Part shown: in pieces, positions 1 to 64,000 of the stretch | How the letters are laid out: the number at the start of each line of letters is the position of its first letter | Position numbering within the stretch: the stretch's first letter is position 1 | DNA from: Thermoplasmata archaeon | GTDB lineage: Archaea > Thermoplasmatota > E2 > DHVEG-1 | Direction: 5' to 3' | Length of the DNA: 64,000 nucleotides | NCBI GenBank assembly: GCA_014894395.1 | Contig: JADBLO010000039.1 | Coordinates: forward strand, 1-64,000 | The notes under the pieces: generated by a model | What the model was told of the DNA's origin: nothing | The model's input: the letters and a program-made list of their open reading frames with translations, nothing else | Databases searched by the model: none | Position numbers and translations under genes: made by a program

Positions 1-322
1 TTGGAAAACCTACTCAGACAAGAACTCTGTCTATCCTCAAGCTAAACAAATACGAAAAAAGAGGTTTTTCCTTTTATTTTTAACATGATAATTTTGGACA
101 AGACTTATGAAAGAAAGTAGTTCAAGTTACAATTTATTTTTTTTTGTATTTGAATAAAAAAGCGAAGAAACACTTTAAGGAATAAAACACAGGAGTACTT
201 AAGGAAAAACACCGTTTTAAATTCTAATACTTGTGAAATTCGATAAGCTATTAATACACAATCTTCATACAGACTTAGTGACAAAAATATTTTATTTTTG
301 TACAGAATGACGACATTAAAGG

Positions 323-1681
323 GTGAGGGAATTGAAAGGAAACGATAGTGTGAAATCGTGGGATAAGGAATCTATTTTAGCAATGGTAAGGGATACTAAA
401 GTTCTTTTTGTTCGATTACAATTTATTGACATTCTTGGGGTGCCGAAAAATATCGTTATCCCTGTGAGTGGACTGGAGTCTGCATTAGATGAGGGTGTGC
501 CCTTTGATGCATCATCAATCGCTGGATATGCAACCATTGAGGAATCCGATAAACTCGCAAAACCTGATCCTGCTAGTTTTGTGATTCTTCCAGAGAGCGT
601 TGAGCAACGGAAAACTGCGAAACTCAACTGTGATATTTTCGAGCCAAATGGGAAACGCTTCGAAGGTGATGTCAAATACATTTTAGAAAAAATGGTGGAG
701 AAAGCAGCGAAACTCGGTTACATCTACAACACCGGTCCTGAATGTGAATTCTTTTTGTTTAAGAAAAACGGTGGGGATTCAACGGTCACTCCGAATGATA
801 CCGCAGGATACTTTGATTTGTCACATCGTGATCTAGCTGAGGGTGTACGTGCCGACATTTCCCTTGCGTTAGAAGAGGTTGGAATCCAGCCATATACTGC
901 GCATCATGAATGTGCTGATGGGCAGCAAGAAATAAACTTTCATTACGCTGATGCGATCATCACCGCGGATCGTGTGATCACCTTAAAGTACATTACAAAG
1001 GTTATCGCAACGAAACATAACTTGCATGCGTCGTTCATGCCAAAACCTCTCTATGGGCAATGTGGTTCTGGGATGCATACGCACCAATCACTCTTTACCA
1101 GGGATGGTACTAATGCGTTCCATGATCCTCATGATAAAAACGAATTAAGTCCGGTCGCGTATCATTTCATCGCAGGTCTGCTGAAATACATTAAAGAACT
1201 GTCTGGTGTCCTGAACCAGACCGTGAACTCCTACAAACGACTCGTCCCCGGGTACGAGGCGCCAACCTATATCTCATGGGCAAACCAGAACCGTAGCGCC
1301 CTTATCCGCATCCCTTCGAAACGAGGAAAAGGCACACGTTGTGAACTTCGAAACCCTGATGTCTCCTGTAACCCGTATCTTGCGTTTTCAGTGATGCTTG
1401 CGGCAGGGCTGAAAGGAATTGAAGACAAGCTCGAGGCACCAGCACCGGTTGAAAAAAATATCTATATGTTAACCGAAAAAGAACGGCAGGAATACGGTAT
1501 TGAACAACTCCCAGAAAGCCTCGGGCATGCATTAGCAGTGATGAGTAAAAGCCAGTTGGTGAGAGAAACGCTCGGTGACCATGTATTCGAGAACCTCCTG
1601 CATGTGAAGCGAAAAGAATGGGATACATACCGACTGCAGGTGACGGAATGGGAACTGGAAAATTACCTTCCCGTCCTCTGA
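323..1681 (+). CDS. glnA: Glutamine synthetase type I
   Basis: 452 aa; GS motifs FVRLQFIDILGVPKN, FDASSIAGYATIEESDK, NTGPECEFFLF, GSGMHTHQSL, RSALIRIP, ELRNPDVSCNPYLAFSVMLAAGLKGIE. Confidence 0.97.
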   Translation: MRELKGNDSVKSWDKESILAMVRDTKVLFVRLQFIDILGVPKNIVIPVSGLESALDEGVPFDASSIAGYATIEESDKLAKPDPASFVILPESVEQRKTAKLNCDIFEPNGKRFEGDVKYILEKMVEKAAKLGYIYNTGPECEFFLFKKNGGDSTVTPNDTAGYFDLSHRDLAEGVRADISLALEEVGIQPYTAHHECADGQQEINFHYADAIITADRVITLKYITKVIATKHNLHASFMPKPLYGQCGSGMHTHQSLFTRDGTNAFHDPHDKNELSPVAYHFIAGLLKYIKELSGVLNQTVNSYKRLVPGYEAPTYISWANQNRSALIRIPSKRGKGTRCELRNPDVSCNPYLAFSVMLAAGLKGIEDKLEAPAPVEKNIYMLTEKERQEYGIEQLPESLGHALAVMSKSQLVRETLGDHVFENLLHVKRKEWDTYRLQVTEWELENYLPVL

Positions 1682-1781
1682 ATTAAAGGTTACCTCACTA
1701 CATTATTATTTTTTTTCCTTTTTATTGTTAAAGAAACGTTATTAATTGGAGAATGTATTCGGGAGTATCGAGGTTTCAGCT

Positions 1782-2219
1782 ATGACATTTGAAATGCAAG
1801 TTGTCAGCAATACGCCACTGACCGGTGAAGAGGATTTTGATACCGCTGCAAAGATGTTCTTTGAGCAAATCGGGTATCTTTCGAAAGGCTCTGACCCGAC
1901 TATTCCCTACAAAATATTTGCAGATTTTTTCCTCAAGCATCCGATGAAGGCATGGTTTGTTGATGATATCGCAGCGACATTGAAAACCTCGCGACCAACC
2001 GTGTACAGACATTTAAACAAACTGAAAGGATTTGATATCCTGGAAGAAGTATCGGTTTTTGATGAGATAACCAAACAACAGAAAAAAGCGTATCGACTAA
2101 GATATGGGAGTTTTCAGAAAGCATGGAATTTTGTGGAAGCACACATTAAAGTAGCAGTTGAGAATTACGGCAAGACCGTCGAGCATCTCCAAAAACTTAT
2201 AGAAACAAAACGGAAGTGA
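1782..2219 (+). CDS. Winged-helix/HTH transcriptional regulator
   Basis: HTH-like segment KAWFVDDIAATLKTSRPTVYRHLNKLKGFDILEEV; ATG at 1782 preferred over the TTG at 1746; directly downstream of glnA. Confidence 0.7.
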   Translation: MTFEMQVVSNTPLTGEEDFDTAAKMFFEQIGYLSKGSDPTIPYKIFADFFLKHPMKAWFVDDIAATLKTSRPTVYRHLNKLKGFDILEEVSVFDEITKQQKKAYRLRYGSFQKAWNFVEAHIKVAVENYGKTVEHLQKLIETKRK

Positions 2220-2223
2220 ATCA

Positions 2224-2511
2224 ATGGATAAAAAAGAGGACTGGAAACCGACAGAAGGGTCACGATACAAGATCATCTCAATTGGGGGGCGAGATAGTTC
2301 CCTGGAAACCGAAGGGGTATTCAAAGGATACGCTACGATAGGTATTGAAGAAGCTGGTTTGCTCATTGAAATGGATGAACCCCATGGAGAACATCAAGGT
2401 AAACTGCGCATTGTCCCTTTGCATGCCATTCTTGCTGTTGATATTCTCGATGTAAAAGAACATGAAACGATAAACGAAGATAAAGAACCGAGCAGTCATT
2501 ATTACGGGTAA
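2224..2511 (+). CDS. Conserved hypothetical protein, 95 aa
   Basis: ORF 4 bp after the HTH gene; acidic small protein; no recognised domain. Confidence 0.6.
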   Translation: MDKKEDWKPTEGSRYKIISIGGRDSSLETEGVFKGYATIGIEEAGLLIEMDEPHGEHQGKLRIVPLHAILAVDILDVKEHETINEDKEPSSHYYG

Positions 2512-2630
2512 AACAATTCCTTTCGCATCAGTTATGCTGCAATTAAAAAAAATGTTTATAAAAGAGGAATGATTTTTAATCTTTGATACCTCAATGAGAT
2601 CAACCATTTTTCTGGGGAGGTTGAATAGGT

Positions 2631-2949
2631 ATGGTAGAAAAAGAGAAAAAGAAAATCGACACCGACAGTAACAGTATCTATGTCGGGAATAAGCCACCGA
2701 TGAATTATGTCACCGCGATCATGGCGCTTTTAAATTCTGGGAGTTTTACTGAGGTGGTCCTGAAAGCGAGAGGAAACGCGATTAGCAGGGCGGTTGATGC
2801 TGCAGAAATAACACATAATCGGTTTTTTAACAAACGCGGAAGTCAAACACATCGATATCGGAACTGAAGTCGTTACCAACGAGGACGGTGGGAAATCAAA
2901 TGTTTCCTCGATCGAAATCTGCTTGGCAATGAAAAAAACCGAGAAATAA
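2631..2949 (+). pseudogene. Alba chromatin protein gene, frameshifted as sequenced
   Basis: 0 frame gives [51 protein letters not shown]; after T6 (2823-2828) Alba similarity continues in the +1 frame as [40 protein letters not shown] ending at 2949. Confidence 0.85.
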
Positions 2950-3055
2950 CCTTCAAGGCTGATTTGCAATTTCTTTCCGTTTGATTAACCATTACTCAAA
3001 CAACCTTTTTCCTGGGAAAAAATACTAAAAAGAAGACGATATTGCACCCTCATCC

Positions 3056-5908
3056 ATGGAACCAGTTTTTGACCTCCTTGATCAGCGTATCCGAGACCTA
3101 CTCTCTGCCAATAAGATAGAGCGGCCTACAGAACCACAAAGAATCGCGATCCCCTCCATTCTCAAAGGGCAGCATGTGCTCCTCATCGCACCAACCGGGT
3201 TGGGAAAAACAGAGTCTGCTCTGCTTCCTATCTTTCATAATTATTTGATACGAAAAGAATCCTTCTTTTCTAACAAGGACGTAAAAGGAATCTCGATTCT
3301 TTACATTACTCCACTACGTGCGCTGAATCGGGATATGCTCCGTCGGACGTTCGAATGGGGGAAACAACTTGGGGTTTCAGTCTCGGTCCGCCATGGGGAC
3401 ACATCTCAAAGCGAGCGGGCCAAACAAGCAAAGTCACCCCCAGATATGTTGATTACGACTCCCGAAACCCTGCAGATTCTTTTCACTGGCAAACGCATTC
3501 GAAAACATTTGAGCACTGTTCGCTGGGTCGTGATCGATGAGGTGCATGAGCTCGCCGGTGACGAACGTGGCGCGCAACTTGCGATAGGATTAGAACGATT
3601 ACTGGAAATTACCAAACAGGCGGGACATGAGTTTCAACGAATCGGCCTTTCCGCAACCGTTGGCTTGCCAGCGGAAGTTGCACGGTATCTCGGTGGTAAA
3701 GAAAATACTCTATTTCGTCCGGTGGAGATTCTTGAAATTGATGTCACCAAACATATTGACATCCGGGTTGAAATGCCTTTAGTAAAAAAAGATGATGACC
3801 CGCTTGCGAATCGTTTATCAATTGAACCGATCTCGTTTGCGCTGCTGCGGAGAAGTAAAGAACTAATCAATGAGCATACCTCCACGCTCTTGTTCATAAA
3901 CACCAGAGACGGAGCAGAAATCTTGGCGTCTCGTTTTCACCTCTGGCAGGAGGACCTGAAAATCGGTGTACATCATGGGTCACTGTCAAAACATGCCCGT
4001 ATTGAAGCGGAAAACGAGTTTAAAGCAGGAATCCTGAAGTCATTGGTATGTACCTCATCTCTGGAACTTGGTATCGATGTGGGTGATACTGATTTTGTGA
4101 TCCAGTATAATTCACCTCGTGAAGTAACCCGTGTGGTCCAACGAGTTGGACGATCAGGACACCGTGTCGGACGAACATCGAAAGGTATGATTCTTGCGAC
4201 AAACCCTGAGGATCTCTCCGAAAGCCTCGTGATCGCCCGACGAGCACTTGCAGGTACCTTAGAGCAGTTTTCCATACGACAAAACCCACTGTCGGTGCTC
4301 TCCAATCAAATCATCTCCCTCGCATTAGAATATGGACGAATCAAGGCAAAAACTGCATATGAGGTAATCTCACGATCATACCCTTTTCACATGCTTTCGT
4401 GGGCTGTCTTTGAATCGGTCGTTCATCAATTAAAAGATCAACGATCCGTGTGGTTAGATGAAGAAAATAACGAACTTATCCTTGTGAAACGGATGAATTC
4501 ACGGCATTATTTCCTTGATAATATCTCCATGATTCCTGATGAAAAAAACTACCCGGTCATTGATATCAGCACAAGGAAATCCATAGGGACACTAGATGAA
4601 AGCTTTGTGCTCAGTAGCGGATTTGAGGGGGAGAAATTTATCTTGCGTGGCAGACCATGGATGATTGTGAAGCGAGAGGATAACGAGATCCTGGTGTCCC
4701 CGATTAAAGAGATTGGGGCGATTCCCTCCTGGGTGGGCGAAGACATCCCGGTGCCGTTTGAGGTGGCACAGGAGGTCGGACGACTTAGGAGACAAGCATC
4801 AGAGCAAAAGGATCTTTCCAACTATCCCTGTAGTGCGGAAACCCTGAAGAAGTTCGTTGAATACGTCACGAATCAAAAACAGCAAGGGTTTGTCATTCCT
4901 GATGATACTACGATGACCTTTGATGTGGAAGAAAAGACCATAGTGATTAACGCATGTTTTGGTACCAAAATCAATGAGACTCTTGGACGGTTAATCGCTG
5001 CAGTGCTTGCGCAATCCATTGGTGAAAGCATCGGGATTAACAGTGATTCATATCGTATTATATTAGAGCTCCCTGGTCGGATTCCACCTGAACGAGTCAA
5101 AGAGGTTCTGTTTTCCATTCAACCTGAAACACTGGAGTACATGATGAAAACAATCCTTCGGAATTCAACGTATCTCCGCTGGCAATTGGTTCACGTGGCG
5201 CGAAAATTCGGTGCCCTACGAAAGGATTTTGATTACAAGACCATAGGGATAAAACGGCTTTTTAGTCTTTTCGAACAATCATTGATTCTTGAAGAAGCAT
5301 TGAATAAATTAATGTGGGAACGCATGGATATTACCCGTACTGTACAAGTGTTGCAGAAGATACAGAACGGTGAGATTGCGATCCATATCCAAGGGTTATC
5401 GCCGATAGCACTCACTGGATTTGAGACAATCCGTGGACTCATGGTTCCTCAGCGTGCAGACCGATCTATTCTTATGGCGTTGAAGAAACGATTGGAAGAC
5501 GCAGATATCACTATGGTGTGTACGAACTGTCATCATTCATGGAATACGGTTGCAGGGCGAGCCTCTCTGCGGCCAACATGTTCGAAGTGTGGTGCGATTA
5601 AAATCGCGGTTGTTCGACGTTACAATAAAAAGTTTCTTCCACTGCTTTCCAAGAAACATCGAACTGCTGAAGAAAACAAAGAAGTACAACGTTTACATAA
5701 AAATGCGAGCCTCGTATTGAGCTATGGGAAATTTGCGGTGCTTGCGTTAGTCGGTCGTGGCATCGGCCCTGATACGGCAGCACGTATTCTTGGTCGATAC
5801 AATAAACTTGAACTGGCAAAATCTGAGGAGCGGGAAATTAAATTTTTACGTGATATCCTGCAAGCAGAGCTCCAGTATGCAAAAACACGTGGTTTTTGGG
5901 ATTCATAA
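3056..5908 (+). CDS. Lhr-type superfamily 2 ATP-dependent helicase
   Basis: 950 aa; LLIAPTGLGKTESALLP (Walker A), VVIDEVHELAGDERG (DEVH), LSATVG, QRVGRSGHR; C-terminal CxxC pair CTNCHHSWNT...CSKCGA. Confidence 0.92.
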   Translation: MEPVFDLLDQRIRDLLSANKIERPTEPQRIAIPSILKGQHVLLIAPTGLGKTESALLPIFHNYLIRKESFFSNKDVKGISILYITPLRALNRDMLRRTFEWGKQLGVSVSVRHGDTSQSERAKQAKSPPDMLITTPETLQILFTGKRIRKHLSTVRWVVIDEVHELAGDERGAQLAIGLERLLEITKQAGHEFQRIGLSATVGLPAEVARYLGGKENTLFRPVEILEIDVTKHIDIRVEMPLVKKDDDPLANRLSIEPISFALLRRSKELINEHTSTLLFINTRDGAEILASRFHLWQEDLKIGVHHGSLSKHARIEAENEFKAGILKSLVCTSSLELGIDVGDTDFVIQYNSPREVTRVVQRVGRSGHRVGRTSKGMILATNPEDLSESLVIARRALAGTLEQFSIRQNPLSVLSNQIISLALEYGRIKAKTAYEVISRSYPFHMLSWAVFESVVHQLKDQRSVWLDEENNELILVKRMNSRHYFLDNISMIPDEKNYPVIDISTRKSIGTLDESFVLSSGFEGEKFILRGRPWMIVKREDNEILVSPIKEIGAIPSWVGEDIPVPFEVAQEVGRLRRQASEQKDLSNYPCSAETLKKFVEYVTNQKQQGFVIPDDTTMTFDVEEKTIVINACFGTKINETLGRLIAAVLAQSIGESIGINSDSYRIILELPGRIPPERVKEVLFSIQPETLEYMMKTILRNSTYLRWQLVHVARKFGALRKDFDYKTIGIKRLFSLFEQSLILEEALNKLMWERMDITRTVQVLQKIQNGEIAIHIQGLSPIALTGFETIRGLMVPQRADRSILMALKKRLEDADITMVCTNCHHSWNTVAGRASLRPTCSKCGAIKIAVVRRYNKKFLPLLSKKHRTAEENKEVQRLHKNASLVLSYGKFAVLALVGRGIGPDTAARILGRYNKLELAKSEEREIKFLRDILQAELQYAKTRGFWDS

Positions 5909-5965
5909 ACCACAATGGTAATATTTATATGGTAGACATTTATATTATCATATTGGTGATAAACT

Positions 5966-6730
5966 ATGAAGAGAAGGATAATTGTTGGGAGTATAATAGC
6001 TATTTTTCTGATGGTCCTTGTTCCAGTAACAAATGCGATCCAGATACAAACAGTTGAAAAAGAAAGGTCAACATCATATATTTCGTATGAAAAAATAAAA
6101 AATATGGATGCCGATGAACTCATTATCTTTATCCAAAATCTTGCAAAAGATTATCCACAACTCTATGTAGAATTCCAACGCTGTGTCGACGAGATGGAAA
6201 ACACACCGGTTTCATCTATGGTTACCAAACAACTCAGTGACATTCCTATCACTAAAAATCAGGGGCCACAACCGAAAAGTGACAATCAAACATTCATTGA
6301 AAAAATTTTTTGGAAAATATTCAACTATCGAGTGTTCCGATTATATATCAGTACCTGCTTGTTCCTCTATTTCCAGTCGAAATTTACACTCATGCGGACG
6401 ATGACCTGGGGGATAAAACTTCTTCGCTTGGTAAAAATCGGCATACTGTTAGGATTTATTGATCCAACCCCGCAACAACCTCAAACACCGGATATTGTTT
6501 TTGAACAAGACGAGGTAAACAAAACCTTGATGGTAGTATCTGTGAACCCGGACAATGTTCTCTGGAGTGATATTGATCAAATCGGTTCTGGCAGTTGCGA
6601 TCCGCTGCCCATGGGAAACGTCACCGTTGGTGGCGAAATAACCAATTGTTCAGGCATCATCGTATTACAGTACATACCGACTGAAGCAATTCTCGGGGTT
6701 TTTGAATTTAATTCAACAACATTGTTTTAA
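5966..6730 (+). CDS. Predicted secreted/membrane protein, 254 aa
   Basis: N-terminal hydrophobic signal MKRRIIVGSIIAIFLMVLVPVTNA; TATA-like sequence upstream (atttatatgg/tttatattatc). Confidence 0.6.
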   Translation: MKRRIIVGSIIAIFLMVLVPVTNAIQIQTVEKERSTSYISYEKIKNMDADELIIFIQNLAKDYPQLYVEFQRCVDEMENTPVSSMVTKQLSDIPITKNQGPQPKSDNQTFIEKIFWKIFNYRVFRLYISTCLFLYFQSKFTLMRTMTWGIKLLRLVKIGILLGFIDPTPQQPQTPDIVFEQDEVNKTLMVVSVNPDNVLWSDIDQIGSGSCDPLPMGNVTVGGEITNCSGIIVLQYIPTEAILGVFEFNSTTLF

Positions 6731-6901
6731 GTACAATAATATCTACGGACAAAAATCATAGCTATTGCATATGATTTCTTACGATGAGATGTATTTCTAA
6801 ATGAATTGTACCTTGGATAAAAAGATCATTGTCCAAAATCCTGATTAAATCAAATTTTTTTGAGCGTCAATGCAACAAAGATTTTTCTACCATCTATCAT
6901 T

Positions 6902-8500
6902 ATGGGAGACCCAATGTCATTTTATGATGATATACTTGACTTGATCCTTACAAGGAAAATTCAAACAAAAGAGGAGCTCCATCGTGAGAAAATAAATCTT
7001 TGCAAAAAATATAAAATTGATATGATCCCTCGCGATAGTGAAATTCTTGCTCATCTACCCGTTGATTTCACCGATGAGGAGATAACCTATGCCCTTCTTC
7101 GGAAAAAATCCACGAGGTCGATTTCCGGCGTCACCATTGTTGCGGTTATGACATCGCCTGCATCCTGTCCCCATGGTCGATGCATCCCCTGTCCTGGTGG
7201 CCCTGAACAGGATACCCCGCAAAGCTACACCGGACATGAACCAGCAGCTCTTCGTGCGATATCAAACAACTTTGATCCGTATCTCCAAACAACGAGTCGG
7301 TTGGACCAGTTAAAGGCCATTGGTCATTCAATTGATAAAATTGATTTCATCGTTATGGGTGGGACATTCACCTCGCGACACCCTGAATATCAAGAGTGGT
7401 TTATCAAACGCTGTTATGATGGTTTAAATGCAAAGAAATCCCAGACACTTTTACAGGCAAAGCGAATGAATGAGCATGCAAAATCTCGTTGTATCGGATT
7501 AACCGTTGAGACAAGACCTGACTGGTTTCGGCTACACCACGCTGATTTTTCATTACATCTTGGTGCGACTCGTGTTGAGTTTGGTGTTCAAACAATTGAT
7601 GATGAGGTTTTGTATATGATCTGTCGCGGTCATACGGTGGAGGATACGTTTTATGCGACCCGTATTGCGAAGGAAGCTGGTTTTAAGGTGTGTTACCATA
7701 TGATGCCTGGGTTACCAGGCTCAGATAAAAAAAAGGACCTTGCAGCTTTTCAGATGTTGTTTACAGATGATCGATTGAAACCAGATATGATTAAAATCTA
7801 TCCTACGCTTGTCATCAAAGGAACGAAGTTATATGATCAATGGAAAGCAGAAGATTTTAAACCCTTGACCACGGAACAAGCGACCGTTCTCATCGCACAA
7901 ATGAAAAACGATATTCCGCCCTGGGTACGTATCCAGCGGATTCAACGGGATATCCCCGCTTCAAAGATTGCAGCTGGTGTGATGAAAAGCAACCTTCGTC
8001 AACTTGTGGAAAAAGAAATGAAAAATCATGGAACTGCCTGTCGATGTATCCGCTGTCGAGAGATTGGTCTGCAATCTCTGAAAAAAAAGATCGATGTCGA
8101 CACACTCAATTTATTGATTATCCGTCATGAGTATCCTGCAAGCGGTGGACATGAAATCTTTCTTTCTCTCGAAGACCCAACATGTGACCTTGTGGTTGGT
8201 TATCTAAGACTGAGGGATATTATTCATCCGCATCGATGGGAACTCATGCGTGAGCCATGTATGCTTATCCGTGAGGTGAAGATTCTGGGTCGGGAACTTT
8301 CCATGGGTGTGCGCTCACCGGAGGGTTTTCAGCATCGTGGTTATGGGAAACAATTAATTACTGAAGCAGAACGAATCTGTATCGAAGATTTTAATAAAAA
8401 ACAGTTGTTTGTTCTCAGCGGTGTTGGTGTGAAACCCTACTATCGCAAATTAGGATTTTCTGATTCAGGTGTATATTTAAGGAAGAGAGTACACTCTTAG
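6902..8500 (+). CDS. elp3: Elp3-like radical SAM / GNAT tRNA U34 modification enzyme
   Basis: CPHGRCIPCPGGP cysteine motif, GGTFTSRHPEYQEWFIKRCYDG, ETRPDW, C-terminal GNAT segment QHRGYGKQLITEAERI; start codon at 6902 or 6914. Confidence 0.93.
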   Translation: MGDPMSFYDDILDLILTRKIQTKEELHREKINLCKKYKIDMIPRDSEILAHLPVDFTDEEITYALLRKKSTRSISGVTIVAVMTSPASCPHGRCIPCPGGPEQDTPQSYTGHEPAALRAISNNFDPYLQTTSRLDQLKAIGHSIDKIDFIVMGGTFTSRHPEYQEWFIKRCYDGLNAKKSQTLLQAKRMNEHAKSRCIGLTVETRPDWFRLHHADFSLHLGATRVEFGVQTIDDEVLYMICRGHTVEDTFYATRIAKEAGFKVCYHMMPGLPGSDKKKDLAAFQMLFTDDRLKPDMIKIYPTLVIKGTKLYDQWKAEDFKPLTTEQATVLIAQMKNDIPPWVRIQRIQRDIPASKIAAGVMKSNLRQLVEKEMKNHGTACRCIRCREIGLQSLKKKIDVDTLNLLIIRHEYPASGGHEIFLSLEDPTCDLVVGYLRLRDIIHPHRWELMREPCMLIREVKILGRELSMGVRSPEGFQHRGYGKQLITEAERICIEDFNKKQLFVLSGVGVKPYYRKLGFSDSGVYLRKRVHS

Positions 8501-8566
8501 ATTTTTTTTACTGCTTTTTTTCTGCTTTGCACTTTTAATGCTACTTCTGCACTTTTATCCGTTTTA

Positions 8567-8642
8567 TCAAAAAGCGGCAATATTTCCATACCCTATCACA
8601 AATAACCAATGCCGACCAACAAATCCTATATGTAAATAGTTA
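8567..8642 (-). pseudogene. 3' remnant of the secreted-protein gene displaced by the IS element
   Basis: After excision of the IS plus one target copy, the frame continues as HIGFVGRHWLFVIGYGNIAAF* with stop at 8567-8569. Confidence 0.7.
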
Positions 8643-10221
8643 CTCTAGACTTGCATAAACTTTTTTAGATAAAATAAGCAGCCAAAATTGATGTATGAAA
8701 AATGCATCCCATCATTATAAGCATCACGGGTATGATGCATAGTTACTGGGATGGGATGCACGTTGATACAAGAATTGAATGGATGTATAGACAGAAATAG
8801 TTTTGCCTTGGCATCACGATATGCTGGACTGAAGAGAATATTCACCATTACTGGATTTGACAACGTGTTAAACACTTGTTGGCAGAATGAGCTGGATAAA
8901 TACAGAAAACAGTATTCTGTTGGAGGAGAGCTGCGGTCCATTGTCGGGATGCATGTCTACGGTATGAACTCTGTTGATGAGCTTCATGAGGCGCTCTCTT
9001 CCAATGAGGGACTGCGTTATTCTTGTTTGTTTCCTAATGGTCCACCGAGTCGTTCTCAGATGTCACGGGATATAAACTCAATGGATCTCGAGTTTGTAAT
9101 ATCTGTTTTTCATCAGCTGAAGCAGGATGCTCAACGGCTAGGAGTCTACAAGGAAACCGGCTATTCTGAGGTGATGCAGAAGATAGACACATTGAGCAAC
9201 TATCTCTTGGTTGCTTTGGATGCCTCACTCGTGGTATTGAATAAAGGGTTATTTCCGTTCCTGAAAACAGGATACTATACCCCGACTGGGAAACAGGAGT
9301 ATGGACTACACATCCATGTTGGTCATTGCATCAACGCCGATAGCACAACTGCCCTTCGTATCACCGATGCAAATATCCATGAGACCAACGAATTTGAACG
9401 GCTGGTGACACAAACCATTCAAACCTGCAAGACAACCAAACTCATCCTGGTCATAGACAAGGGTTATTACGACCACGTACGCTTTCAACGATTGTACGAT
9501 GCAAAGATCTTTTTTGTGACACCTCGGAAGAAATACAGCCTCAAGAAAGCGATACTCTACCTTGATGAAGACAGAGAGACAATTATTGACGGGAAACGAA
9601 TAGTAGACGGCTACATCACTATTAATGAGATGACTGCGAGGCTGCGGTGGATTCGCGTCTACGAAGACGATAAAAAACCTTTTGAGATTCTCACCAACAT
9701 CACAAGTCTCCCCTCGGAAATTATCGTCGCTCTTTATGGTGAACGATGGCCGATTGAACTTGTTTTCAAAGATGTGAAACAGAACTTTGGATTGCAACAA
9801 CCCATTGGCAGAACCATGACTGCGCTGGTGTTTCACATCTACGCGGTCTTTATCACTTATCTCCTCCTGCAGATCTTCAGACACATCCTTGGCGGACGAT
9901 ACACCGGGATGTCCATGTTGATATTCAGACGATCGATTCTTTATTCTGATGACCTGGAAATGATCCTTCGCAAACCACCATAAAAAGAAACGATGCAGAA
10001 GAAGCTTTTCTGACAAAAAATAGGACCCCCTCAGCGTAAGCCTTCCCTTTTTCCCGGGAAAAATCATACCAACATCACCCTATGTCTGAAAATGTCGTCC
10101 TAAAGGTCTCTCCGTCAATGCTTTGATGGATCATTGTTGCATTATTGTTCTCAAAATAGGTCCTGATAGTGGTTTTCTTTCTGAAACATTTTTATAGAAC
10201 TATGTTTATGCAAGATTAGAG
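8643..10221 (+). mobile_element. Complete IS4-type insertion sequence (1579 bp)
   Basis: TIRs CTCTAGACTTGCATAAAC (8643-8660) and GTTTATGCAAGATTAGAG (10204-10221), 16/18 complementary; flanked by perfect 10-bp direct repeats TAAATAGTTA (8633-8642 and 10222-10231). Confidence 0.95.
8751..9983 (+). CDS. IS4-family DDE transposase
   Basis: 410 aa; D residues in LVALDASLVVLN and LILVIDKGYYD; YREK signature Y-GE-R-WPI-E-LVFKDV-K in ALYGERWPIELVFKDVKQ. Confidence 0.95.
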   Translation: MGCTLIQELNGCIDRNSFALASRYAGLKRIFTITGFDNVLNTCWQNELDKYRKQYSVGGELRSIVGMHVYGMNSVDELHEALSSNEGLRYSCLFPNGPPSRSQMSRDINSMDLEFVISVFHQLKQDAQRLGVYKETGYSEVMQKIDTLSNYLLVALDASLVVLNKGLFPFLKTGYYTPTGKQEYGLHIHVGHCINADSTTALRITDANIHETNEFERLVTQTIQTCKTTKLILVIDKGYYDHVRFQRLYDAKIFFVTPRKKYSLKKAILYLDEDRETIIDGKRIVDGYITINEMTARLRWIRVYEDDKKPFEILTNITSLPSEIIVALYGERWPIELVFKDVKQNFGLQQPIGRTMTALVFHIYAVFITYLLLQIFRHILGGRYTGMSMLIFRRSILYSDDLEMILRKPP

Positions 10222-10584
10222 TAAATAGTTACATTCAATCCAATATGATTTTTTAATATACCATTGATGTTCTGGAATTAAGTAACCGATGACGTTCATC
10301 GTGTTATTATACCATGGCGCTCGATTATATACAACTACGTGATGAAAAAGAGATGACCAAAATTTCACTTCGAAGGGTCCCCAAATAATCGCAAAATCAA
10401 AAAAAACTTGATCGCCATCATCCGCATGTATCACTTTTTTTACTGATGATTCTGGGGATGTTTTTTCTCCATTTGCCTGCGGCGTTCTGATTTGTGCACT
10501 ACACGCGGGCACTAGTGCACCACACACAAATAAAAAAACCATTGCACAACAAATGCATTGAACTATCTGATTATGTTTTTTCAT
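10222..10584 (-). pseudogene. 5' part of a secreted-protein gene interrupted by the IS element
   Basis: Signal-peptide-like N terminus MKKHNQIVQCICCAMVFLFVCGALVPACSA; coding sequence runs through the target duplication (CNYL) and stops two codons into the IS; reading frame continues at 8632-8567. Confidence 0.75.
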
Positions 10585-10953
10585 AGAAATCCCGCTAATC
10601 CATTTCCTACAATATTATAATAGTATCAAATAGAAATATATAATCTTTACTACTGGTCATTTTATAAAAAAATTATCAAGAAGAGAAGGAAAAGAGAACA
10701 TATTTTCCTAAAATATTTGTTTTTTTGCAAAAATATAAAAAGAAACCGAGTTGAAAGCCTGGTGGCAGTTTAGTAAAACATAACGAAGTAATCCTCAGCA
10801 ACTAAAAACAACGGAAGTCAGGTACATACACCACCTGATTTTCCATACTTTTTTGTTATTGATTAAAAATGCAAAGCCTTTTTTTTTCCAAAAATATTTA
10901 AATAAGTATTGATTTCTACGTTCACAACCAGTTTGGTTGGGGGAGCGTAATTC

Positions 10954-11091
10954 ATGTCCGAGTTCATTTGGCACTGGACGAAAGGAAATAAAAAGGTTTA
11001 TACGACGCAAATTGATCGTGCTGAACAAGCAATGAAAGAAGGTTTTTTTGTTATGGGTGCCCGCGTGAACCCCTTAACATCAGAACAGTAA
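10954..11091 (+). CDS. Small hypothetical protein, 45 aa
   Basis: MSEFIWHWTKGNKKVYTTQIDRAEQAMKEGFFVMGARVNPLTSEQ; below the ORF-track length cut-off; coding-like composition. Confidence 0.45.
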   Translation: MSEFIWHWTKGNKKVYTTQIDRAEQAMKEGFFVMGARVNPLTSEQ

Positions 11092-11173
11092 AGTATTTTT
11101 TTCTCCTTTTCTTTTTCTCTTTTTCATCTACGGAAGATTTTTATTACTCTTTGGTATTTAGCCATCTTAGATT

Positions 11174-11794
11174 ATGGCAGAGTTAAATTACAATAATCTA
11201 CTGAAACGAGTGCATAGCGCTACCGCAAAAGAACGCATCGATGATGATCGTTTTAAGGTACCAAAAGTTGATGTTTTTTATGAAGGAAATACGACAGTTC
11301 TGAAGAATTTTGATAAGATCATTGATGTTTTAAATCGTGATGCAGATCATTTTTTAAAATTTTTATTAGGGAGTGTTGGTACTGCTGGAGATATCTCAAG
11401 TGGTCGTGTGATTTTCCAGGGGAAAATCCCGATGAGGACAATACAAGATAGGCTCGATGAGTATGTCAATACCTATGTGATTTGTTCAGAATGCAACCGA
11501 CCTGATACCCACTTGGTGAAGAAGGACCGGACGCTGTTGATTCGCTGTGATGCGTGTGGTGCGTTTCGGTCGATCGGCTCTATGAAGAAGAGGAAAACCG
11601 TTGTGCCACGTGAGGTGTTTAAGGAAGGGGAAATTTACGAACTCACGATCAAAGATATTGGAAAACGAGGAGACGGCGTCGCGTTTTTTGATAAGTACGT
11701 CGTCTATATTCCTGGAGTAATTAAAGGCGCTACCGTGAAAGTGAAGATAGAAAAAATTTCTGGTACTGTTGCGTTCGGTCGTGTCACGCAATAA
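11174..11794 (+). CDS. Translation initiation factor aIF2 subunit beta with C-terminal TRAM-like domain
   Basis: LKRVHSATAKERIDDDRFKVPKVDVFYEGNTTVLKNF, zinc ribbon VICSECNRPDTHLVKKDRTLLIRCDACGAF, TRAM-like EGEIYELTIKDIGKRGDGVAFFDKYVVYIPGVIKG. Confidence 0.95.
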   Translation: MAELNYNNLLKRVHSATAKERIDDDRFKVPKVDVFYEGNTTVLKNFDKIIDVLNRDADHFLKFLLGSVGTAGDISSGRVIFQGKIPMRTIQDRLDEYVNTYVICSECNRPDTHLVKKDRTLLIRCDACGAFRSIGSMKKRKTVVPREVFKEGEIYELTIKDIGKRGDGVAFFDKYVVYIPGVIKGATVKVKIEKISGTVAFGRVTQ

Positions 11795-11983
11795 GAACCA
11801 TAGTTTTTTACGAAATACTAAAAATTTCAAATTCAGTATGCGCGTTAGTACGTGCATTATTACCTGCGTATTTTTTATGAATCGGATCTACATTTTTACA
11901 AATTTCCAGATAGGGAAAAAAAATTAATTTGCGTAAAACAAATGTTAGCATGGTTAATTGTACAGAACCCAAAAAATAGAAAA

Positions 11984-12106
11984 TTATATAAACACAAGGA
12001 CGTATTCGTTTCTACGTTTGTCAGACAAATGATGTCGTTTGGCACTTGTCCGACGTACGTGTGACGTACGATCGACATAAAAATGACGTCTTTCTGACAG
12101 ACACGA
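11984..12106 (+). promoter_or_regulatory. Promoter/leader of the RHH gene with phased GAC repeats and a palindrome
   Basis: TATA-like attatata at about 11984-11990; palindrome TTTGTC-A-GACAAA at 12017-12029; GAC at 12052, 12063, 12074, 12085 and 12096 (11-bp spacing). Confidence 0.6.
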
Positions 12107-12123
12107 AGAATGTGAGGAGAACT

Positions 12124-12351
12124 ATGGAAAACGACCGCATCACAATCCGATTACCTCAAATCGATCTCAGACAAATCGACCTTTTAATTCGACTTGGCGA
12201 ATTTTCAACACGATCTGAGGTATTACGACATGCGGTAAAAGAATATATCGAAAATCATACAACCCGTATTCTTGCAAAAGCCGACAAATTCAAGAAGATA
12301 CAAGAATTGGAAGCTGCGGTCGCCGCTATAGAACCTTACATGAAAAAATAA
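12124..12351 (+). CDS. Ribbon-helix-helix (CopG-type) regulator, CdrS-like
   Basis: RITIRLPQIDLRQIDLLIRLGEFSTRSEVLRHAVKEYIENH is a typical RHH; SD-like gtgaggag before the ATG; immediately upstream of ftsZ. Confidence 0.85.
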   Translation: MENDRITIRLPQIDLRQIDLLIRLGEFSTRSEVLRHAVKEYIENHTTRILAKADKFKKIQELEAAVAAIEPYMKK

Positions 12352-12391
12352 AATCAATGTAAAAGCAGGGGATGGGATGCACCCCTTTAGT

Positions 12392-12418
12392 GAAGGCCGT
12401 CCCAAGAGGACGGCCTTC
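12392..12418 (+). promoter_or_regulatory. Perfect RNA hairpin between the RHH gene and ftsZ
   Basis: GAAGGCCGTCC-CAAGA-GGACGGCCTTC, 11-bp perfect stem; preceded by a weaker AGGGG...CCCCT hairpin (12367-12386). Confidence 0.8.
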
Positions 12419-12447
12419 CCAACTACCAGAATAGGAGGAACAAAAAA

Positions 12448-13572
12448 ATGGCCGAAAATAAAATGCAGTCCTTTGTTGAGGCTGCGATAGAAAATAAGGT
12501 AAGTGAGGAAAGCAAGCAGAAGATTGATGACGGACTCTTTGGTGCTGCACGCATTGTTATTGTTGGTTGTGGAGGTGCCGGTGGGAACACAATCACCCGA
12601 CTCCACAAATTAGGCGTAAAAGGAGCAGAGACCATAGCCATCAACACCGATAAAATTGCACTTGATCTTGTCGATGCTGATAAAAAACTTCTCATCGGAA
12701 AAAACCTGACACGAGGACTCGGTGCAGGAGGGTTCCCCGAGATGGGTGAGCGTGCTGCACGAGAATCAAGCAGGGAACTTGAAGAAATGATGCAAGGTGC
12801 TGATCTTGTCTTTGTCTGTGCTGGTATGGGTGGTGGTACAGGTACCGGTGCTGCACCAGTCGTCGCAGAGATTGCAAAGAAACTCGGGGCTATTGTCACC
12901 TGTATGGTTTCTACTCCATTCAATGTAGAGCGAGCTAGGTTGGTCAAAGCAGATGAAGGGCTTGATAAACTGCGTGTCACCGCAGACAGCACGGTTGTGC
13001 TTGATAATAACCGATTACTTGAATTTGTCCCAAACCTGCCGATTAATCAAGCTTTCTCCGTGATGGATCAACTGGTTGCAGAAACGGTGAAGGGAATTTC
13101 TGAGACAATCTCGGTTCCCTCGTTAATCAACCTGGACTTTGCTGATATGAAAGCTGTCATGGATTCTGGTGGTCTCTCCGTTATGCTCTGGGGAGAAGCA
13201 GACGAGGATGCAGGAGTCGACACCATTGTGAAAGAAGCGTTGAACCACCCGCTCCTCAATGTCGATTACCATGGCGCACACAGCGCACTGGTTCACATTA
13301 CCGGCGGCCCGAACATGAGCTTGAAATACGTCCAAGACGTTGCCAAGGCACTCACCGAGGATATGGATTGTTACTCCAATGTTATCCTTGGAGCACGTGT
13401 GGACCCAGCTTTTGAAGGGAAATGCAGAGTGCTGGCAATCATGACTGGTGTACAATCACCGAATCTGCTGAGTTCTCGACCTGAGCGGCGCACAAATCCG
13501 ACCGCGCCCATGATCCCGGTACGAAGAGTCATGACAAACCCCAAGGTCGGAAACATCGACTTTGTGCGGTAA
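12448..13572 (+). CDS. ftsZ: Cell division protein FtsZ
   Basis: [17 protein letters not shown], tubulin signature [21 protein letters not shown] aggagg upstream of ATG. Confidence 0.97.
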
Positions 13573-13583
13573 AAACAAATAGA

Positions 13584-13618
13584 AAGCTACACGAGTAGCT
13601 TCTCTTTTCATTTTTTTT
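13584..13618 (+). terminator. Hairpin plus poly-T 3' end of ftsZ
   Basis: AAGCTAC-ACGA-GTAGCTT stem followed by T-rich tract ttcttttcattttttttaatttattttttt; convergent with the response regulator gene. Confidence 0.6.
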
Positions 13619-13982
13619 AATTTATTTTTTTAATGTTTTCAATAAGCTCTTTTATATCAAATGGTTTTGCAATATAATCATGGACGTAAGGTTCGAGACC
13701 TTTCATCTTGTGATGGCGATAGGTGCCGATCGCCGTGATGACGATGACATTAACGTTTTTTTGGAGGCCTCTTTTTACTATTTCTTTGATAGTTGCCCAT
13801 CCGTCCATCTGTGGCATCATGAGATCAATAAGAAGAATCCCGGTGAAACCTTTTTCAAGGAGTTCGAGACATTCGACCCCGTTTTCGACGCTCCAGACTT
13901 CGTATCCTTCGTGTTCAAAAATGTTTTTTACAGAGGTGCGAACATCGGGGTCATCGTCGACAATCAGAATATTTTTCCTCAT
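13617..13982 (-). CDS. CheY-like response regulator receiver protein
   Basis: NILIVDDDPDVRTSVKNIFEHEGYEV, ILLIDLMMPQMDGW, VIVITAIG, YIAKPFD; receiver domain only. Confidence 0.92.
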   Translation of the reverse strand: MRKNILIVDDDPDVRTSVKNIFEHEGYEVWSVENGVECLELLEKGFTGILLIDLMMPQMDGWATIKEIVKRGLQKNVNVIVITAIGTYRHHKMKGLEPYVHDYIAKPFDIKELIENIKKIN

Positions 13983-14157
13983 GGACTATCGCCTATCTTT
14001 CTCCTATTGATACTCGTTAACATGTTGTATTGTGACCATGGCAGTATATAAAAATTTCGTGACAAAATGCCAGTTCGAACAACTGAAAAAAAACAAACAA
14101 AATGTAACAAGACCACTCTAAGTTTTATAGTAGGTGTACAATTCCCTTCTGCGTTGT

Positions 14158-14231
14158 GGGCCTATGAGGTAGTCTGGATATCCTTCCGGCCTTCGGAGCC
14201 GGATACTGGGGTTCAAATCCCCATAGGTCCG
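14158..14231 (+). tRNA. tRNA-Arg (anticodon TCG)
   Basis: Cloverleaf: acceptor GGGCCTA/TAGGTCC, D arm AGG...CCT, anticodon stem CCGGC-CTTCGGA-GCCGG, T arm GGGGTTCAAATCCCC; CCA not encoded; no intron. Confidence 0.92.
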
Positions 14232-14300
14232 CTCAATCTTTTCCCTCGATACATAGAAAAGAGTAATGGGTACATATTATAAAAATGTGGAGCGGAAAAA

Positions 14301-14876
14301 ATGGTCGAACAACTTCAGATTCGAAGTGTCTCGTTTGATACATCGTTCTTACTTAAAGATGATTCATTCGTTGATAGAGTCATGGATGCATTAGCCCGGG
14401 ACCATATTGCCTGTTTTGTCACCGCTACTGTTGCCTCGGAGCTTGAGCAATTGAAAATCTGGGGACGTATCACCGAATCGACCTATAAAAAAGCGATAAA
14501 ACGCTGGACCCATGCACATGCGACCGTGATTGATTTTAAAAATCGTCTGCTTTCTGATGCTCTAGGTCAAGCATGTATCCGTTCAATGGAAGATCATGGG
14601 GTCCCTGGAAATCATGTGGTAAATGATTGTAATATCCTTGTGTCTGCCCTAAAAAACGGCGTTGATCTCTTCCTCTCAGAAGACTTTCATTTTACCTCAG
14701 CTATCACCAAGGAAGTCATCAATGAAGTGAAAAGCGCTGCCTGTAATGAATATCATCTCATGTGCGATACGAGTCTGTATAGCATTGATACGAGATCATT
14801 TCTTGAGGCATATTCCAAAGGAACCATCGACCTTGATATCGTACGATCACGAATGCAACGAAGCCAAAAAAAATAA
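14301..14876 (+). CDS. PIN-domain-like protein (putative ribonuclease), 191 aa
   Basis: VSFDTSFLLKDDSFVDRVMDAL, ATVASELEQL, HVVNDCNILVSALKNGVDLFLSEDFHF: conserved acidic residues in PIN-like order. Confidence 0.7.
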   Translation: MVEQLQIRSVSFDTSFLLKDDSFVDRVMDALARDHIACFVTATVASELEQLKIWGRITESTYKKAIKRWTHAHATVIDFKNRLLSDALGQACIRSMEDHGVPGNHVVNDCNILVSALKNGVDLFLSEDFHFTSAITKEVINEVKSAACNEYHLMCDTSLYSIDTRSFLEAYSKGTIDLDIVRSRMQRSQKK

Positions 14877-15055
14877 TCGCCCAACCAAAACAGGTAAGGA
14901 AGGAGGGGAAACGAGGCACGCAGCAACGCGCCGAACCGGGAGATATAGGAGGAAACCCGGACGCAACGCAGCCACGCAACACCAGCGTCACCGGAAGACA
15001 AGAGCGCAGATCGGGAAGACAAAACCCCCGCCGAACGTCGCCCTTCCTCACCACT
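14866..15055 (-). ncRNA. Candidate structured non-coding RNA, strand tentative
   Basis: GC-rich ORF-poor segment; closing stem AGGAAGG (14897-14903)/CCTTCCT (15042-15048); internal hairpins GGCACG-CAGCAA-CGCGCC and CCGGG...CCCGG; minus-strand TATA-like TTTAAATAG (15076-15084) and minus-strand T8 at 14866-14873. Confidence 0.5.
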
Positions 15056-15181
15056 ATTCCACTCTGTCATCAAAACTATTTAAATGCATCGTGTTAAAAT
15101 TCCAAAATGAAAAAGTAATAGTACCATGACCAACTAATTTTTAAACAAGGTTCATATTGAGAGCAATCCCTGAGTGATGCG

Positions 15182-16324
15182 ATGACCGTACAAATTGGTT
15201 TTCTTGTCAACCCCATTGCGGGGATGGGTGGTCGAGTCGGACTGAAAGGAACCGATGGTGTTCTTAACAAAGCTCTTATGTTAGGCGCAAAACCTGTTGC
15301 ACCACAGAAAGCAGAAGAAATGCTCCGTGAGTTTTGTGCAATTTCTACAAACCACCGTGATCTTCAATGGATCACCTGCGGTGGAGATATGGGGAATAGC
15401 GAATTAGAAGCTGTTGGCCTTGAAAATAAACAGGTCGTCTACTCGCCATCTGGGAACACGACCTCGGCAGATGACACGAAAGACGCATGCAAAAAACTTC
15501 TGGAACACCGTATTGATTTGCTTGTTTTCTGTGGCGGTGATGGGACCACACGAGATATCTTCACCATCGTCGATAAAAAGATCCCGCTCCTCGGCATCCC
15601 TGCAGGAGTAAAGATGCATTCCGGTGTCTTCGGAATCAATACGACTGCTGCGGCAAAAATGCTCCATGAATTTATCAATGAGCGACTTACGATCGGCGAT
15701 GCTGAGATTATGGATCTTGACGAAGAGCTCTACCGCAGAGGAGAATGGAAGGTTCGATTGTTTGGTGTCGCAAAAGGGATCGTCGAACCGACCTATATAC
15801 AGGTGGGAAAAGCTTGTTTTGAATCGGTTTCTGATGACGAGGTTAAAGACGAGCTTGCTGAACATATCAATGATGAACTGGAAAAACATCCTGAGTGGTT
15901 ATTCCTGTTTTGTTCCGGTGGAACCATTGATTACATCGCAAAAAAACTCAACATTCAACATACACTATTAGGTATCGATGCGGTCTATCAAAAACAGCTT
16001 GTGGGAAAAGATGTGAACGAGGAACAAATCCTGACGCTGCTGAAAAAATATCCAAAGACGAAAATTCTTCTGAGTCCGATTGGAGCGCAAGGGTTCATCC
16101 TTGGTCGTGGAAACCTGCAACTCAGCCCTACTGTCATCAATAAAATAGGAGTCGACAACATCATCGTCGTTGCCACACCCTCTAAGCTTATGCATACCCC
16201 TATCCTGCGTGTAGACACAGGTGATAAAAAGTTGGATCTTCTTTTTGCCACGCAGGGGTACCTCATGGTGGTCATTGGATACCGGCTTAGCAGGGTAGTA
16301 AAACTACAAACCAACAGCTTTTAA
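15182..16324 (+). CDS. ATP-NAD kinase family protein
   Basis: IGFLVNPIAGMGGRVGLKGTDG, LLVFCGGDGTTRDI, GIPAGVKMHSGVFG. Confidence 0.88.
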   Translation: MTVQIGFLVNPIAGMGGRVGLKGTDGVLNKALMLGAKPVAPQKAEEMLREFCAISTNHRDLQWITCGGDMGNSELEAVGLENKQVVYSPSGNTTSADDTKDACKKLLEHRIDLLVFCGGDGTTRDIFTIVDKKIPLLGIPAGVKMHSGVFGINTTAAAKMLHEFINERLTIGDAEIMDLDEELYRRGEWKVRLFGVAKGIVEPTYIQVGKACFESVSDDEVKDELAEHINDELEKHPEWLFLFCSGGTIDYIAKKLNIQHTLLGIDAVYQKQLVGKDVNEEQILTLLKKYPKTKILLSPIGAQGFILGRGNLQLSPTVINKIGVDNIIVVATPSKLMHTPILRVDTGDKKLDLLFATQGYLMVVIGYRLSRVVKLQTNSF

Positions 16325-16378
16325 TATTCGAATCTAATTCACTGACTCCCCTTGGGGCTTATCACTATTGGAGGCAAC

Positions 16379-17578
16379 ATGATGACACAAATTACAAAAC
16401 GAAATGCAAATAAATTTTTGAAAGACGAATATGATGATTTAGTGAAGAACCATCTTGAGTGGAATATCCGCGTTCTTGAGAGCGGATCAAAACCTCATTC
16501 GATTGTCGATGGCAAAGAGGTCATCATGATGTGTTCGAATAACTACCTGAACCTCAGCAATCATCCCCGACTCATTAAAGGAGCAATCGAGGCTGCAAAG
16601 AAGTACGGTGCGGGGTCCGGTTCTGTTCGCGCGATTGCAGGAACCATGCAAATCCACACGGAAGTAGAAAAACGCCTCGCACGATTCAAACGAACGGAAT
16701 CTGCTTTGATTTATCAAACTGGTTTTGCTGTAAATGCTGGTCTGATTCCTCAACTTGTTGGCGATGGAGATATCGTTATCAGCGATAAATTGAACCACGG
16801 TAGTATTATTGATGGTGTCAGACTTTCAAAGGCGGAACGGGCAGTTTATGAACACCGGGATATGAGCGACCTGGAAAAGGTGTTGAAAGATGCTGATAAG
16901 AAATACCGTCGTATCCTCATCATTACCGATGGAGTGTTCAGTATGGATGGGGATATCGCTCCGATGGACAAAATTGTGAAGCTTGCAAGTGAATATGGTG
17001 CAATGACCTACGTGGATGATGCTCATGGCGAAGGAGTCATTGGACCTGATGGTCGCGGAATTGGTGCGCATTTCCATATCGAAGGGAAAATCGATGTGGA
17101 GATGGGGACTTTCAGTAAAGCGTTTGGTGTTGTCGGTGGCCTGATTGCAGGGAGCCAAGACCTTGTGAACTTTGCATATAACAAATCACGGACCTGGTTA
17201 CTTAGTGGTTCGCACCCACCAGCTGTTTCTGGGGCTCAACTTGCTGCAATTGATGTGTTAGAAACAGAACCCGAACATGTGAAACGACTGTGGGATAACA
17301 CGAAGTATTTCAAAAATGAATTGAAATCCTTGGGATTCAACACTGGTGAAAGTGAAACACCAATCACTCCTGTTATTGTTGGAGACTCTGGAAAAGCAAA
17401 AGAGCTAAGCAACCGATTATATGATGAAGGTGTCTTCGCATTACCAATTGTCTTCCCGATGGTTGCGCGAGATAAAGCCCGGATTCGAACAATGATGAAC
17501 GCGGGTCTGACACAGAAGGATTTAGACTTCGCCCTCGATAAATTCGAGAAACTAGGGAGACAATTATCCATTATCTAA
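16379..17578 (+). CDS. kbl: 2-amino-3-ketobutyrate CoA ligase / glycine C-acetyltransferase
   Basis: alpha-oxoamine synthase motifs MCSNNYLNLSNHP, GAGSGSVRAIAGTMQIH, YVDDAHGEGVIGPDGRG, MGTFSKAFGVVGG. Confidence 0.92.
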   Translation: MMTQITKRNANKFLKDEYDDLVKNHLEWNIRVLESGSKPHSIVDGKEVIMMCSNNYLNLSNHPRLIKGAIEAAKKYGAGSGSVRAIAGTMQIHTEVEKRLARFKRTESALIYQTGFAVNAGLIPQLVGDGDIVISDKLNHGSIIDGVRLSKAERAVYEHRDMSDLEKVLKDADKKYRRILIITDGVFSMDGDIAPMDKIVKLASEYGAMTYVDDAHGEGVIGPDGRGIGAHFHIEGKIDVEMGTFSKAFGVVGGLIAGSQDLVNFAYNKSRTWLLSGSHPPAVSGAQLAAIDVLETEPEHVKRLWDNTKYFKNELKSLGFNTGESETPITPVIVGDSGKAKELSNRLYDEGVFALPIVFPMVARDKARIRTMMNAGLTQKDLDFALDKFEKLGRQLSII

Positions 17579-17697
17579 TCCTATCTGAGGGAGAAGGCGT
17601 CATGCTTTTCTCCTCTTTTCACCTTTGCACAAAGTATATATAAAAGATGTGAGATTCGTTATCCAGTGTTTTTCTGGTGTTTACTGGAGAGTAATTT

Positions 17698-18330
17698 ATG
17701 ACAGATGATTTAAAGAAAACTGGTACCACCATTCTTGGTATGGTATGTAAAGACGGTGTTGTTATTGCAACAGAGCGAAGGGCAACCATGGGTACGCTCA
17801 TTGCTCATAAGGCGACAAAGAAACTGTATCAAATTGATAATCATCTCGCGCTTGCAACCGCAGGACTTGTAGGTGATCTCCAGGTTCTTTCTCGATATCT
17901 GAGTGCAGAGGCAAAATTATACAGCCTAAAACGAGATGCGGAAATGTCAGTGCAGAGTGCTGCAACACTCATGTCCAATATCCTGAATTCCCGAAAATTC
18001 TACCCGTATTATGTCCAATTGATTCTTGGCGGGTGGGATTCTGCAGGAGGACATGTGTATTCATTGGATGCAGCTGGCGGTTCTATTCCTGATAAATATA
18101 CCGCCGGTGGCTCTGGGTCACCCTATGCGTTCGGTGTTTTAGAGGATTCATTCCGAGATGATATGACCGTAAATGACGGTATTGATCTTGCTCTCAGGGC
18201 GATTACTGCTGCGATGGGTCGAGATTCAGCCTCAGGAAACGGAGCTGATGTAGCAGTGATCACGGAGAAAGAATTTAAGATGATACCTGAAGAAGAAATC
18301 AAAAAACGTTTACAGAAAATGGGGAAGTAA
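17698..18330 (+). CDS. psmB: Proteasome beta subunit
   Basis: KTGTTILGMVCKDGVVIATERRATMGTLIAHK with catalytic Thr after short propeptide; GGWDSAGGHVYSLDAAGG. Confidence 0.96.
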   Translation: MTDDLKKTGTTILGMVCKDGVVIATERRATMGTLIAHKATKKLYQIDNHLALATAGLVGDLQVLSRYLSAEAKLYSLKRDAEMSVQSAATLMSNILNSRKFYPYYVQLILGGWDSAGGHVYSLDAAGGSIPDKYTAGGSGSPYAFGVLEDSFRDDMTVNDGIDLALRAITAAMGRDSASGNGADVAVITEKEFKMIPEEEIKKRLQKMGK

Positions 18331-18411
18331 AAGGTCAGTATTCTCAGAGGAATCTCACCAGATAAAAAAGAATACAAAAGTTCGTTTTACAAGCTTTCAA
18401 AAAGGTAGAAA

Positions 18412-20322
18412 ATGACCGTTGATGATGTTTTAGCAGAAATGCGAGGCAAGATCCGAGGTTCAATACCTGCAAGTGTTGACATCTCTGAAGTAGAATTCGA
18501 AGGGGCGCTTCTTGTTATTTACACCAAGACGCCAGATAAATTTGCCAATAACAAGGATTTAGTTAAAAATATGGCAAAGAGCCTCCAGAAACGGATCGTG
18601 GTTCGCCCTGATCCGACGGTTCTCACCGATATTGATATTGCAGAAAAGAAGATCCGGCAGATTATCCCCAAAGAAGCAGAAATCACGAATATTTATTTTC
18701 AACCTGATGTCGGTGAGGTTACGATTGAGGCGTTGAAGCCTGGTGCTGCGATTGGGCGAGAAGGCCAACTATTGAATGAGATACGCAGGAAGATTAACTG
18801 GGCTCCTAGTATTGTTCGAGCACCACCGATTCAATCAAAAACCGTGCAGGAGATTCGTGGGTATCTCCGTTCAATGAGTGATGAACGGAAAGATATTCTG
18901 CGGAAGATAGGGCGAAAGATCCACCGTGGTGCCTCAACCGGGGAGAAATACGTTCGTATGATCGCCCTTGGTGGGTTCCGAGAGGTTGGCCGATCCTGCG
19001 CTATGTTGCATACCCAGGATAGCAAAGTGTTGATTGACTGTGGTATTGATGTGTCTGCGGAGAATAACGGATCACCGTACATTCATATGCCTGAGGTACT
19101 TCCCTTGGAGAAGATTGATGCGGTCGTGATCACGCACGCGCACCTTGATCACAGTGGGTTAGTTCCTATATTGTACAAATACGGATACGATGGTCCTATC
19201 TATTGCACGCCACCTACCAGAGATCTTATGACGTTGCTGCAGATGGATTACATTAAGGTTGCTGCTGCCGACGGCAAGAAAGTCCCCTACTCCTCTGAAA
19301 ATATTCGTAATGTCATTAAACATTGTATCGTGATGGGCTACGGGGACACGACCGATATCACTCCCGATATTCGACTCACGTTCCATAACGCTGGCCATAT
19401 CCTTGGCTCTTCTATCTGTCATTTCCACATTGGAGATGGATTGTACAACATAGCGTTCTCCGGTGACATTAAGTTTGAACGTACATGGCTGTTCAACCCT
19501 GCGGTAAACCATTTCCCTCGGGCTGAGGCTCTCGTCATTGAATCCACGTATGGAGGACATGATGACTTCCAACCCAGTAGGAAAGAGGCGACGGATCGAC
19601 TGAAGGATATTATCCGTACCTCGATGAAGAAGAAAGGAAAAGTTCTTGTTCCTGTGTTCGCAGTCGGGAGGAGCCAGGAGGTCATGATTGTCCTGGAGAA
19701 TCTCGTGAAAATGAAAGAAATCCCGGAAGTCCCCGTGTACCTTGATGGGATGATCTGGGAGGCTACCGCTATCCATACCGCGTACCCAGAATATTTGAAC
19801 AACAAGCTGAGAACACAGATTTTCCAACAAGGAGATAACCCCTTACTATCTGAGATTTTCAAACGCGTTGATAGCGGTGAGATGCGAGAAAAAATCCTTG
19901 GTGAGAAGGATCCCTGTGTGGTGCTGGCCACGAGCGGTATGATGAACGGTGGCCCGGTTATGGAGTACTTCAAACACTGGTCAGGGGAAAGCAAAAATAC
20001 GTTGGTGTTCGTCGGATATCAGGCGGAGGGCACCATCGGGCGGAGGATTCAGCGAGGCGCAAAGGAAATCCCTATGAATATCGGAGGTAATCTCGTAAGT
20101 CTCCCTGTTGAAATGAATGTGGAGACCTGCGATGGGTTCTCCGGGCATAGTGACCGTAGACAACTCGTGGGTTTCATTAATAACATGTCGCCCCGTCCCG
20201 AACGCGTCGTGTTTGGTCATGGTGAAGAATCAAAATGCCTTGATTTGTCATCGACAATTCATAAACGACTCAACATGAATACCGCAGCCCCCTTGAACCT
20301 TGAGAGCATTCGATTTGTCTAA
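18412..20322 (+). CDS. aCPSF1/FttA: KH plus metallo-beta-lactamase beta-CASP ribonuclease
   Basis: KH region GAAIGREGQLLNEIRRKINWAP; MBL motif THAHLDHSGLVP; beta-CASP FAVGRSQEVM, GMMNGGPVMEYFKHW, HSDRRQLVGFI. Confidence 0.96.
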   Translation: MTVDDVLAEMRGKIRGSIPASVDISEVEFEGALLVIYTKTPDKFANNKDLVKNMAKSLQKRIVVRPDPTVLTDIDIAEKKIRQIIPKEAEITNIYFQPDVGEVTIEALKPGAAIGREGQLLNEIRRKINWAPSIVRAPPIQSKTVQEIRGYLRSMSDERKDILRKIGRKIHRGASTGEKYVRMIALGGFREVGRSCAMLHTQDSKVLIDCGIDVSAENNGSPYIHMPEVLPLEKIDAVVITHAHLDHSGLVPILYKYGYDGPIYCTPPTRDLMTLLQMDYIKVAAADGKKVPYSSENIRNVIKHCIVMGYGDTTDITPDIRLTFHNAGHILGSSICHFHIGDGLYNIAFSGDIKFERTWLFNPAVNHFPRAEALVIESTYGGHDDFQPSRKEATDRLKDIIRTSMKKKGKVLVPVFAVGRSQEVMIVLENLVKMKEIPEVPVYLDGMIWEATAIHTAYPEYLNNKLRTQIFQQGDNPLLSEIFKRVDSGEMREKILGEKDPCVVLATSGMMNGGPVMEYFKHWSGESKNTLVFVGYQAEGTIGRRIQRGAKEIPMNIGGNLVSLPVEMNVETCDGFSGHSDRRQLVGFINNMSPRPERVVFGHGEESKCLDLSSTIHKRLNMNTAAPLNLESIRFV

Positions 20323-20344
20323 AAGAACCGGGATACGCTTTTTT

Positions 20345-21424
20345 TTACAGTAATTGAGCACGCTGACAGACGTAGAGATTCACATTCGTATGAAGAAGAT
20401 ACATCTCTTGGAGGACGTCTGGGTCACTTGGAGCAAAGCTATCCCCGAGTTCAATCGTATAGGCTAACACGCCCTGTGTGCCATACATCCAATCACATGT
20501 GTCCCCGAGCGTCGGGTATAAGTTGATTGATTGAGCGAGGAGGTAGTGATTGATGTTAGAGATGTTTTCCCCAATGGAAACAAAAACAGAGTTGTCCTTT
20601 GTTGGAATTAACGTATACCCCCACGGATAAAGAATTAATTCCCCGTAGGTGTGATACGATATTGAAATCGTGATGTTGTGTGTGTCCACGAACAGTCGAA
20701 TGGCTTGTGTTTCGTTTTCACTAAACGGTCGTTTCCCTCGATACGAATCACTGTTATCAAAGTAACTGGTTGAGCGAAAATATAAGAAAGGCAATAGGAA
20801 TAAACGGAGCCAGCGGTACCCGTAGTTCCTATTCAGGTCGACGCCAAGAGAGGTGATTTCTGTTTGAAATCCAAAGGAACCATGATTTGGTACACGGTTT
20901 TTTCGTGTTCCTGCTTCTACACCATCCGGGTTCACCATGGGGAGGACATAGATTTGGGTGTTGTTGATAGCGTCTTGCACTTCGCCTGCGCTGTTATTCT
21001 CATAATGTTCAATCATATACTGGATGAAATAGATTAAGACTTCATAGCTTGGTTTTTCATTCCCATGATGGGCACCCATAAAGAGTAATTCAGGTTCGTT
21101 TTCCTGTTGATTGACGTTATCGGAGAGTTTCACCATCCAGAGATCTCGGCCCTCGTATGTTTTCCCAATCGAGGTGACTGACACGATATCAGAATGGTTT
21201 GTTGCAAGACCCTGCAGGAGCGCGGTCATTTCATCATAGGTGTGATACAGACCTGGTGGGGTAATAATGGGAAAATGGTTTTGTATGTCTCTCAGGCGTT
21301 GTTCACGAACAGTTTTGAGTGTGAGATCATTTTTTGGTGATATCCACAACGATGCTGTGCTCAGTGATGGAACAACAAGCATTCCTACTAGAATAATACT
21401 GAGAGCAATCGTGCGTTTTCTCAT
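20345..21424 (-). CDS. Secreted M14-family zinc carboxypeptidase
   Basis: Signal peptide; MGAHHGNEKPSYEVLIYFIQYMIE (HxxE), VLPMVNPDGVEAGTRKNR, GVDLNRNYGYRW, ISYHTYGELILYPWG. Confidence 0.92.
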   Translation of the reverse strand: MRKRTIALSIILVGMLVVPSLSTASLWISPKNDLTLKTVREQRLRDIQNHFPIITPPGLYHTYDEMTALLQGLATNHSDIVSVTSIGKTYEGRDLWMVKLSDNVNQQENEPELLFMGAHHGNEKPSYEVLIYFIQYMIEHYENNSAGEVQDAINNTQIYVLPMVNPDGVEAGTRKNRVPNHGSFGFQTEITSLGVDLNRNYGYRWLRLFLLPFLYFRSTSYFDNSDSYRGKRPFSENETQAIRLFVDTHNITISISYHTYGELILYPWGYTLIPTKDNSVFVSIGENISNINHYLLAQSINLYPTLGDTCDWMYGTQGVLAYTIELGDSFAPSDPDVLQEMYLLHTNVNLYVCQRAQLL

Positions 21425-21509
21425 AAATCATCTCCTAATAAAGAGAACGTACCTCTTTATTATTCTTTCTATTCGATAAAGATGGCGGTAATGACAAAAA
21501 ACAGGTAGG

Positions 21510-22709
21510 TTAAACGAGTGTTGCTTCTTTTCGTCCTATGAGGAAGACGGCAAGGTAGGTTGGAACCTCCTGTTCGCCTTCGCTCAGGTGGAAACTCTGA
21601 TCATTCATCTCTAACGATACCGGTCGATGCACTGCAATACGCACAGGGTCATCAGGTAACACGACCGCGTCTCTCAGAGGGTCAAATTCTTTCAAATCAT
21701 CAACTGTGATTTTCACGACCTTTAACCCGGTCTTCCCATGTAGCGAAGATGGCAATCGAATAAGTCGTTTCACATCACAGGTGACCGGCTCATCAGTTTC
21801 CCCTGCACTTAGTGATACCGCGGTTTTTCGGAGAGCGCTATTTAAGAAGAACTTACGAATGGTCTTTGACTGATCAAGCAACCCGGTTTTTATCCGATTC
21901 ACCCGCTCCTCAGATAGCTCCTGCACCAGTCGCTCTGCATCGCGCTGGCTCACCCCATACTCCTGCAATTTTTTCTCTGGATCATCGCTTTTTTTGATTT
22001 CATCAACAAGCTCAATGATCCCCCGACTAATCCTCCCCTTCCACCCATCCTGATCGGGTGTTGGCATCTTCAAGCTTTTCCCACTGGCAAATGAGTAGCT
22101 TCCGTAACTTTTTCTCCCGGTGACTTGTTCATGGAAGATAATGGAATCCTGCAGATCACGCCCCGTGATATAATCAACGATCTCCCGCCGTTCATTGCTA
22201 TCCAAATCAAGAACTGCAGGATCTTTCACATGACAATGATACCCTCGCCCCCCGCTGAAATACAGCTCCATATTTTTTTCTTTGAACCCAAAATCACCAA
22301 GTAAAAACTCCTCAATCAATTTAATAAATTCTTTTTTCACTTCAACAAGTGACTCGACGTATCCCATTTTTTCTGCGTTGGGAAGATGATCAGAATCCAA
22401 ATCGAAGATAAGTTCAGCACCCATCCAGGTTTTCTCCGCCATCTTTGCTGCGTCTGGATGCTGGTAATACGCAGATGAATAGTAGGTATGCTGTGGAACC
22501 CGTTCCGCGAGGAAACTCCAGACCATTTCTCTTTTCTCAAAACCCAGGTGTCGCACCATACCTTTTCCGCCAAAGAACAGAAACGCAAATTCCCTGCGTC
22601 CAAAACGATCCGGGAGTCCTATTTTATTTGATGCGTAATACGTTTGAAACGAGTTTTTCATGAATTCTAATGATCTTTGAGCTGAAGGATCGTCTCCCAT
22701 GGTGAACAA
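21510..22709 (-). CDS. priS: DNA primase catalytic (small) subunit
   Basis: ELIFDLDSDHLP catalytic motif, LYFSGGRGYHCHVKDP, RLIRLPSSLHGKTGL; ATG at 22700 possible. Confidence 0.95.
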   Translation of the reverse strand: MFTMGDDPSAQRSLEFMKNSFQTYYASNKIGLPDRFGRREFAFLFFGGKGMVRHLGFEKREMVWSFLAERVPQHTYYSSAYYQHPDAAKMAEKTWMGAELIFDLDSDHLPNAEKMGYVESLVEVKKEFIKLIEEFLLGDFGFKEKNMELYFSGGRGYHCHVKDPAVLDLDSNERREIVDYITGRDLQDSIIFHEQVTGRKSYGSYSFASGKSLKMPTPDQDGWKGRISRGIIELVDEIKKSDDPEKKLQEYGVSQRDAERLVQELSEERVNRIKTGLLDQSKTIRKFFLNSALRKTAVSLSAGETDEPVTCDVKRLIRLPSSLHGKTGLKVVKITVDDLKEFDPLRDAVVLPDDPVRIAVHRPVSLEMNDQSFHLSEGEQEVPTYLAVFLIGRKEATLV

Positions 22710-22734
22710 TCAAAATATCATACCGGTGTATAAT

Positions 22735-22758
22735 CTTTATCCACCCGGGGAGATAAAG
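22735..22758. promoter_or_regulatory. 24-bp dyad between divergent priS and cdc6
   Basis: CTTTATC-CA-CCCGGG-GA-GATAAAG, 20/24 symmetric, centred in the intergenic region. Confidence 0.55.
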
Positions 22759-22788
22759 TTTTATTAATGGTAGACATTACCCTGTGGT

Positions 22789-23967
22789 ATGGGTAGTATT
22801 ATTGAGGATGAACTGTTCTCATCATCCGTGATCAAAGACCTTCATGCGCTTGATTTTGATTACGTTCCCGCGGAGTTGCCTCATAGAACCGAACAACTCA
22901 AAAAACTTGCTCAGATGTTCAAACCACTCCTTACCAATATCGCGCAGAATGTATTCATCGGAGGACCCGTAGGAACAGGGAAAACCGCGATGACGAAGCA
23001 TTTCTGTCAGTCGCTTGTTCAGATCGCACGGAAACAAGGAACGATGATCGAATACATCCATATCAACTGTCGGAAACGGTCCACGGATGCGATGGTTCTT
23101 CTTGGTGTTTTGACGCATTTTGATTCACGGTTCCCTGACCGGGGGTTCTCGGTGCAGGAAATGTTGCAGGTTCTTCGTACGCACCTCCAACGAAAAGAAG
23201 CACAGCTCCTTCTTGTACTTGATGAGGCAGATGCGTTGTTGAAAAAAAGCGGGCCAAATCTTATTTATGATCTCACTCGGTTCAACGATGAAACCATGAA
23301 AACAAGCAATCCCGTATCTGTTATCATGATTTCGCAGAAGGATGTGTTCTCCGAGCTGGACGCCGCAGCACTCAGCACGTTTAAACGGAGTAACGCGGTC
23401 GTCTTGGAGAAATATACCCGTGATGAGCTTTGTGATATCATACGGCAGCGTGTGGGTCTTGCGTTTCACGCAAACACGGTCCTTGGTGAGAGTGTTGATC
23501 TCATCGCTGATATCGCCAGCGAGTTTGGTGATGCACGGTTTTCTATTGAACTGCTATGGACAGCAGGGATGTACGCTGATGAGAAACATGCAAAGCAGGT
23601 GGTGCCTGAACATGTGCGTGCCGCCAAAGCAGAAACCTATTCGGTGGTCACTGAAACGAAGTTGAAGAATCTAGGAAAACATCAATTGCTTACGTTACTA
23701 TCGGTTGCAAAACGACTGCAGAAGGATGGTACTGCGTACGCGAACACTGGTGAAGTGGAGAAAACCTATGCGATCACCTGTGAGGAATATAACGAGGAAA
23801 CTAGGGCGCATACGATGTTTTGGAACTATCTGAAAGATATTGAACAAGCTGGATTTATCCGAGTGAAGCTCTCGGGAAAAGGTCAGCTTGGGACCTCGCA
23901 GCTTATCTCTCTTCCTGATATCCCTGCTGAGGTGTTGCGGTGTAAGTTAGAGGGACTTCTCACATAG
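22789..23967 (+). CDS. cdc6: Cdc6/Orc1-type replication initiator
   Basis: VFIGGPVGTGKTAMTKHFCQSL, LLLVLDEADALLKKSG, C-terminal winged-helix LLTLLSVAKRLQKDGTAYANTGEVEKTYA. Confidence 0.95.
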   Translation: MGSIIEDELFSSSVIKDLHALDFDYVPAELPHRTEQLKKLAQMFKPLLTNIAQNVFIGGPVGTGKTAMTKHFCQSLVQIARKQGTMIEYIHINCRKRSTDAMVLLGVLTHFDSRFPDRGFSVQEMLQVLRTHLQRKEAQLLLVLDEADALLKKSGPNLIYDLTRFNDETMKTSNPVSVIMISQKDVFSELDAAALSTFKRSNAVVLEKYTRDELCDIIRQRVGLAFHANTVLGESVDLIADIASEFGDARFSIELLWTAGMYADEKHAKQVVPEHVRAAKAETYSVVTETKLKNLGKHQLLTLLSVAKRLQKDGTAYANTGEVEKTYAITCEEYNEETRAHTMFWNYLKDIEQAGFIRVKLSGKGQLGTSQLISLPDIPAEVLRCKLEGLLT

Positions 23968-24648
23968 TCTGGTGAGAGGGCAGGTGTGGCAGTCCGGTTT
24001 TTTTTTCCGGCAGTTGTTTTTTGCGAGTTTTACGAGAAGTGCATGGAGTTCTTTGTATACCGGTACCAGTTCTTTTTTCGGGATTGTGTGTTGAAGCTCG
24101 TTTTCAAAAAAGTACTTGATATCATCGTAAGAATCGTTTAATACTTGAAACGGTACTCTTTTACAGATACGTTTCGTATACGCATCAACTACAAAGGTGG
24201 GATGATTTCCTGCGTATAAGAGTATGGAATCCGCTGTTTCCGGGCCGATCCCCCGCAAGGAAAGTAACTCATGGCGGATCTCTGTTTCATCTCGTGAAAA
24301 AAACTTCTGAAGATCATCTTGATATTTCTTATGTAAATAGGCGGCAAAGAGCTTGAGACGTCGTGCTTTTTGATTGAAGAACCCGGAGGGTTGTATCATG
24401 ATTTTAAGGTTTTCTTCATTTATATGAACGAAGGCGTTAATCGTTAGTGCCTTGTGTTTCTTGAGGTTGTCTAGTGCTTTTTCCACGTTGGCCCAGGCAG
24501 TGTTCTGGGTGAGGATTGCTCCGACTATGATTTCAAACCGTGGGTCGCTCTTCTGTTTTTGATGATATTTTTTATCGACAGGCCACCAGTGCTGATGCCC
24601 AAAATTATCCAACAACAGGTCGTAGATGGTCTTTGGTGAAATCGTCAT
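23947..24648 (-). CDS. HhH-GPD endonuclease III-related DNA glycosylase
   Basis: FEIIVGAILTQNTAWANVEKAL, LLSLRGIGPETADSILLYAGNHPTFVVDAYTKRI, FeS ligands CRKKKPDCHTCPLTRLC; 21-bp 3' overlap with cdc6. Confidence 0.9.
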   Translation of the reverse strand: MTISPKTIYDLLLDNFGHQHWWPVDKKYHQKQKSDPRFEIIVGAILTQNTAWANVEKALDNLKKHKALTINAFVHINEENLKIMIQPSGFFNQKARRLKLFAAYLHKKYQDDLQKFFSRDETEIRHELLSLRGIGPETADSILLYAGNHPTFVVDAYTKRICKRVPFQVLNDSYDDIKYFFENELQHTIPKKELVPVYKELHALLVKLAKNNCRKKKPDCHTCPLTRLCEKSL

Positions 24649-24671
24649 CGCAGCTCTTCCTGTAAAATATT

Positions 24672-25310
24672 TTAAAGGGATTTTTCGACGATACCAAGAA
24701 TCTCTGCTGATTTTTCCATAGCGTTTTGCAGGAGTTCATCCAACTCAGCAGAAACCTTTTGGACATACTCAGCATCGTTGATGGAACAGAGGTTGATTCG
24801 GACATTCAGCATCGCAGCCTGTAACCCTGTTTGTGCCATCAATGCTGAAACCGCTGCGTCGCTAATTGAGTTTTTGTTCCCTTTCTCTGCGACAATTCGT
24901 GCGACATCAAGGATTTGCGTGCATTTTCGTGCTGTCTCTAACGGTACGTCTGCTGCATGTTTAAACGCGTTCTGCATTGCGTGTCGTCTGTGTTCTTTCT
25001 GGTCTTCTGTTTCTTTTGGCATTGTTAGTGCTTTCATGACTTCATTGAATGCTTCTGTGTCCTTGTCAATAAGCTCAGTGAGATGTTTCCTGAGTTCTTC
25101 ACTTCGTTGTAAGATTTCTTTTATCTCGTCTTGTGCTGCTTCGTAGCCTTGTTTTCCTCTTGTGAGGTTGCAGACCATTGATGAAAGCGCAGCGCCCAAC
25201 GCGCCTGATAATGCAGCCACACTCCCACCGCCTGGCGCTGGGCTACTTGACGCAAGTTCATCGAGAAACATTTTTATGTTCATTTTCACTAGTTTCGTCA
25301 TGTTGATCAC
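24672..25310 (-). CDS. Cyclodeaminase/cyclohydrolase (FTCD C-terminal-like, FchA type)
   Basis: FLDELASSSPAPGGGSVAALSGALGAALSSMVCNLT. Confidence 0.92.
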   Translation of the reverse strand: MINMTKLVKMNIKMFLDELASSSPAPGGGSVAALSGALGAALSSMVCNLTRGKQGYEAAQDEIKEILQRSEELRKHLTELIDKDTEAFNEVMKALTMPKETEDQKEHRRHAMQNAFKHAADVPLETARKCTQILDVARIVAEKGNKNSISDAAVSALMAQTGLQAAMLNVRINLCSINDAEYVQKVSAELDELLQNAMEKSAEILGIVEKSL

Positions 25311-26215
25311 TTTTTTATTTCTAAAAGTCTTTTTTCTAGAACCTGATCAACGGTGAACTTCTCAAGTCGGAGGTAATGATTCGTGACATCAACCAATGCT
25401 TCTAGCGGAATCAGCCCAACGATCTCGCTGCCGATCACTGGGACGCCATATCTGTCTGCCTCATTTTTTATGGTTTCAAACACACGAAAGATCGAGGTTT
25501 TTTGGTAATTCGTCAGATTCATCGATACCTGGACGATACCACGTTCTTTGATTTCGAATCCTTTTGCTTTCACGTATCGGTAGCCGCCACTGCTGTGTCT
25601 TACTACCTTGGCAATCTCATCTGCAATCTTGATATTGGTAGTACCAAGGTTGACGTTGAAGGCGATAAGGAAAAACCGTGCTCCTACTGCGGTTGCTCCA
25701 GCGGTTGGATGCATCTTGTTTGGACCATAGTCCGGGACTTTGTCAGGGTTCTTTCCCATTTCTGCTTTAAGTCCTTCGTACTCACCTCGTCGTACATCGG
25801 CGAGGTTTCGCCGGTCTTCTCGTTTCGCTGCTTCTTCATAGAGGTAGCAGGGGACATTGGTTTTTTCGGAGAACTCTTTTGCAAACTCGTTGGCGAGTTG
25901 AATGCATTCTTCCATGCCAACTTCTGTGATTGGAATAAAAGGGACCACGTCGATTGCTCCCATGCGGGGGTGTTCTCCTTTGTGTTTGTTCATATCTATG
26001 AGTTCGACGCATTTGAGTGCTATCTCTAGTGCAGCTGCCTTGACCGCTTCTGGAGTACCGATAAGAGTGACATCTGTGCGATTATGATCAGCATCAGGAG
26101 TAAAATCAAGTAAAGTGATGTCTTTATGTTTCTTAATTAAGTTATGGATTGTCTCGATAGTCTCTTTGTTTTTTCCTTCGCTGAAATTCGGTACACATTC
26201 AATCAGTCTTACCAT
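25307..26215 (-). CDS. ftcD: Glutamate formimidoyltransferase
   Basis: LIECVPNFSEGKNKETIE, DADHNRTDVTLIG, GEHPRMGAIDVVPFIP; overlaps the cyclodeaminase gene by 4 bp. Confidence 0.94.
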   Translation of the reverse strand: MVRLIECVPNFSEGKNKETIETIHNLIKKHKDITLLDFTPDADHNRTDVTLIGTPEAVKAAALEIALKCVELIDMNKHKGEHPRMGAIDVVPFIPITEVGMEECIQLANEFAKEFSEKTNVPCYLYEEAAKREDRRNLADVRRGEYEGLKAEMGKNPDKVPDYGPNKMHPTAGATAVGARFFLIAFNVNLGTTNIKIADEIAKVVRHSSGGYRYVKAKGFEIKERGIVQVSMNLTNYQKTSIFRVFETIKNEADRYGVPVIGSEIVGLIPLEALVDVTNHYLRLEKFTVDQVLEKRLLEIKK

Positions 26216-26273
26216 AGGGATTCACCGTAAACCTTAATCGGGAGTCCTTCATTTAACTATTTGGGAACACGGT

Positions 26274-27491
26274 ATGGAATCTGTTGACCTCCTCATCACT
26301 AATGCAAACGAACTGCTGACGCTGAAAGGGCCAAAAAAACCCAGGACACGGGAGCAGATGAAGAGACTTTCCATCATTAAGAACGGGTCGGTTGCCGTAA
26401 AGAATGGTCTGATCGTTGATGTCGGGCGGAATCTTCGATACAAGGCGGAAACAACCATAGATGCTTCTGGGAAGCTCGTGATGCCTGGGTTTGTGGATCC
26501 TCATACACATGTGGTGTTTGCAGGGTCCCGTGAGTTTGAGCTGGATTTGAAGCTTGCTGGTGTTCCGTATATGGAGATTCTGAAGCGCGGGGGCGGGATA
26601 TTTTATACCGTGAAGGAAACACGAAAAGCCTCTCCTACACAGTTGTTGCAGCAGAGTAAGAAACGTCTTGATACGATGCTTTCGTATGGGACAACTTCTT
26701 GTGAGGCGAAAACTGGATATGGATTGGATGTTGAAACTGAGATAAAGATACTGAAGGTTCAGAAGAAACTTCAGGAGGCTCATCCGATGGATTTGGTTTC
26801 GACGTTCCTGGGTGCGCATACGATACCAAAGGATCAGCAAGCTACTGAGTACATACGAACGGTGATTACAGAGATGCTTCCGAAAACCAAGGGTCTGGCG
26901 CGGTTCTGTGACGTGTTTTGTGAGAAAGGAGTTTTTACGGTTGCTCAATCAAGAAAAATCCTTGATGCTGGAAAACAATATGGTCTTATCCCGAAGATTC
27001 ATGCGGATGAGATTGTGGATACTGGGGGCGCATCTCTCGCGGCAGAGGTTGGTGCGATCAGTGCAGATCATTTGTTGATGTCATCTGAGACTGGTTTAAG
27101 GGCAATGGCGCAGAAGGGTGTGATTGGGGTGCTTCTGCCGGGGACTCCGTTTTGTTTGATGATGCAGCGGTACGCACCAGCACGACAGATCATTGAATGT
27201 GGTGTTCCGGTTGCGTTAGCGACTGATTTGAACCCGAATTGTTGGACGGAGAGTATGCAGTTGATGATTCAGCTTGCGTGTTTGAAGATGCAGATGACTG
27301 CTGCAGAAGCGGTAACTGCGGCGACGTTTAACGCCGCGTGTGCTATTGGGATGCACAACACCGTCGGGAGTCTGGAGAAAGGCAAACAGGCTGATTGTAT
27401 TATCCTTGATTGTCCGAACCATCAGTTTCTCCCCTATCATTTTGGGGTGAACCTGGTTAAAACCGTGGTAAAAAAGGGTCGTGTACTGTAA
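26274..27491 (+). CDS. hutI: Imidazolonepropionase
   Basis: MPGFVDPHTHVVFAGSREFE, GGGIFYTVKETR, EAKTGYGLDVETEIKIL, HADEIVDTGGA, ATDLNPNC. Confidence 0.94.
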   Translation: MESVDLLITNANELLTLKGPKKPRTREQMKRLSIIKNGSVAVKNGLIVDVGRNLRYKAETTIDASGKLVMPGFVDPHTHVVFAGSREFELDLKLAGVPYMEILKRGGGIFYTVKETRKASPTQLLQQSKKRLDTMLSYGTTSCEAKTGYGLDVETEIKILKVQKKLQEAHPMDLVSTFLGAHTIPKDQQATEYIRTVITEMLPKTKGLARFCDVFCEKGVFTVAQSRKILDAGKQYGLIPKIHADEIVDTGGASLAAEVGAISADHLLMSSETGLRAMAQKGVIGVLLPGTPFCLMMQRYAPARQIIECGVPVALATDLNPNCWTESMQLMIQLACLKMQMTAAEAVTAATFNAACAIGMHNTVGSLEKGKQADCIILDCPNHQFLPYHFGVNLVKTVVKKGRVL

Positions 27492-27585
27492 GTTTTCTTA
27501 TTTTTTTATGTCGCAACTCTAATATATGAATACGACAATAATTATTTATAGAGTAATATTTAAAAACAGAGATTCGTGGATTATC

Positions 27586-30500
27586 ATGGTTTCAAAATCA
27601 ATAGGCGTTGTACTCGTGGCAGGTTTTCTCCTATTTCCCCTGTTTTCGATACATACCGTCGTGGCTGAGGATCGGTGGTGGAATACCCATTGGTCGTTTC
27701 GCCAGGAACTCGTGATTCCCTTCAATACTAGTTCAGACCTGGTGGCTTTCCAGCCAGTTGATACGACCATCATATTTGATAATCCTTGTTGGGCACGTGA
27801 TGAACTGCAACACTCGATTCGCGTTATTTATCAAGCTGATACAGAACTTGAATCTCAGATTTATGGCCTCGTCCATAGCGATGACAATCATATAACCTCA
27901 TGTAACCTCGTCTTTCTTACTCCTAAAGAGGTAGATGAAATCGGACAGTATTATGTGTATTATGATGAATCAGAGACTGCTTCTCCGATGTATCCTGATC
28001 ATGTGTCTATCGAGGATTCTTCTTATTTCTATGAACCTATCTCAGGGTACCCCTTAAAATCCCAGTATTATAAAATCTCCCAGGAAGAATTCATTACTTA
28101 TGCAGTAGCACAGCAAGGACAGTTTCTCTGGTATAGTACCTCGCAGTACGTGACAAAATTAAAGGAAGGATCAACCGAGATGATGCCAAAGAACGGAGAA
28201 GTGGCTGCATCGTTTGACTTCACCTATTACTATAACGAAGAAATGTGGCAGTATAATTCAACAAGTCAACAGCTTGTTTCAAAGAAGATACTCTGCGATG
28301 GAAATCTCATGGTATCCTGTGAGATTGTGAGCCGGTCAACTGGTAATGACCTCCAAACCACTGCGGTCTACACATATTACTATTGTCCCATGGAGTATAA
28401 ACGAATCCATGTGCATGTAACCCATCAGGCGTTGAAAGAATGTGTAATATATCCCCCAAGCAACACCGATGGCACCTATGGGTCGTTGCAATGTGGTAGG
28501 ATACGTAGCACGTCTATTCAAGACCTGAACTTTGGTACATTGTACCCGTATCTGCACGTCTTTACCGAACATAATATCGTGGAGGAATACCGAGTTGAGA
28601 CAAACCCTGATTACATCCCTGAAGATCCGGTTATCCGACTCATAAAAACCACTGATGATGTCGATGTCGGGAAAAACGCCTGGGCGTCATTTGATGAAGG
28701 AACCACCGGTTCGGTTCATGCGCTCGTGTTTGGTTCCTCTTCGGTGGTGAAAGCCGGAGAAGATGAACGAGATGGGATTCAGTTGAAGGTCTATGAATCT
28801 GATTATCCGCATCTTCCTGGGCTGGAATATGATATAGCGTCGTTTGTATTTACTCGGAATGCGTATGAAGCAGGGAATGCTACGAAAGATATGGTGATCC
28901 CAAAAGGATTTGTTGCATCTTTTGACGCTGAGTTCTTTTCCTCGCCTGTGGGAGGGTATCCTTTAGTGGAAACCGAGGCAGAGATTTTCCAAGCATTGGC
29001 GAAACTGAAACCAGCATCGGAAGCGAATAGTTCTTCAGGGAATAATCAAACTCAAGACCGTTATTCACTGACGGTGTATGTCCATAATGCTCCCTCGGTT
29101 CCTTTCGGCTCTGCACTTTCAGCGCTTACTGGGCGTAATTTTCCATATATCACCGTGGAGGTATATCGTGAGGACGAGTTAGTCAGTTCTGGGTCCGCGA
29201 TACGACTCCCGCTCAACCCTCTCTCTTCGTCTGAGCAATCTTCCTTTGCGCAACGTCTCATTAGTACTGCCCATATCTTTGATGTTCGTAATTTTTCGGT
29301 GTGTAAAAAAATCGATTTTCAACAACTTGACGCCGGTCGCTATCTCATAAAAGTGTTTCGGGACAATTCTTTGCTACGAAATGAACGGCGATATATCGGA
29401 TATACGATTATTGATCTTACCAAGGATACAAAAATCCATACATTTTGTAGACGGCAGGGGTCTTGTTTGATTTCGTTAGTTGATCAAGAAGGGAACGGAA
29501 TCGATGGCGCCAGTGCACTACTTATGCATGATGGCGTTGTAGTAGCTCGAAATACAACGATTAACGGGCATGCATTGCTCACCGCCCCATGCGGCTTTAT
29601 GCAACAATATCAACTTATCATTCTGTATCGTGGTTTTGTAGTGGAGAATGAAACAATCCGCTTTGGATATGTGCATTCCTTGGTTTCCCTTAAAAAATCA
29701 TTGGAACTTCATCAGGACGAGTGGACTTTAAAACTTATGGATCTGTGGGAGTTACCGTTAGAAATCGAGGTTACGCCTCAGCTCACTAGTGATGAGATGG
29801 AAACACCAGTGGTACTTTTTGCTGAACCGCGGAGTAACGACCTGTATCACTTCACCCATCTTGTTCCCGCAGGGTACCAGCTGCAGATCCAATATAAATC
29901 ATTCCTTGTTGAAAAAAAGATCCAGATCCCTTCAAATGATGTGACATTAGTTTTCCCTGCGATGTTTCCGATCACGTTCCAGGTGCTGGATTCTCGAGGT
30001 ATGAAGATCGGTGATGCAACAATTCAACTCAGTCGGGGTGGTAAAACCGTTGACCTAAAAAGTAACAGTTCTGGAACTGCGCTGTCGGTTCCGCCTGGTT
30101 CTTATGTTGTGTCTGTCCTTTCTCAGGGTCAGATTATTAGCCAGCGATCGTTAAATGTAGTAAGTGAGCGGAGTGTTGATCTTTTTACTACTCAGGAGCC
30201 GGTGTTTCCATTGCTTGTCATTGTTGTAGCTGGTATTATTGTACTGATTGGTCTTTCGATGAGTATAATGAAGAAGGACCCCTTCTATTTTCTTGTGATT
30301 CTTGTCCTGGGTCTTTCTGTTGTCGGGATCGTATCTCCCTGGTGGACGCTTCAAGGATCCTCCTCTGATGTGCAGACCTCCTCAGTACTGTATCTGATCC
30401 CTTTAGATTTAGTCACGACGACGAAAACATCTCAATTTATTGGAGGGGAGCTTGCGTTTTTCCCTGATATCTTTGTTAATGTCATGACTACGCTTCCTGT

Positions 30501-30840
30501 TCTAACCACTATTTGTTGTTTTCTTATTCTTTTAAGCCTGGTTTTCAAACGAGTTGATAAGAAAAAATCGTATCTCTTTTCTTTGGTATGTGCTCTTTTT
30601 ATTCTGATTTGTTCGCTTGTATTATTTTCCGTTGCGATGTCTGCGTTCACAGACGTCGGGGTCGGCAGTTTCCTAGGGCAAGGAATCATTGATGTCTCTG
30701 TTCAAGTTGAGGGAACGGCAACGTCTGTGTTCTGTCAGTGGGGCCCAGGGATTGGTTTTTGGTTGTATGGTTTGTCTATTCTGGTTCTGTTATCCACATT
30801 GGTGCTAGCATTAATGAATAATAAGAACAGAAAGATGTGA
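27586..30840 (+). CDS. Large surface protein with C-terminal multi-TM region
   Basis: Signal-like N terminus, long Ig/carboxypeptidase-regulatory-like ectodomain (e.g. VLDSRGMKIGDATIQLSRGGKTVDLKSNSSGTALSVPPGSYVVSVL), then about five hydrophobic segments and a KNRKM tail. Confidence 0.7.
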   Translation: MVSKSIGVVLVAGFLLFPLFSIHTVVAEDRWWNTHWSFRQELVIPFNTSSDLVAFQPVDTTIIFDNPCWARDELQHSIRVIYQADTELESQIYGLVHSDDNHITSCNLVFLTPKEVDEIGQYYVYYDESETASPMYPDHVSIEDSSYFYEPISGYPLKSQYYKISQEEFITYAVAQQGQFLWYSTSQYVTKLKEGSTEMMPKNGEVAASFDFTYYYNEEMWQYNSTSQQLVSKKILCDGNLMVSCEIVSRSTGNDLQTTAVYTYYYCPMEYKRIHVHVTHQALKECVIYPPSNTDGTYGSLQCGRIRSTSIQDLNFGTLYPYLHVFTEHNIVEEYRVETNPDYIPEDPVIRLIKTTDDVDVGKNAWASFDEGTTGSVHALVFGSSSVVKAGEDERDGIQLKVYESDYPHLPGLEYDIASFVFTRNAYEAGNATKDMVIPKGFVASFDAEFFSSPVGGYPLVETEAEIFQALAKLKPASEANSSSGNNQTQDRYSLTVYVHNAPSVPFGSALSALTGRNFPYITVEVYREDELVSSGSAIRLPLNPLSSSEQSSFAQRLISTAHIFDVRNFSVCKKIDFQQLDAGRYLIKVFRDNSLLRNERRYIGYTIIDLTKDTKIHTFCRRQGSCLISLVDQEGNGIDGASALLMHDGVVVARNTTINGHALLTAPCGFMQQYQLIILYRGFVVENETIRFGYVHSLVSLKKSLELHQDEWTLKLMDLWELPLEIEVTPQLTSDEMETPVVLFAEPRSNDLYHFTHLVPAGYQLQIQYKSFLVEKKIQIPSNDVTLVFPAMFPITFQVLDSRGMKIGDATIQLSRGGKTVDLKSNSSGTALSVPPGSYVVSVLSQGQIISQRSLNVVSERSVDLFTTQEPVFPLLVIVVAGIIVLIGLSMSIMKKDPFYFLVILVLGLSVVGIVSPWWTLQGSSSDVQTSSVLYLIPLDLVTTTKTSQFIGGELAFFPDIFVNVMTTLPVLTTICCFLILLSLVFKRVDKKKSYLFSLVCALFILICSLVLFSVAMSAFTDVGVGSFLGQGIIDVSVQVEGTATSVFCQWGPGIGFWLYGLSILVLLSTLVLALMNNKNRKM

Positions 30841-31033
30841 TTATTTTTCTTTCATCTTTCGGAGTTGTTTTTCCTATTCGCTCTTAATTTTTGTCAAAGC
30901 TTTTTCTTTGCTTTTATCTGAGGTCCTTACATAGTGCACAGAACGAATGCAATGATGATGAAAGTAATGCATTTCGTGTACCGCATAAGGAACTCCCCCC
31001 TTTTATTTGAAGAATGTATACTACGAGATCATG

Positions 31034-31999
31034 TTATTTTCTTTTTCGAATTATAAAGATGGTTAGCATCACAATAGCAAGTGCTCCGATGAATCCGATT
31101 GCCTCAAATCCAGGGGTTGAAAACCCTCTGCTTTGTACAATAACTGATACAAATGACGGTTTACCAATATTTGTAAGATCCTCTGCACGTGCAGGTGTCA
31201 ATCTGACCATAATGCTCTGTCTATCATCATGGAAGCCGAAACCTCTCGGTGGTTTAACCGTGAGGGTCGCGGTAAATTTTCCGTTTTCATCCAGCGTCAT
31301 ATCGTCGTTAATAACAGCAGTCCAGCCTTTTGGAATGTCCTCGATTTTGAAAAACACGGTGGTCCGTGCATTACCTAAATTACTTATCTCAACAGGGAAA
31401 ACAGCAGAATCCAACGGGCCAATGTTTTTGGTTGTTCCTTCCGGGAGATTTGCATTTATTCTTGGTAAATATCCAGCTACAAAATCTAGAGTGAACTCTT
31501 TTTCAAATCCGCCTATAAACCCCATGATAGGTACGGATGCACGAATTTTAACATAGCCCTCACCAAATGCTGGTGCGTCATCTCTTAGTTGTAAATTTAG
31601 AAAAACGGATGACTGAGTTAATCCGGTTGTAAGAAGCGTAAGAACAACGTCTGATCCAAGATTAGCTGTACACCAAGGTGAATGATCAGTAACTTTTAGA
31701 TTAATTAAAGCGTTTTTCCCTAACTCGCTGTAGGCTATTAACGCCCCATACGCAAAATCTCCACCCCAATCAACTTTGTATTTTATAGTTAAATTTAATT
31801 TTCTAATTTCATCGCGAGGTATCACAGGTTTTACAGTATCTTTCTCTCCCCAAACGACATCAATGTTGCTATTTAAAGTTGGAATCGCAATTACAGGAAT
31901 GGAAACAGCAAATAAACTAACAAGTAGTATGAGTAGTATGATGGTTGATTCGGCTGATTTAATTAACTTTGCCATTTTTTCACCATTTTTATTATTCAA
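31034..31999 (-). CDS. Secreted NEW3-like repeat protein with PGF-CTERM-like anchor (321 aa)
   Basis: Signal peptide; ISNLGNARTTVFFKIEDIPKGWTAVI; C terminus STPGFE-AIGFIGALAIVMLTIFII-RKRK. Confidence 0.8.
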   Translation of the reverse strand: MNNKNGEKMAKLIKSAESTIILLILLVSLFAVSIPVIAIPTLNSNIDVVWGEKDTVKPVIPRDEIRKLNLTIKYKVDWGGDFAYGALIAYSELGKNALINLKVTDHSPWCTANLGSDVVLTLLTTGLTQSSVFLNLQLRDDAPAFGEGYVKIRASVPIMGFIGGFEKEFTLDFVAGYLPRINANLPEGTTKNIGPLDSAVFPVEISNLGNARTTVFFKIEDIPKGWTAVINDDMTLDENGKFTATLTVKPPRGFGFHDDRQSIMVRLTPARAEDLTNIGKPSFVSVIVQSRGFSTPGFEAIGFIGALAIVMLTIFIIRKRK

Positions 32000-33651
32000 T
32001 AATTAAATTTCCCAAATTTTCTTCTTTGTTTTTCCTGTGCTTTTTTTATTTTAATGATGGCTTGTTCTCTTCTTTGTTTTTCCATTTCTGCTGATTTGTC
32101 AATAACTGATTTTATTTGGTCTACTTTTATGGGAGATTCAAGTTTTAATCCTTTATTTTTAATTTCTTCAGCTTTAGATATATCTGAAATTTGTTGTTTT
32201 TTCTTCTCAAGTATCTTTGTTTTTACTTTTTTCTTCTGATCAGATTTTTTAAAAATATCTTTGAACCGCTTCATGGATTTTTTCCGCGCTTCTTTTAAGA
32301 ATGTTTTACGATAAGATTTATATGATTGGAGGGATGATATGTATTCGTTTTCCATCTCATTTAAAGCGGCATTGTATCTTGCCCGGTCTTCCTTTTTAAG
32401 TTTCTCCAGGTATTGTTGTTTCTCAGACACATCCCATGGTTTTTCTGGTTTTTTACGAGATTTTATTAATATTTTTCTGCGCCTATAAAAGAAAAATGCT
32501 ACAAAAACAATCGCAATTATGCCGAAAAGTAAAACCCCTGTCCCACCCAATTCAGATATATATATTCCCTTTGTCTCTAAAAAAACAGTTCTCTGAGCAA
32601 TTGTCACGTTCGGTTGATCAATTGAATATGCCTCTACTTTGATAGTATGAATGGTTCCCGTATCAAGAACATTTGGGGAAACAGCAACACCGAGAAAAGT
32701 ATCTTTTTTCTCACCGGGTTTAAGGCTTATACTTACTGGATCAGATATTGTACTCCTACTATAATCACCTACAATTCTAAAACTATATGTATCATTATAA
32801 TTACCCAAATTCTGTATACTAATTGGAATGGATGCTATTTGGCCAGGATTGAATTGTATAAGAGGCAAAACCTCGAATCTCACATTATGATATGGTTTTA
32901 CCTTAACAAGTATTTCAATAATTCGCTCCATCGTATTATCCACAGTACCACTATATTGTCCATATCTCATTGTAAAAGCAGCTCCAAGAAACCACATAGC
33001 TTTATTTAAAAAGGAAATATTTTTAGATTGTGGCCACCATAGATTGCCATACGCCTGGATATCTTTAATTCTAATCTTTAGAATGCCACTTTGAATGGCA
33101 TTTTTTGGATCTTTTGGAGCAATAAAAGATATAGTAACTTGTGATTTTAAGGGTATATCTCTTCCTGCTTTGGCTTGAACCGAGGGCGGGTTGAAATTAA
33201 CAAGCCATGAACCATCTAAATTTCCCCCCGGATATTCGAGAACTTCAAAATTTAAAAAACGAGCATTCATATAAAACGGAAGGCCTTGAGTTTCAAATTC
33301 GCCATTTTCTATATTCATTAAGCCAACATCTACTGTTACATTTTCACCATTGCCTATCTCTATAACCTCAGGTTTTGCTTTCACCGCCATCGCAAAAAAC
33401 TGGTTTATAATAATAATTCTTTTTGCAAGAAAATGACCAAGCCAATATCTCAACGATCGAATTGAACCTCCAGAAGAATTAGTACTTCCAGATGCAACTT
33501 CTGCATTTTTTATATCATTTAGATCTGTGGCTCCTGCTGAAATAATCTGATTCGGAATACTTGAAAGAAGGAAGAAGATGATAATTATAGTAAGTATGGG
33601 TTTTTTATATTTTATAGTAGTATCCCCCTGGAATTTTCGAAGAGCCGGCAA
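31996..33651 (-). CDS. Membrane protein with NEW3-like ectodomain and highly charged cytoplasmic tail (551 aa)
   Basis: IQNLGNYNDTYSFRIVG ectodomain, single TM GVLLFGIIAIVFVAFFFYRRR, then a Lys/Glu-rich C-terminal tail of about 160 aa; overlaps the next gene by 4 bp. Confidence 0.75.
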   Translation of the reverse strand: MPALRKFQGDTTIKYKKPILTIIIIFFLLSSIPNQIISAGATDLNDIKNAEVASGSTNSSGGSIRSLRYWLGHFLAKRIIIINQFFAMAVKAKPEVIEIGNGENVTVDVGLMNIENGEFETQGLPFYMNARFLNFEVLEYPGGNLDGSWLVNFNPPSVQAKAGRDIPLKSQVTISFIAPKDPKNAIQSGILKIRIKDIQAYGNLWWPQSKNISFLNKAMWFLGAAFTMRYGQYSGTVDNTMERIIEILVKVKPYHNVRFEVLPLIQFNPGQIASIPISIQNLGNYNDTYSFRIVGDYSRSTISDPVSISLKPGEKKDTFLGVAVSPNVLDTGTIHTIKVEAYSIDQPNVTIAQRTVFLETKGIYISELGGTGVLLFGIIAIVFVAFFFYRRRKILIKSRKKPEKPWDVSEKQQYLEKLKKEDRARYNAALNEMENEYISSLQSYKSYRKTFLKEARKKSMKRFKDIFKKSDQKKKVKTKILEKKKQQISDISKAEEIKNKGLKLESPIKVDQIKSVIDKSAEMEKQRREQAIIKIKKAQEKQRRKFGKFNY

Positions 33652-33686
33652 GTATAAATTTGATGATAAGATAGAAATTATCCATC

Positions 33687-34661
33687 TTATTTCTTTTTCT
33701 TTAGTTTAATGATTAGGACAACGGCAAGCAAAGCACCAATGAAGAGTAATGATTCAAATCCAGGAGTGGAAAAACCTCTGCTTTCTATAATAACTGTTAC
33801 GGTTTTTGATTCGCCTAGATTCCTAAGATCCTCTGCACGTGCTGGTGTCATCGTTACTACAATGCTTCGGTCATCATTATGATAGCCAAATCCCTTTTGA
33901 GGTTTAATAGTAAGATATACCGTACCCTTTGAGCCCATACCCTCATCAAGTGTTATATCGTCTGTAACGACAGCTATCCAGCCTTCTGGAACGTTATCAA
34001 TCTTGAAAAACACTGTAGTTCTTGCATTACCCATGTTCTCTACTTCGATGGGAAATACGGCGGTGTCCATAGGACCGATTGACTTAGAATTTCCTTCAGG
34101 TAATTGCGCGTTTATCATCGGAAGATATGACGGAGTAAATTCGAGAGTGAAAACCTGGCTATATCCATCTATGGCACCAATTTTAGGTACCGATGCTGTA
34201 ATCTTTACATATCCTGCCCCAAATGCAGGTGCATTCTCATCAACACGTAAGGTCAACGTGGTCGACAATTTCTGTTCTTCGCTTTTAACCGCCGTAGTTA
34301 TTGTATCAGATTTAAGAGTAGCTGTACACCAGTCGGGTTTTTCTGTAACTTCTAATTTTATATTTACCTGTCTACCTTGATATAACATGAAGAACACTTG
34401 CGACAAAAACGCTCCTGTTGTAACTCCATATGTCACATCTAAATTCAAATATTGGGCTTCACCGAGAGGTACAAGTGGTTTCAGAGTCTCATTTCCCCAA
34501 TCAACATTCACAATACTACTCAAATTCAAGATAATTCCTGCAGAACTAGTTGGAATAAAAGCAGCAAATATACTAACGAATAAAACACCCATAACGATGC
34601 TTGCTTTCATTGTTCTGAATTTTTTCGTCATTTTTCCACCATTTTTTCTGTTTCTACACAT
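33687..34661 (-). CDS. Secreted NEW3-like repeat protein with PGF-CTERM-like anchor (324 aa), paralogue of 31034-31999
   Basis: Shares WGNETLKPLVPLGE, VENMGNARTTVFFKIDNVPEGWIAVVTDD, MTPARAEDLRNLG and C terminus STPGFE-SLLFIGALLAVVLIIKL-KKKK. Confidence 0.8.
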   Translation of the reverse strand: MCRNRKNGGKMTKKFRTMKASIVMGVLFVSIFAAFIPTSSAGIILNLSSIVNVDWGNETLKPLVPLGEAQYLNLDVTYGVTTGAFLSQVFFMLYQGRQVNIKLEVTEKPDWCTATLKSDTITTAVKSEEQKLSTTLTLRVDENAPAFGAGYVKITASVPKIGAIDGYSQVFTLEFTPSYLPMINAQLPEGNSKSIGPMDTAVFPIEVENMGNARTTVFFKIDNVPEGWIAVVTDDITLDEGMGSKGTVYLTIKPQKGFGYHNDDRSIVVTMTPARAEDLRNLGESKTVTVIIESRGFSTPGFESLLFIGALLAVVLIIKLKKKK

Positions 34662-34859
34662 ATTACTTTCTTTTCTCAGTATATAAAGCTTGTTGTACAG
34701 TTCTTCCTCTGTGTAGGAAGTGGTATGTACATGTTAATATATAACTTACTTGATATAAAAATATTTGCATCAGAATAGATGATATATCGATAAAAAAGGA
34801 AAAAAGGAAGATACCTGTAGTATCTTTTCTGCTGATGACCGGTGAAGAATACCCTGATC

Positions 34860-35207
34860 TTACTCAATCATGTCGATTTTCGTGTCGCCTTCTTGCGTTT
34901 TTTTCGTTTTATCCGATCCCTTGTCCTTCTTTGTTGCGACTTTCCCAGGGAAATTAGAGAGAATAATAATATCGCCAACCGCGTTGACCCATCGGTACGG
35001 AACAGCGACGTCGACGCTCCCTTCAACAAGCGATGGATTGGTGTTTGTGACAAGCAGGCTTCCAACTCTCTTTTCGTCCATCTCTAAAAACACGTTTTTG
35101 ACATGACCAACATAGACCCCTTCACGAGTATAGACCGGTAATTTGAGAAAAGAGGTGACCTCTTCCGGCTTCCAAGTGTCTTTTTGCGTCATGTAATCAA
35201 AATACAT
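34860..35207 (-). CDS. PRC-barrel domain protein
   Basis: LKLPVYTREGVYVGHVKNVFLEMDEKRVGSLLVTNTNP...VPYRWVNAVGDIIIL. Confidence 0.85.
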   Translation of the reverse strand: MYFDYMTQKDTWKPEEVTSFLKLPVYTREGVYVGHVKNVFLEMDEKRVGSLLVTNTNPSLVEGSVDVAVPYRWVNAVGDIIILSNFPGKVATKKDKGSDKTKKTQEGDTKIDMIE

Positions 35208-35257
35208 TTACCTATATTAAAATGTGATGGTTTTATTATTAATCCTACAATCGAGTA

Positions 35258-35584
35258 TCACAGTTTCTTTGTCATGAACAGTTTGATCATGAACATAAAA
35301 AGCAGAATATAGCTTAGAATGAGGAGAAGTGCTGGATATATAAAATCGGTTACAAAGATGAGAAGAACAGCTGAAGTACAGAGGAAAAAAATTGTAGTCA
35401 CTGCTACTCGGAGTTTTGTCAATGTGTTAAGCTGGTGAAAACCTGATATTTTCAGAGACATTTTTTCTTTTTTTGTTTCCTGTTTCTTACCTTCGGTGAG
35501 GAGTGGTTTTTCTTCTTTTTTAGTAGCGAGGAGTTTTTCTGGTTCATTTTGTTTGGGAAGCTTGACTTTCATTTTTTCACGCAC
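35258..35584 (-). CDS. Small membrane protein with basic/acidic N-terminal tail, 108 aa
   Basis: Two hydrophobic segments LRVAVTTIFFLCTSAVLLIFVTDFIYPALLLILSYILLFMFMI. Confidence 0.55.
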   Translation of the reverse strand: MREKMKVKLPKQNEPEKLLATKKEEKPLLTEGKKQETKKEKMSLKISGFHQLNTLTKLRVAVTTIFFLCTSAVLLIFVTDFIYPALLLILSYILLFMFMIKLFMTKKL

Positions 35585-35671
35585 TATTACTATATATGTT
35601 CTTTTATAAAAAGATTGTTGTACATGTCTTTTCCAAGATTGGTAACCACTATTCTTAATTACATCTTTCTT

Positions 35672-36220
35672 TTAGGGGCCAGCGGTAAATTCCATGGTAT
35701 AGTTTTGTTCATAACCTTTTACAAGGGTGAATATATTGAATGGTCCTTTTTTATCTTCTATGATACAACGAATTTTCACCAACCCTGATGTATAATTACT
35801 GGGAGCATCATCGTTGAGATGGATAAACAATAGTAAATTTTGGTTAAACGCCTCATGAGGAATAATAACACCTGTAATATTTTCTGGGATAATCCAAGCT
35901 ATACACCAATCTGGTTTATCTTCTATGGATAGTTGGATAGGGAATGAGCTACCTTCCAGGAGGTGCAGAAGCATTCTTCCATACAAACTACGAAAGATAG
36001 TATAGGTAACTACTGTGAGATTGACTTTACGTGTTTCTCCTGGTGAGATTGGTTCTTGTGTTTCATTCCCCCATGATAAATTCATAACAAATTGTAGATT
36101 AAAAAGACCCTGTGGATGATAACCATTCTGGGGTTTTGCTAAGGAAGTGGAACCATTTGTTAAAAGAATCACGATTACGGTACATAAAATAAAAAATATT
36201 CTCATTCCTCTCGTTTTCAT
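35672..36220 (-). CDS. Truncated paralogue of the NEW3-like secreted proteins, lacking the C-terminal half and anchor (182 aa)
   Basis: FVMNLSWGNETQEPISPGETRKVNLTV, IEDKPDWCIAWI, YEQNYTMEFTAGP* aligns to the N-terminal half of 31034/33687 and stops at FVAGYLP/FTPSYLP. Confidence 0.65.
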   Translation of the reverse strand: MKTRGMRIFFILCTVIVILLTNGSTSLAKPQNGYHPQGLFNLQFVMNLSWGNETQEPISPGETRKVNLTVVTYTIFRSLYGRMLLHLLEGSSFPIQLSIEDKPDWCIAWIIPENITGVIIPHEAFNQNLLLFIHLNDDAPSNYTSGLVKIRCIIEDKKGPFNIFTLVKGYEQNYTMEFTAGP

Positions 36221-36454
36221 AATTTTTCCTCCATTGATATAACGAAATCAGTTATAATATATTTACCTCTTATTAATATATCTTTCGAGAAAATATTGGT
36301 CTTTTCGGGATTATTTGAAGGAAAAATACACGAAATACGTTCTCAAGATACCAATCGTTATTCTTTTTTTGATCTAAGGGAAAATGAAAAATCGATAGCA
36401 ATATATTATTTTACCACAGTATCTTTTTTTAACTGATATGTCTTATCCCCTGTA

Positions 36455-37612
36455 ATGGTCTCTGTTGATAAGAAAAAAAGAATGAAGATATTCAAAGAGC
36501 TGGAAAATTTTCAGCAGCGTGATTTTTGCTTCTCCAGCGGCCATATCCTTGGTTCGATGTGCGCACAACCGCATCCGATTGCTCGGGAAGCGTACATACA
36601 ATTTTTAGAAACAAACCTTGGTGATCCTGAGCTGTGTCCTGGGACTAAAGAAATTGAATCTCGATTCATCGCTTTTATCTCCAAGCTGCTCCATGCTCCA
36701 AAAACATCGGTAGGACAAATAGTAAGTGGGGGAACTGAGGGAAACATCACCGCGATGTGGATCGCTAAACAACTATCGGGAAAAAAAGAAGTGATTCTCC
36801 CGGAAAGTGCTCATTTCTCCTTTCAAAAAATCGCGTCTCTCATGAACATGAAACTTATACAAGTACCATTGACCAACGAGTATATCATGGATATCACGGA
36901 AATGAAAAAGAAGATCCATAAAGGAATTGCTGCAGTTATTGGTATTGCGGGTTCAACTGAACTTGGAACCATTGATCCAATCCCGGAGCTGAGTGATATT
37001 TGTTCTGATGAACATATCTTTTTACATGTGGATGCCGCATTCGGCGGGTTTGTCATCCCGTTCCTGAAAGATTTACACTACAAGGTGCCTGAGTTTGATT
37101 TTACACTCAAAGGAGTATCTACCATATCAATAGATTCGCATAAGATGGGATATTCTGCTATCCCGTTAGGAACGCTCATGATTCGACAGAAACACTGGCT
37201 TGAGAGCATTAGTGTTGAATCACCGTATATCAGCAGTGAAAAACAAGCAGGCATCCTTGGCACGCGGTCAGGAGCACCGGTCGCTGCCGCGTATGCGGTC
37301 GCACAATACCTAGGATTTGAGGGATACAAAAAAATGGTGAAATCTTGCATGGATGTGACGAGCTATACTGAAAAGCGACTCAAGGAGCTTGAGCTGTCTC
37401 TTGTAATGAAACCAACGATGAATGTCCTGGGAGTAAAACTGAAAAAACCCGGGCAAATCGTAAAAAAACTCTCTGAGCAGGGGTGGCGGGTGAACAAGGT
37501 CGAACGACTTTCCTGCATCAGATTGGTTCTTATGCCGCAAATCACAAAGCAGATTATCGATGAATTCATTCCGGTTCTACAGAAAATCTGTGAAGAGGTT
37601 GGTGAACTATGA
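36455..37612 (+). CDS. mfnA: MfnA-type L-tyrosine/L-aspartate decarboxylase
   Basis: PLP group II decarboxylase: FLHVDAAFGGFVIPF, TISIDSHKMGYSAIPLG. Confidence 0.9.
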   Translation: MVSVDKKKRMKIFKELENFQQRDFCFSSGHILGSMCAQPHPIAREAYIQFLETNLGDPELCPGTKEIESRFIAFISKLLHAPKTSVGQIVSGGTEGNITAMWIAKQLSGKKEVILPESAHFSFQKIASLMNMKLIQVPLTNEYIMDITEMKKKIHKGIAAVIGIAGSTELGTIDPIPELSDICSDEHIFLHVDAAFGGFVIPFLKDLHYKVPEFDFTLKGVSTISIDSHKMGYSAIPLGTLMIRQKHWLESISVESPYISSEKQAGILGTRSGAPVAAAYAVAQYLGFEGYKKMVKSCMDVTSYTEKRLKELELSLVMKPTMNVLGVKLKKPGQIVKKLSEQGWRVNKVERLSCIRLVLMPQITKQIIDEFIPVLQKICEEVGEL

Positions 37613-38172
37613 GTCTTGAACATCTGAAGCAATCTTTGTATGAGGCCCCGATTGTGAAAAAAGGTGATTACGATTACGTGATTCATCCGATTACTGATGG
37701 AGTGCCGTATATCACTCCTGAATTGCTTAAAGAAGTCTCTGATGAGATGATGAAACACATAAAGAAATGCGGAAAATTCGATCGAATCGTGACGATAGAG
37801 GCGATGGGAATCCCGCTTGCCTCAGCGTTATCACTTGATACGGGGATACCATTTACGATCATACGGAAGCGTGAGTACGGGTTGCCTGGTGAGGTCTCTG
37901 TGGAGCAGGTCACCGGGTATTCGAAATCAAAGATGTACATCAATGGGTTGAAGAAAGGAGATACGGTGATACTTGTTGATGATGTATTAAGTACTGGTGG
38001 GACGCTAAAGGCAGTGTTGTACGTGCTCAAGGAAATGGGAGTCGTCGTAAAGGGTGTGTTTATCGGAATCTACAAAGGAAACTGTAAGGAGGAAATTGCG
38101 AAGATCTACGGTGTTCCTATTACCACGATTGTTGATATTGATATTGTTGGTGGAAAGGTAATTATTAAGTGA
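37609..38172 (+). CDS. hpt: Purine phosphoribosyltransferase (archaeal HGPRT/APRT-like)
   Basis: PRTase motif DTVILVDDVLSTGGTLKAVL; 4-bp overlap with mfnA. Confidence 0.88.
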   Translation: MSLEHLKQSLYEAPIVKKGDYDYVIHPITDGVPYITPELLKEVSDEMMKHIKKCGKFDRIVTIEAMGIPLASALSLDTGIPFTIIRKREYGLPGEVSVEQVTGYSKSKMYINGLKKGDTVILVDDVLSTGGTLKAVLYVLKEMGVVVKGVFIGIYKGNCKEEIAKIYGVPITTIVDIDIVGGKVIIK

Positions 38173-38519
38173 TACATTTTTTTTAAGTGATAAACAAGAG
38201 AACGAATGCACCTGCGAAAAAAATTCATTATAAAATCAATACGCATTAACAATCCCTAATGATTATGTAGAAAGTCTATTTTAATATGTATTCCTCTGTA
38301 TTATTATTTTACTGATAATTTTATAAAAAGAAAAGAAAAAAATAGAAGAGAGGTTAGTTAGCAGCGATTAAATGTTTTGTGGGCTACTGTAACTTCCCTG
38401 TTGTCCTAGCCCTTGATTATTCTGTAGGTTACCCTGTAGTCTTGCTTTCTCGGTTGGCGCTATCTCTAACTGTTAGTTTTATACTGTAAGTTCCTTTTTC
38501 TGAGTCTTTCCCAAATAAA

Positions 38520-39167
38520 TTATTTTACAAATGCAAGGAGGGCAAAACCATAAAGCGAAAAAGCAGGCCAGATGGATATTCCTAATGCTCGCATTTTATT
38601 ACTCACACTACCAAAATACCCGATAGCAACCCCTTCATGTTTAGTGGTGTATTCTTGGTTGTTTATCTTCACATATATATGGTCATAACCCGCATAATTA
38701 TTGTCTCCATGCCATTTTAATATGGTACCCTTACTAAAAAAGACAAAAAGAGCGGATCTAATAAGTCCTGGAAAACAAAATGCCTCACCATTAGAATCTG
38801 CATCAACTTTACAGGCAGAATACATATCTTTAATGTCTGTACCAGAATGCAATAAAATTTCTCTAATACTATTACTATCTGCTATTCCTTTTTCTGTTAT
38901 AACTTTTATTATCTGTTGCAAAACATATTTATAATCCAAATCTTTTATCTGATCCAATGATCTCTTCAACAATGGTAAATCGTCTTTTGTTAATCTGACA
39001 TTAGGATCAACATATACATCGTTCTGGGCAGTTGAACCTTGATCTACTATAGGTTCATTTATAGTCGATGTTTGTTGTGTTTGCGGTACAGTTACAGCGG
39101 TTGCAGTTGAAACCATCAGCAACGCTATTACAACAGCCCCAAAACTTCCTATTACGATTTTTTTCAT
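38520..39167 (-). CDS. Predicted secreted protein, 215 aa
   Basis: Signal-like MKKIVIGSFGAVVIALLMVSTATAVTV; no recognised domain. Confidence 0.6.
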   Translation of the reverse strand: MKKIVIGSFGAVVIALLMVSTATAVTVPQTQQTSTINEPIVDQGSTAQNDVYVDPNVRLTKDDLPLLKRSLDQIKDLDYKYVLQQIIKVITEKGIADSNSIREILLHSGTDIKDMYSACKVDADSNGEAFCFPGLIRSALFVFFSKGTILKWHGDNNYAGYDHIYVKINNQEYTTKHEGVAIGYFGSVSNKMRALGISIWPAFSLYGFALLAFVK

Positions 39168-39512
39168 ATTTTTTTCCTCCTCGTATTGCCTGTCTCTGTC
39201 AAGGCATTACTAAATAAGATCATTTTCAAATATATAAACTTTATAGTGCAATCATCCAATCTTTAATCTTTTTTTATGATAAAAAATAATTTACGGCGTA
39301 AAGCTCTCGTAACATGACCATAATTAATTTTACGAGTCACATACCCCACCTTTGCCAAGACCTTTCGTAAGAATATTGGAAAATATATTTGAGGAAATTA
39401 AAAAAAGGCCAATACATTACATCTTCAACCCGATATTAGCATCTCTATAGAGGAGTTGACAGTCTCGAACCAATGAACAATAAACTATTTCAGCCCCCTC
39501 TCTATTGCATAC

Positions 39513-39728
39513 TTGATAACTATGACTGAAAAAATCCCACAACACATACATTGTCATATCTGCGGAAAAGCTATCCCTGCCTCAGACACCGAAACGATGT
39601 GTTCTGACGAATGCAAGCAACGCTATCAAGGCTTAACAAAGCGACGAAAACTCTGGGTTTATATCATGTACGCGTTGATCTTTGTCATGATCGCAGTGTT
39701 GTTCATCGCACCAATGTTAAGCAAATAA
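39513..39728 (+). CDS. DUF2116-like zinc-ribbon membrane protein
   Basis: HCHICGKAIPASDTETMCSDECKQRYQ then one TM helix. Confidence 0.8.
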   Translation: MITMTEKIPQHIHCHICGKAIPASDTETMCSDECKQRYQGLTKRRKLWVYIMYALIFVMIAVLFIAPMLSK

Positions 39729-39776
39729 AAAACTTTTTTTCTCTTTTTTTTTAAAGAAAAATAAATTGGAGAATAG

Positions 39777-39971
39777 TTATTCGCTGAGTTCTTCCTGAAG
39801 GTCAATGACCATTTCAGTGAGTACATCTTCGAAGATCTGATGGCGGTACTCTTTAACTGAGCCGTTCGCAAGATGCGCTCGTGCGACGAAATCTCTCCCG
39901 TCTTTAAGGATTTCAATGTGACAGACTGTCTCCATGATTCTCCCGTCCTGTTTTACTCCCGTATTCATCAA
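39777..39971 (-). CDS. Small conserved hypothetical protein
   Basis: METVCHIEILKDGRDFVARAHLANGSVKEYRHQIFEDVLTEMVIDLQEELSE; start likely at the internal Met. Confidence 0.55.
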   Translation of the reverse strand: MMNTGVKQDGRIMETVCHIEILKDGRDFVARAHLANGSVKEYRHQIFEDVLTEMVIDLQEELSE

Positions 39972-40017
39972 CGATATTTATATGTTTTGTGCGCAAGGTT
40001 AATGTGGTTTGCTTCCC

Positions 40018-40923
40018 ATGTCTGCGTTGGGACGTGGTGTTGTGGAAACTATACGAAATGCTGCGGTCGCAGGCCAGTTCTACCCAGGAAATGAAAAAAG
40101 TTTAAAACAGCAAATCGAGGAGTGCTTTTTAGACAAACGGGGAATTGGGACGATTCCTTCGCTTAAAAAAGTTGGAAATAACCTGAAAGGCCTCGTGGTG
40201 CCGCATGCAGGGTTCGTCTACTCCGGGGCGATCGCGTCTCATGCCTATGCTCGTCTTGCAGAGCAAGGGTTTGCTGACACGTTCATAATCCTTGGACCGA
40301 ACCACACTGGCATGGGTTCCGGTGTCTCGGTGATGACAGAGGGTGCATGGAAAACACCACTCGGAACGGTCCCGCTTGATTCATCCGTCGCACAAACCAT
40401 CTCTACTGGTATTATAGACCAGGATGCAACTGCACACACCTACGAGCATAGTATCGAGGTACAGCTTCCGTTCTTACAATATATTGCACGAGGTCGGAAG
40501 TTTGAGTTTGTCCCTGTGTGTATGATGATGCAGGACTACGAAACCGTTCAAGAAGTAGGTGCTATCCTTGCCAAAGCTTCTCAGAAATCAAAAAAGAACA
40601 TCGTTCTCATCGCCAGCAGTGATTTTTCCCATGCCGGGTTTAACTACCAAAGTATGCCACCCAAAGGGATGCGTGTGGATACATACACGGAAAAACAAGA
40701 TGCCCTCGCGATCCAAAGTATTCTTGCGTTAGACCCAAAAGGACTCATCCAAACGGTGGAGGAACATACTATCACGATGTGTGGATATGGTCCGGTCGCA
40801 GCAATGCTTTTTGCTGCAAAAAAACTCGGAGCAACTAAAGCAGAACTCTTAAAATATGGGACGTCGTATGAGGTCCATCCTGGTTCCTCCTGTGTCGGGT
40901 ATGGGGCAATCGCGGTTGCATAG
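40018..40923 (+). CDS. MEMO1 family protein (AmmeMemoRadiSam system protein B-like)
   Basis: AVAGQFYPGNEKSL, GLVVPHAGFVYSGAIASHAY, ILGPNHTG, IASSDFSHAG. Confidence 0.93.
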   Translation: MSALGRGVVETIRNAAVAGQFYPGNEKSLKQQIEECFLDKRGIGTIPSLKKVGNNLKGLVVPHAGFVYSGAIASHAYARLAEQGFADTFIILGPNHTGMGSGVSVMTEGAWKTPLGTVPLDSSVAQTISTGIIDQDATAHTYEHSIEVQLPFLQYIARGRKFEFVPVCMMMQDYETVQEVGAILAKASQKSKKNIVLIASSDFSHAGFNYQSMPPKGMRVDTYTEKQDALAIQSILALDPKGLIQTVEEHTITMCGYGPVAAMLFAAKKLGATKAELLKYGTSYEVHPGSSCVGYGAIAVA

Positions 40924-40934
40924 GTGAAAAAGCC

Positions 40935-41876
40935 ATGAAGAAACAGCCAGTTCAAGATATCGAATTAACAAAAAACATGACCACAAACCAACTCATAAAA
41001 GCATTGTACAATTCAGGAGGTTTTTCCGCAAAAAAGGTTGCAGACGGCGTGGACATCCTCGAGCACATGGTAAAAGAAAAGAACTGCGTGAAGTTCTTGT
41101 CGTTTCCCGCGTGCATTATTTCAACAGGTACACGAGGAGTCATCAAGGAATTGCTAAAGCGGAAGCTGTTTGATGTCGTGATCACCACCACAGGGACCTT
41201 AGATCATGATCTCGCACGGGTCTGGAAAGACTATTACCACGGGTCGTTCATGGCCGATGACAAAGAATTGCATCAGCAAGGAATAAACCGCCTCGGAAAC
41301 ATCTTCATACCACTGGAGTGTTATGGGGCGATTCTCGAAGAAAAAATACAGCCAATCCTTACAGAATTATACGCAGAAAAACAAAAATGGTCCACCAAAG
41401 ACCTGATCTGGGAGTTTGGCAAACGACTTGAAAAAGAAAAAAACGGCAAAGACTCAATCATATATTGGGCGTGGAAAAACAAGATACCTCTTTTTGTTCC
41501 TGGAATAACGGACGGTGCGTTTGGGTCGCAACTCTGGATGTATTATCAGGAGCATCGGAACTTCACCATTGATCTTTTCAAAGATGAACAGGACCTCTCG
41601 GATATTGTATTTACTGCAAAGAAAACAGGTGCATTCATTATCGGGGGCGGGATTTCAAAACACCATGTGATCTGGTGGAACCAATACTGTAATGGACTTT
41701 CCCACGCGGTGTATATCACCACGGCAGTGGAACATGACGGGAGTCTTTCTGGTGCACAAACAAGAGAAGCCATCTCCTGGGGAAAAATTGCAGAGAAAGC
41801 AGATAATATCACCATAGAAGGGGATGCAACGGTTTTGCTTCCGTTGATGATCAGTGCGTTGCTCGAACGACTATAA
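40935..41876 (+). CDS. Deoxyhypusine synthase
   Basis: FLSFPACIISTGTRGVIKELL, TTTGTLDHDL, GITDGAFGSQLWMY, GGGISKHHVIWWNQYCNGLSHAVYITTAVEHDGSLSGAQTREAISWGKI. Confidence 0.96.
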   Translation: MKKQPVQDIELTKNMTTNQLIKALYNSGGFSAKKVADGVDILEHMVKEKNCVKFLSFPACIISTGTRGVIKELLKRKLFDVVITTTGTLDHDLARVWKDYYHGSFMADDKELHQQGINRLGNIFIPLECYGAILEEKIQPILTELYAEKQKWSTKDLIWEFGKRLEKEKNGKDSIIYWAWKNKIPLFVPGITDGAFGSQLWMYYQEHRNFTIDLFKDEQDLSDIVFTAKKTGAFIIGGGISKHHVIWWNQYCNGLSHAVYITTAVEHDGSLSGAQTREAISWGKIAEKADNITIEGDATVLLPLMISALLERL

Positions 41877-41884
41877 AACAATGG

Positions 41885-42214
41885 TTATAGCTGATTAAAA
41901 CTTGGTCTTTTTTTCTCTAAGACGCGATCAAGGATTTCTTTCTCATCTGCCTCGCGAATCGGATCCTGTGAAATAGATTCTTGACGGTCTGATTCGTCCA
42001 TTCGGTCTTGTCTCTGACGTTTTCCTTTGGAAAGCATCCCAAACGCTTCGCTGACAAAATCCAGTTCCTCGGTCGTTGGACACCAGGAAATCGTGTTCTT
42101 GTTGGTAAAAAAGTTCGGTGCGTCTCTATCGAACTGAATGTTTAATACTAATTCTCCAGATATTACATCCTTATCGAGTTGGAGTGAAACATAAATTTTT
42201 TCTGGTTTTTTCAT
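41885..42214 (-). CDS. Hypothetical protein, 109 aa
   Basis: ORF with acidic/basic C-terminal tail; no recognised domain. Confidence 0.55.
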   Translation of the reverse strand: MKKPEKIYVSLQLDKDVISGELVLNIQFDRDAPNFFTNKNTISWCPTTEELDFVSEAFGMLSKGKRQRQDRMDESDRQESISQDPIREADEKEILDRVLEKKRPSFNQL

Positions 42215-42549
42215 AGCTTTCCCATCCTCATTATAACAACTATAACAAGAATCAGGTTTTATATTTTTCTTTTATTGCAAATAGCAGACCCTAGATCTTT
42301 TCGCGATTTCATCTGATTTTTCATGGATTTTCTTAAAATCCATCAGAGGTTGTTTTATGATTTATTGTCTGTACATCCACTAAAATGACAAACACATCCT
42401 ATGATGAAAACGATTCCAAATATCATAACTTTTTTTTGTATTTTCTCCCTTAAAAGGTTTTGTGTACAGGTACCAAGGTATATTAAAAAACCTATCCTCC
42501 TTTGTAATGGAAAATACGAAAAATAAGAAAAAGGCTCAGTCACAACTGT

Positions 42550-42648
42550 TTATTCTTTTTTCGTGACTTCTTTTACTAAATTACTTTTTTGCGCTGAGGA
42601 GGCAAGATATTTCAGGATCTGTTCCTTTTGTTGTTGGGTTAACGCCAT
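42550..42648 (-). CDS. Putative 32-aa microprotein
   Basis: MALTQQQKEQILKYLASSAQKSNLVKEVTKKE with SD gaggtga upstream of ATG. Confidence 0.45.
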   Translation of the reverse strand: MALTQQQKEQILKYLASSAQKSNLVKEVTKKE

Positions 42649-42658
42649 GTGTTCACCT

Positions 42659-42790
42659 CTATTCGTTATATATATCAAGGATTTCGAAGAATTCTCTCTT
42701 GATGATATACCCTTGGTCTGTCTTTTTGATCAAATCGTGTTTTAGGCAGAACTCGATGACCTCATCCTGTTCGTTGCTTTCATTCATCAT
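42659..42790 (-). CDS. Putative 43-aa microprotein
   Basis: MMNESNEQDEVIEFCLKHDLIKKTDQGYIIKREFFEILDIYNE with gaggtga SD upstream; its stop overlaps the SD region of the 32-aa ORF. Confidence 0.45.
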   Translation of the reverse strand: MMNESNEQDEVIEFCLKHDLIKKTDQGYIIKREFFEILDIYNE

Positions 42791-42986
42791 CTCTCTTTCA
42801 CCTCTATGTGATAAGAGCTCTCGTTATCTCTTATCATGTTACTTGTTGCCAATGAACATATATAAAGCTACCTCGTCAAAATAACAAAATGAAAAAAAAA
42901 AAAGAACCATCACTCTTTCCTCCTGCCAATAATACCACTCTATACCATTAAAGTTATATGAAAACAATGGTTCCCTTTACATAACT

Positions 42987-45572
42987 ATGAATAGAAATCT
43001 AAATACACACGTGCTCCTGTCAACAGTTATGATCTCTGTTAATATTATATGTATCCTTCTCGCGTTAAATCTGCTTTCCAACAACTTTGGCATCGTCTCC
43101 CCTCCGCTTCTCCATCTTATCACCATCTCCCTCCTTCTTGGAGTACTACTTCTCAATCTTCCCCTGCAACACACCATTCGTACCCTTAGAAAAGAAAACC
43201 CTCACCTCATGAAACTGATCATGGGACTTATTCTTCTTGTCGGCGCATTCCTTCTCCTTATCTTCTCCCTAAACCAGCTCCTCTGGATTTCCAGCATCCC
43301 GCTCCTCATCTCCGGACTCGATCTCATCCTTCAGGCTGTTGACAGAAAAAGAAAAGAACTACCGCTCCTCGCAGTTGCATCATTTGGATATGCACTTGTG
43401 TTTCTAATCTTCCAAACCATTCCTTTCTCTTGGTATATCCACCAACAATGCTCCCTACTGGCTTCTCATACAATTGGCATCATCATTGGAACACCACTCC
43501 TTCTTGGCCCAGCCACAAGCGGACTTGGGATACTTCTTATTTTCCTGATATTTCTCATAAGCAGTTTTCTTCTCCAAGCCAAGAAAACACGAAAAGAAAT
43601 CGCCTGGTTCACCGTATGCAGCGGAGGGTTGTTTTTTGTATGGATCCTCTACCTCGTTATCCTTGGATTTGTTTCTTTTACATCAAAAAACGATACAGTA
43701 AACCTCCACCCGCTGCTCTTTCTATTCTGTCTGATTCCCACCTTTGGCTACCTCCTCCGCTATCGGTTCAAAGAGACACCAACAGATGCAATACCTCGGA
43801 ATGGTAACTATAAGAAAATCCTGAAAAACGGTGCGGTCTGGGCAGTTGTCTTGTTATTCCTCTCCGTTACAATGCTGACTATCTTTGTGAACTCAGAAGC
43901 ATCCCCCGTAGAACACCGAAAGGTTCTCTTCTACGGTGAACACATGCTAGGCACCTGGGATCTCCCAGAATATGGAAAATATGGAAAGGATGCGGTCGGC
44001 ATGTTCGGCCTCTGGCCAGTCTACCTCACCACCCTGGGATATGAAACAGAGATAATTGTCGAGAATAAAACCATGTTCCTCGATACGACCCAGGCATCGA
44101 ACCAGAACATCACCCGATATATGAATTTCACCGCGTACACCACCGTCATTGAATCGCAAAAAATCACCAAACAACTCCTTAATGATACCAGTATTTTTGT
44201 GGTCACCAACCTGAACATCTCCTTTTCATCTGAAGAACAAATCATCATCTGGGAGTATGTGAACAACGGAGGATCACTCCTAATCCTCGGGGATCATACC
44301 AACGTCGGCGGCATGCAAGACCCTTTAAATGAACTCCTCGCCCCTGTTGGAATCAGCTTCCGGTTCGACGCAGCACTCCCCCTTGATGAAAAATTCAAAT
44401 GGCTCACCTGCACCCAACTCCTGCATCACCCGATCACCTCACCACTCACCAGTCTTGATGAACTCCAATATGGAGTGGGTGCCTCACTGAATATCACCGC
44501 CTCCTCATTTCCTGTTATCATCGGAACCTACGCCCTCTCAGATGACGGAAATCAGTCGAACAAAGACATCGCATATCTTGGTGATTACGAATACAACAAA
44601 GGAGAACAACTCGGAGACCTTATTCTTGTTGCAGGAGCCTACTACGGTGAAGGAAAAGTACTCGTGTTCGGCGACACGTCCTCTTTCCAAAACCCTGCGA
44701 TTGCATTTTCGTTCCCGTTTATTCAAAGCACCTTTAACTGGCTCGCGAGTAAACAAACCGCGACCACGAACACCCTACAGATGGGAATCTCGATGGTGTC
44801 TCTCATTGGCGCAATAATTGTCTATCGGTTTTTCAAGAACAAAACAATTCCCTTTGCATTATTTCCAATTATTCTCTGCACCGCTTTACTCCTTTCCACG
44901 TCTCTGAATCCGCTGTTGATCGACAACAATAAAATGACCGGAAACATCGTCTTCATCGATGCATCGCACAGTGAACGATTTACCCTGGAATCATTTACCG
45001 ATGAGTCGGTAAACGGTCTCATCGTAAACCTCCATCGAAACAACTACCTCCCTATTCTTCTGCGAGAGTTCTCCAAAGAAAAAATCACAACAAGCAAAAT
45101 TCTTATCTTTGTCGCACCCACCACCGCATTCACAGGAGACGAAGTCGCCTTTCTAAAACAATATATGACGAACGGCGGATTTATACTCCTTGCCACCGGT
45201 TACGAAGATAAAGAGGCATCGCTCCCACTCCTGCAAGCATTCGATGTTGATGTTGAACAAATACCCTTAGGGCCTGTCCCGTATGTGGAAGGCAATACGA
45301 CGCTCTATCAAAATGAACCACGATTTGTCGATAGCTGGCCGTTGTCATTTAAGGAGAACCAGACGATATCGTACTATAACTTTACCTGGGCGGACCTCAC
45401 CTACCATCTCGTCGTTTTTATAAAACACGGGGCAGGGGGGTTGCTGATTATCAGCGATAGCCAGTACCTGCTTGATAAAAACATTGAATCTATTTACGAC
45501 TACTGGCCGGGCAACATCCTCTTCTTAAAATATCTCCTCAATGAATTACAGACAATGGAGGAATTGCGATGA
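42987..45572 (+). CDS. Multi-TM protein with DUF4350/GldG-like (GATase-fold) extracytoplasmic domains, 861 aa
   Basis: N-terminal TM bundle; ectodomain WEYVNNGGSLLILGDHTNVGGMQDPLNELLAPVGISF and second AFLKQYMTNGGFILLATGYED. Confidence 0.7.
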   Translation: MNRNLNTHVLLSTVMISVNIICILLALNLLSNNFGIVSPPLLHLITISLLLGVLLLNLPLQHTIRTLRKENPHLMKLIMGLILLVGAFLLLIFSLNQLLWISSIPLLISGLDLILQAVDRKRKELPLLAVASFGYALVFLIFQTIPFSWYIHQQCSLLASHTIGIIIGTPLLLGPATSGLGILLIFLIFLISSFLLQAKKTRKEIAWFTVCSGGLFFVWILYLVILGFVSFTSKNDTVNLHPLLFLFCLIPTFGYLLRYRFKETPTDAIPRNGNYKKILKNGAVWAVVLLFLSVTMLTIFVNSEASPVEHRKVLFYGEHMLGTWDLPEYGKYGKDAVGMFGLWPVYLTTLGYETEIIVENKTMFLDTTQASNQNITRYMNFTAYTTVIESQKITKQLLNDTSIFVVTNLNISFSSEEQIIIWEYVNNGGSLLILGDHTNVGGMQDPLNELLAPVGISFRFDAALPLDEKFKWLTCTQLLHHPITSPLTSLDELQYGVGASLNITASSFPVIIGTYALSDDGNQSNKDIAYLGDYEYNKGEQLGDLILVAGAYYGEGKVLVFGDTSSFQNPAIAFSFPFIQSTFNWLASKQTATTNTLQMGISMVSLIGAIIVYRFFKNKTIPFALFPIILCTALLLSTSLNPLLIDNNKMTGNIVFIDASHSERFTLESFTDESVNGLIVNLHRNNYLPILLREFSKEKITTSKILIFVAPTTAFTGDEVAFLKQYMTNGGFILLATGYEDKEASLPLLQAFDVDVEQIPLGPVPYVEGNTTLYQNEPRFVDSWPLSFKENQTISYYNFTWADLTYHLVVFIKHGAGGLLIISDSQYLLDKNIESIYDYWPGNILFLKYLLNELQTMEELR

Positions 45573-48097
45573 AACGATTCCTCTGGCTCGGCATCCTCTT
45601 TCTTTCGGCGAGTTGGTTGTTTTTCATCCCTCAGTTCACGATACCGGATGCGGTCATGGGGACACTCTTAGTAATTCTTGGAGTACTGTGCATGATCGGT
45701 GGAGTATGGCACACCGTACCGAAACACCTGGATACAAAATACATACTCCTACTCATACCACTGATTCTCGCACTCATCGTTGTCCCGTATCCGTACAACC
45801 TTGGACTTGCGGTTCTCACCATAGGGCTCCTCTTATCTGTGGTGTTCAACAGGGTGGAAACCGCACAAGCAATCCCCTTAGGTATTGCTCTTGCAGGAGT
45901 CATCCTCCTCATGCAAACCACGGTGTTTCCCTTGTACACGATATTCGTCTCCCATGGGCATCGTGTCGACATTCTCTCACCGGTGATTTCCTTGGTGGGA
46001 AACCTCCTCGGGTTGCACACATCGACGAATAACGGTATCATGTTCATACAAACCATTCAACACACCTATCCGGTTACTATCACCTGGGAGAAACTCGGAT
46101 GCTATCTGTTGCTCAACATATTCCTTGGCGCACTTCTTCTATTTGCTTTACGGTATGGAAAACGAAAGATCCTGCGAAACACCATCATCTTTCTCCTCAC
46201 TAGTAGTATATACATCATCCTACGATTTGTCGCAATTCTCTATGGGTATCTTACCACAACGGAGCTTTCCATCTTCTGGGACCCCCTCTACATGACACTT
46301 AGTTTCCTTCCTTTAGCGCTTCTCCTCATGAAACTTCTTCCTCTCAAAGACTCAGACGAAGAAACCATCCGAGTACCATCGCTTGGTTTTACAAAGAAAC
46401 ATCTCGTTGTCCTGCTGATGATGTTTCTCCTAGTTTTCTCTGTCATTGGCACATTTACCTTTCAAGACCCTGGAACTATAAAAAACGGTCGTGTACTCAT
46501 CGACGAGTATCACAGTCAATGGGAGGATACGACCAGACCACTTGATACCGAATGGTACGGGTTGCTTTCGACCTACAATTACTACTCATGGGCGCAATGG
46601 TTGAGCTATTACTATGATGTCGTAAAAAACACCAATGGCACCTTAACGGCAGAGCTACTCAACCGCTATGATATCCTCATCCTCAAATGCCCCACAGAAA
46701 GTTATTCAATGCAGGAAATCCAATCCATCAAACACTTTGTCGATAATGGTGGTGGTCTCTATCTGATCGGTGATCATACCAACGTGTTCGGAATGAATAC
46801 GTTTCTGAATCAAATCTCTGAACAGTTCGGGATCCGATATAAAACCGATGCAACCTATGAACTTGGAACCGGGGATCTCTCCATCTACCAGCCGGATCGC
46901 TTGTTTTCCCATCCGGTGATACAACACGTCACGCAGTTTGATTTCATGACATCGTGTACTCTCGAACCAACCTCGCTTCTTGCATCAGCAACCATGGAAA
47001 ACATCATCATCGGCAACCGAGTCACCAGTGAACCTGGCACGTATGCGACCGAGAATTTCTTCAGAGAATCGGTTGTATCACCAGACTCCGAGTACGGATA
47101 CCTCTTACAAGCTGCTGCAATAAAATATGGACATGGGAGGGTCGTTGCCTTTACGGATAGTACGGTGTTTTCCAGTTTCTCGATGTTCACCGATGGATAT
47201 CCTTCATTTACACTTGGTACTATGGAATATCTGAATCGAACAAATTCATATGCCTATCTCAACATCATTTTCATTGGTATTGCCCTTCTATCTCTAGTTG
47301 TACTCTTCGTTCTTCTGAGAAATGTAAAAAAAATCAAGATCCTCTGGATGCTCCTCTTTGCAGGCTTGTTCGCGTTCTCAACAGCAGCACCATTGTTTTC
47401 ATACCTCACCAACGTCTCCTATCCACTTCCTGCTGTTCAGACAGACTACACGCACATTTGTTTTGAACAGCAGCATTCTTCGTTCAACATTTCCGTTAAA
47501 CCAACTGCTACACTCGGCAACAACAAATATAACTATGGCACGTTCTTCGTATGGACGCAACGGGTCGGATGCGTCCCCTCAATCGAAAAAAGTCTCAAAG
47601 ATGCGATAGCAAACGGTGATATCATTGTGATCATTAATCCAATACAATCATTCACAGAGCCAGAAATACAGATGCTGACGACATATCTTGAAAACGGAGG
47701 CAGAGTCCTTCTCATGGACAGTATTACAAACATCAAATCAACCGCGAATGAATTGGTCGGTAATTTCGGTATTTGGATTACGATCAACACCGATGATCAC
47801 CGCGTATATCATAACCTAAGCGAGATCGATGGTACCTCACCAATCGGAAACATCACCTCTCCATACCTTGCCCTCAGCGGTGGAAAACGGATTCTCATCG
47901 CTGGCAATAATGAAACCTACGCAAGTATGATCGAGTTCTCGAAGGAAACAACCGGAAACCTAGGAAAGCTTGTTGTCGTCGTTGACTCGTACACATTCAG
48001 CGATGCAGTTATGGGTGGAACGTTTACGGAGCCTACAGAACGGCAACGTCAAATATATGAGACCGAATTTTTCCTCCTCGATTCGGTTCTTAAATAA
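45569..48097 (+). CDS. Tandem paralogue of the preceding multi-TM DUF4350/GldG-like protein, 842 aa
   Basis: KHFVDNGGGLYLIGDHTNVFGMNTFLNQISEQFGIRY and TTYLENGGRVLLMDSITNIK; 4-bp overlap (ATGA) with upstream gene. Confidence 0.7.
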   Translation: MKRFLWLGILFLSASWLFFIPQFTIPDAVMGTLLVILGVLCMIGGVWHTVPKHLDTKYILLLIPLILALIVVPYPYNLGLAVLTIGLLLSVVFNRVETAQAIPLGIALAGVILLMQTTVFPLYTIFVSHGHRVDILSPVISLVGNLLGLHTSTNNGIMFIQTIQHTYPVTITWEKLGCYLLLNIFLGALLLFALRYGKRKILRNTIIFLLTSSIYIILRFVAILYGYLTTTELSIFWDPLYMTLSFLPLALLLMKLLPLKDSDEETIRVPSLGFTKKHLVVLLMMFLLVFSVIGTFTFQDPGTIKNGRVLIDEYHSQWEDTTRPLDTEWYGLLSTYNYYSWAQWLSYYYDVVKNTNGTLTAELLNRYDILILKCPTESYSMQEIQSIKHFVDNGGGLYLIGDHTNVFGMNTFLNQISEQFGIRYKTDATYELGTGDLSIYQPDRLFSHPVIQHVTQFDFMTSCTLEPTSLLASATMENIIIGNRVTSEPGTYATENFFRESVVSPDSEYGYLLQAAAIKYGHGRVVAFTDSTVFSSFSMFTDGYPSFTLGTMEYLNRTNSYAYLNIIFIGIALLSLVVLFVLLRNVKKIKILWMLLFAGLFAFSTAAPLFSYLTNVSYPLPAVQTDYTHICFEQQHSSFNISVKPTATLGNNKYNYGTFFVWTQRVGCVPSIEKSLKDAIANGDIIVIINPIQSFTEPEIQMLTTYLENGGRVLLMDSITNIKSTANELVGNFGIWITINTDDHRVYHNLSEIDGTSPIGNITSPYLALSGGKRILIAGNNETYASMIEFSKETTGNLGKLVVVVDSYTFSDAVMGGTFTEPTERQRQIYETEFFLLDSVLK

Positions 48098-48190
48098 TAG
48101 ATTTGCTCTCAACTCATGCTTACTTCTTTATATTATAAAATGATAACAATTAAATAGAGGGAGAAACATAAGATATACAGGGAAAGAAGT

Positions 48191-48859
48191 ATGAATAAGA
48201 AAATTCTCATCATAAGTATTTCAGCTGCCGTTCTGCTGGTAGTGGCGTCGTTTAGCTCTGTTATTGGAACCAATGATGCGCAATCAACAAAGAAGATAGA
48301 TTCACCATTGTTTATGGTGCGCACACAACAATCACTTTCTAAAGATGATCAAGCAAGAGTTCAATCTCAGTATCTCGGAAAAGGATTGACTTCGAATCTT
48401 TTTATTACTACAAAACCGTCGCTTTCTACGGCGATAGATAAAACCATAAAACTCTTAAATCAAAACCCAGTGTTTTTCGCAAAATTCCTCGAGATAATCA
48501 CTTCGAATCCACGGGTTATTGCGCTCTTACACGAAAACGGCATCAGCATGGCTCAATTTAAAACTCACTTGAACCGCATGAAAAACGATCCATCTTTATT
48601 TATTGAAGAGATTCGGAACGCAGAACCAAAGTTCTCAGCAAAGGATATAAATACACCGCTGCCGCTTGGCCTAAATACATCGAGTGTAATTGGGTGTGTA
48701 ATCACCGTTATCGTAATGTTACCAATTGTGCTGATTATTGGGCTTATCGTGGTGCTTTTTACCTTGCGTATCTTACAATGTCTTAACCTAAATGAAATCA
48801 TGAATCAACTCATGGATCAGATCGTTCAAGAACTCTTCCCGTCTGGTTATAACATCTAA
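48191..48859 (+). CDS. Predicted membrane/secreted protein, 222 aa
   Basis: Signal-like N terminus and a hydrophobic segment CVITVIVMLPIVLIIGLIVVLF near the C terminus. Confidence 0.6.
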   Translation: MNKKILIISISAAVLLVVASFSSVIGTNDAQSTKKIDSPLFMVRTQQSLSKDDQARVQSQYLGKGLTSNLFITTKPSLSTAIDKTIKLLNQNPVFFAKFLEIITSNPRVIALLHENGISMAQFKTHLNRMKNDPSLFIEEIRNAEPKFSAKDINTPLPLGLNTSSVIGCVITVIVMLPIVLIIGLIVVLFTLRILQCLNLNEIMNQLMDQIVQELFPSGYNI

Positions 48860-48932
48860 ATAATTTTTTTTCTTTTTATTTCTTTCACGATATATTTATA
48901 TAGAGTTCTTACCAATTATTAGGTTATAGAAT

Positions 48933-49976
48933 ATGGTAAAACGACGGAGAAAAAGAGTTTTTGGATTACTACTGCTTATATGTCTCATTCTGAGTAGTGC
49001 ATCGGTTCAGACGCATTTAGCTCAACAGCAATCTCCGCTATCTACTCCGATACCTCATGATGAGATCATTCATCGAGGAATTCTCGATGTCGGGATCGAA
49101 CAGCAAGATAGTCAAGGTCGTTCCTCTTTTCTTTTAAAATTGGAGAGATGGTACAATTCACATCCTTTGATTGAGTTTGCAAGCCTTGTTGGAACATCGA
49201 TTACCGTGAAATTCATCGATGGTTCATACACGGTCATTATGGATCCTTTTCTAAGAAAAAATGAGTATATCATGGATCCAGCCTCTTCATTTTTGCATGA
49301 GAGGTACGGAATTGTAAACGACAAATCCGCAGTGCTCCTGAATACGGCGGAATATATGTACGGTCATCGGCAATGTAAAAATATCATTACCACTTTGCTT
49401 AGACATGAGTATTCTATCGAATATCTGGCAAACGAAGCAGTAGATCTCTCGTATCTCAGGCACAATCTTTCTGCAGATGTCATTTATATGAATACGCATG
49501 CAGGATACTTTGATGTGAATGGCGACCATCAAGCAGATGCGGTCGTGATCGCAACAGGTGAGTTCTGGACGAATGAGACTGAACAGAAATACGCGTTTGA
49601 TTATCAAAACAAACTGATCGTCAAAGGCATGGTGGGCAATCAAAGTATCGTGGCGTTCACACCTGCGTTTATTGATTACTATTATGCGCCAGGGGATTTC
49701 CCTGATTCGCTTGTGTACATGGCGACCTGTTTCGCTGCGTATGATGCGTCCATGGCGCAGGAGTTTCTTGATGCGGGGGCGAGTGTGTATGTGGGCTGGT
49801 CTCAGAACACGGTGTTTTGGACGAACAGTAAAACCTCGGTCAATGCATTCCGTTTGTTGGCGAATGGATTGGCTGTCCAGCAAGTCTGCAGGCTTATTGG
49901 ATCTGGTGGGTTTTATAATTGGTTGTTTCATTCAAAACTCATGTATTACGGTGATGGGGAGCACCGGATCCCCTGA
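48933..49976 (+). CDS. Secreted protein with possible caspase-hemoglobinase fold, 347 aa
   Basis: Signal peptide; His-containing VIYMNTHAGYFD and Cys-containing DSLVYMATCFAAYD in clan CD-like order. Confidence 0.6.
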   Translation: MVKRRRKRVFGLLLLICLILSSASVQTHLAQQQSPLSTPIPHDEIIHRGILDVGIEQQDSQGRSSFLLKLERWYNSHPLIEFASLVGTSITVKFIDGSYTVIMDPFLRKNEYIMDPASSFLHERYGIVNDKSAVLLNTAEYMYGHRQCKNIITTLLRHEYSIEYLANEAVDLSYLRHNLSADVIYMNTHAGYFDVNGDHQADAVVIATGEFWTNETEQKYAFDYQNKLIVKGMVGNQSIVAFTPAFIDYYYAPGDFPDSLVYMATCFAAYDASMAQEFLDAGASVYVGWSQNTVFWTNSKTSVNAFRLLANGLAVQQVCRLIGSGGFYNWLFHSKLMYYGDGEHRIP

Positions 49977-49981
49977 TACTA

Positions 49982-50848
49982 CTATTTTATCCAGAACATG
50001 GATCGCATGAGCAGCTGGGTCTTTTTTGGAAGTTCCGGTAGTTTTTTTCCATCCAACAGGTCTAACGTTGCTTGCGCGTAGGTCTCAACGATTTGTTGAA
50101 AGTACCATCGTCCGTAGTCGCTATCTGCACGGGCCGGGCTTCCTACGTATCCTTCGTTGATCCCGATATCTTTAAACGTCTTCCCCAGTACCCGCGGTGA
50201 ATACAGATCTCGATAAATGCTCTGTAAGTTCTTATATGACGGGTCAACAAGGTAAGGGTACTGGTAGTTCATAAGAGAGGTTTCTCTGAAACATGCGTGT
50301 ACTTCTTTTTTCGTGTCAAACCCGACCTGTGGCTCTCGTTTCTCTACCTCTTTATTATAGAAGTAAGGTCCCCAAGGTTCAATGATTTTGATGCCGTGAG
50401 TTTTCATCGCTTTATTCATGCCGCTATAGATTCCTTTGAGATGTCCGAGATCCATGTGAAACGTGCATATGACAAAGTATTTGAAACCAAATCTGGCAAG
50501 AGAGGAACAGACATCAGAAACGATCGTCTTGAGCGTTTTTATCTGTGTCGAGACGGTCCCTGGGAAGTCAGACGCCATCTTTGAATACCCAAGAGGTATC
50601 GCAGGGAATAGAACGATTGTTAACTCAGGTTTTTTCTTATTGATAAGCCGGATTGCTTCTTTTGCGGCGTCCCGTGCGGTAAGCAAATCAGTACCAACAG
50701 GTAAGTGCGGGCCATGTTCCTCCAAGGGGCTGAACGGAATGAAAAAGATGGTTTTTTTGCGGTCTAGCGAATCGATTTGTTTCCAGTTAAGCTCTTCAAG
50801 TTGGATGATTTTTGCCTCATTCTTCCCATTGTTTTTGGCTGATTTCAT
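49982..50848 (-). CDS. Creatininase family protein
   Basis: FIPFSPLEEHGPHLPVGTDLLTARDAAKEAI, FPAIPLGYSKMASDFPGTVS. Confidence 0.9.
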   Translation of the reverse strand: MKSAKNNGKNEAKIIQLEELNWKQIDSLDRKKTIFFIPFSPLEEHGPHLPVGTDLLTARDAAKEAIRLINKKKPELTIVLFPAIPLGYSKMASDFPGTVSTQIKTLKTIVSDVCSSLARFGFKYFVICTFHMDLGHLKGIYSGMNKAMKTHGIKIIEPWGPYFYNKEVEKREPQVGFDTKKEVHACFRETSLMNYQYPYLVDPSYKNLQSIYRDLYSPRVLGKTFKDIGINEGYVGSPARADSDYGRWYFQQIVETYAQATLDLLDGKKLPELPKKTQLLMRSMFWIK

Positions 50849-51747
50849 GTGATTACCTCACATCCATCTTCTTTTACTATCACGGTATGTTCTTTCTGTG
50901 TCACCATCCCGCCTTTTGCTTCTACGAGTTGCGGATAGTGTTTCGTCAAGCCTAAAAATGATAATTTTTTTAACGCGAGATCACCCCCGTTTGGAAACAG
51001 GTCATGGCACCACCGCTGGGCAAACGGCAGGGTTCTGTAATTGGTAATTATTTTTTCAAACAGGAGTTTTGTCTTGCTATCCCGAATAAATTTCGCTTTG
51101 AGTGAATCGTTACATAGGTAGATATTGCTTCCTTGTCCTGATGTGACGTGGCCTGCACCGTTCGTGGCAAACGGCTCAATCGCAACCACGTCTCCGTCTT
51201 TTGGTTTTGTTTTACCTCCCAGTGCTCCTACATTGGGAACCGATAACCCTGAGTGGAGTTCATATCGATCCAACCCGTGGCCCATGAGATTATTAATTGG
51301 TTTATATCCATAGGCGGCGATTGTGTTTTCGATGGTCTTTCCTACCTCGCTGAGGGGGATTTTTACGTTTAGGACACTGATTGCTTTTTCTAACGCCTCG
51401 CTTGATGCCCGAATCATCGTATCGTAGACGTGTGTTTCGAGTTCAACGGTGATCGCGGTATCAGCGATATAGCCATTTATATGAGCGCCGACATCGAGTT
51501 TCACGACGTCTCCTTTCTTGAAAGTGGACTGGTCGTCGTGTCGTGGGCTGTAGTGTGCAGCAAGGGTGTTGAGTGCGATATTCACTGGGAACGCAAGACC
51601 AGCGCCATTTTTTTTTATTCTGGTTTCGATCTCCGTTGCGACATCGAGGAACCGTGCTCCTGGTTTCAGTAGGGTAACGCCGTAGTCTCGAGCATCCGCT
51701 GCAATCTTGCCTGCACGTTTGTAGTTCTCATACACCGTATCATCCAT
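50845..51747 (-). CDS. map: Type II methionine aminopeptidase
   Basis: GLAFPVNIALNTLAAHYSPRHDD, GDVVKLDVGAHINGYIADTAITV, LMGHGLDRYELHSGLSVPN. Confidence 0.96.
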   Translation of the reverse strand: MDDTVYENYKRAGKIAADARDYGVTLLKPGARFLDVATEIETRIKKNGAGLAFPVNIALNTLAAHYSPRHDDQSTFKKGDVVKLDVGAHINGYIADTAITVELETHVYDTMIRASSEALEKAISVLNVKIPLSEVGKTIENTIAAYGYKPINNLMGHGLDRYELHSGLSVPNVGALGGKTKPKDGDVVAIEPFATNGAGHVTSGQGSNIYLCNDSLKAKFIRDSKTKLLFEKIITNYRTLPFAQRWCHDLFPNGGDLALKKLSFLGLTKHYPQLVEAKGGMVTQKEHTVIVKEDGCEVIT

Positions 51748-52336
51748 GGGTTATCACATCCAGAAGTTCTTTTTCTGTGACCAGACCTTTGCGAACAATC
51801 CGTGGAATGCTAGTGGAAAGGTCCACAATCGTCGAAGGAACCGCATCGCGTCTCCCGTCGTTTAAGCAGATAGGAATGTGTGTCCCTAACTGCATGAGAA
51901 TATCCGGTATAACGCCTAGGGTTTTTTCGTGATGGAGATTCGCACTGGTCACCGTTAATGGTCCATATTGGGAGAGTAATTCTAATGCGATGGTGTGGTT
52001 TGGGATACGCACCGCAATGGTATCAAGTCCACTTGTGACAATATCGGGGACAGACAGTTTTTTCTTCAAGATGATAGTTAAGGTTCCTGGTAAAAACTTT
52101 TTACTGATTTCTTGTGCCGCGTCGTTCATATATGCGATGGTTTCAATCGCTTGTATCGATGGAACAGCAACAGGGAGCGGAACCGAGTACGGGCGTTGTT
52201 TGATGTCAAATACTTTTCGCACCGCTGTTTCATTGTAGATATCTGCACCAAGCGCGTAAAGCGTGTCTGTTGGATAAATGATTGGTTCTCCGTTTTTCAA
52301 AGCCTTGAGTGCTGCCGAGAAGTCGTTTTTCTTCAT
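51740..52336 (-). CDS. Sua5/YciO/YrdC family threonylcarbamoyl-AMP synthase
   Basis: IIYPTDTLYALGADI, KQRPYSVPLPVAV, GPLTVTSANLHHEKT, STIVDLST. Confidence 0.94.
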   Translation of the reverse strand: MKKNDFSAALKALKNGEPIIYPTDTLYALGADIYNETAVRKVFDIKQRPYSVPLPVAVPSIQAIETIAYMNDAAQEISKKFLPGTLTIILKKKLSVPDIVTSGLDTIAVRIPNHTIALELLSQYGPLTVTSANLHHEKTLGVIPDILMQLGTHIPICLNDGRRDAVPSTIVDLSTSIPRIVRKGLVTEKELLDVITHG

Positions 52337-52341
52337 GCGTC

Positions 52342-52833
52342 TTACTTTTCTGTTTTAATAAAATCACCAAGGGTAAATCCGCCTTGGGCTCGTGTCTGCG
52401 TTCCGGTGGGAACAGTTTTTATTTCTTCCATGAGTGAGATTCCTAGTTCTTTTTCGAGCTTCGCGATAGTCTGATCAGATGGTCGGAGGTCACCGTTCTC
52501 AAGTTTCGCGATCGTGACGGTGCGTTCCCCGATTCTAAACCCAAGTTCTTCCCTGGTGAGGCTTTTCTTTTTTCGTGCTTGTTCGATAAGATGATTCCAG
52601 TTTGACACCAGGTCCTTTTCCATGCCCTTGTCCTTGTAGATGTCTCGTTCTGGCTTCTGTGTTTTTTTCACAATGAATCGTTGGGCTTGGGGCAGACGAA
52701 TAGTTCTCACAGGTTCTTCTTGTACCGGAGCTTCTGCGTATTTGATGCAGTCCGGGCATACGAACATTTTTGCACCATCAACAATCGCTTCTCTACCACC
52801 TTTACACTCTCTCCCACAAAGTTCACAAGGCAT
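52342..52833 (-). CDS. Multiprotein bridging factor aMBF1
   Basis: N-terminal zinc ribbon CELCGRECKGG...CPDC; HTH LTREELGFRIGERTVTIAKLENGDLRPSDQTIAKLEKELGISL. Confidence 0.94.
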   Translation of the reverse strand: MPCELCGRECKGGREAIVDGAKMFVCPDCIKYAEAPVQEEPVRTIRLPQAQRFIVKKTQKPERDIYKDKGMEKDLVSNWNHLIEQARKKKSLTREELGFRIGERTVTIAKLENGDLRPSDQTIAKLEKELGISLMEEIKTVPTGTQTRAQGGFTLGDFIKTEK

Positions 52834-52860
52834 CTCTTAGTCCCTCCACGGGAATTATCT

Positions 52861-53733
52861 TTATAATAATCCTGCTTTCTGGAGAATCATAAGATCCTCC
52901 GTGCTGAGCTTTTCTCCTCGTTTAAATCGGTCGAAGACGTCATCTGCTTCTTTCTGAGCAGCAGAGACATCAGCCATCTTTTTCTTTTTCTCTTTCTTCT
53001 TCTCCGTGCTTGAGATGTTTTTCTCCAGTTCATGGATATTGTTTACATTGTCGATGAATTCTTTATGAACCTTATCTGCCTCAATCTTTGTCACGACAAT
53101 ATTTTCTTGGATATCTGTTGTTCGTTTGACGAGTTTGTCAAGTTGTTTTAATTGTTCAAGCATAGCTTGGTGTTCTTCTTGGGCTTTCTTCGCCATTTTT
53201 TCAACGAGCTCATGTTGTTTCTCTGCTTTCTGTCGCATGAGTTTTTCTTCTTCGATTGCTTTTTTCAGCTTCGGATCCTTGTTTAATGATTCATCTGCGT
53301 CTTTGATTTTTAAGTGAATTCCTTTAATCGTGTCAATCAGTTTTCTTTCTTTCTGAGCTGACATCGGCTGGGTCATCTGTTCATTTTCAAGTTTTCTGAG
53401 ATATTGTTTCAATTCGTTAACATTCACGCCAGAGCTTGAGGTTCGTTCTCGTTCTAGATCTTTGATATTCTTTTTTAGTTCGAGATGATTCGCGGAGAAT
53501 TCATTTCGTTGTTCTTTTGCGTGTTTGACGCGTTCATTGTACTCATCGCGTTTCTTTTTATGTTCGCTAATCTGGTTTCGTATCTGTCGAACCTTCGCGT
53601 TGATCTCATCGCGTTCTTTCGCCATCTTCTTCGACTGGTCGTGTAATTCGTCTCGGTCCTTCTTCAGTTGATTGGCTTTTTCTTGCAGATCATCTTTTTT
53701 TCGGGACATTTCTTCAAGTGACTCGTCGTCCAT
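52861..53733 (-). CDS. Archaeal coiled-coil protein, 290 aa
   Basis: Long charged heptad-like sequence with C-terminal ADDVFDRFKRGEKLSTEDLMILQKAGLL. Confidence 0.85.
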   Translation of the reverse strand: MDDESLEEMSRKKDDLQEKANQLKKDRDELHDQSKKMAKERDEINAKVRQIRNQISEHKKKRDEYNERVKHAKEQRNEFSANHLELKKNIKDLERERTSSSGVNVNELKQYLRKLENEQMTQPMSAQKERKLIDTIKGIHLKIKDADESLNKDPKLKKAIEEEKLMRQKAEKQHELVEKMAKKAQEEHQAMLEQLKQLDKLVKRTTDIQENIVVTKIEADKVHKEFIDNVNNIHELEKNISSTEKKKEKKKKMADVSAAQKEADDVFDRFKRGEKLSTEDLMILQKAGLL

Positions 53734-53948
53734 TTTCTGCCTCTTACTCAGCGTAAAAACATGGAGGTAAAATATTAGGTGTTTATTAAAAGTTTGCTGA
53801 CAATTATGTAAATTGCCTCCTTACCTTCTTTTTATCCCTAAACAGCAATGTTTATATAAGCGTATCGGAGAAACATTAACACGGTTTTAACTCATGTCTT
53901 GTGCTAATTACTGTAAAAAAAAGAAAATAAAAAAAAAGGGAGGGGTTT

Positions 53949-55637
53949 TTAATATCCTAGCAGCTGTCTTAGTATCGGGAACGCGTGTGGGAACCGTTCG
54001 AACAATTGTTCCCAGAACGGGAGAAGTGGTATATTGTATGATACTGGCATAGTCACTTTTAAGGTGCTCCAATTACTTTTTAGATTATATTGATCTCTTG
54101 CTTTGATACGAACCGTGTAGTTCCCTATTTCCTTCCAGGTTTTTTCTAAGGTGATTTTCTGGCCAGAGGGATATGGTCCAATCCATCCGGCTGACCCCCC
54201 ATCCCAGTAGGTATCACCCCAATTGAGATAATAATAGACATCGTCTCCATCGGAATCTATAGCATAAAAAGTGTACTCATAGCTGGTATTTGCACTTCCG
54301 AGTCTTCGGCCTCTGAGAGTTGGTTTTTGTGGGGGATGGTTTTCCTTGTCAATGTATGCCCATGTTGTTTGATTACAGGTATTATTTTCGTTGTCCGTGA
54401 CCGTAAGAGTGACGGGGTAAATACCTTGATTTACATAGGAGTGTGTGATTGTTACTCCGGTTTTGGTTGTCCCATCACCAAGATCCCACACATAGGATTC
54501 GATGGTCCCTTCGTGATCAAGGCTTGTACTTCCGTTGAAAATGATTTCTTGATTCACAGCTTCCTGGTAGGGACCATTTGTTTGTGCGACAGGCACCCAA
54601 TTACTGTAGTTTTCTTGGTTATATTCTACCCAATTGATATCTGTATTGTCGATGTTAAGACTGCCATATTCGATGTTGAAATAGCCATCGTACCCCCATT
54701 CTTCGCTGAAGCTGTTTTTCACAATCCAGTAACCACCGTTTGGGATGGAGAGGTCGTCTTTCCATCCAACAATAACGACTTGATGGTTAATGTTTTGTAC
54801 AGGGCCAGGATAGGAATAATAGTCATTAGGATTATGATGTTCCCAGCCCCACTCCTGCAGATTATTTGAACCATGGGGATAGTACGTCCACAGCATCGAC
54901 GACACAATCGGTCCAAATTCCATTATCTGGGTTTTCATCGCATTTCGATCCTCTACACTTCCATCCGGTACCCACCGCCCATACGTCGAGATAGGAATGA
55001 GGAAATTGTTCCAATCAGGACTGGCATTTGCACAAGGAACATCATCATTGACTTGATAGGGAAAACAAAATTCTGGGATAATCCCATTACAGTAGTTTCC
55101 TGAGGAGCTATTGCTTTTGATCCATCGATATGCGGAATAGGCCCACCCTCCTTTGCAACTTCCTGCAGCGTGCAGACAAGAAAGGACGTATTGCTCAGAC
55201 AGATCAAGACCAAGAGCGGCACATCCTTCTCGGATTTGAATGATACTTTCCAGTGCACCAATAGCAGCAAAATCCCAGCAACTTCCACAATTCCCTTGAT
55301 CTTTCGCAGGTGTTGTCCAATCCTGCCCATTATAGTCTTTCCAACTGAAATATGGTGGTAAATCTTTTTTGATTGTTGGTTTTGTTGATTGACTCGCGGT
55401 ATCATCGATAGAAATTTGATTACCACATGATTTTTGGTCAGTGAGGATTTGTTGTGATTCACATCCGCAATTTTTTTGTTCGGTGAGATCGTTGGCTTGA
55501 ACACCATTATCGGTTTTATATGTCGAACAGACGAAAGATAGGGTTGGGACAATCATGAGCATACATACAAATATTCCTACGATTTTGTTTTTCATGTTTC
55601 TTTCGACCTCCCCAAATAAGGATTTACTGAAATTCAT
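53949..55637 (-). CDS. Secreted papain-like (C1A) cysteine peptidase with PKD domain
   Basis: DQGNCGSCWDFAAIGALES (catalytic Cys), NHQVVIVGWKDD (His), YWIVKNSFSEEWGYDGYF (Asn); PKD VWDLGDGTTKTGVTITHSYVNQGIYPVTLTVTDN. Confidence 0.94.
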   Translation of the reverse strand: MNFSKSLFGEVERNMKNKIVGIFVCMLMIVPTLSFVCSTYKTDNGVQANDLTEQKNCGCESQQILTDQKSCGNQISIDDTASQSTKPTIKKDLPPYFSWKDYNGQDWTTPAKDQGNCGSCWDFAAIGALESIIQIREGCAALGLDLSEQYVLSCLHAAGSCKGGWAYSAYRWIKSNSSSGNYCNGIIPEFCFPYQVNDDVPCANASPDWNNFLIPISTYGRWVPDGSVEDRNAMKTQIMEFGPIVSSMLWTYYPHGSNNLQEWGWEHHNPNDYYSYPGPVQNINHQVVIVGWKDDLSIPNGGYWIVKNSFSEEWGYDGYFNIEYGSLNIDNTDINWVEYNQENYSNWVPVAQTNGPYQEAVNQEIIFNGSTSLDHEGTIESYVWDLGDGTTKTGVTITHSYVNQGIYPVTLTVTDNENNTCNQTTWAYIDKENHPPQKPTLRGRRLGSANTSYEYTFYAIDSDGDDVYYYLNWGDTYWDGGSAGWIGPYPSGQKITLEKTWKEIGNYTVRIKARDQYNLKSNWSTLKVTMPVSYNIPLLPFWEQLFERFPHAFPILRQLLGY

Positions 55638-55801
55638 ATCTCTTCTGTAGATTTAAATCTTACTCTGTTGTTAAAATTGATATCTTCTATTCGTTGGTTC
55701 TTTCTTTAAAAAACATATCCTAGAACATAGGAGAAAAACTCCCAACGTTGATATTTTATATAGCTGAAACAGATTTCCTTGCTAACAAAGGGAGACTTCG
55801 T

Positions 55802-56293
55802 ATGAGTGAAGAACCACATGAAATGAAAAATGAAGTAAAAGGCTTAGGATGGAAAGTATCACTCTCTATTCTCGTTGGTGTAGGGTGGCTTGTATTTCTT
55901 GTCGTATGGTTGTTTTTCTATGCAAAAAAATATGTGTGGGAACAAAATGTCGCAATTTTCTTGATGTCAATTCTTGTTCTCATAGGAATCTTAGGAGTAC
56001 CCTGGACATATTGGGCTTTAAAAAAACAAACCTCAGTTGAAAAAGAGATGTGGAAAATAAAGGGGTTCCGGTGGCGGGTGGGGGTCTCGATAATCGTCGC
56101 ATTTGGTGTTATTATCTTCCTGATTTATTGGTTCTGGGTCCTCGCAGAACCCTATGACGTGTATCAAAATCTCGCGATTTTCATTGTTTCTTTCTTAATC
56201 GCGGGTGGCATCCTAGCTGCTATGTGGGCTCCCTGGGGCATGACACACGGTCCTGAGCATCATCCCCCTCAGGATGAAAAGAAAGAAGAATAA
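55802..56293 (+). CDS. Membrane protein with duplicated two-TM unit
   Basis: GLGWKVSLSILVGVGWLVFLVVWLFFYAKKYVWEQNVAIF and GFRWRVGVSIIVAFGVIIFLIYWFWVLAEPYDVYQNLAIF are internal repeats. Confidence 0.7.
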   Translation: MSEEPHEMKNEVKGLGWKVSLSILVGVGWLVFLVVWLFFYAKKYVWEQNVAIFLMSILVLIGILGVPWTYWALKKQTSVEKEMWKIKGFRWRVGVSIIVAFGVIIFLIYWFWVLAEPYDVYQNLAIFIVSFLIAGGILAAMWAPWGMTHGPEHHPPQDEKKEE

Positions 56294-56322
56294 CCATTCT
56301 TTCGGAAAAGCTGGATATCTTA

Positions 56323-57030
56323 TCACTCTTCTTTCCCTTTTTTTCTTTTTTGCTGGAAAATCAAGAGCCCGTCGAGGAACACGGCAAGGATCCCGGTGAT
56401 AAAGACCATGTCAAAAACATTAGCACCACCGATGACCGCATTTCTCGTGGTGTGTATCTCATTTTCCAACAAACTAATCAGATGGAAGCAGTCAGCTCCG
56501 ATGAGCACACCAAGCGTTCCTATGACATAGGCAAGGGGCGCAGCTTTGCGTTTTTCTTTCCAATAGACTAAGAGGGAAACAAGGCTTGCGATCACGATAG
56601 GGAGAATCCAAAGAGGAAACGTTGCGACGATCCCTTTTTCTGGATCGGGATACGTCACAAGGTATGTCACCAGTGTAACAATGCCTATACCCAGGAAAAC
56701 CCGTATTGGTTTTAACCTATTTTTTAAAGATAAATAAATGCTAAGAAGAACAGGAATCACTGCACCACCAACATTGATCCCGACCATCCAATATTCATGA
56801 TACGTAAACAGCGGGATGTTCGAAAAACTAACTCCAACATATCCGTCAATAATCCCTGCCCCAAGTAAAAACGAAACAAACACGATAACAATCGCTTCAA
56901 GAGATGAAAACCCCATATCACGAAATGCTTTTGTAATTATCAAATAAACGATATACAACGCAAGAACGGGCAGAAGAATGACAAAAAGATATCCAGCGAG
57001 TTGACTTAAAAATGAGGGTTCTCCGATCAT
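56323..57030 (-). CDS. DUF1614-like integral membrane protein
   Basis: Multi-TM; VGINVGGAVIPVLLSIYL, GGANVFDMVFITGILAVFLDGLL. Confidence 0.65.
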   Translation of the reverse strand: MIGEPSFLSQLAGYLFVILLPVLALYIVYLIITKAFRDMGFSSLEAIVIVFVSFLLGAGIIDGYVGVSFSNIPLFTYHEYWMVGINVGGAVIPVLLSIYLSLKNRLKPIRVFLGIGIVTLVTYLVTYPDPEKGIVATFPLWILPIVIASLVSLLVYWKEKRKAAPLAYVIGTLGVLIGADCFHLISLLENEIHTTRNAVIGGANVFDMVFITGILAVFLDGLLIFQQKRKKGKEE

Positions 57031-57232
57031 TACGTTTTAGATGGATGAGTTATTTATAAACTTAATCAAACAAATTTTATTCTTTTCTGCGTTGCTTTTC
57101 GCTAGTCCCGTCTCCTTAGAAGAATACACACGAATAACAGGATTGGAATATATTCTTACCGCCATATCCATAAAATCGAAACATATATATAATGCCCTCT
57201 CATATAATCATTATATACATAGGGGGTAAATT

Positions 57233-60200
57233 ATGAATAATAAACGAGATTCTAAAAAATCAAGGATAGAGGCAGTTGTCATAGCGCTTTTATTTATAGG
57301 AACCGCCTTAATTGTTCCTGTAGGTACGATCGCTCAGAACGCACAAAACAATATAAAAACAAACGACGGTTCACAAAAAAATTTTTATACCGAAGATGGT
57401 GAAGGCACCTTCATTTTAGATCGGAGTTACTTTTTAAAAGAAACCGACCCTGCATCAATGAATACCGCAGATAACGATGACGCTGGATATAAAAAAGATG
57501 CAGGAACTGACTTACCTCGAGCGTTAGCATTATATCCAGGTGAGCTTATCGATGAAACACCAGGTCGAGGAAGAGCGGGTAAACTATCATCTACAGATGT
57601 AAATGATTGGTATTTCTTCTCGGTATGTCAGGGCCAGCAGATTGTTTTTTCCATGACACCACCTACAGGGTTTGACTTCGACCTTTCATTGCGAACTTCC
57701 GCAGGTACAATGGTAGCAACCTCGAATAACTCAGGGAGTACCCCGGAGACCGTCACCTACACAGCCACATACTCCGGAAAATGGTATGTATGGTTGAAAT
57801 ATGTCAGCGGCACCGGAACGGGCAGATATACCTTCAGTGTAGTCCTCAACGGGCAGAACGATGCGAACAGCGGGAATGATGCTCCGAATACCCGAACTGC
57901 TGCGTTGCTTCTCACACCTGGAACGTACTTTGGATTCCTTGATATGAACGATCCGTATGATTGGTATAAATTCCCCGTCACTGTTGGGCAAGGAATTCAT
58001 GTAAAATTAAAAATGAAAGATATTGCGTATCTTACCGATTTTGATCTCCAACTGTACAACCCCAGTGGAGACCTCGTCTTTGAGGGGAATCAATACTACG
58101 ATGATGATCTTCTTTATCCTGCTGATGTCGCAGGTGAATGGAGCATTCGTGTTGATATCTTCCCAGGATGGGTCGATGTTCCTCAACCGACAGAATGGAG
58201 CTATTATTCCTATGGTTCCGGTGCATATAACCTGACACTTGCCATTGAAACCAGTGCACCAGCACCGCCAGGGCCTATCCCACAACCACAGATTACTCCC
58301 ATTGCGAAAACCTTCAAGATAACCAATGACCCAGCAAGCACCAAGGATGATTTCGGGTATCTTGCAGCAATCCCTGCCTGTAACTATCTTGATGGTGGAA
58401 AGCGGTACCTTGCTCCGATTATCTACACCGGGGATTCAACACCGACAGCGTATTACGATGACGCAACTTCCTTCGGAACTGTGGATGATACGACACAATA
58501 CCTCATTGATGATTGGAATACCTACCTTGCAACCTACGGCAAAACACCTGTTCAATACACGGTTCCTGCAGACCCCATCGAAGCTGCTGCTGCTATTGCG
58601 ACTCAAGGCTGGACATCCCCTCAGACAACAGCGGTTGTCGCGGTGGATGGCAGTGGTTTTGAGGATTCTGTTAAACAAGTTGTGAAAAGAACCACAACAT
58701 TAAAGCGAGAAACAAAGGTTATTGACGGTGTTACTAATGCAGCAATGAAAAACATCGGAGGATCATTAGGATACCCTCTGTTACTTGGACCGAAATGGTG
58801 CGCTCTCAATGTTAGCATGTTTGGGACTGGTGGCGCAACACCAACGATTGGCGCAATTCTTCCTTTGTTTATGACGATGGCACAAGACTGGTGGCCTAGC
58901 CCCTATGATGCAGAAGGACCAAAAACCGATATGTATTATCCCATTAACAAAATGGGTATCTGGGCCGCTGGAACCGATATCAATGCATCAACTTGGACCA
59001 TGAAGATAACGAAATACGCTGGTGACCGATATCGATTTAAGGTTGCTGGAACAGACTCAGTGATCAACGCGAAACTCACGACTACTGAAGCATCTGATCT
59101 TTTAGTGTTCCTTATTGATCCACAAGGGAACCTGAGAGCACCAACAATGCCTGGTTGGAACGGACCGGTAAACCCGATCCATGTCTGGAATGGACTAGGG
59201 AACCCACCATACAACCCCTGGAGAAACTGGCACCCAGCGCCCCATACGGAATATTCGGCTGAGGTCCTTCACCCCGAGAAAGGGACATGGACCGCTATTG
59301 TCGTACCACGTGATGCGAATGGCTCTAATGTGAAATACACGCTTAACGTTGACGTGAGAACAGTAAGCCAAGACCGTGCCGATGCAACCGTCTCAGCAGC
59401 CAACGCCGCGGTTATTGCTTCCTTGAATCACATGCCGTTACTCTATGTCACCAAAGACAGCGTTCCAGCAGCTACCGCAAGTGCGTTCACAACCCTTGGA
59501 GTGACAAAGGTCATTTTTGTTGAACGCGGTGAAATCGGTGCTGCTGTTCGCAGTAGCCTTCCGACGATTGAAAAGGATTTAAAAACAATGCAAGAAATCG
59601 TTGATGAGATCAAGAGCTACCCTGCCTCTGAAAACTATGTCACCGTTACCTCCTTGAAGACCGGAGACGGCTTCTTTGCTCCTGCAGCGATGCTTGCGGC
59701 ATATCATGGCTCACCAGTCATCCGCGTTGAAGATGCACCAAATGGTGACCCAGCTGCGGTCGCACAACGCATCCATACCTGGCAGCGCTGGGATGGAGAT
59801 TTCTACCACGGCTCTCGCTCTACAGGACATTTACCCCAAGCAACAGCACCTGTTGAACAAAACAAACTCAAAGTGTATCTTACGTTGGTGAAATACTTCC
59901 TTGGTTTGAACGTTACTGTACCAACCTACGGTCTTGATGCAAAGCGGAACTGGAATGAAGAGATGGTTACAAAATTCTATGACTATATTGACAGTTTAGG
60001 GCTTGACAATGACGGACAAGAAGGATATGTCACAGTTGCACCACGTGATGATATCACCCTTGAATTATCCTCCGCGCTTCTGGGAAACAACTCCTATGCC
60101 GGTGATATCCCTGGAGACACCCCTGCGTACACTAATGACCTGGTAGTCAGAAGCATTCTCTACCCTGCATTGATATACGCGAATCCGAGCCGTGACATCA

Positions 60201-60961
60201 CCACCAGTCAGTTGATGAACTATCCTGATGGTGGCTCCTGGAAGACCAACGATGGGAAAACTACAGCAGTCTATTCCAGCCGAGATGTAAAGAATTCCTT
60301 TAGCTCGCATCTCAGAACCTACGAAGGACACAGTCTCTGGGTCGCTCACCTACAACGAATGAACGAAGGTGCTAGTGTCATGTATTACTCAGGTCATGGT
60401 ACCGGTGGAAGCGGTGTATCCGCTCAGTATGTACAAACAGACGACTGCAACTATCCGGATCAGATCTGGTGGGATTCCTGGCGAGGATACATGTATGATA
60501 ACTGGAAGACATCTCGAGACAATGGTATGGTCTGGTATAACCCAGAACCACCCACACTCTACGACATCATCCACTACAAATGGGTTGATCAGCTCATGGG
60601 AAACCTCCGTAGCCAAGCAGTCTTCTACATGTCCTGTACAACATGGGATGCTGATGGTCCCATGGTCTACCTTGATCATGGTGCGGTCTGCGGTTATGGG
60701 AACGCTGGAACCGGGTTGTGTCCTGAAGCAGACTTACAGGATGATTTGTTCTTCAGAGATTGTTTGATCAAGGGAGAACCGATTGGTATTGCCTTCTCAC
60801 ATCAAGTCTGGCTCCATTACAGAGACTTCACGACCGGCGATCCGACCTCCATGTATGGTTCGTCATCTATGCAGGTCACGACCATCCAGGTTATTTATGG
60901 TGACCCAAGTCTCATCATCTACAGCCCCGAGTGGCAGTCACCAATACCAGTAGATGCCTAA
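57233..60961 (+). CDS. Giant secreted protein (1242 aa) with PPC-like domains and a possible clan CD (gingipain-like) peptidase region
   Basis: Signal segment; DWYFFSVCQGQQIVFSMTPPTGFDFDLSL and DWYKFPVTVGQGIHVKLKM PPC-like repeats; ASVMYYSGHGTGGSGVS and SQAVFYMSCTTWDADGP as candidate His/Cys dyad. Confidence 0.75.
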   Translation: MNNKRDSKKSRIEAVVIALLFIGTALIVPVGTIAQNAQNNIKTNDGSQKNFYTEDGEGTFILDRSYFLKETDPASMNTADNDDAGYKKDAGTDLPRALALYPGELIDETPGRGRAGKLSSTDVNDWYFFSVCQGQQIVFSMTPPTGFDFDLSLRTSAGTMVATSNNSGSTPETVTYTATYSGKWYVWLKYVSGTGTGRYTFSVVLNGQNDANSGNDAPNTRTAALLLTPGTYFGFLDMNDPYDWYKFPVTVGQGIHVKLKMKDIAYLTDFDLQLYNPSGDLVFEGNQYYDDDLLYPADVAGEWSIRVDIFPGWVDVPQPTEWSYYSYGSGAYNLTLAIETSAPAPPGPIPQPQITPIAKTFKITNDPASTKDDFGYLAAIPACNYLDGGKRYLAPIIYTGDSTPTAYYDDATSFGTVDDTTQYLIDDWNTYLATYGKTPVQYTVPADPIEAAAAIATQGWTSPQTTAVVAVDGSGFEDSVKQVVKRTTTLKRETKVIDGVTNAAMKNIGGSLGYPLLLGPKWCALNVSMFGTGGATPTIGAILPLFMTMAQDWWPSPYDAEGPKTDMYYPINKMGIWAAGTDINASTWTMKITKYAGDRYRFKVAGTDSVINAKLTTTEASDLLVFLIDPQGNLRAPTMPGWNGPVNPIHVWNGLGNPPYNPWRNWHPAPHTEYSAEVLHPEKGTWTAIVVPRDANGSNVKYTLNVDVRTVSQDRADATVSAANAAVIASLNHMPLLYVTKDSVPAATASAFTTLGVTKVIFVERGEIGAAVRSSLPTIEKDLKTMQEIVDEIKSYPASENYVTVTSLKTGDGFFAPAAMLAAYHGSPVIRVEDAPNGDPAAVAQRIHTWQRWDGDFYHGSRSTGHLPQATAPVEQNKLKVYLTLVKYFLGLNVTVPTYGLDAKRNWNEEMVTKFYDYIDSLGLDNDGQEGYVTVAPRDDITLELSSALLGNNSYAGDIPGDTPAYTNDLVVRSILYPALIYANPSRDITTSQLMNYPDGGSWKTNDGKTTAVYSSRDVKNSFSSHLRTYEGHSLWVAHLQRMNEGASVMYYSGHGTGGSGVSAQYVQTDDCNYPDQIWWDSWRGYMYDNWKTSRDNGMVWYNPEPPTLYDIIHYKWVDQLMGNLRSQAVFYMSCTTWDADGPMVYLDHGAVCGYGNAGTGLCPEADLQDDLFFRDCLIKGEPIGIAFSHQVWLHYRDFTTGDPTSMYGSSSMQVTTIQVIYGDPSLIIYSPEWQSPIPVDA

Positions 60962-61072
60962 ACGCATCTCCCCCTCTTTTCTTTTTTTTTTAATTTTTAC
61001 CCTTTTTTTTAAAAAACCAATTTTCGTTCTCACTCGTTGATTCTTGTAGAAAAAAAAGAAAAATGGGTGTTG

Positions 61073-61483
61073 TTACTGACGTTGTTTCTTAAACTTATAC
61101 CCGTAATAAATAGCACCCGTGTGTCCATCTTGCTGGATCTTCCTAAACGTACTTTCGACCTTCAGACCAATTTTCACTTCGTCTAAGGGGCAGTCAACTA
61201 TCTGAGCTGTTATCTGAGGGCCTTCTTCGAGTTTGATGATCGCAATCGGATACGGTGTTTGTTCTTCGAAATCCTCAGGGCCAACATGGATAACCGTATA
61301 CGTCACCACTTCTCCTTTCCCGGCAAGTTTAATTTCCTTCATATTACCTATACTTTTTCGTCGACAGTACGGACAGGATTCTCGTGGTGGGAAAAAGACT
61401 CGTTCGCAGGTCCCGCATTTATTTCCTATGAAGTTGTACCGCTGCGGGATCTCTCTCCAGAATCGTGCAACGCCTGCTTTCAT
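61073..61483 (-). CDS. DUF35 Zn-ribbon/OB-fold acyl-CoA-associated protein
   Basis: FWREIPQRYNFIGNKCGTCERVFFPPRESCPYCRRKS. Confidence 0.93.
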   Translation of the reverse strand: MKAGVARFWREIPQRYNFIGNKCGTCERVFFPPRESCPYCRRKSIGNMKEIKLAGKGEVVTYTVIHVGPEDFEEQTPYPIAIIKLEEGPQITAQIVDCPLDEVKIGLKVESTFRKIQQDGHTGAIYYGYKFKKQRQ

Positions 61484-61485
61484 TG

Positions 61486-62652
61486 TTACATCGCCTCCAT
61501 GATATGAATAACACAGGTTGCTCCTGAACCACCCACATTATGGGCAAGCCCTATTTTTGCGTCTTTCACTTGTCGTTTCCCTGCTTCACCTCGTAACTGC
61601 ATGGTGAGTTCAACGATCTGCGCAACTCCGGTTGCTCCGACAGGGTGCCCTTTTGCTTTTAGACCACCACTGGTATTGACTGGTAATGAGCCGTCTAAGG
61701 TGGTGATCTTGTTGTCGATAGCTTTTCCACCTTTTCCTTTTTCGACAAATCCGAGGTCTTCGATTGCGCAGATTTCCGCAATAGTAAAACAATCGTGTAC
61801 CTCTGCGAAATCAATGTTTTTTGGGGTGAGGTTCGCTTGTTTGTACGCCCTTTTTGCAGCATGTACTGTTGCATCAAGTGTGCAAATGTCTCTGCGTCCA
61901 TGGAGTGCAAGGGTATCTGAGGCTTGTCCTGAGCCAATTATTTTGACTGGTTTGTCGGTGTATTTCTTTGCTTTTTCCGCAGCGCAGAGCACAAGGGATG
62001 CTGCGCCATCGCTCACCGGGGAGCAGTCCATAAGCCCAAGAGGGTAAGCGACCGTCGTTGCTTTCAAGACTGATTCAAGTGAAATAAGTGATTGATATTG
62101 GGCGTAAGGGTTATTGACGCCATTTGCATGGTTTTTGACTGCGACTTGCGCGAGTTGTTCTTTGGTCGTCCCATATTCATACATATGCCTCGTTGCGATC
62201 ATTGCGTAGATGCCAGGGAATGTTGCACCAAAGAACGCTTCCCATTCCTGGTCAGATGCTGTTGCGAGGATCTCTGTTGCTTCAGAACCTCCGACGTCAT
62301 TCATCTTTTCAACTCCACCAACAACCACGATATCATTCATACCGGAGGCTATGGAGAGGTATCCTTCGCGAACTGCAAGACCTCCCGAGGCACAAGCCCC
62401 TTCGACACGGGTTGCTGGGATATGAAGCTGTGAAAACCCGGAGACTTCAGCGACAAGTGCGCCAATATGTTCCTGGTCGACGAATCGTCCGGAGCTCATA
62501 GAGCCGACGTACAGGGCGTCGATATCTTTTCCTTCGATTTTTGCATTAAGGATTGCTTTTGACCCCGCTTCTGCGATGAGTTGCCTGAATGATTTATCCC
62601 ACAGTTCACCAAATTTCGTTAATCCTACTCCAATAACTGCAACATCTCTCAT
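61486..62652 (-). CDS. Thiolase-domain acetyl-CoA acetyltransferase
   Basis: [71 protein letters not shown]. Confidence 0.94.
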
Positions 62653-62658
62653 GTCTTC

Positions 62659-63708
62659 TCACTCCCAAAACAACAAGTTTGTCATTTTTGCATAAGTCCC
62701 ATAATCGACATATTCTTTATCAGCAACCAGTTGTGCGATAGTTGGTGCTTTCTGTCGTGAAAGTCGAGTAATATTGTTTGTGACCGTCATGTCAAAACCG
62801 TCGCTTCCAGCACCTGACCCGTAGCTAGTCATGAAGATCCGATCACCTGGTTTCGCGACATCTAAAACCGATGCAAGACCAATCATCGATGCACCAGAAT
62901 ATGTGTTGCCGATGTACGGCACCATAAGTCCTTGTTTTACTTGATCTATGGTAAACCCAAGTTTCTTTGCGACATTCACCGGAAATTTCCCGTTTGGCTG
63001 ATGGAAAATCGCGTAGGTGTAATCCTGTGGTTTGGTTCCTGCTTTTGTCATGAGGTTTGTTGCACAGTTCGTGATATGTTTAAAGTACGCAGGTTCTCCG
63101 GTGAATCGTCCCCCATGGGATGGATATTTCATTTCTGCTCGTCGCCAGAAATCAGGGGTATCAGTCGTGTAGGAAAGGGTATGGTTTATGGTAGCAATGA
63201 CATTGGTTCTTCCTATGATGAATGCAGCCCCACCAGCGGATGCAGAATATTCGAGTGCGTCCCCGGGTGCTGCCTGTGATGTATCTGCTCCGATAGCGAC
63301 CCCGTAGTCGATCATACCTGCTTTGACAAGCCCAAAACAGGTTTGTATAGCAGCGGTTCCTGCTTTGCATGCGAACTCGTAATCAGCAACCATCAAGTCT
63401 GGTGTTGCACCAATTGCTTCTCCAACAATGGTTCCTGTTGGTTTGACTGCGTACGGGTGTGATTCACTCCCGACGTAGATAGCACCGATGTCCGTAGGAT
63501 TCAGTGTGCAGCGTTTGAGTGCTGCACGTATCGCCTCAACACTAATAGTTGCGGTATCCTGATCAACTGAGGGTACTGATTTTTCAAAAATCCCTAATCC
63601 TCGGCTGATGGCTTGTCCGTCTTTCCCCCAGACTGCTGCGATTACTTCTGCTTTAATGCGGTAGCGAGGTATATGCGCTCCATAACTTACAATGCCTATT
63701 TGCTCCAT
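62659..63708 (-). CDS. Hydroxymethylglutaryl-CoA synthase
   Basis: [98 protein letters not shown]. Confidence 0.96.
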
Positions 63709-63793
63709 GGTGAACCCAACAAGAGGCAAAACAAAAAAGACTACTTAAAAGTGCCGATTGATGTTCGACGATTGCCGTAATAAAAAAAATTGG

Positions 63794-64000
63794 TTAGCCT
63801 GAGAGCGTGATTTTTTTTCCGCCTTTTAAGGCTTCGACTGATTGTTCCGCTACTTTCTCAAGTTTGTCGTTATCCATCAATTCTTTCCGTGCCTTCAGGT
63901 TCTGGCTGCGGAGGATTTCTCTGTTTTCCTGAAATTGTTGCATCCGTTCTTTTTTCACGGAGACAATTTTTGATCGCATCTCCAAGGCTTTTTCATGGTT
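63794..64000 (-). CDS. Partial CDS running off the window; charged hypothetical protein
   Basis: Frame remains open to base 64000; C terminus ...KLEKVAEQSVEALKGGKKITLSG*. Confidence 0.5.
   Translation of the reverse strand, partial: NHEKALEMRSKIVSVKKERMQQFQENREILRSQNLKARKELMDNDKLEKVAEQSVEALKGGKKITLSG

Follow-up and report, generated by a model that had tools for sequence, protein, structure and literature searches.

RHH proteins such as MetJ, omega and CopG act on tandem operators composed of short pseudo-palindromic half-sites at a fixed spacing. Arc and AmrZ have half-sites separated by 5 bp, and AmrZ represses its own gene (PMC3325190). In archaea the closest described system is that of the Halobacteria. 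CdrS acts as an activator of ftsZ2 in Halobacterium, where the cdrS-ftsZ2 promoter is bound by another RHH protein, CdrL, which is reported to be restricted to Halobacteria (PMC7439475). In Haloferax 15 of 18 CdrS sites are located 41–110 nt upstream of start sites, including that of ftsZ1, and CdrS can activate (PMC8406309). A word search of the two CdrS papers for autoregulation returned no mention (PMC7439475, PMC8406309).

Here we analyzed a stretch of 64,000 nt (the window) from a Thermoplasmata archaeon with a genome of 2.7 Mb, whose nearest named relatives are Candidatus Thermoplasmatota MAGs, e.g. SM1-50 and SG8-52-3. As in the haloarchaeal CdrS-FtsZ2 locus, a small RHH gene (12124–12351, + strand, 75 aa) is positioned directly upstream of ftsZ (12448–13572, + strand; Pfam Tubulin and FtsZ_C, and TIGR00065 above cut-off), together covering 12124–13572, and a second ftsZ copy is found elsewhere in the genome (G000:C89). 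The arrangement recurs at a distance, as ftsZ adjoins the RHH gene in 14 of 20 distant loci. The protein scores above the cut-offs of both Pfam RHH_8 and RHH_1 (PF17723, 35.5 bits with cut-off 25.4; PF01402, 31.8 bits with cut-off 20.5), and shows a distant sequence match to NikR and to CopG/Arc/MetJ structures. We call it CdrS-like because its best NCBIfam match is CdrS (NF058555, E 1.2e-8), yet the 34.9 bits are far below the cut-off of 100 for that model, and unlike haloarchaeal CdrS it does not belong to the equivalog NF058555. Residues R5, T7 and R9 are invariant (alignment A1), and a monomer model (pLDDT 83) has helices at 12–23 and 30–73, with the strand forming only in the dimer. Just upstream of the operon, 11174–11794 (+ strand) encodes a 206-aa fusion protein of an aIF2-beta-like domain and a TRAM domain, the latter C-terminal. 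Downstream, a stand-alone response-regulator receiver domain (13617–13982, − strand) is convergent with ftsZ, with a tRNA at 14158–14231.

On balance we consider it probable that the DNA in front of ATG 12124 is the composite regulatory leader of an RHH-ftsZ (cdrS-ftsZ-like) operon, in which an RHH operator at the transcription start, phased 11-bp sites and a 5'-UTR hairpin are combined. Three features of this leader were computed directly: a palindrome at a defined position, a conserved 11-bp phasing, and the co-evolution of two complementary arms. A limited search of the open-licence literature gave no published description of the palindrome, the array or the hairpin.

The palindrome, TTTGTCAGACAAA (12017–12029, listed without strand), has the core GTCNGAC and is, from its conservation in leaders, a predicted operator at the transcription start. 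Of 68 leaders across Ca. Thermoplasmatota, most of them of RHH genes adjoining ftsZ, 66 had the core within 130 bp before the gene, and it thus reaches from genus to class and phylum; the two bases on either side (TT/AA) were 83–95% conserved. In the two leaders without it, one belongs to an RHH paralog not adjoining ftsZ (L158) and the other to a gene with a probably wrong start assignment (L152). More generally, the palindrome was absent before RHH paralogs not adjoining ftsZ. In 19 genomes of the class the composite pattern TTTGTCWGACAAA plus GATGNC was found a single time each, always before the RHH gene, and the reversed-pattern control gave 0 matches. A single phylum-level match of the composite pattern (G093) falls over reading frames, not before an RHH gene, and was taken as chance.

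The TATA box of the operon (TTATATAAA, 11984–11992, + strand) was read from the sequence, and both this element and ATG 12124 are where the sequence-only reading had placed them. Measured from the start of the TATA box, the GTC of the palindrome mostly follows at 27–35 nt in the family of the window and at 22–27 nt in class-level relatives. In archaeal promoters the distance between TATA box and start puts transcription initiation at or near the palindrome, which therefore lies at, or within a few nucleotides of, the predicted start site. The two flanks of the palindrome did not co-vary symmetrically beyond what the columns led to expect. A search for a wider regulon, using TTGTCNGACAA with one mismatch, showed no enrichment in the genome of the window (89 matches vs. 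112 control matches), so that adjacency is the one tie between the palindrome and the RHH protein.

The genome also has a mobile element with an integrase and a methylase, in which at least three TTGTCNGACAA-like palindromes occur (L088:1820–1880, G000:C1). These are situated between a TATA-like element and a minus-strand ParB-like reading frame, a promoter-like position, and the element may use the host operator or carry its own regulator. It can also be noted that the core region at 12020–12054 reads as 7-bp steps (in relatives GTCAGAC AAATGAT GTCGTTT GTCGTTT GTTTGAC), reminiscent of the heptads in omega-type RHH operators.

Downstream of the palindrome is the array that had been picked out from the letters of the window, with GAC at 12052, 12063, 12074, 12085 and 12096; on reading, these coordinates and the five 11-mers were exact. 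The array (12052–12106, + strand) is defined by shuffles, autocorrelation and alignment, and as it lies downstream of the TATA box it is probably inside the 5' UTR. None of 20,000 dinucleotide shuffles of the 112-bp leader produced a run of five GACs at period 11, and none of 3,000 shuffles a run of five of any trinucleotide at any period between 7 and 20. Within the 64-kb window no other run of five is made by a trinucleotide recurring at period 10 or 11. The test of conservation that had been proposed was also passed, since the 11-bp phasing is kept in the leaders of relatives, other genera included. A motif-free autocorrelation of the sequence after the core in 33 non-redundant leaders gave z-values of 12.4 and 10.2 for lags 11 and 22 (12.1 and 10.7, respectively, when the genus of the window was left out), with a deficit of self-similarity at lags 10 and 12. 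In the leader alignment whole units are gained or lost (L012, +11 bp; L025, L028 and L030, −11 bp). That the motif is short and was spotted by eye in 64 kb of sequence is the argument for chance without function, but the shuffles and the phasing in other genera leave a negligible probability for that explanation.

The unit consensus is roughly NTGAYRTANNN in the family of the window. A unit of about 6 bp (GAYRTM) plus a 5-bp spacer makes 11 bp, and the array therefore fits the published spacing of RHH half-sites in tandem operators of the Arc/AmrZ type, where the linker is 5 bp (PMC3325190). As a genome-wide search pattern, (GAYRTN6)x3 was rejected as unspecific, giving many matches outside the leader and control matches too. 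No array was found at ftsZ1 of the same genome. The GAC array is thus one part of a larger control region and not its most conserved piece. As a full account of the region it falls short, given that the upstream palindrome TTTGTCNGACAAA is the likeliest operator and is conserved far beyond the array.

The same stretch might instead be coding, with an in-frame upstream TTG at 12046 lengthening the RHH protein, and the frame from 12046 to 12351 is indeed open. This is very improbable, as the leaders of relatives differ by 1-nt and 11-nt indels that a reading frame would not tolerate, and both ATG 12124 and the Shine-Dalgarno-like sequence GTGAGGAG (12112–12119, + strand; nearly invariant in the family, alignment A2) are conserved. 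A leader peptide is ruled out by the indels.

The array also has a counterpart in the predicted RNA. RNAalifold, swap tests and folding energy define a predicted 5'-UTR hairpin at 12016–12102 (+ strand), with helices 12016–12022/12096–12102, 12031–12039/12082–12090, 12046–12048/12073–12075 and 12052–12059/12065–12072, where GACs 1–2 are at the tip and GACs 3–5 in the 3' arm. The folding energy compared with shuffles was z −3.4 for the leader of the window and on average −2.7 over 33 leaders. When arms were swapped between genomes in all 33 leaders, own arms gave −24.7 and swapped arms −20.6 kcal/mol (z −7.3), and the effect was retained within the same family (25 leaders, z −4.2, p 5e-5). These z-values and those of the autocorrelation overstate significance, as the leaders are related and several tests were picked after viewing the data; the genomes compared include MAGs, and start sites are predicted. 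The promoter and coding swap controls were flat, and so was the direct-repeat control in most sets; in class-level relatives the antiparallel swap reached z −8.2 and the direct-repeat control z −2.1. By segment, the signal came from S1–U1 (z −4.5) and the tip (z −4.3), was weak for S2–U2 (−1.5), and was mostly near zero for non-cognate pairs.

No consensus pairs were found by RNAalifold family-wide on the MAFFT alignments A2 and A3. Given a nearly invariant 5' arm and a family-wide MAFFT alignment that is not structural, we relied on the swap tests and on an alignment of the same genus. In 8 same-genus leaders RNAalifold predicted 27 pairs, 4 of them with double changes, and 92.6% of cells were paired, a value matched by 0 of 500 shuffles and falling below 50% when the partner was slid. 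In class-level leaders the hairpin is kept with an unrelated stem sequence, at energies of mostly z −2 to −7, and of z −2.9 to −7.0 in L140–L149. In Rfam 15 only the tRNA reached the gathering threshold, and the leader had no credible match at E ≤ 5.

These findings bear on whether the leader acts as DNA, as RNA or as both. If it were an array of RHH sites only, the complementary arms would be a by-product of inverted half-sites, with GTC on the left and GAC on the right. The exact 11-bp phasing with its whole-unit indels agrees with this, as do the palindromic unit GAYRTC at a spacing of the RHH type (PMC3325190), the tandem duplication of the core palindrome GTCNGAC at 10–11 bp spacing in three distant relatives (L042, L050 and L154), and the GTCNGAC array in the promoter-like position of the mobile element. 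However, the arms covary as complements, mainly at cognate positions and beyond the shared motif, and such covariation is not required of a pure DNA-site array. Further, a long hairpin of different sequence is kept in the class-level relatives, and the direct-repeat swap control is flat in most sets. We therefore regard the exclusively DNA-based explanation as rather unlikely, and phased DNA sites alone, as first read, probably do not suffice, since the array is also the tip and 3' arm of a predicted hairpin with covarying arms.

The opposite explanation is a 5'-UTR hairpin acting alone or bound by protein, in which the 11-nt repeat would reflect one turn of A-form RNA, about 11 bp, or a contact made repeatedly by a protein. 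The palindrome would then form just the hairpin's 5' end or serve as a promoter element. This explanation is favored by the arm-swap tests and covariation and by the location of the hairpin between the predicted start and the Shine-Dalgarno sequence in nearly all relatives. On the other hand, conservation extends over the whole palindrome, and yet in several relatives (L141–L143) its TTTGTC half contributes little to the hairpin. Further, GTCs that pair in the 5' arm are in the family mostly spaced by 14 nt and not by 11, and the class-level hairpin persists without an 11-nt repeat. RNA as the sole level of action is, in our view, somewhat less plausible again than DNA alone. It is doubtful, more so than either of these, that the leader is read twice by one and the same RHH regulator or partner, as an 11-bp phased operator in double-stranded DNA and as an RNA hairpin repeating GAC/GUC, with control of both cdrS-ftsZ transcription and mRNA across the phylum.

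We thus return to the composite leader. The 13-bp palindrome at the predicted start would most likely serve as operator for the RHH protein whose gene follows, and RHH dimers bound there may block or modulate initiation, i.e. act in negative autoregulation, as repression is the simplest outcome at a start site. In the family of the window the operator would be extended through the leader by neighboring 11-bp sites, with the spacing expected for adjacent RHH dimers (half-site of about 6 bp and 5-bp linker). Once transcribed, the leader is predicted to fold into a long hairpin ending about 9 nt before the Shine-Dalgarno sequence, and this hairpin may determine how well the mRNA is translated or how stable it is. 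The claim that a cis-regulatory array is tied to the RHH-ftsZ operon stands, with RHH next to ftsZ, CdrS as best match and the phasing conserved. It was incomplete, as it missed the more conserved palindrome at 12017–12029 and the hairpin.

Compared with the haloarchaeal system, the palindrome is here at the operon's own predicted start, whereas Haloferax CdrS sites are mostly upstream of the starts of other genes, including ftsZ1. A start-site repressor would likewise be unlike Haloferax CdrS, which binds mostly 41–110 nt upstream of start sites and can activate, and this counts against the composite reading. A leader hairpin is predicted here, and none is mentioned for the CdrS-FtsZ2 locus in the sections available to us. 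The resemblance to Arc/AmrZ operators lies in short pseudo-palindromic half-sites, fixed spacing and adjacent dimers (binding here being predicted), and the proposed autoregulation resembles that of AmrZ (PMC3325190). What sets the array apart from those operators is its position downstream of the predicted start, its size of four to six units and its inclusion in a covarying RNA hairpin. With structured 5'-UTR leaders in Rfam the hairpin shares its location between start and Shine-Dalgarno sequence and its covarying pairs, but it matches no family, its stem sequence is unrelated between families and it has a fixed palindrome in front.

A second conserved RNA element was identified between the RHH gene and ftsZ (12366–12431, + strand) by pattern search and covariation. 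It consists of GGGATGGGATGC, a variable covarying stem and CTACCAG, and matches no Rfam family. Of 100 relatives, 39 carried exactly one copy of the element, with 0 in the control. Its cells were paired to 94.9%, and double-changed cells numbered 20 vs. 4.8 expected (0 of 500 shuffles). Class-level relatives carry reduced forms that retain GGGATGGGATGC and CTACCAGCC. A covariance model of the element also finds weaker core copies at other loci. In the genome of the window these are at G000:C68:4791–4832 and G000:C61:41054–41086 (L178 and L179), and similar loci (L180–L189, L191) were seen. The outside copies sit within the stems GGAAGGA...TCCTTCC and GGCTGG...CCAGCC, often several per genome, and in some genomes have a GAPDH-like or indolepyruvate oxidoreductase-like gene nearby. 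They look like an undescribed small RNA family.

CdrL, the known direct cdrS-ftsZ2 regulator in Halobacterium, is reported to be absent from archaea outside the Halobacteria. For the control of FtsZ-based division genes there, a phylum-wide candidate operator at the predicted start of the RHH-ftsZ operon is now in hand, and the co-evolving leader hairpin and the second RNA element just before ftsZ are added as candidates. All of these can be tested with the 75-residue protein and short DNA or RNA.
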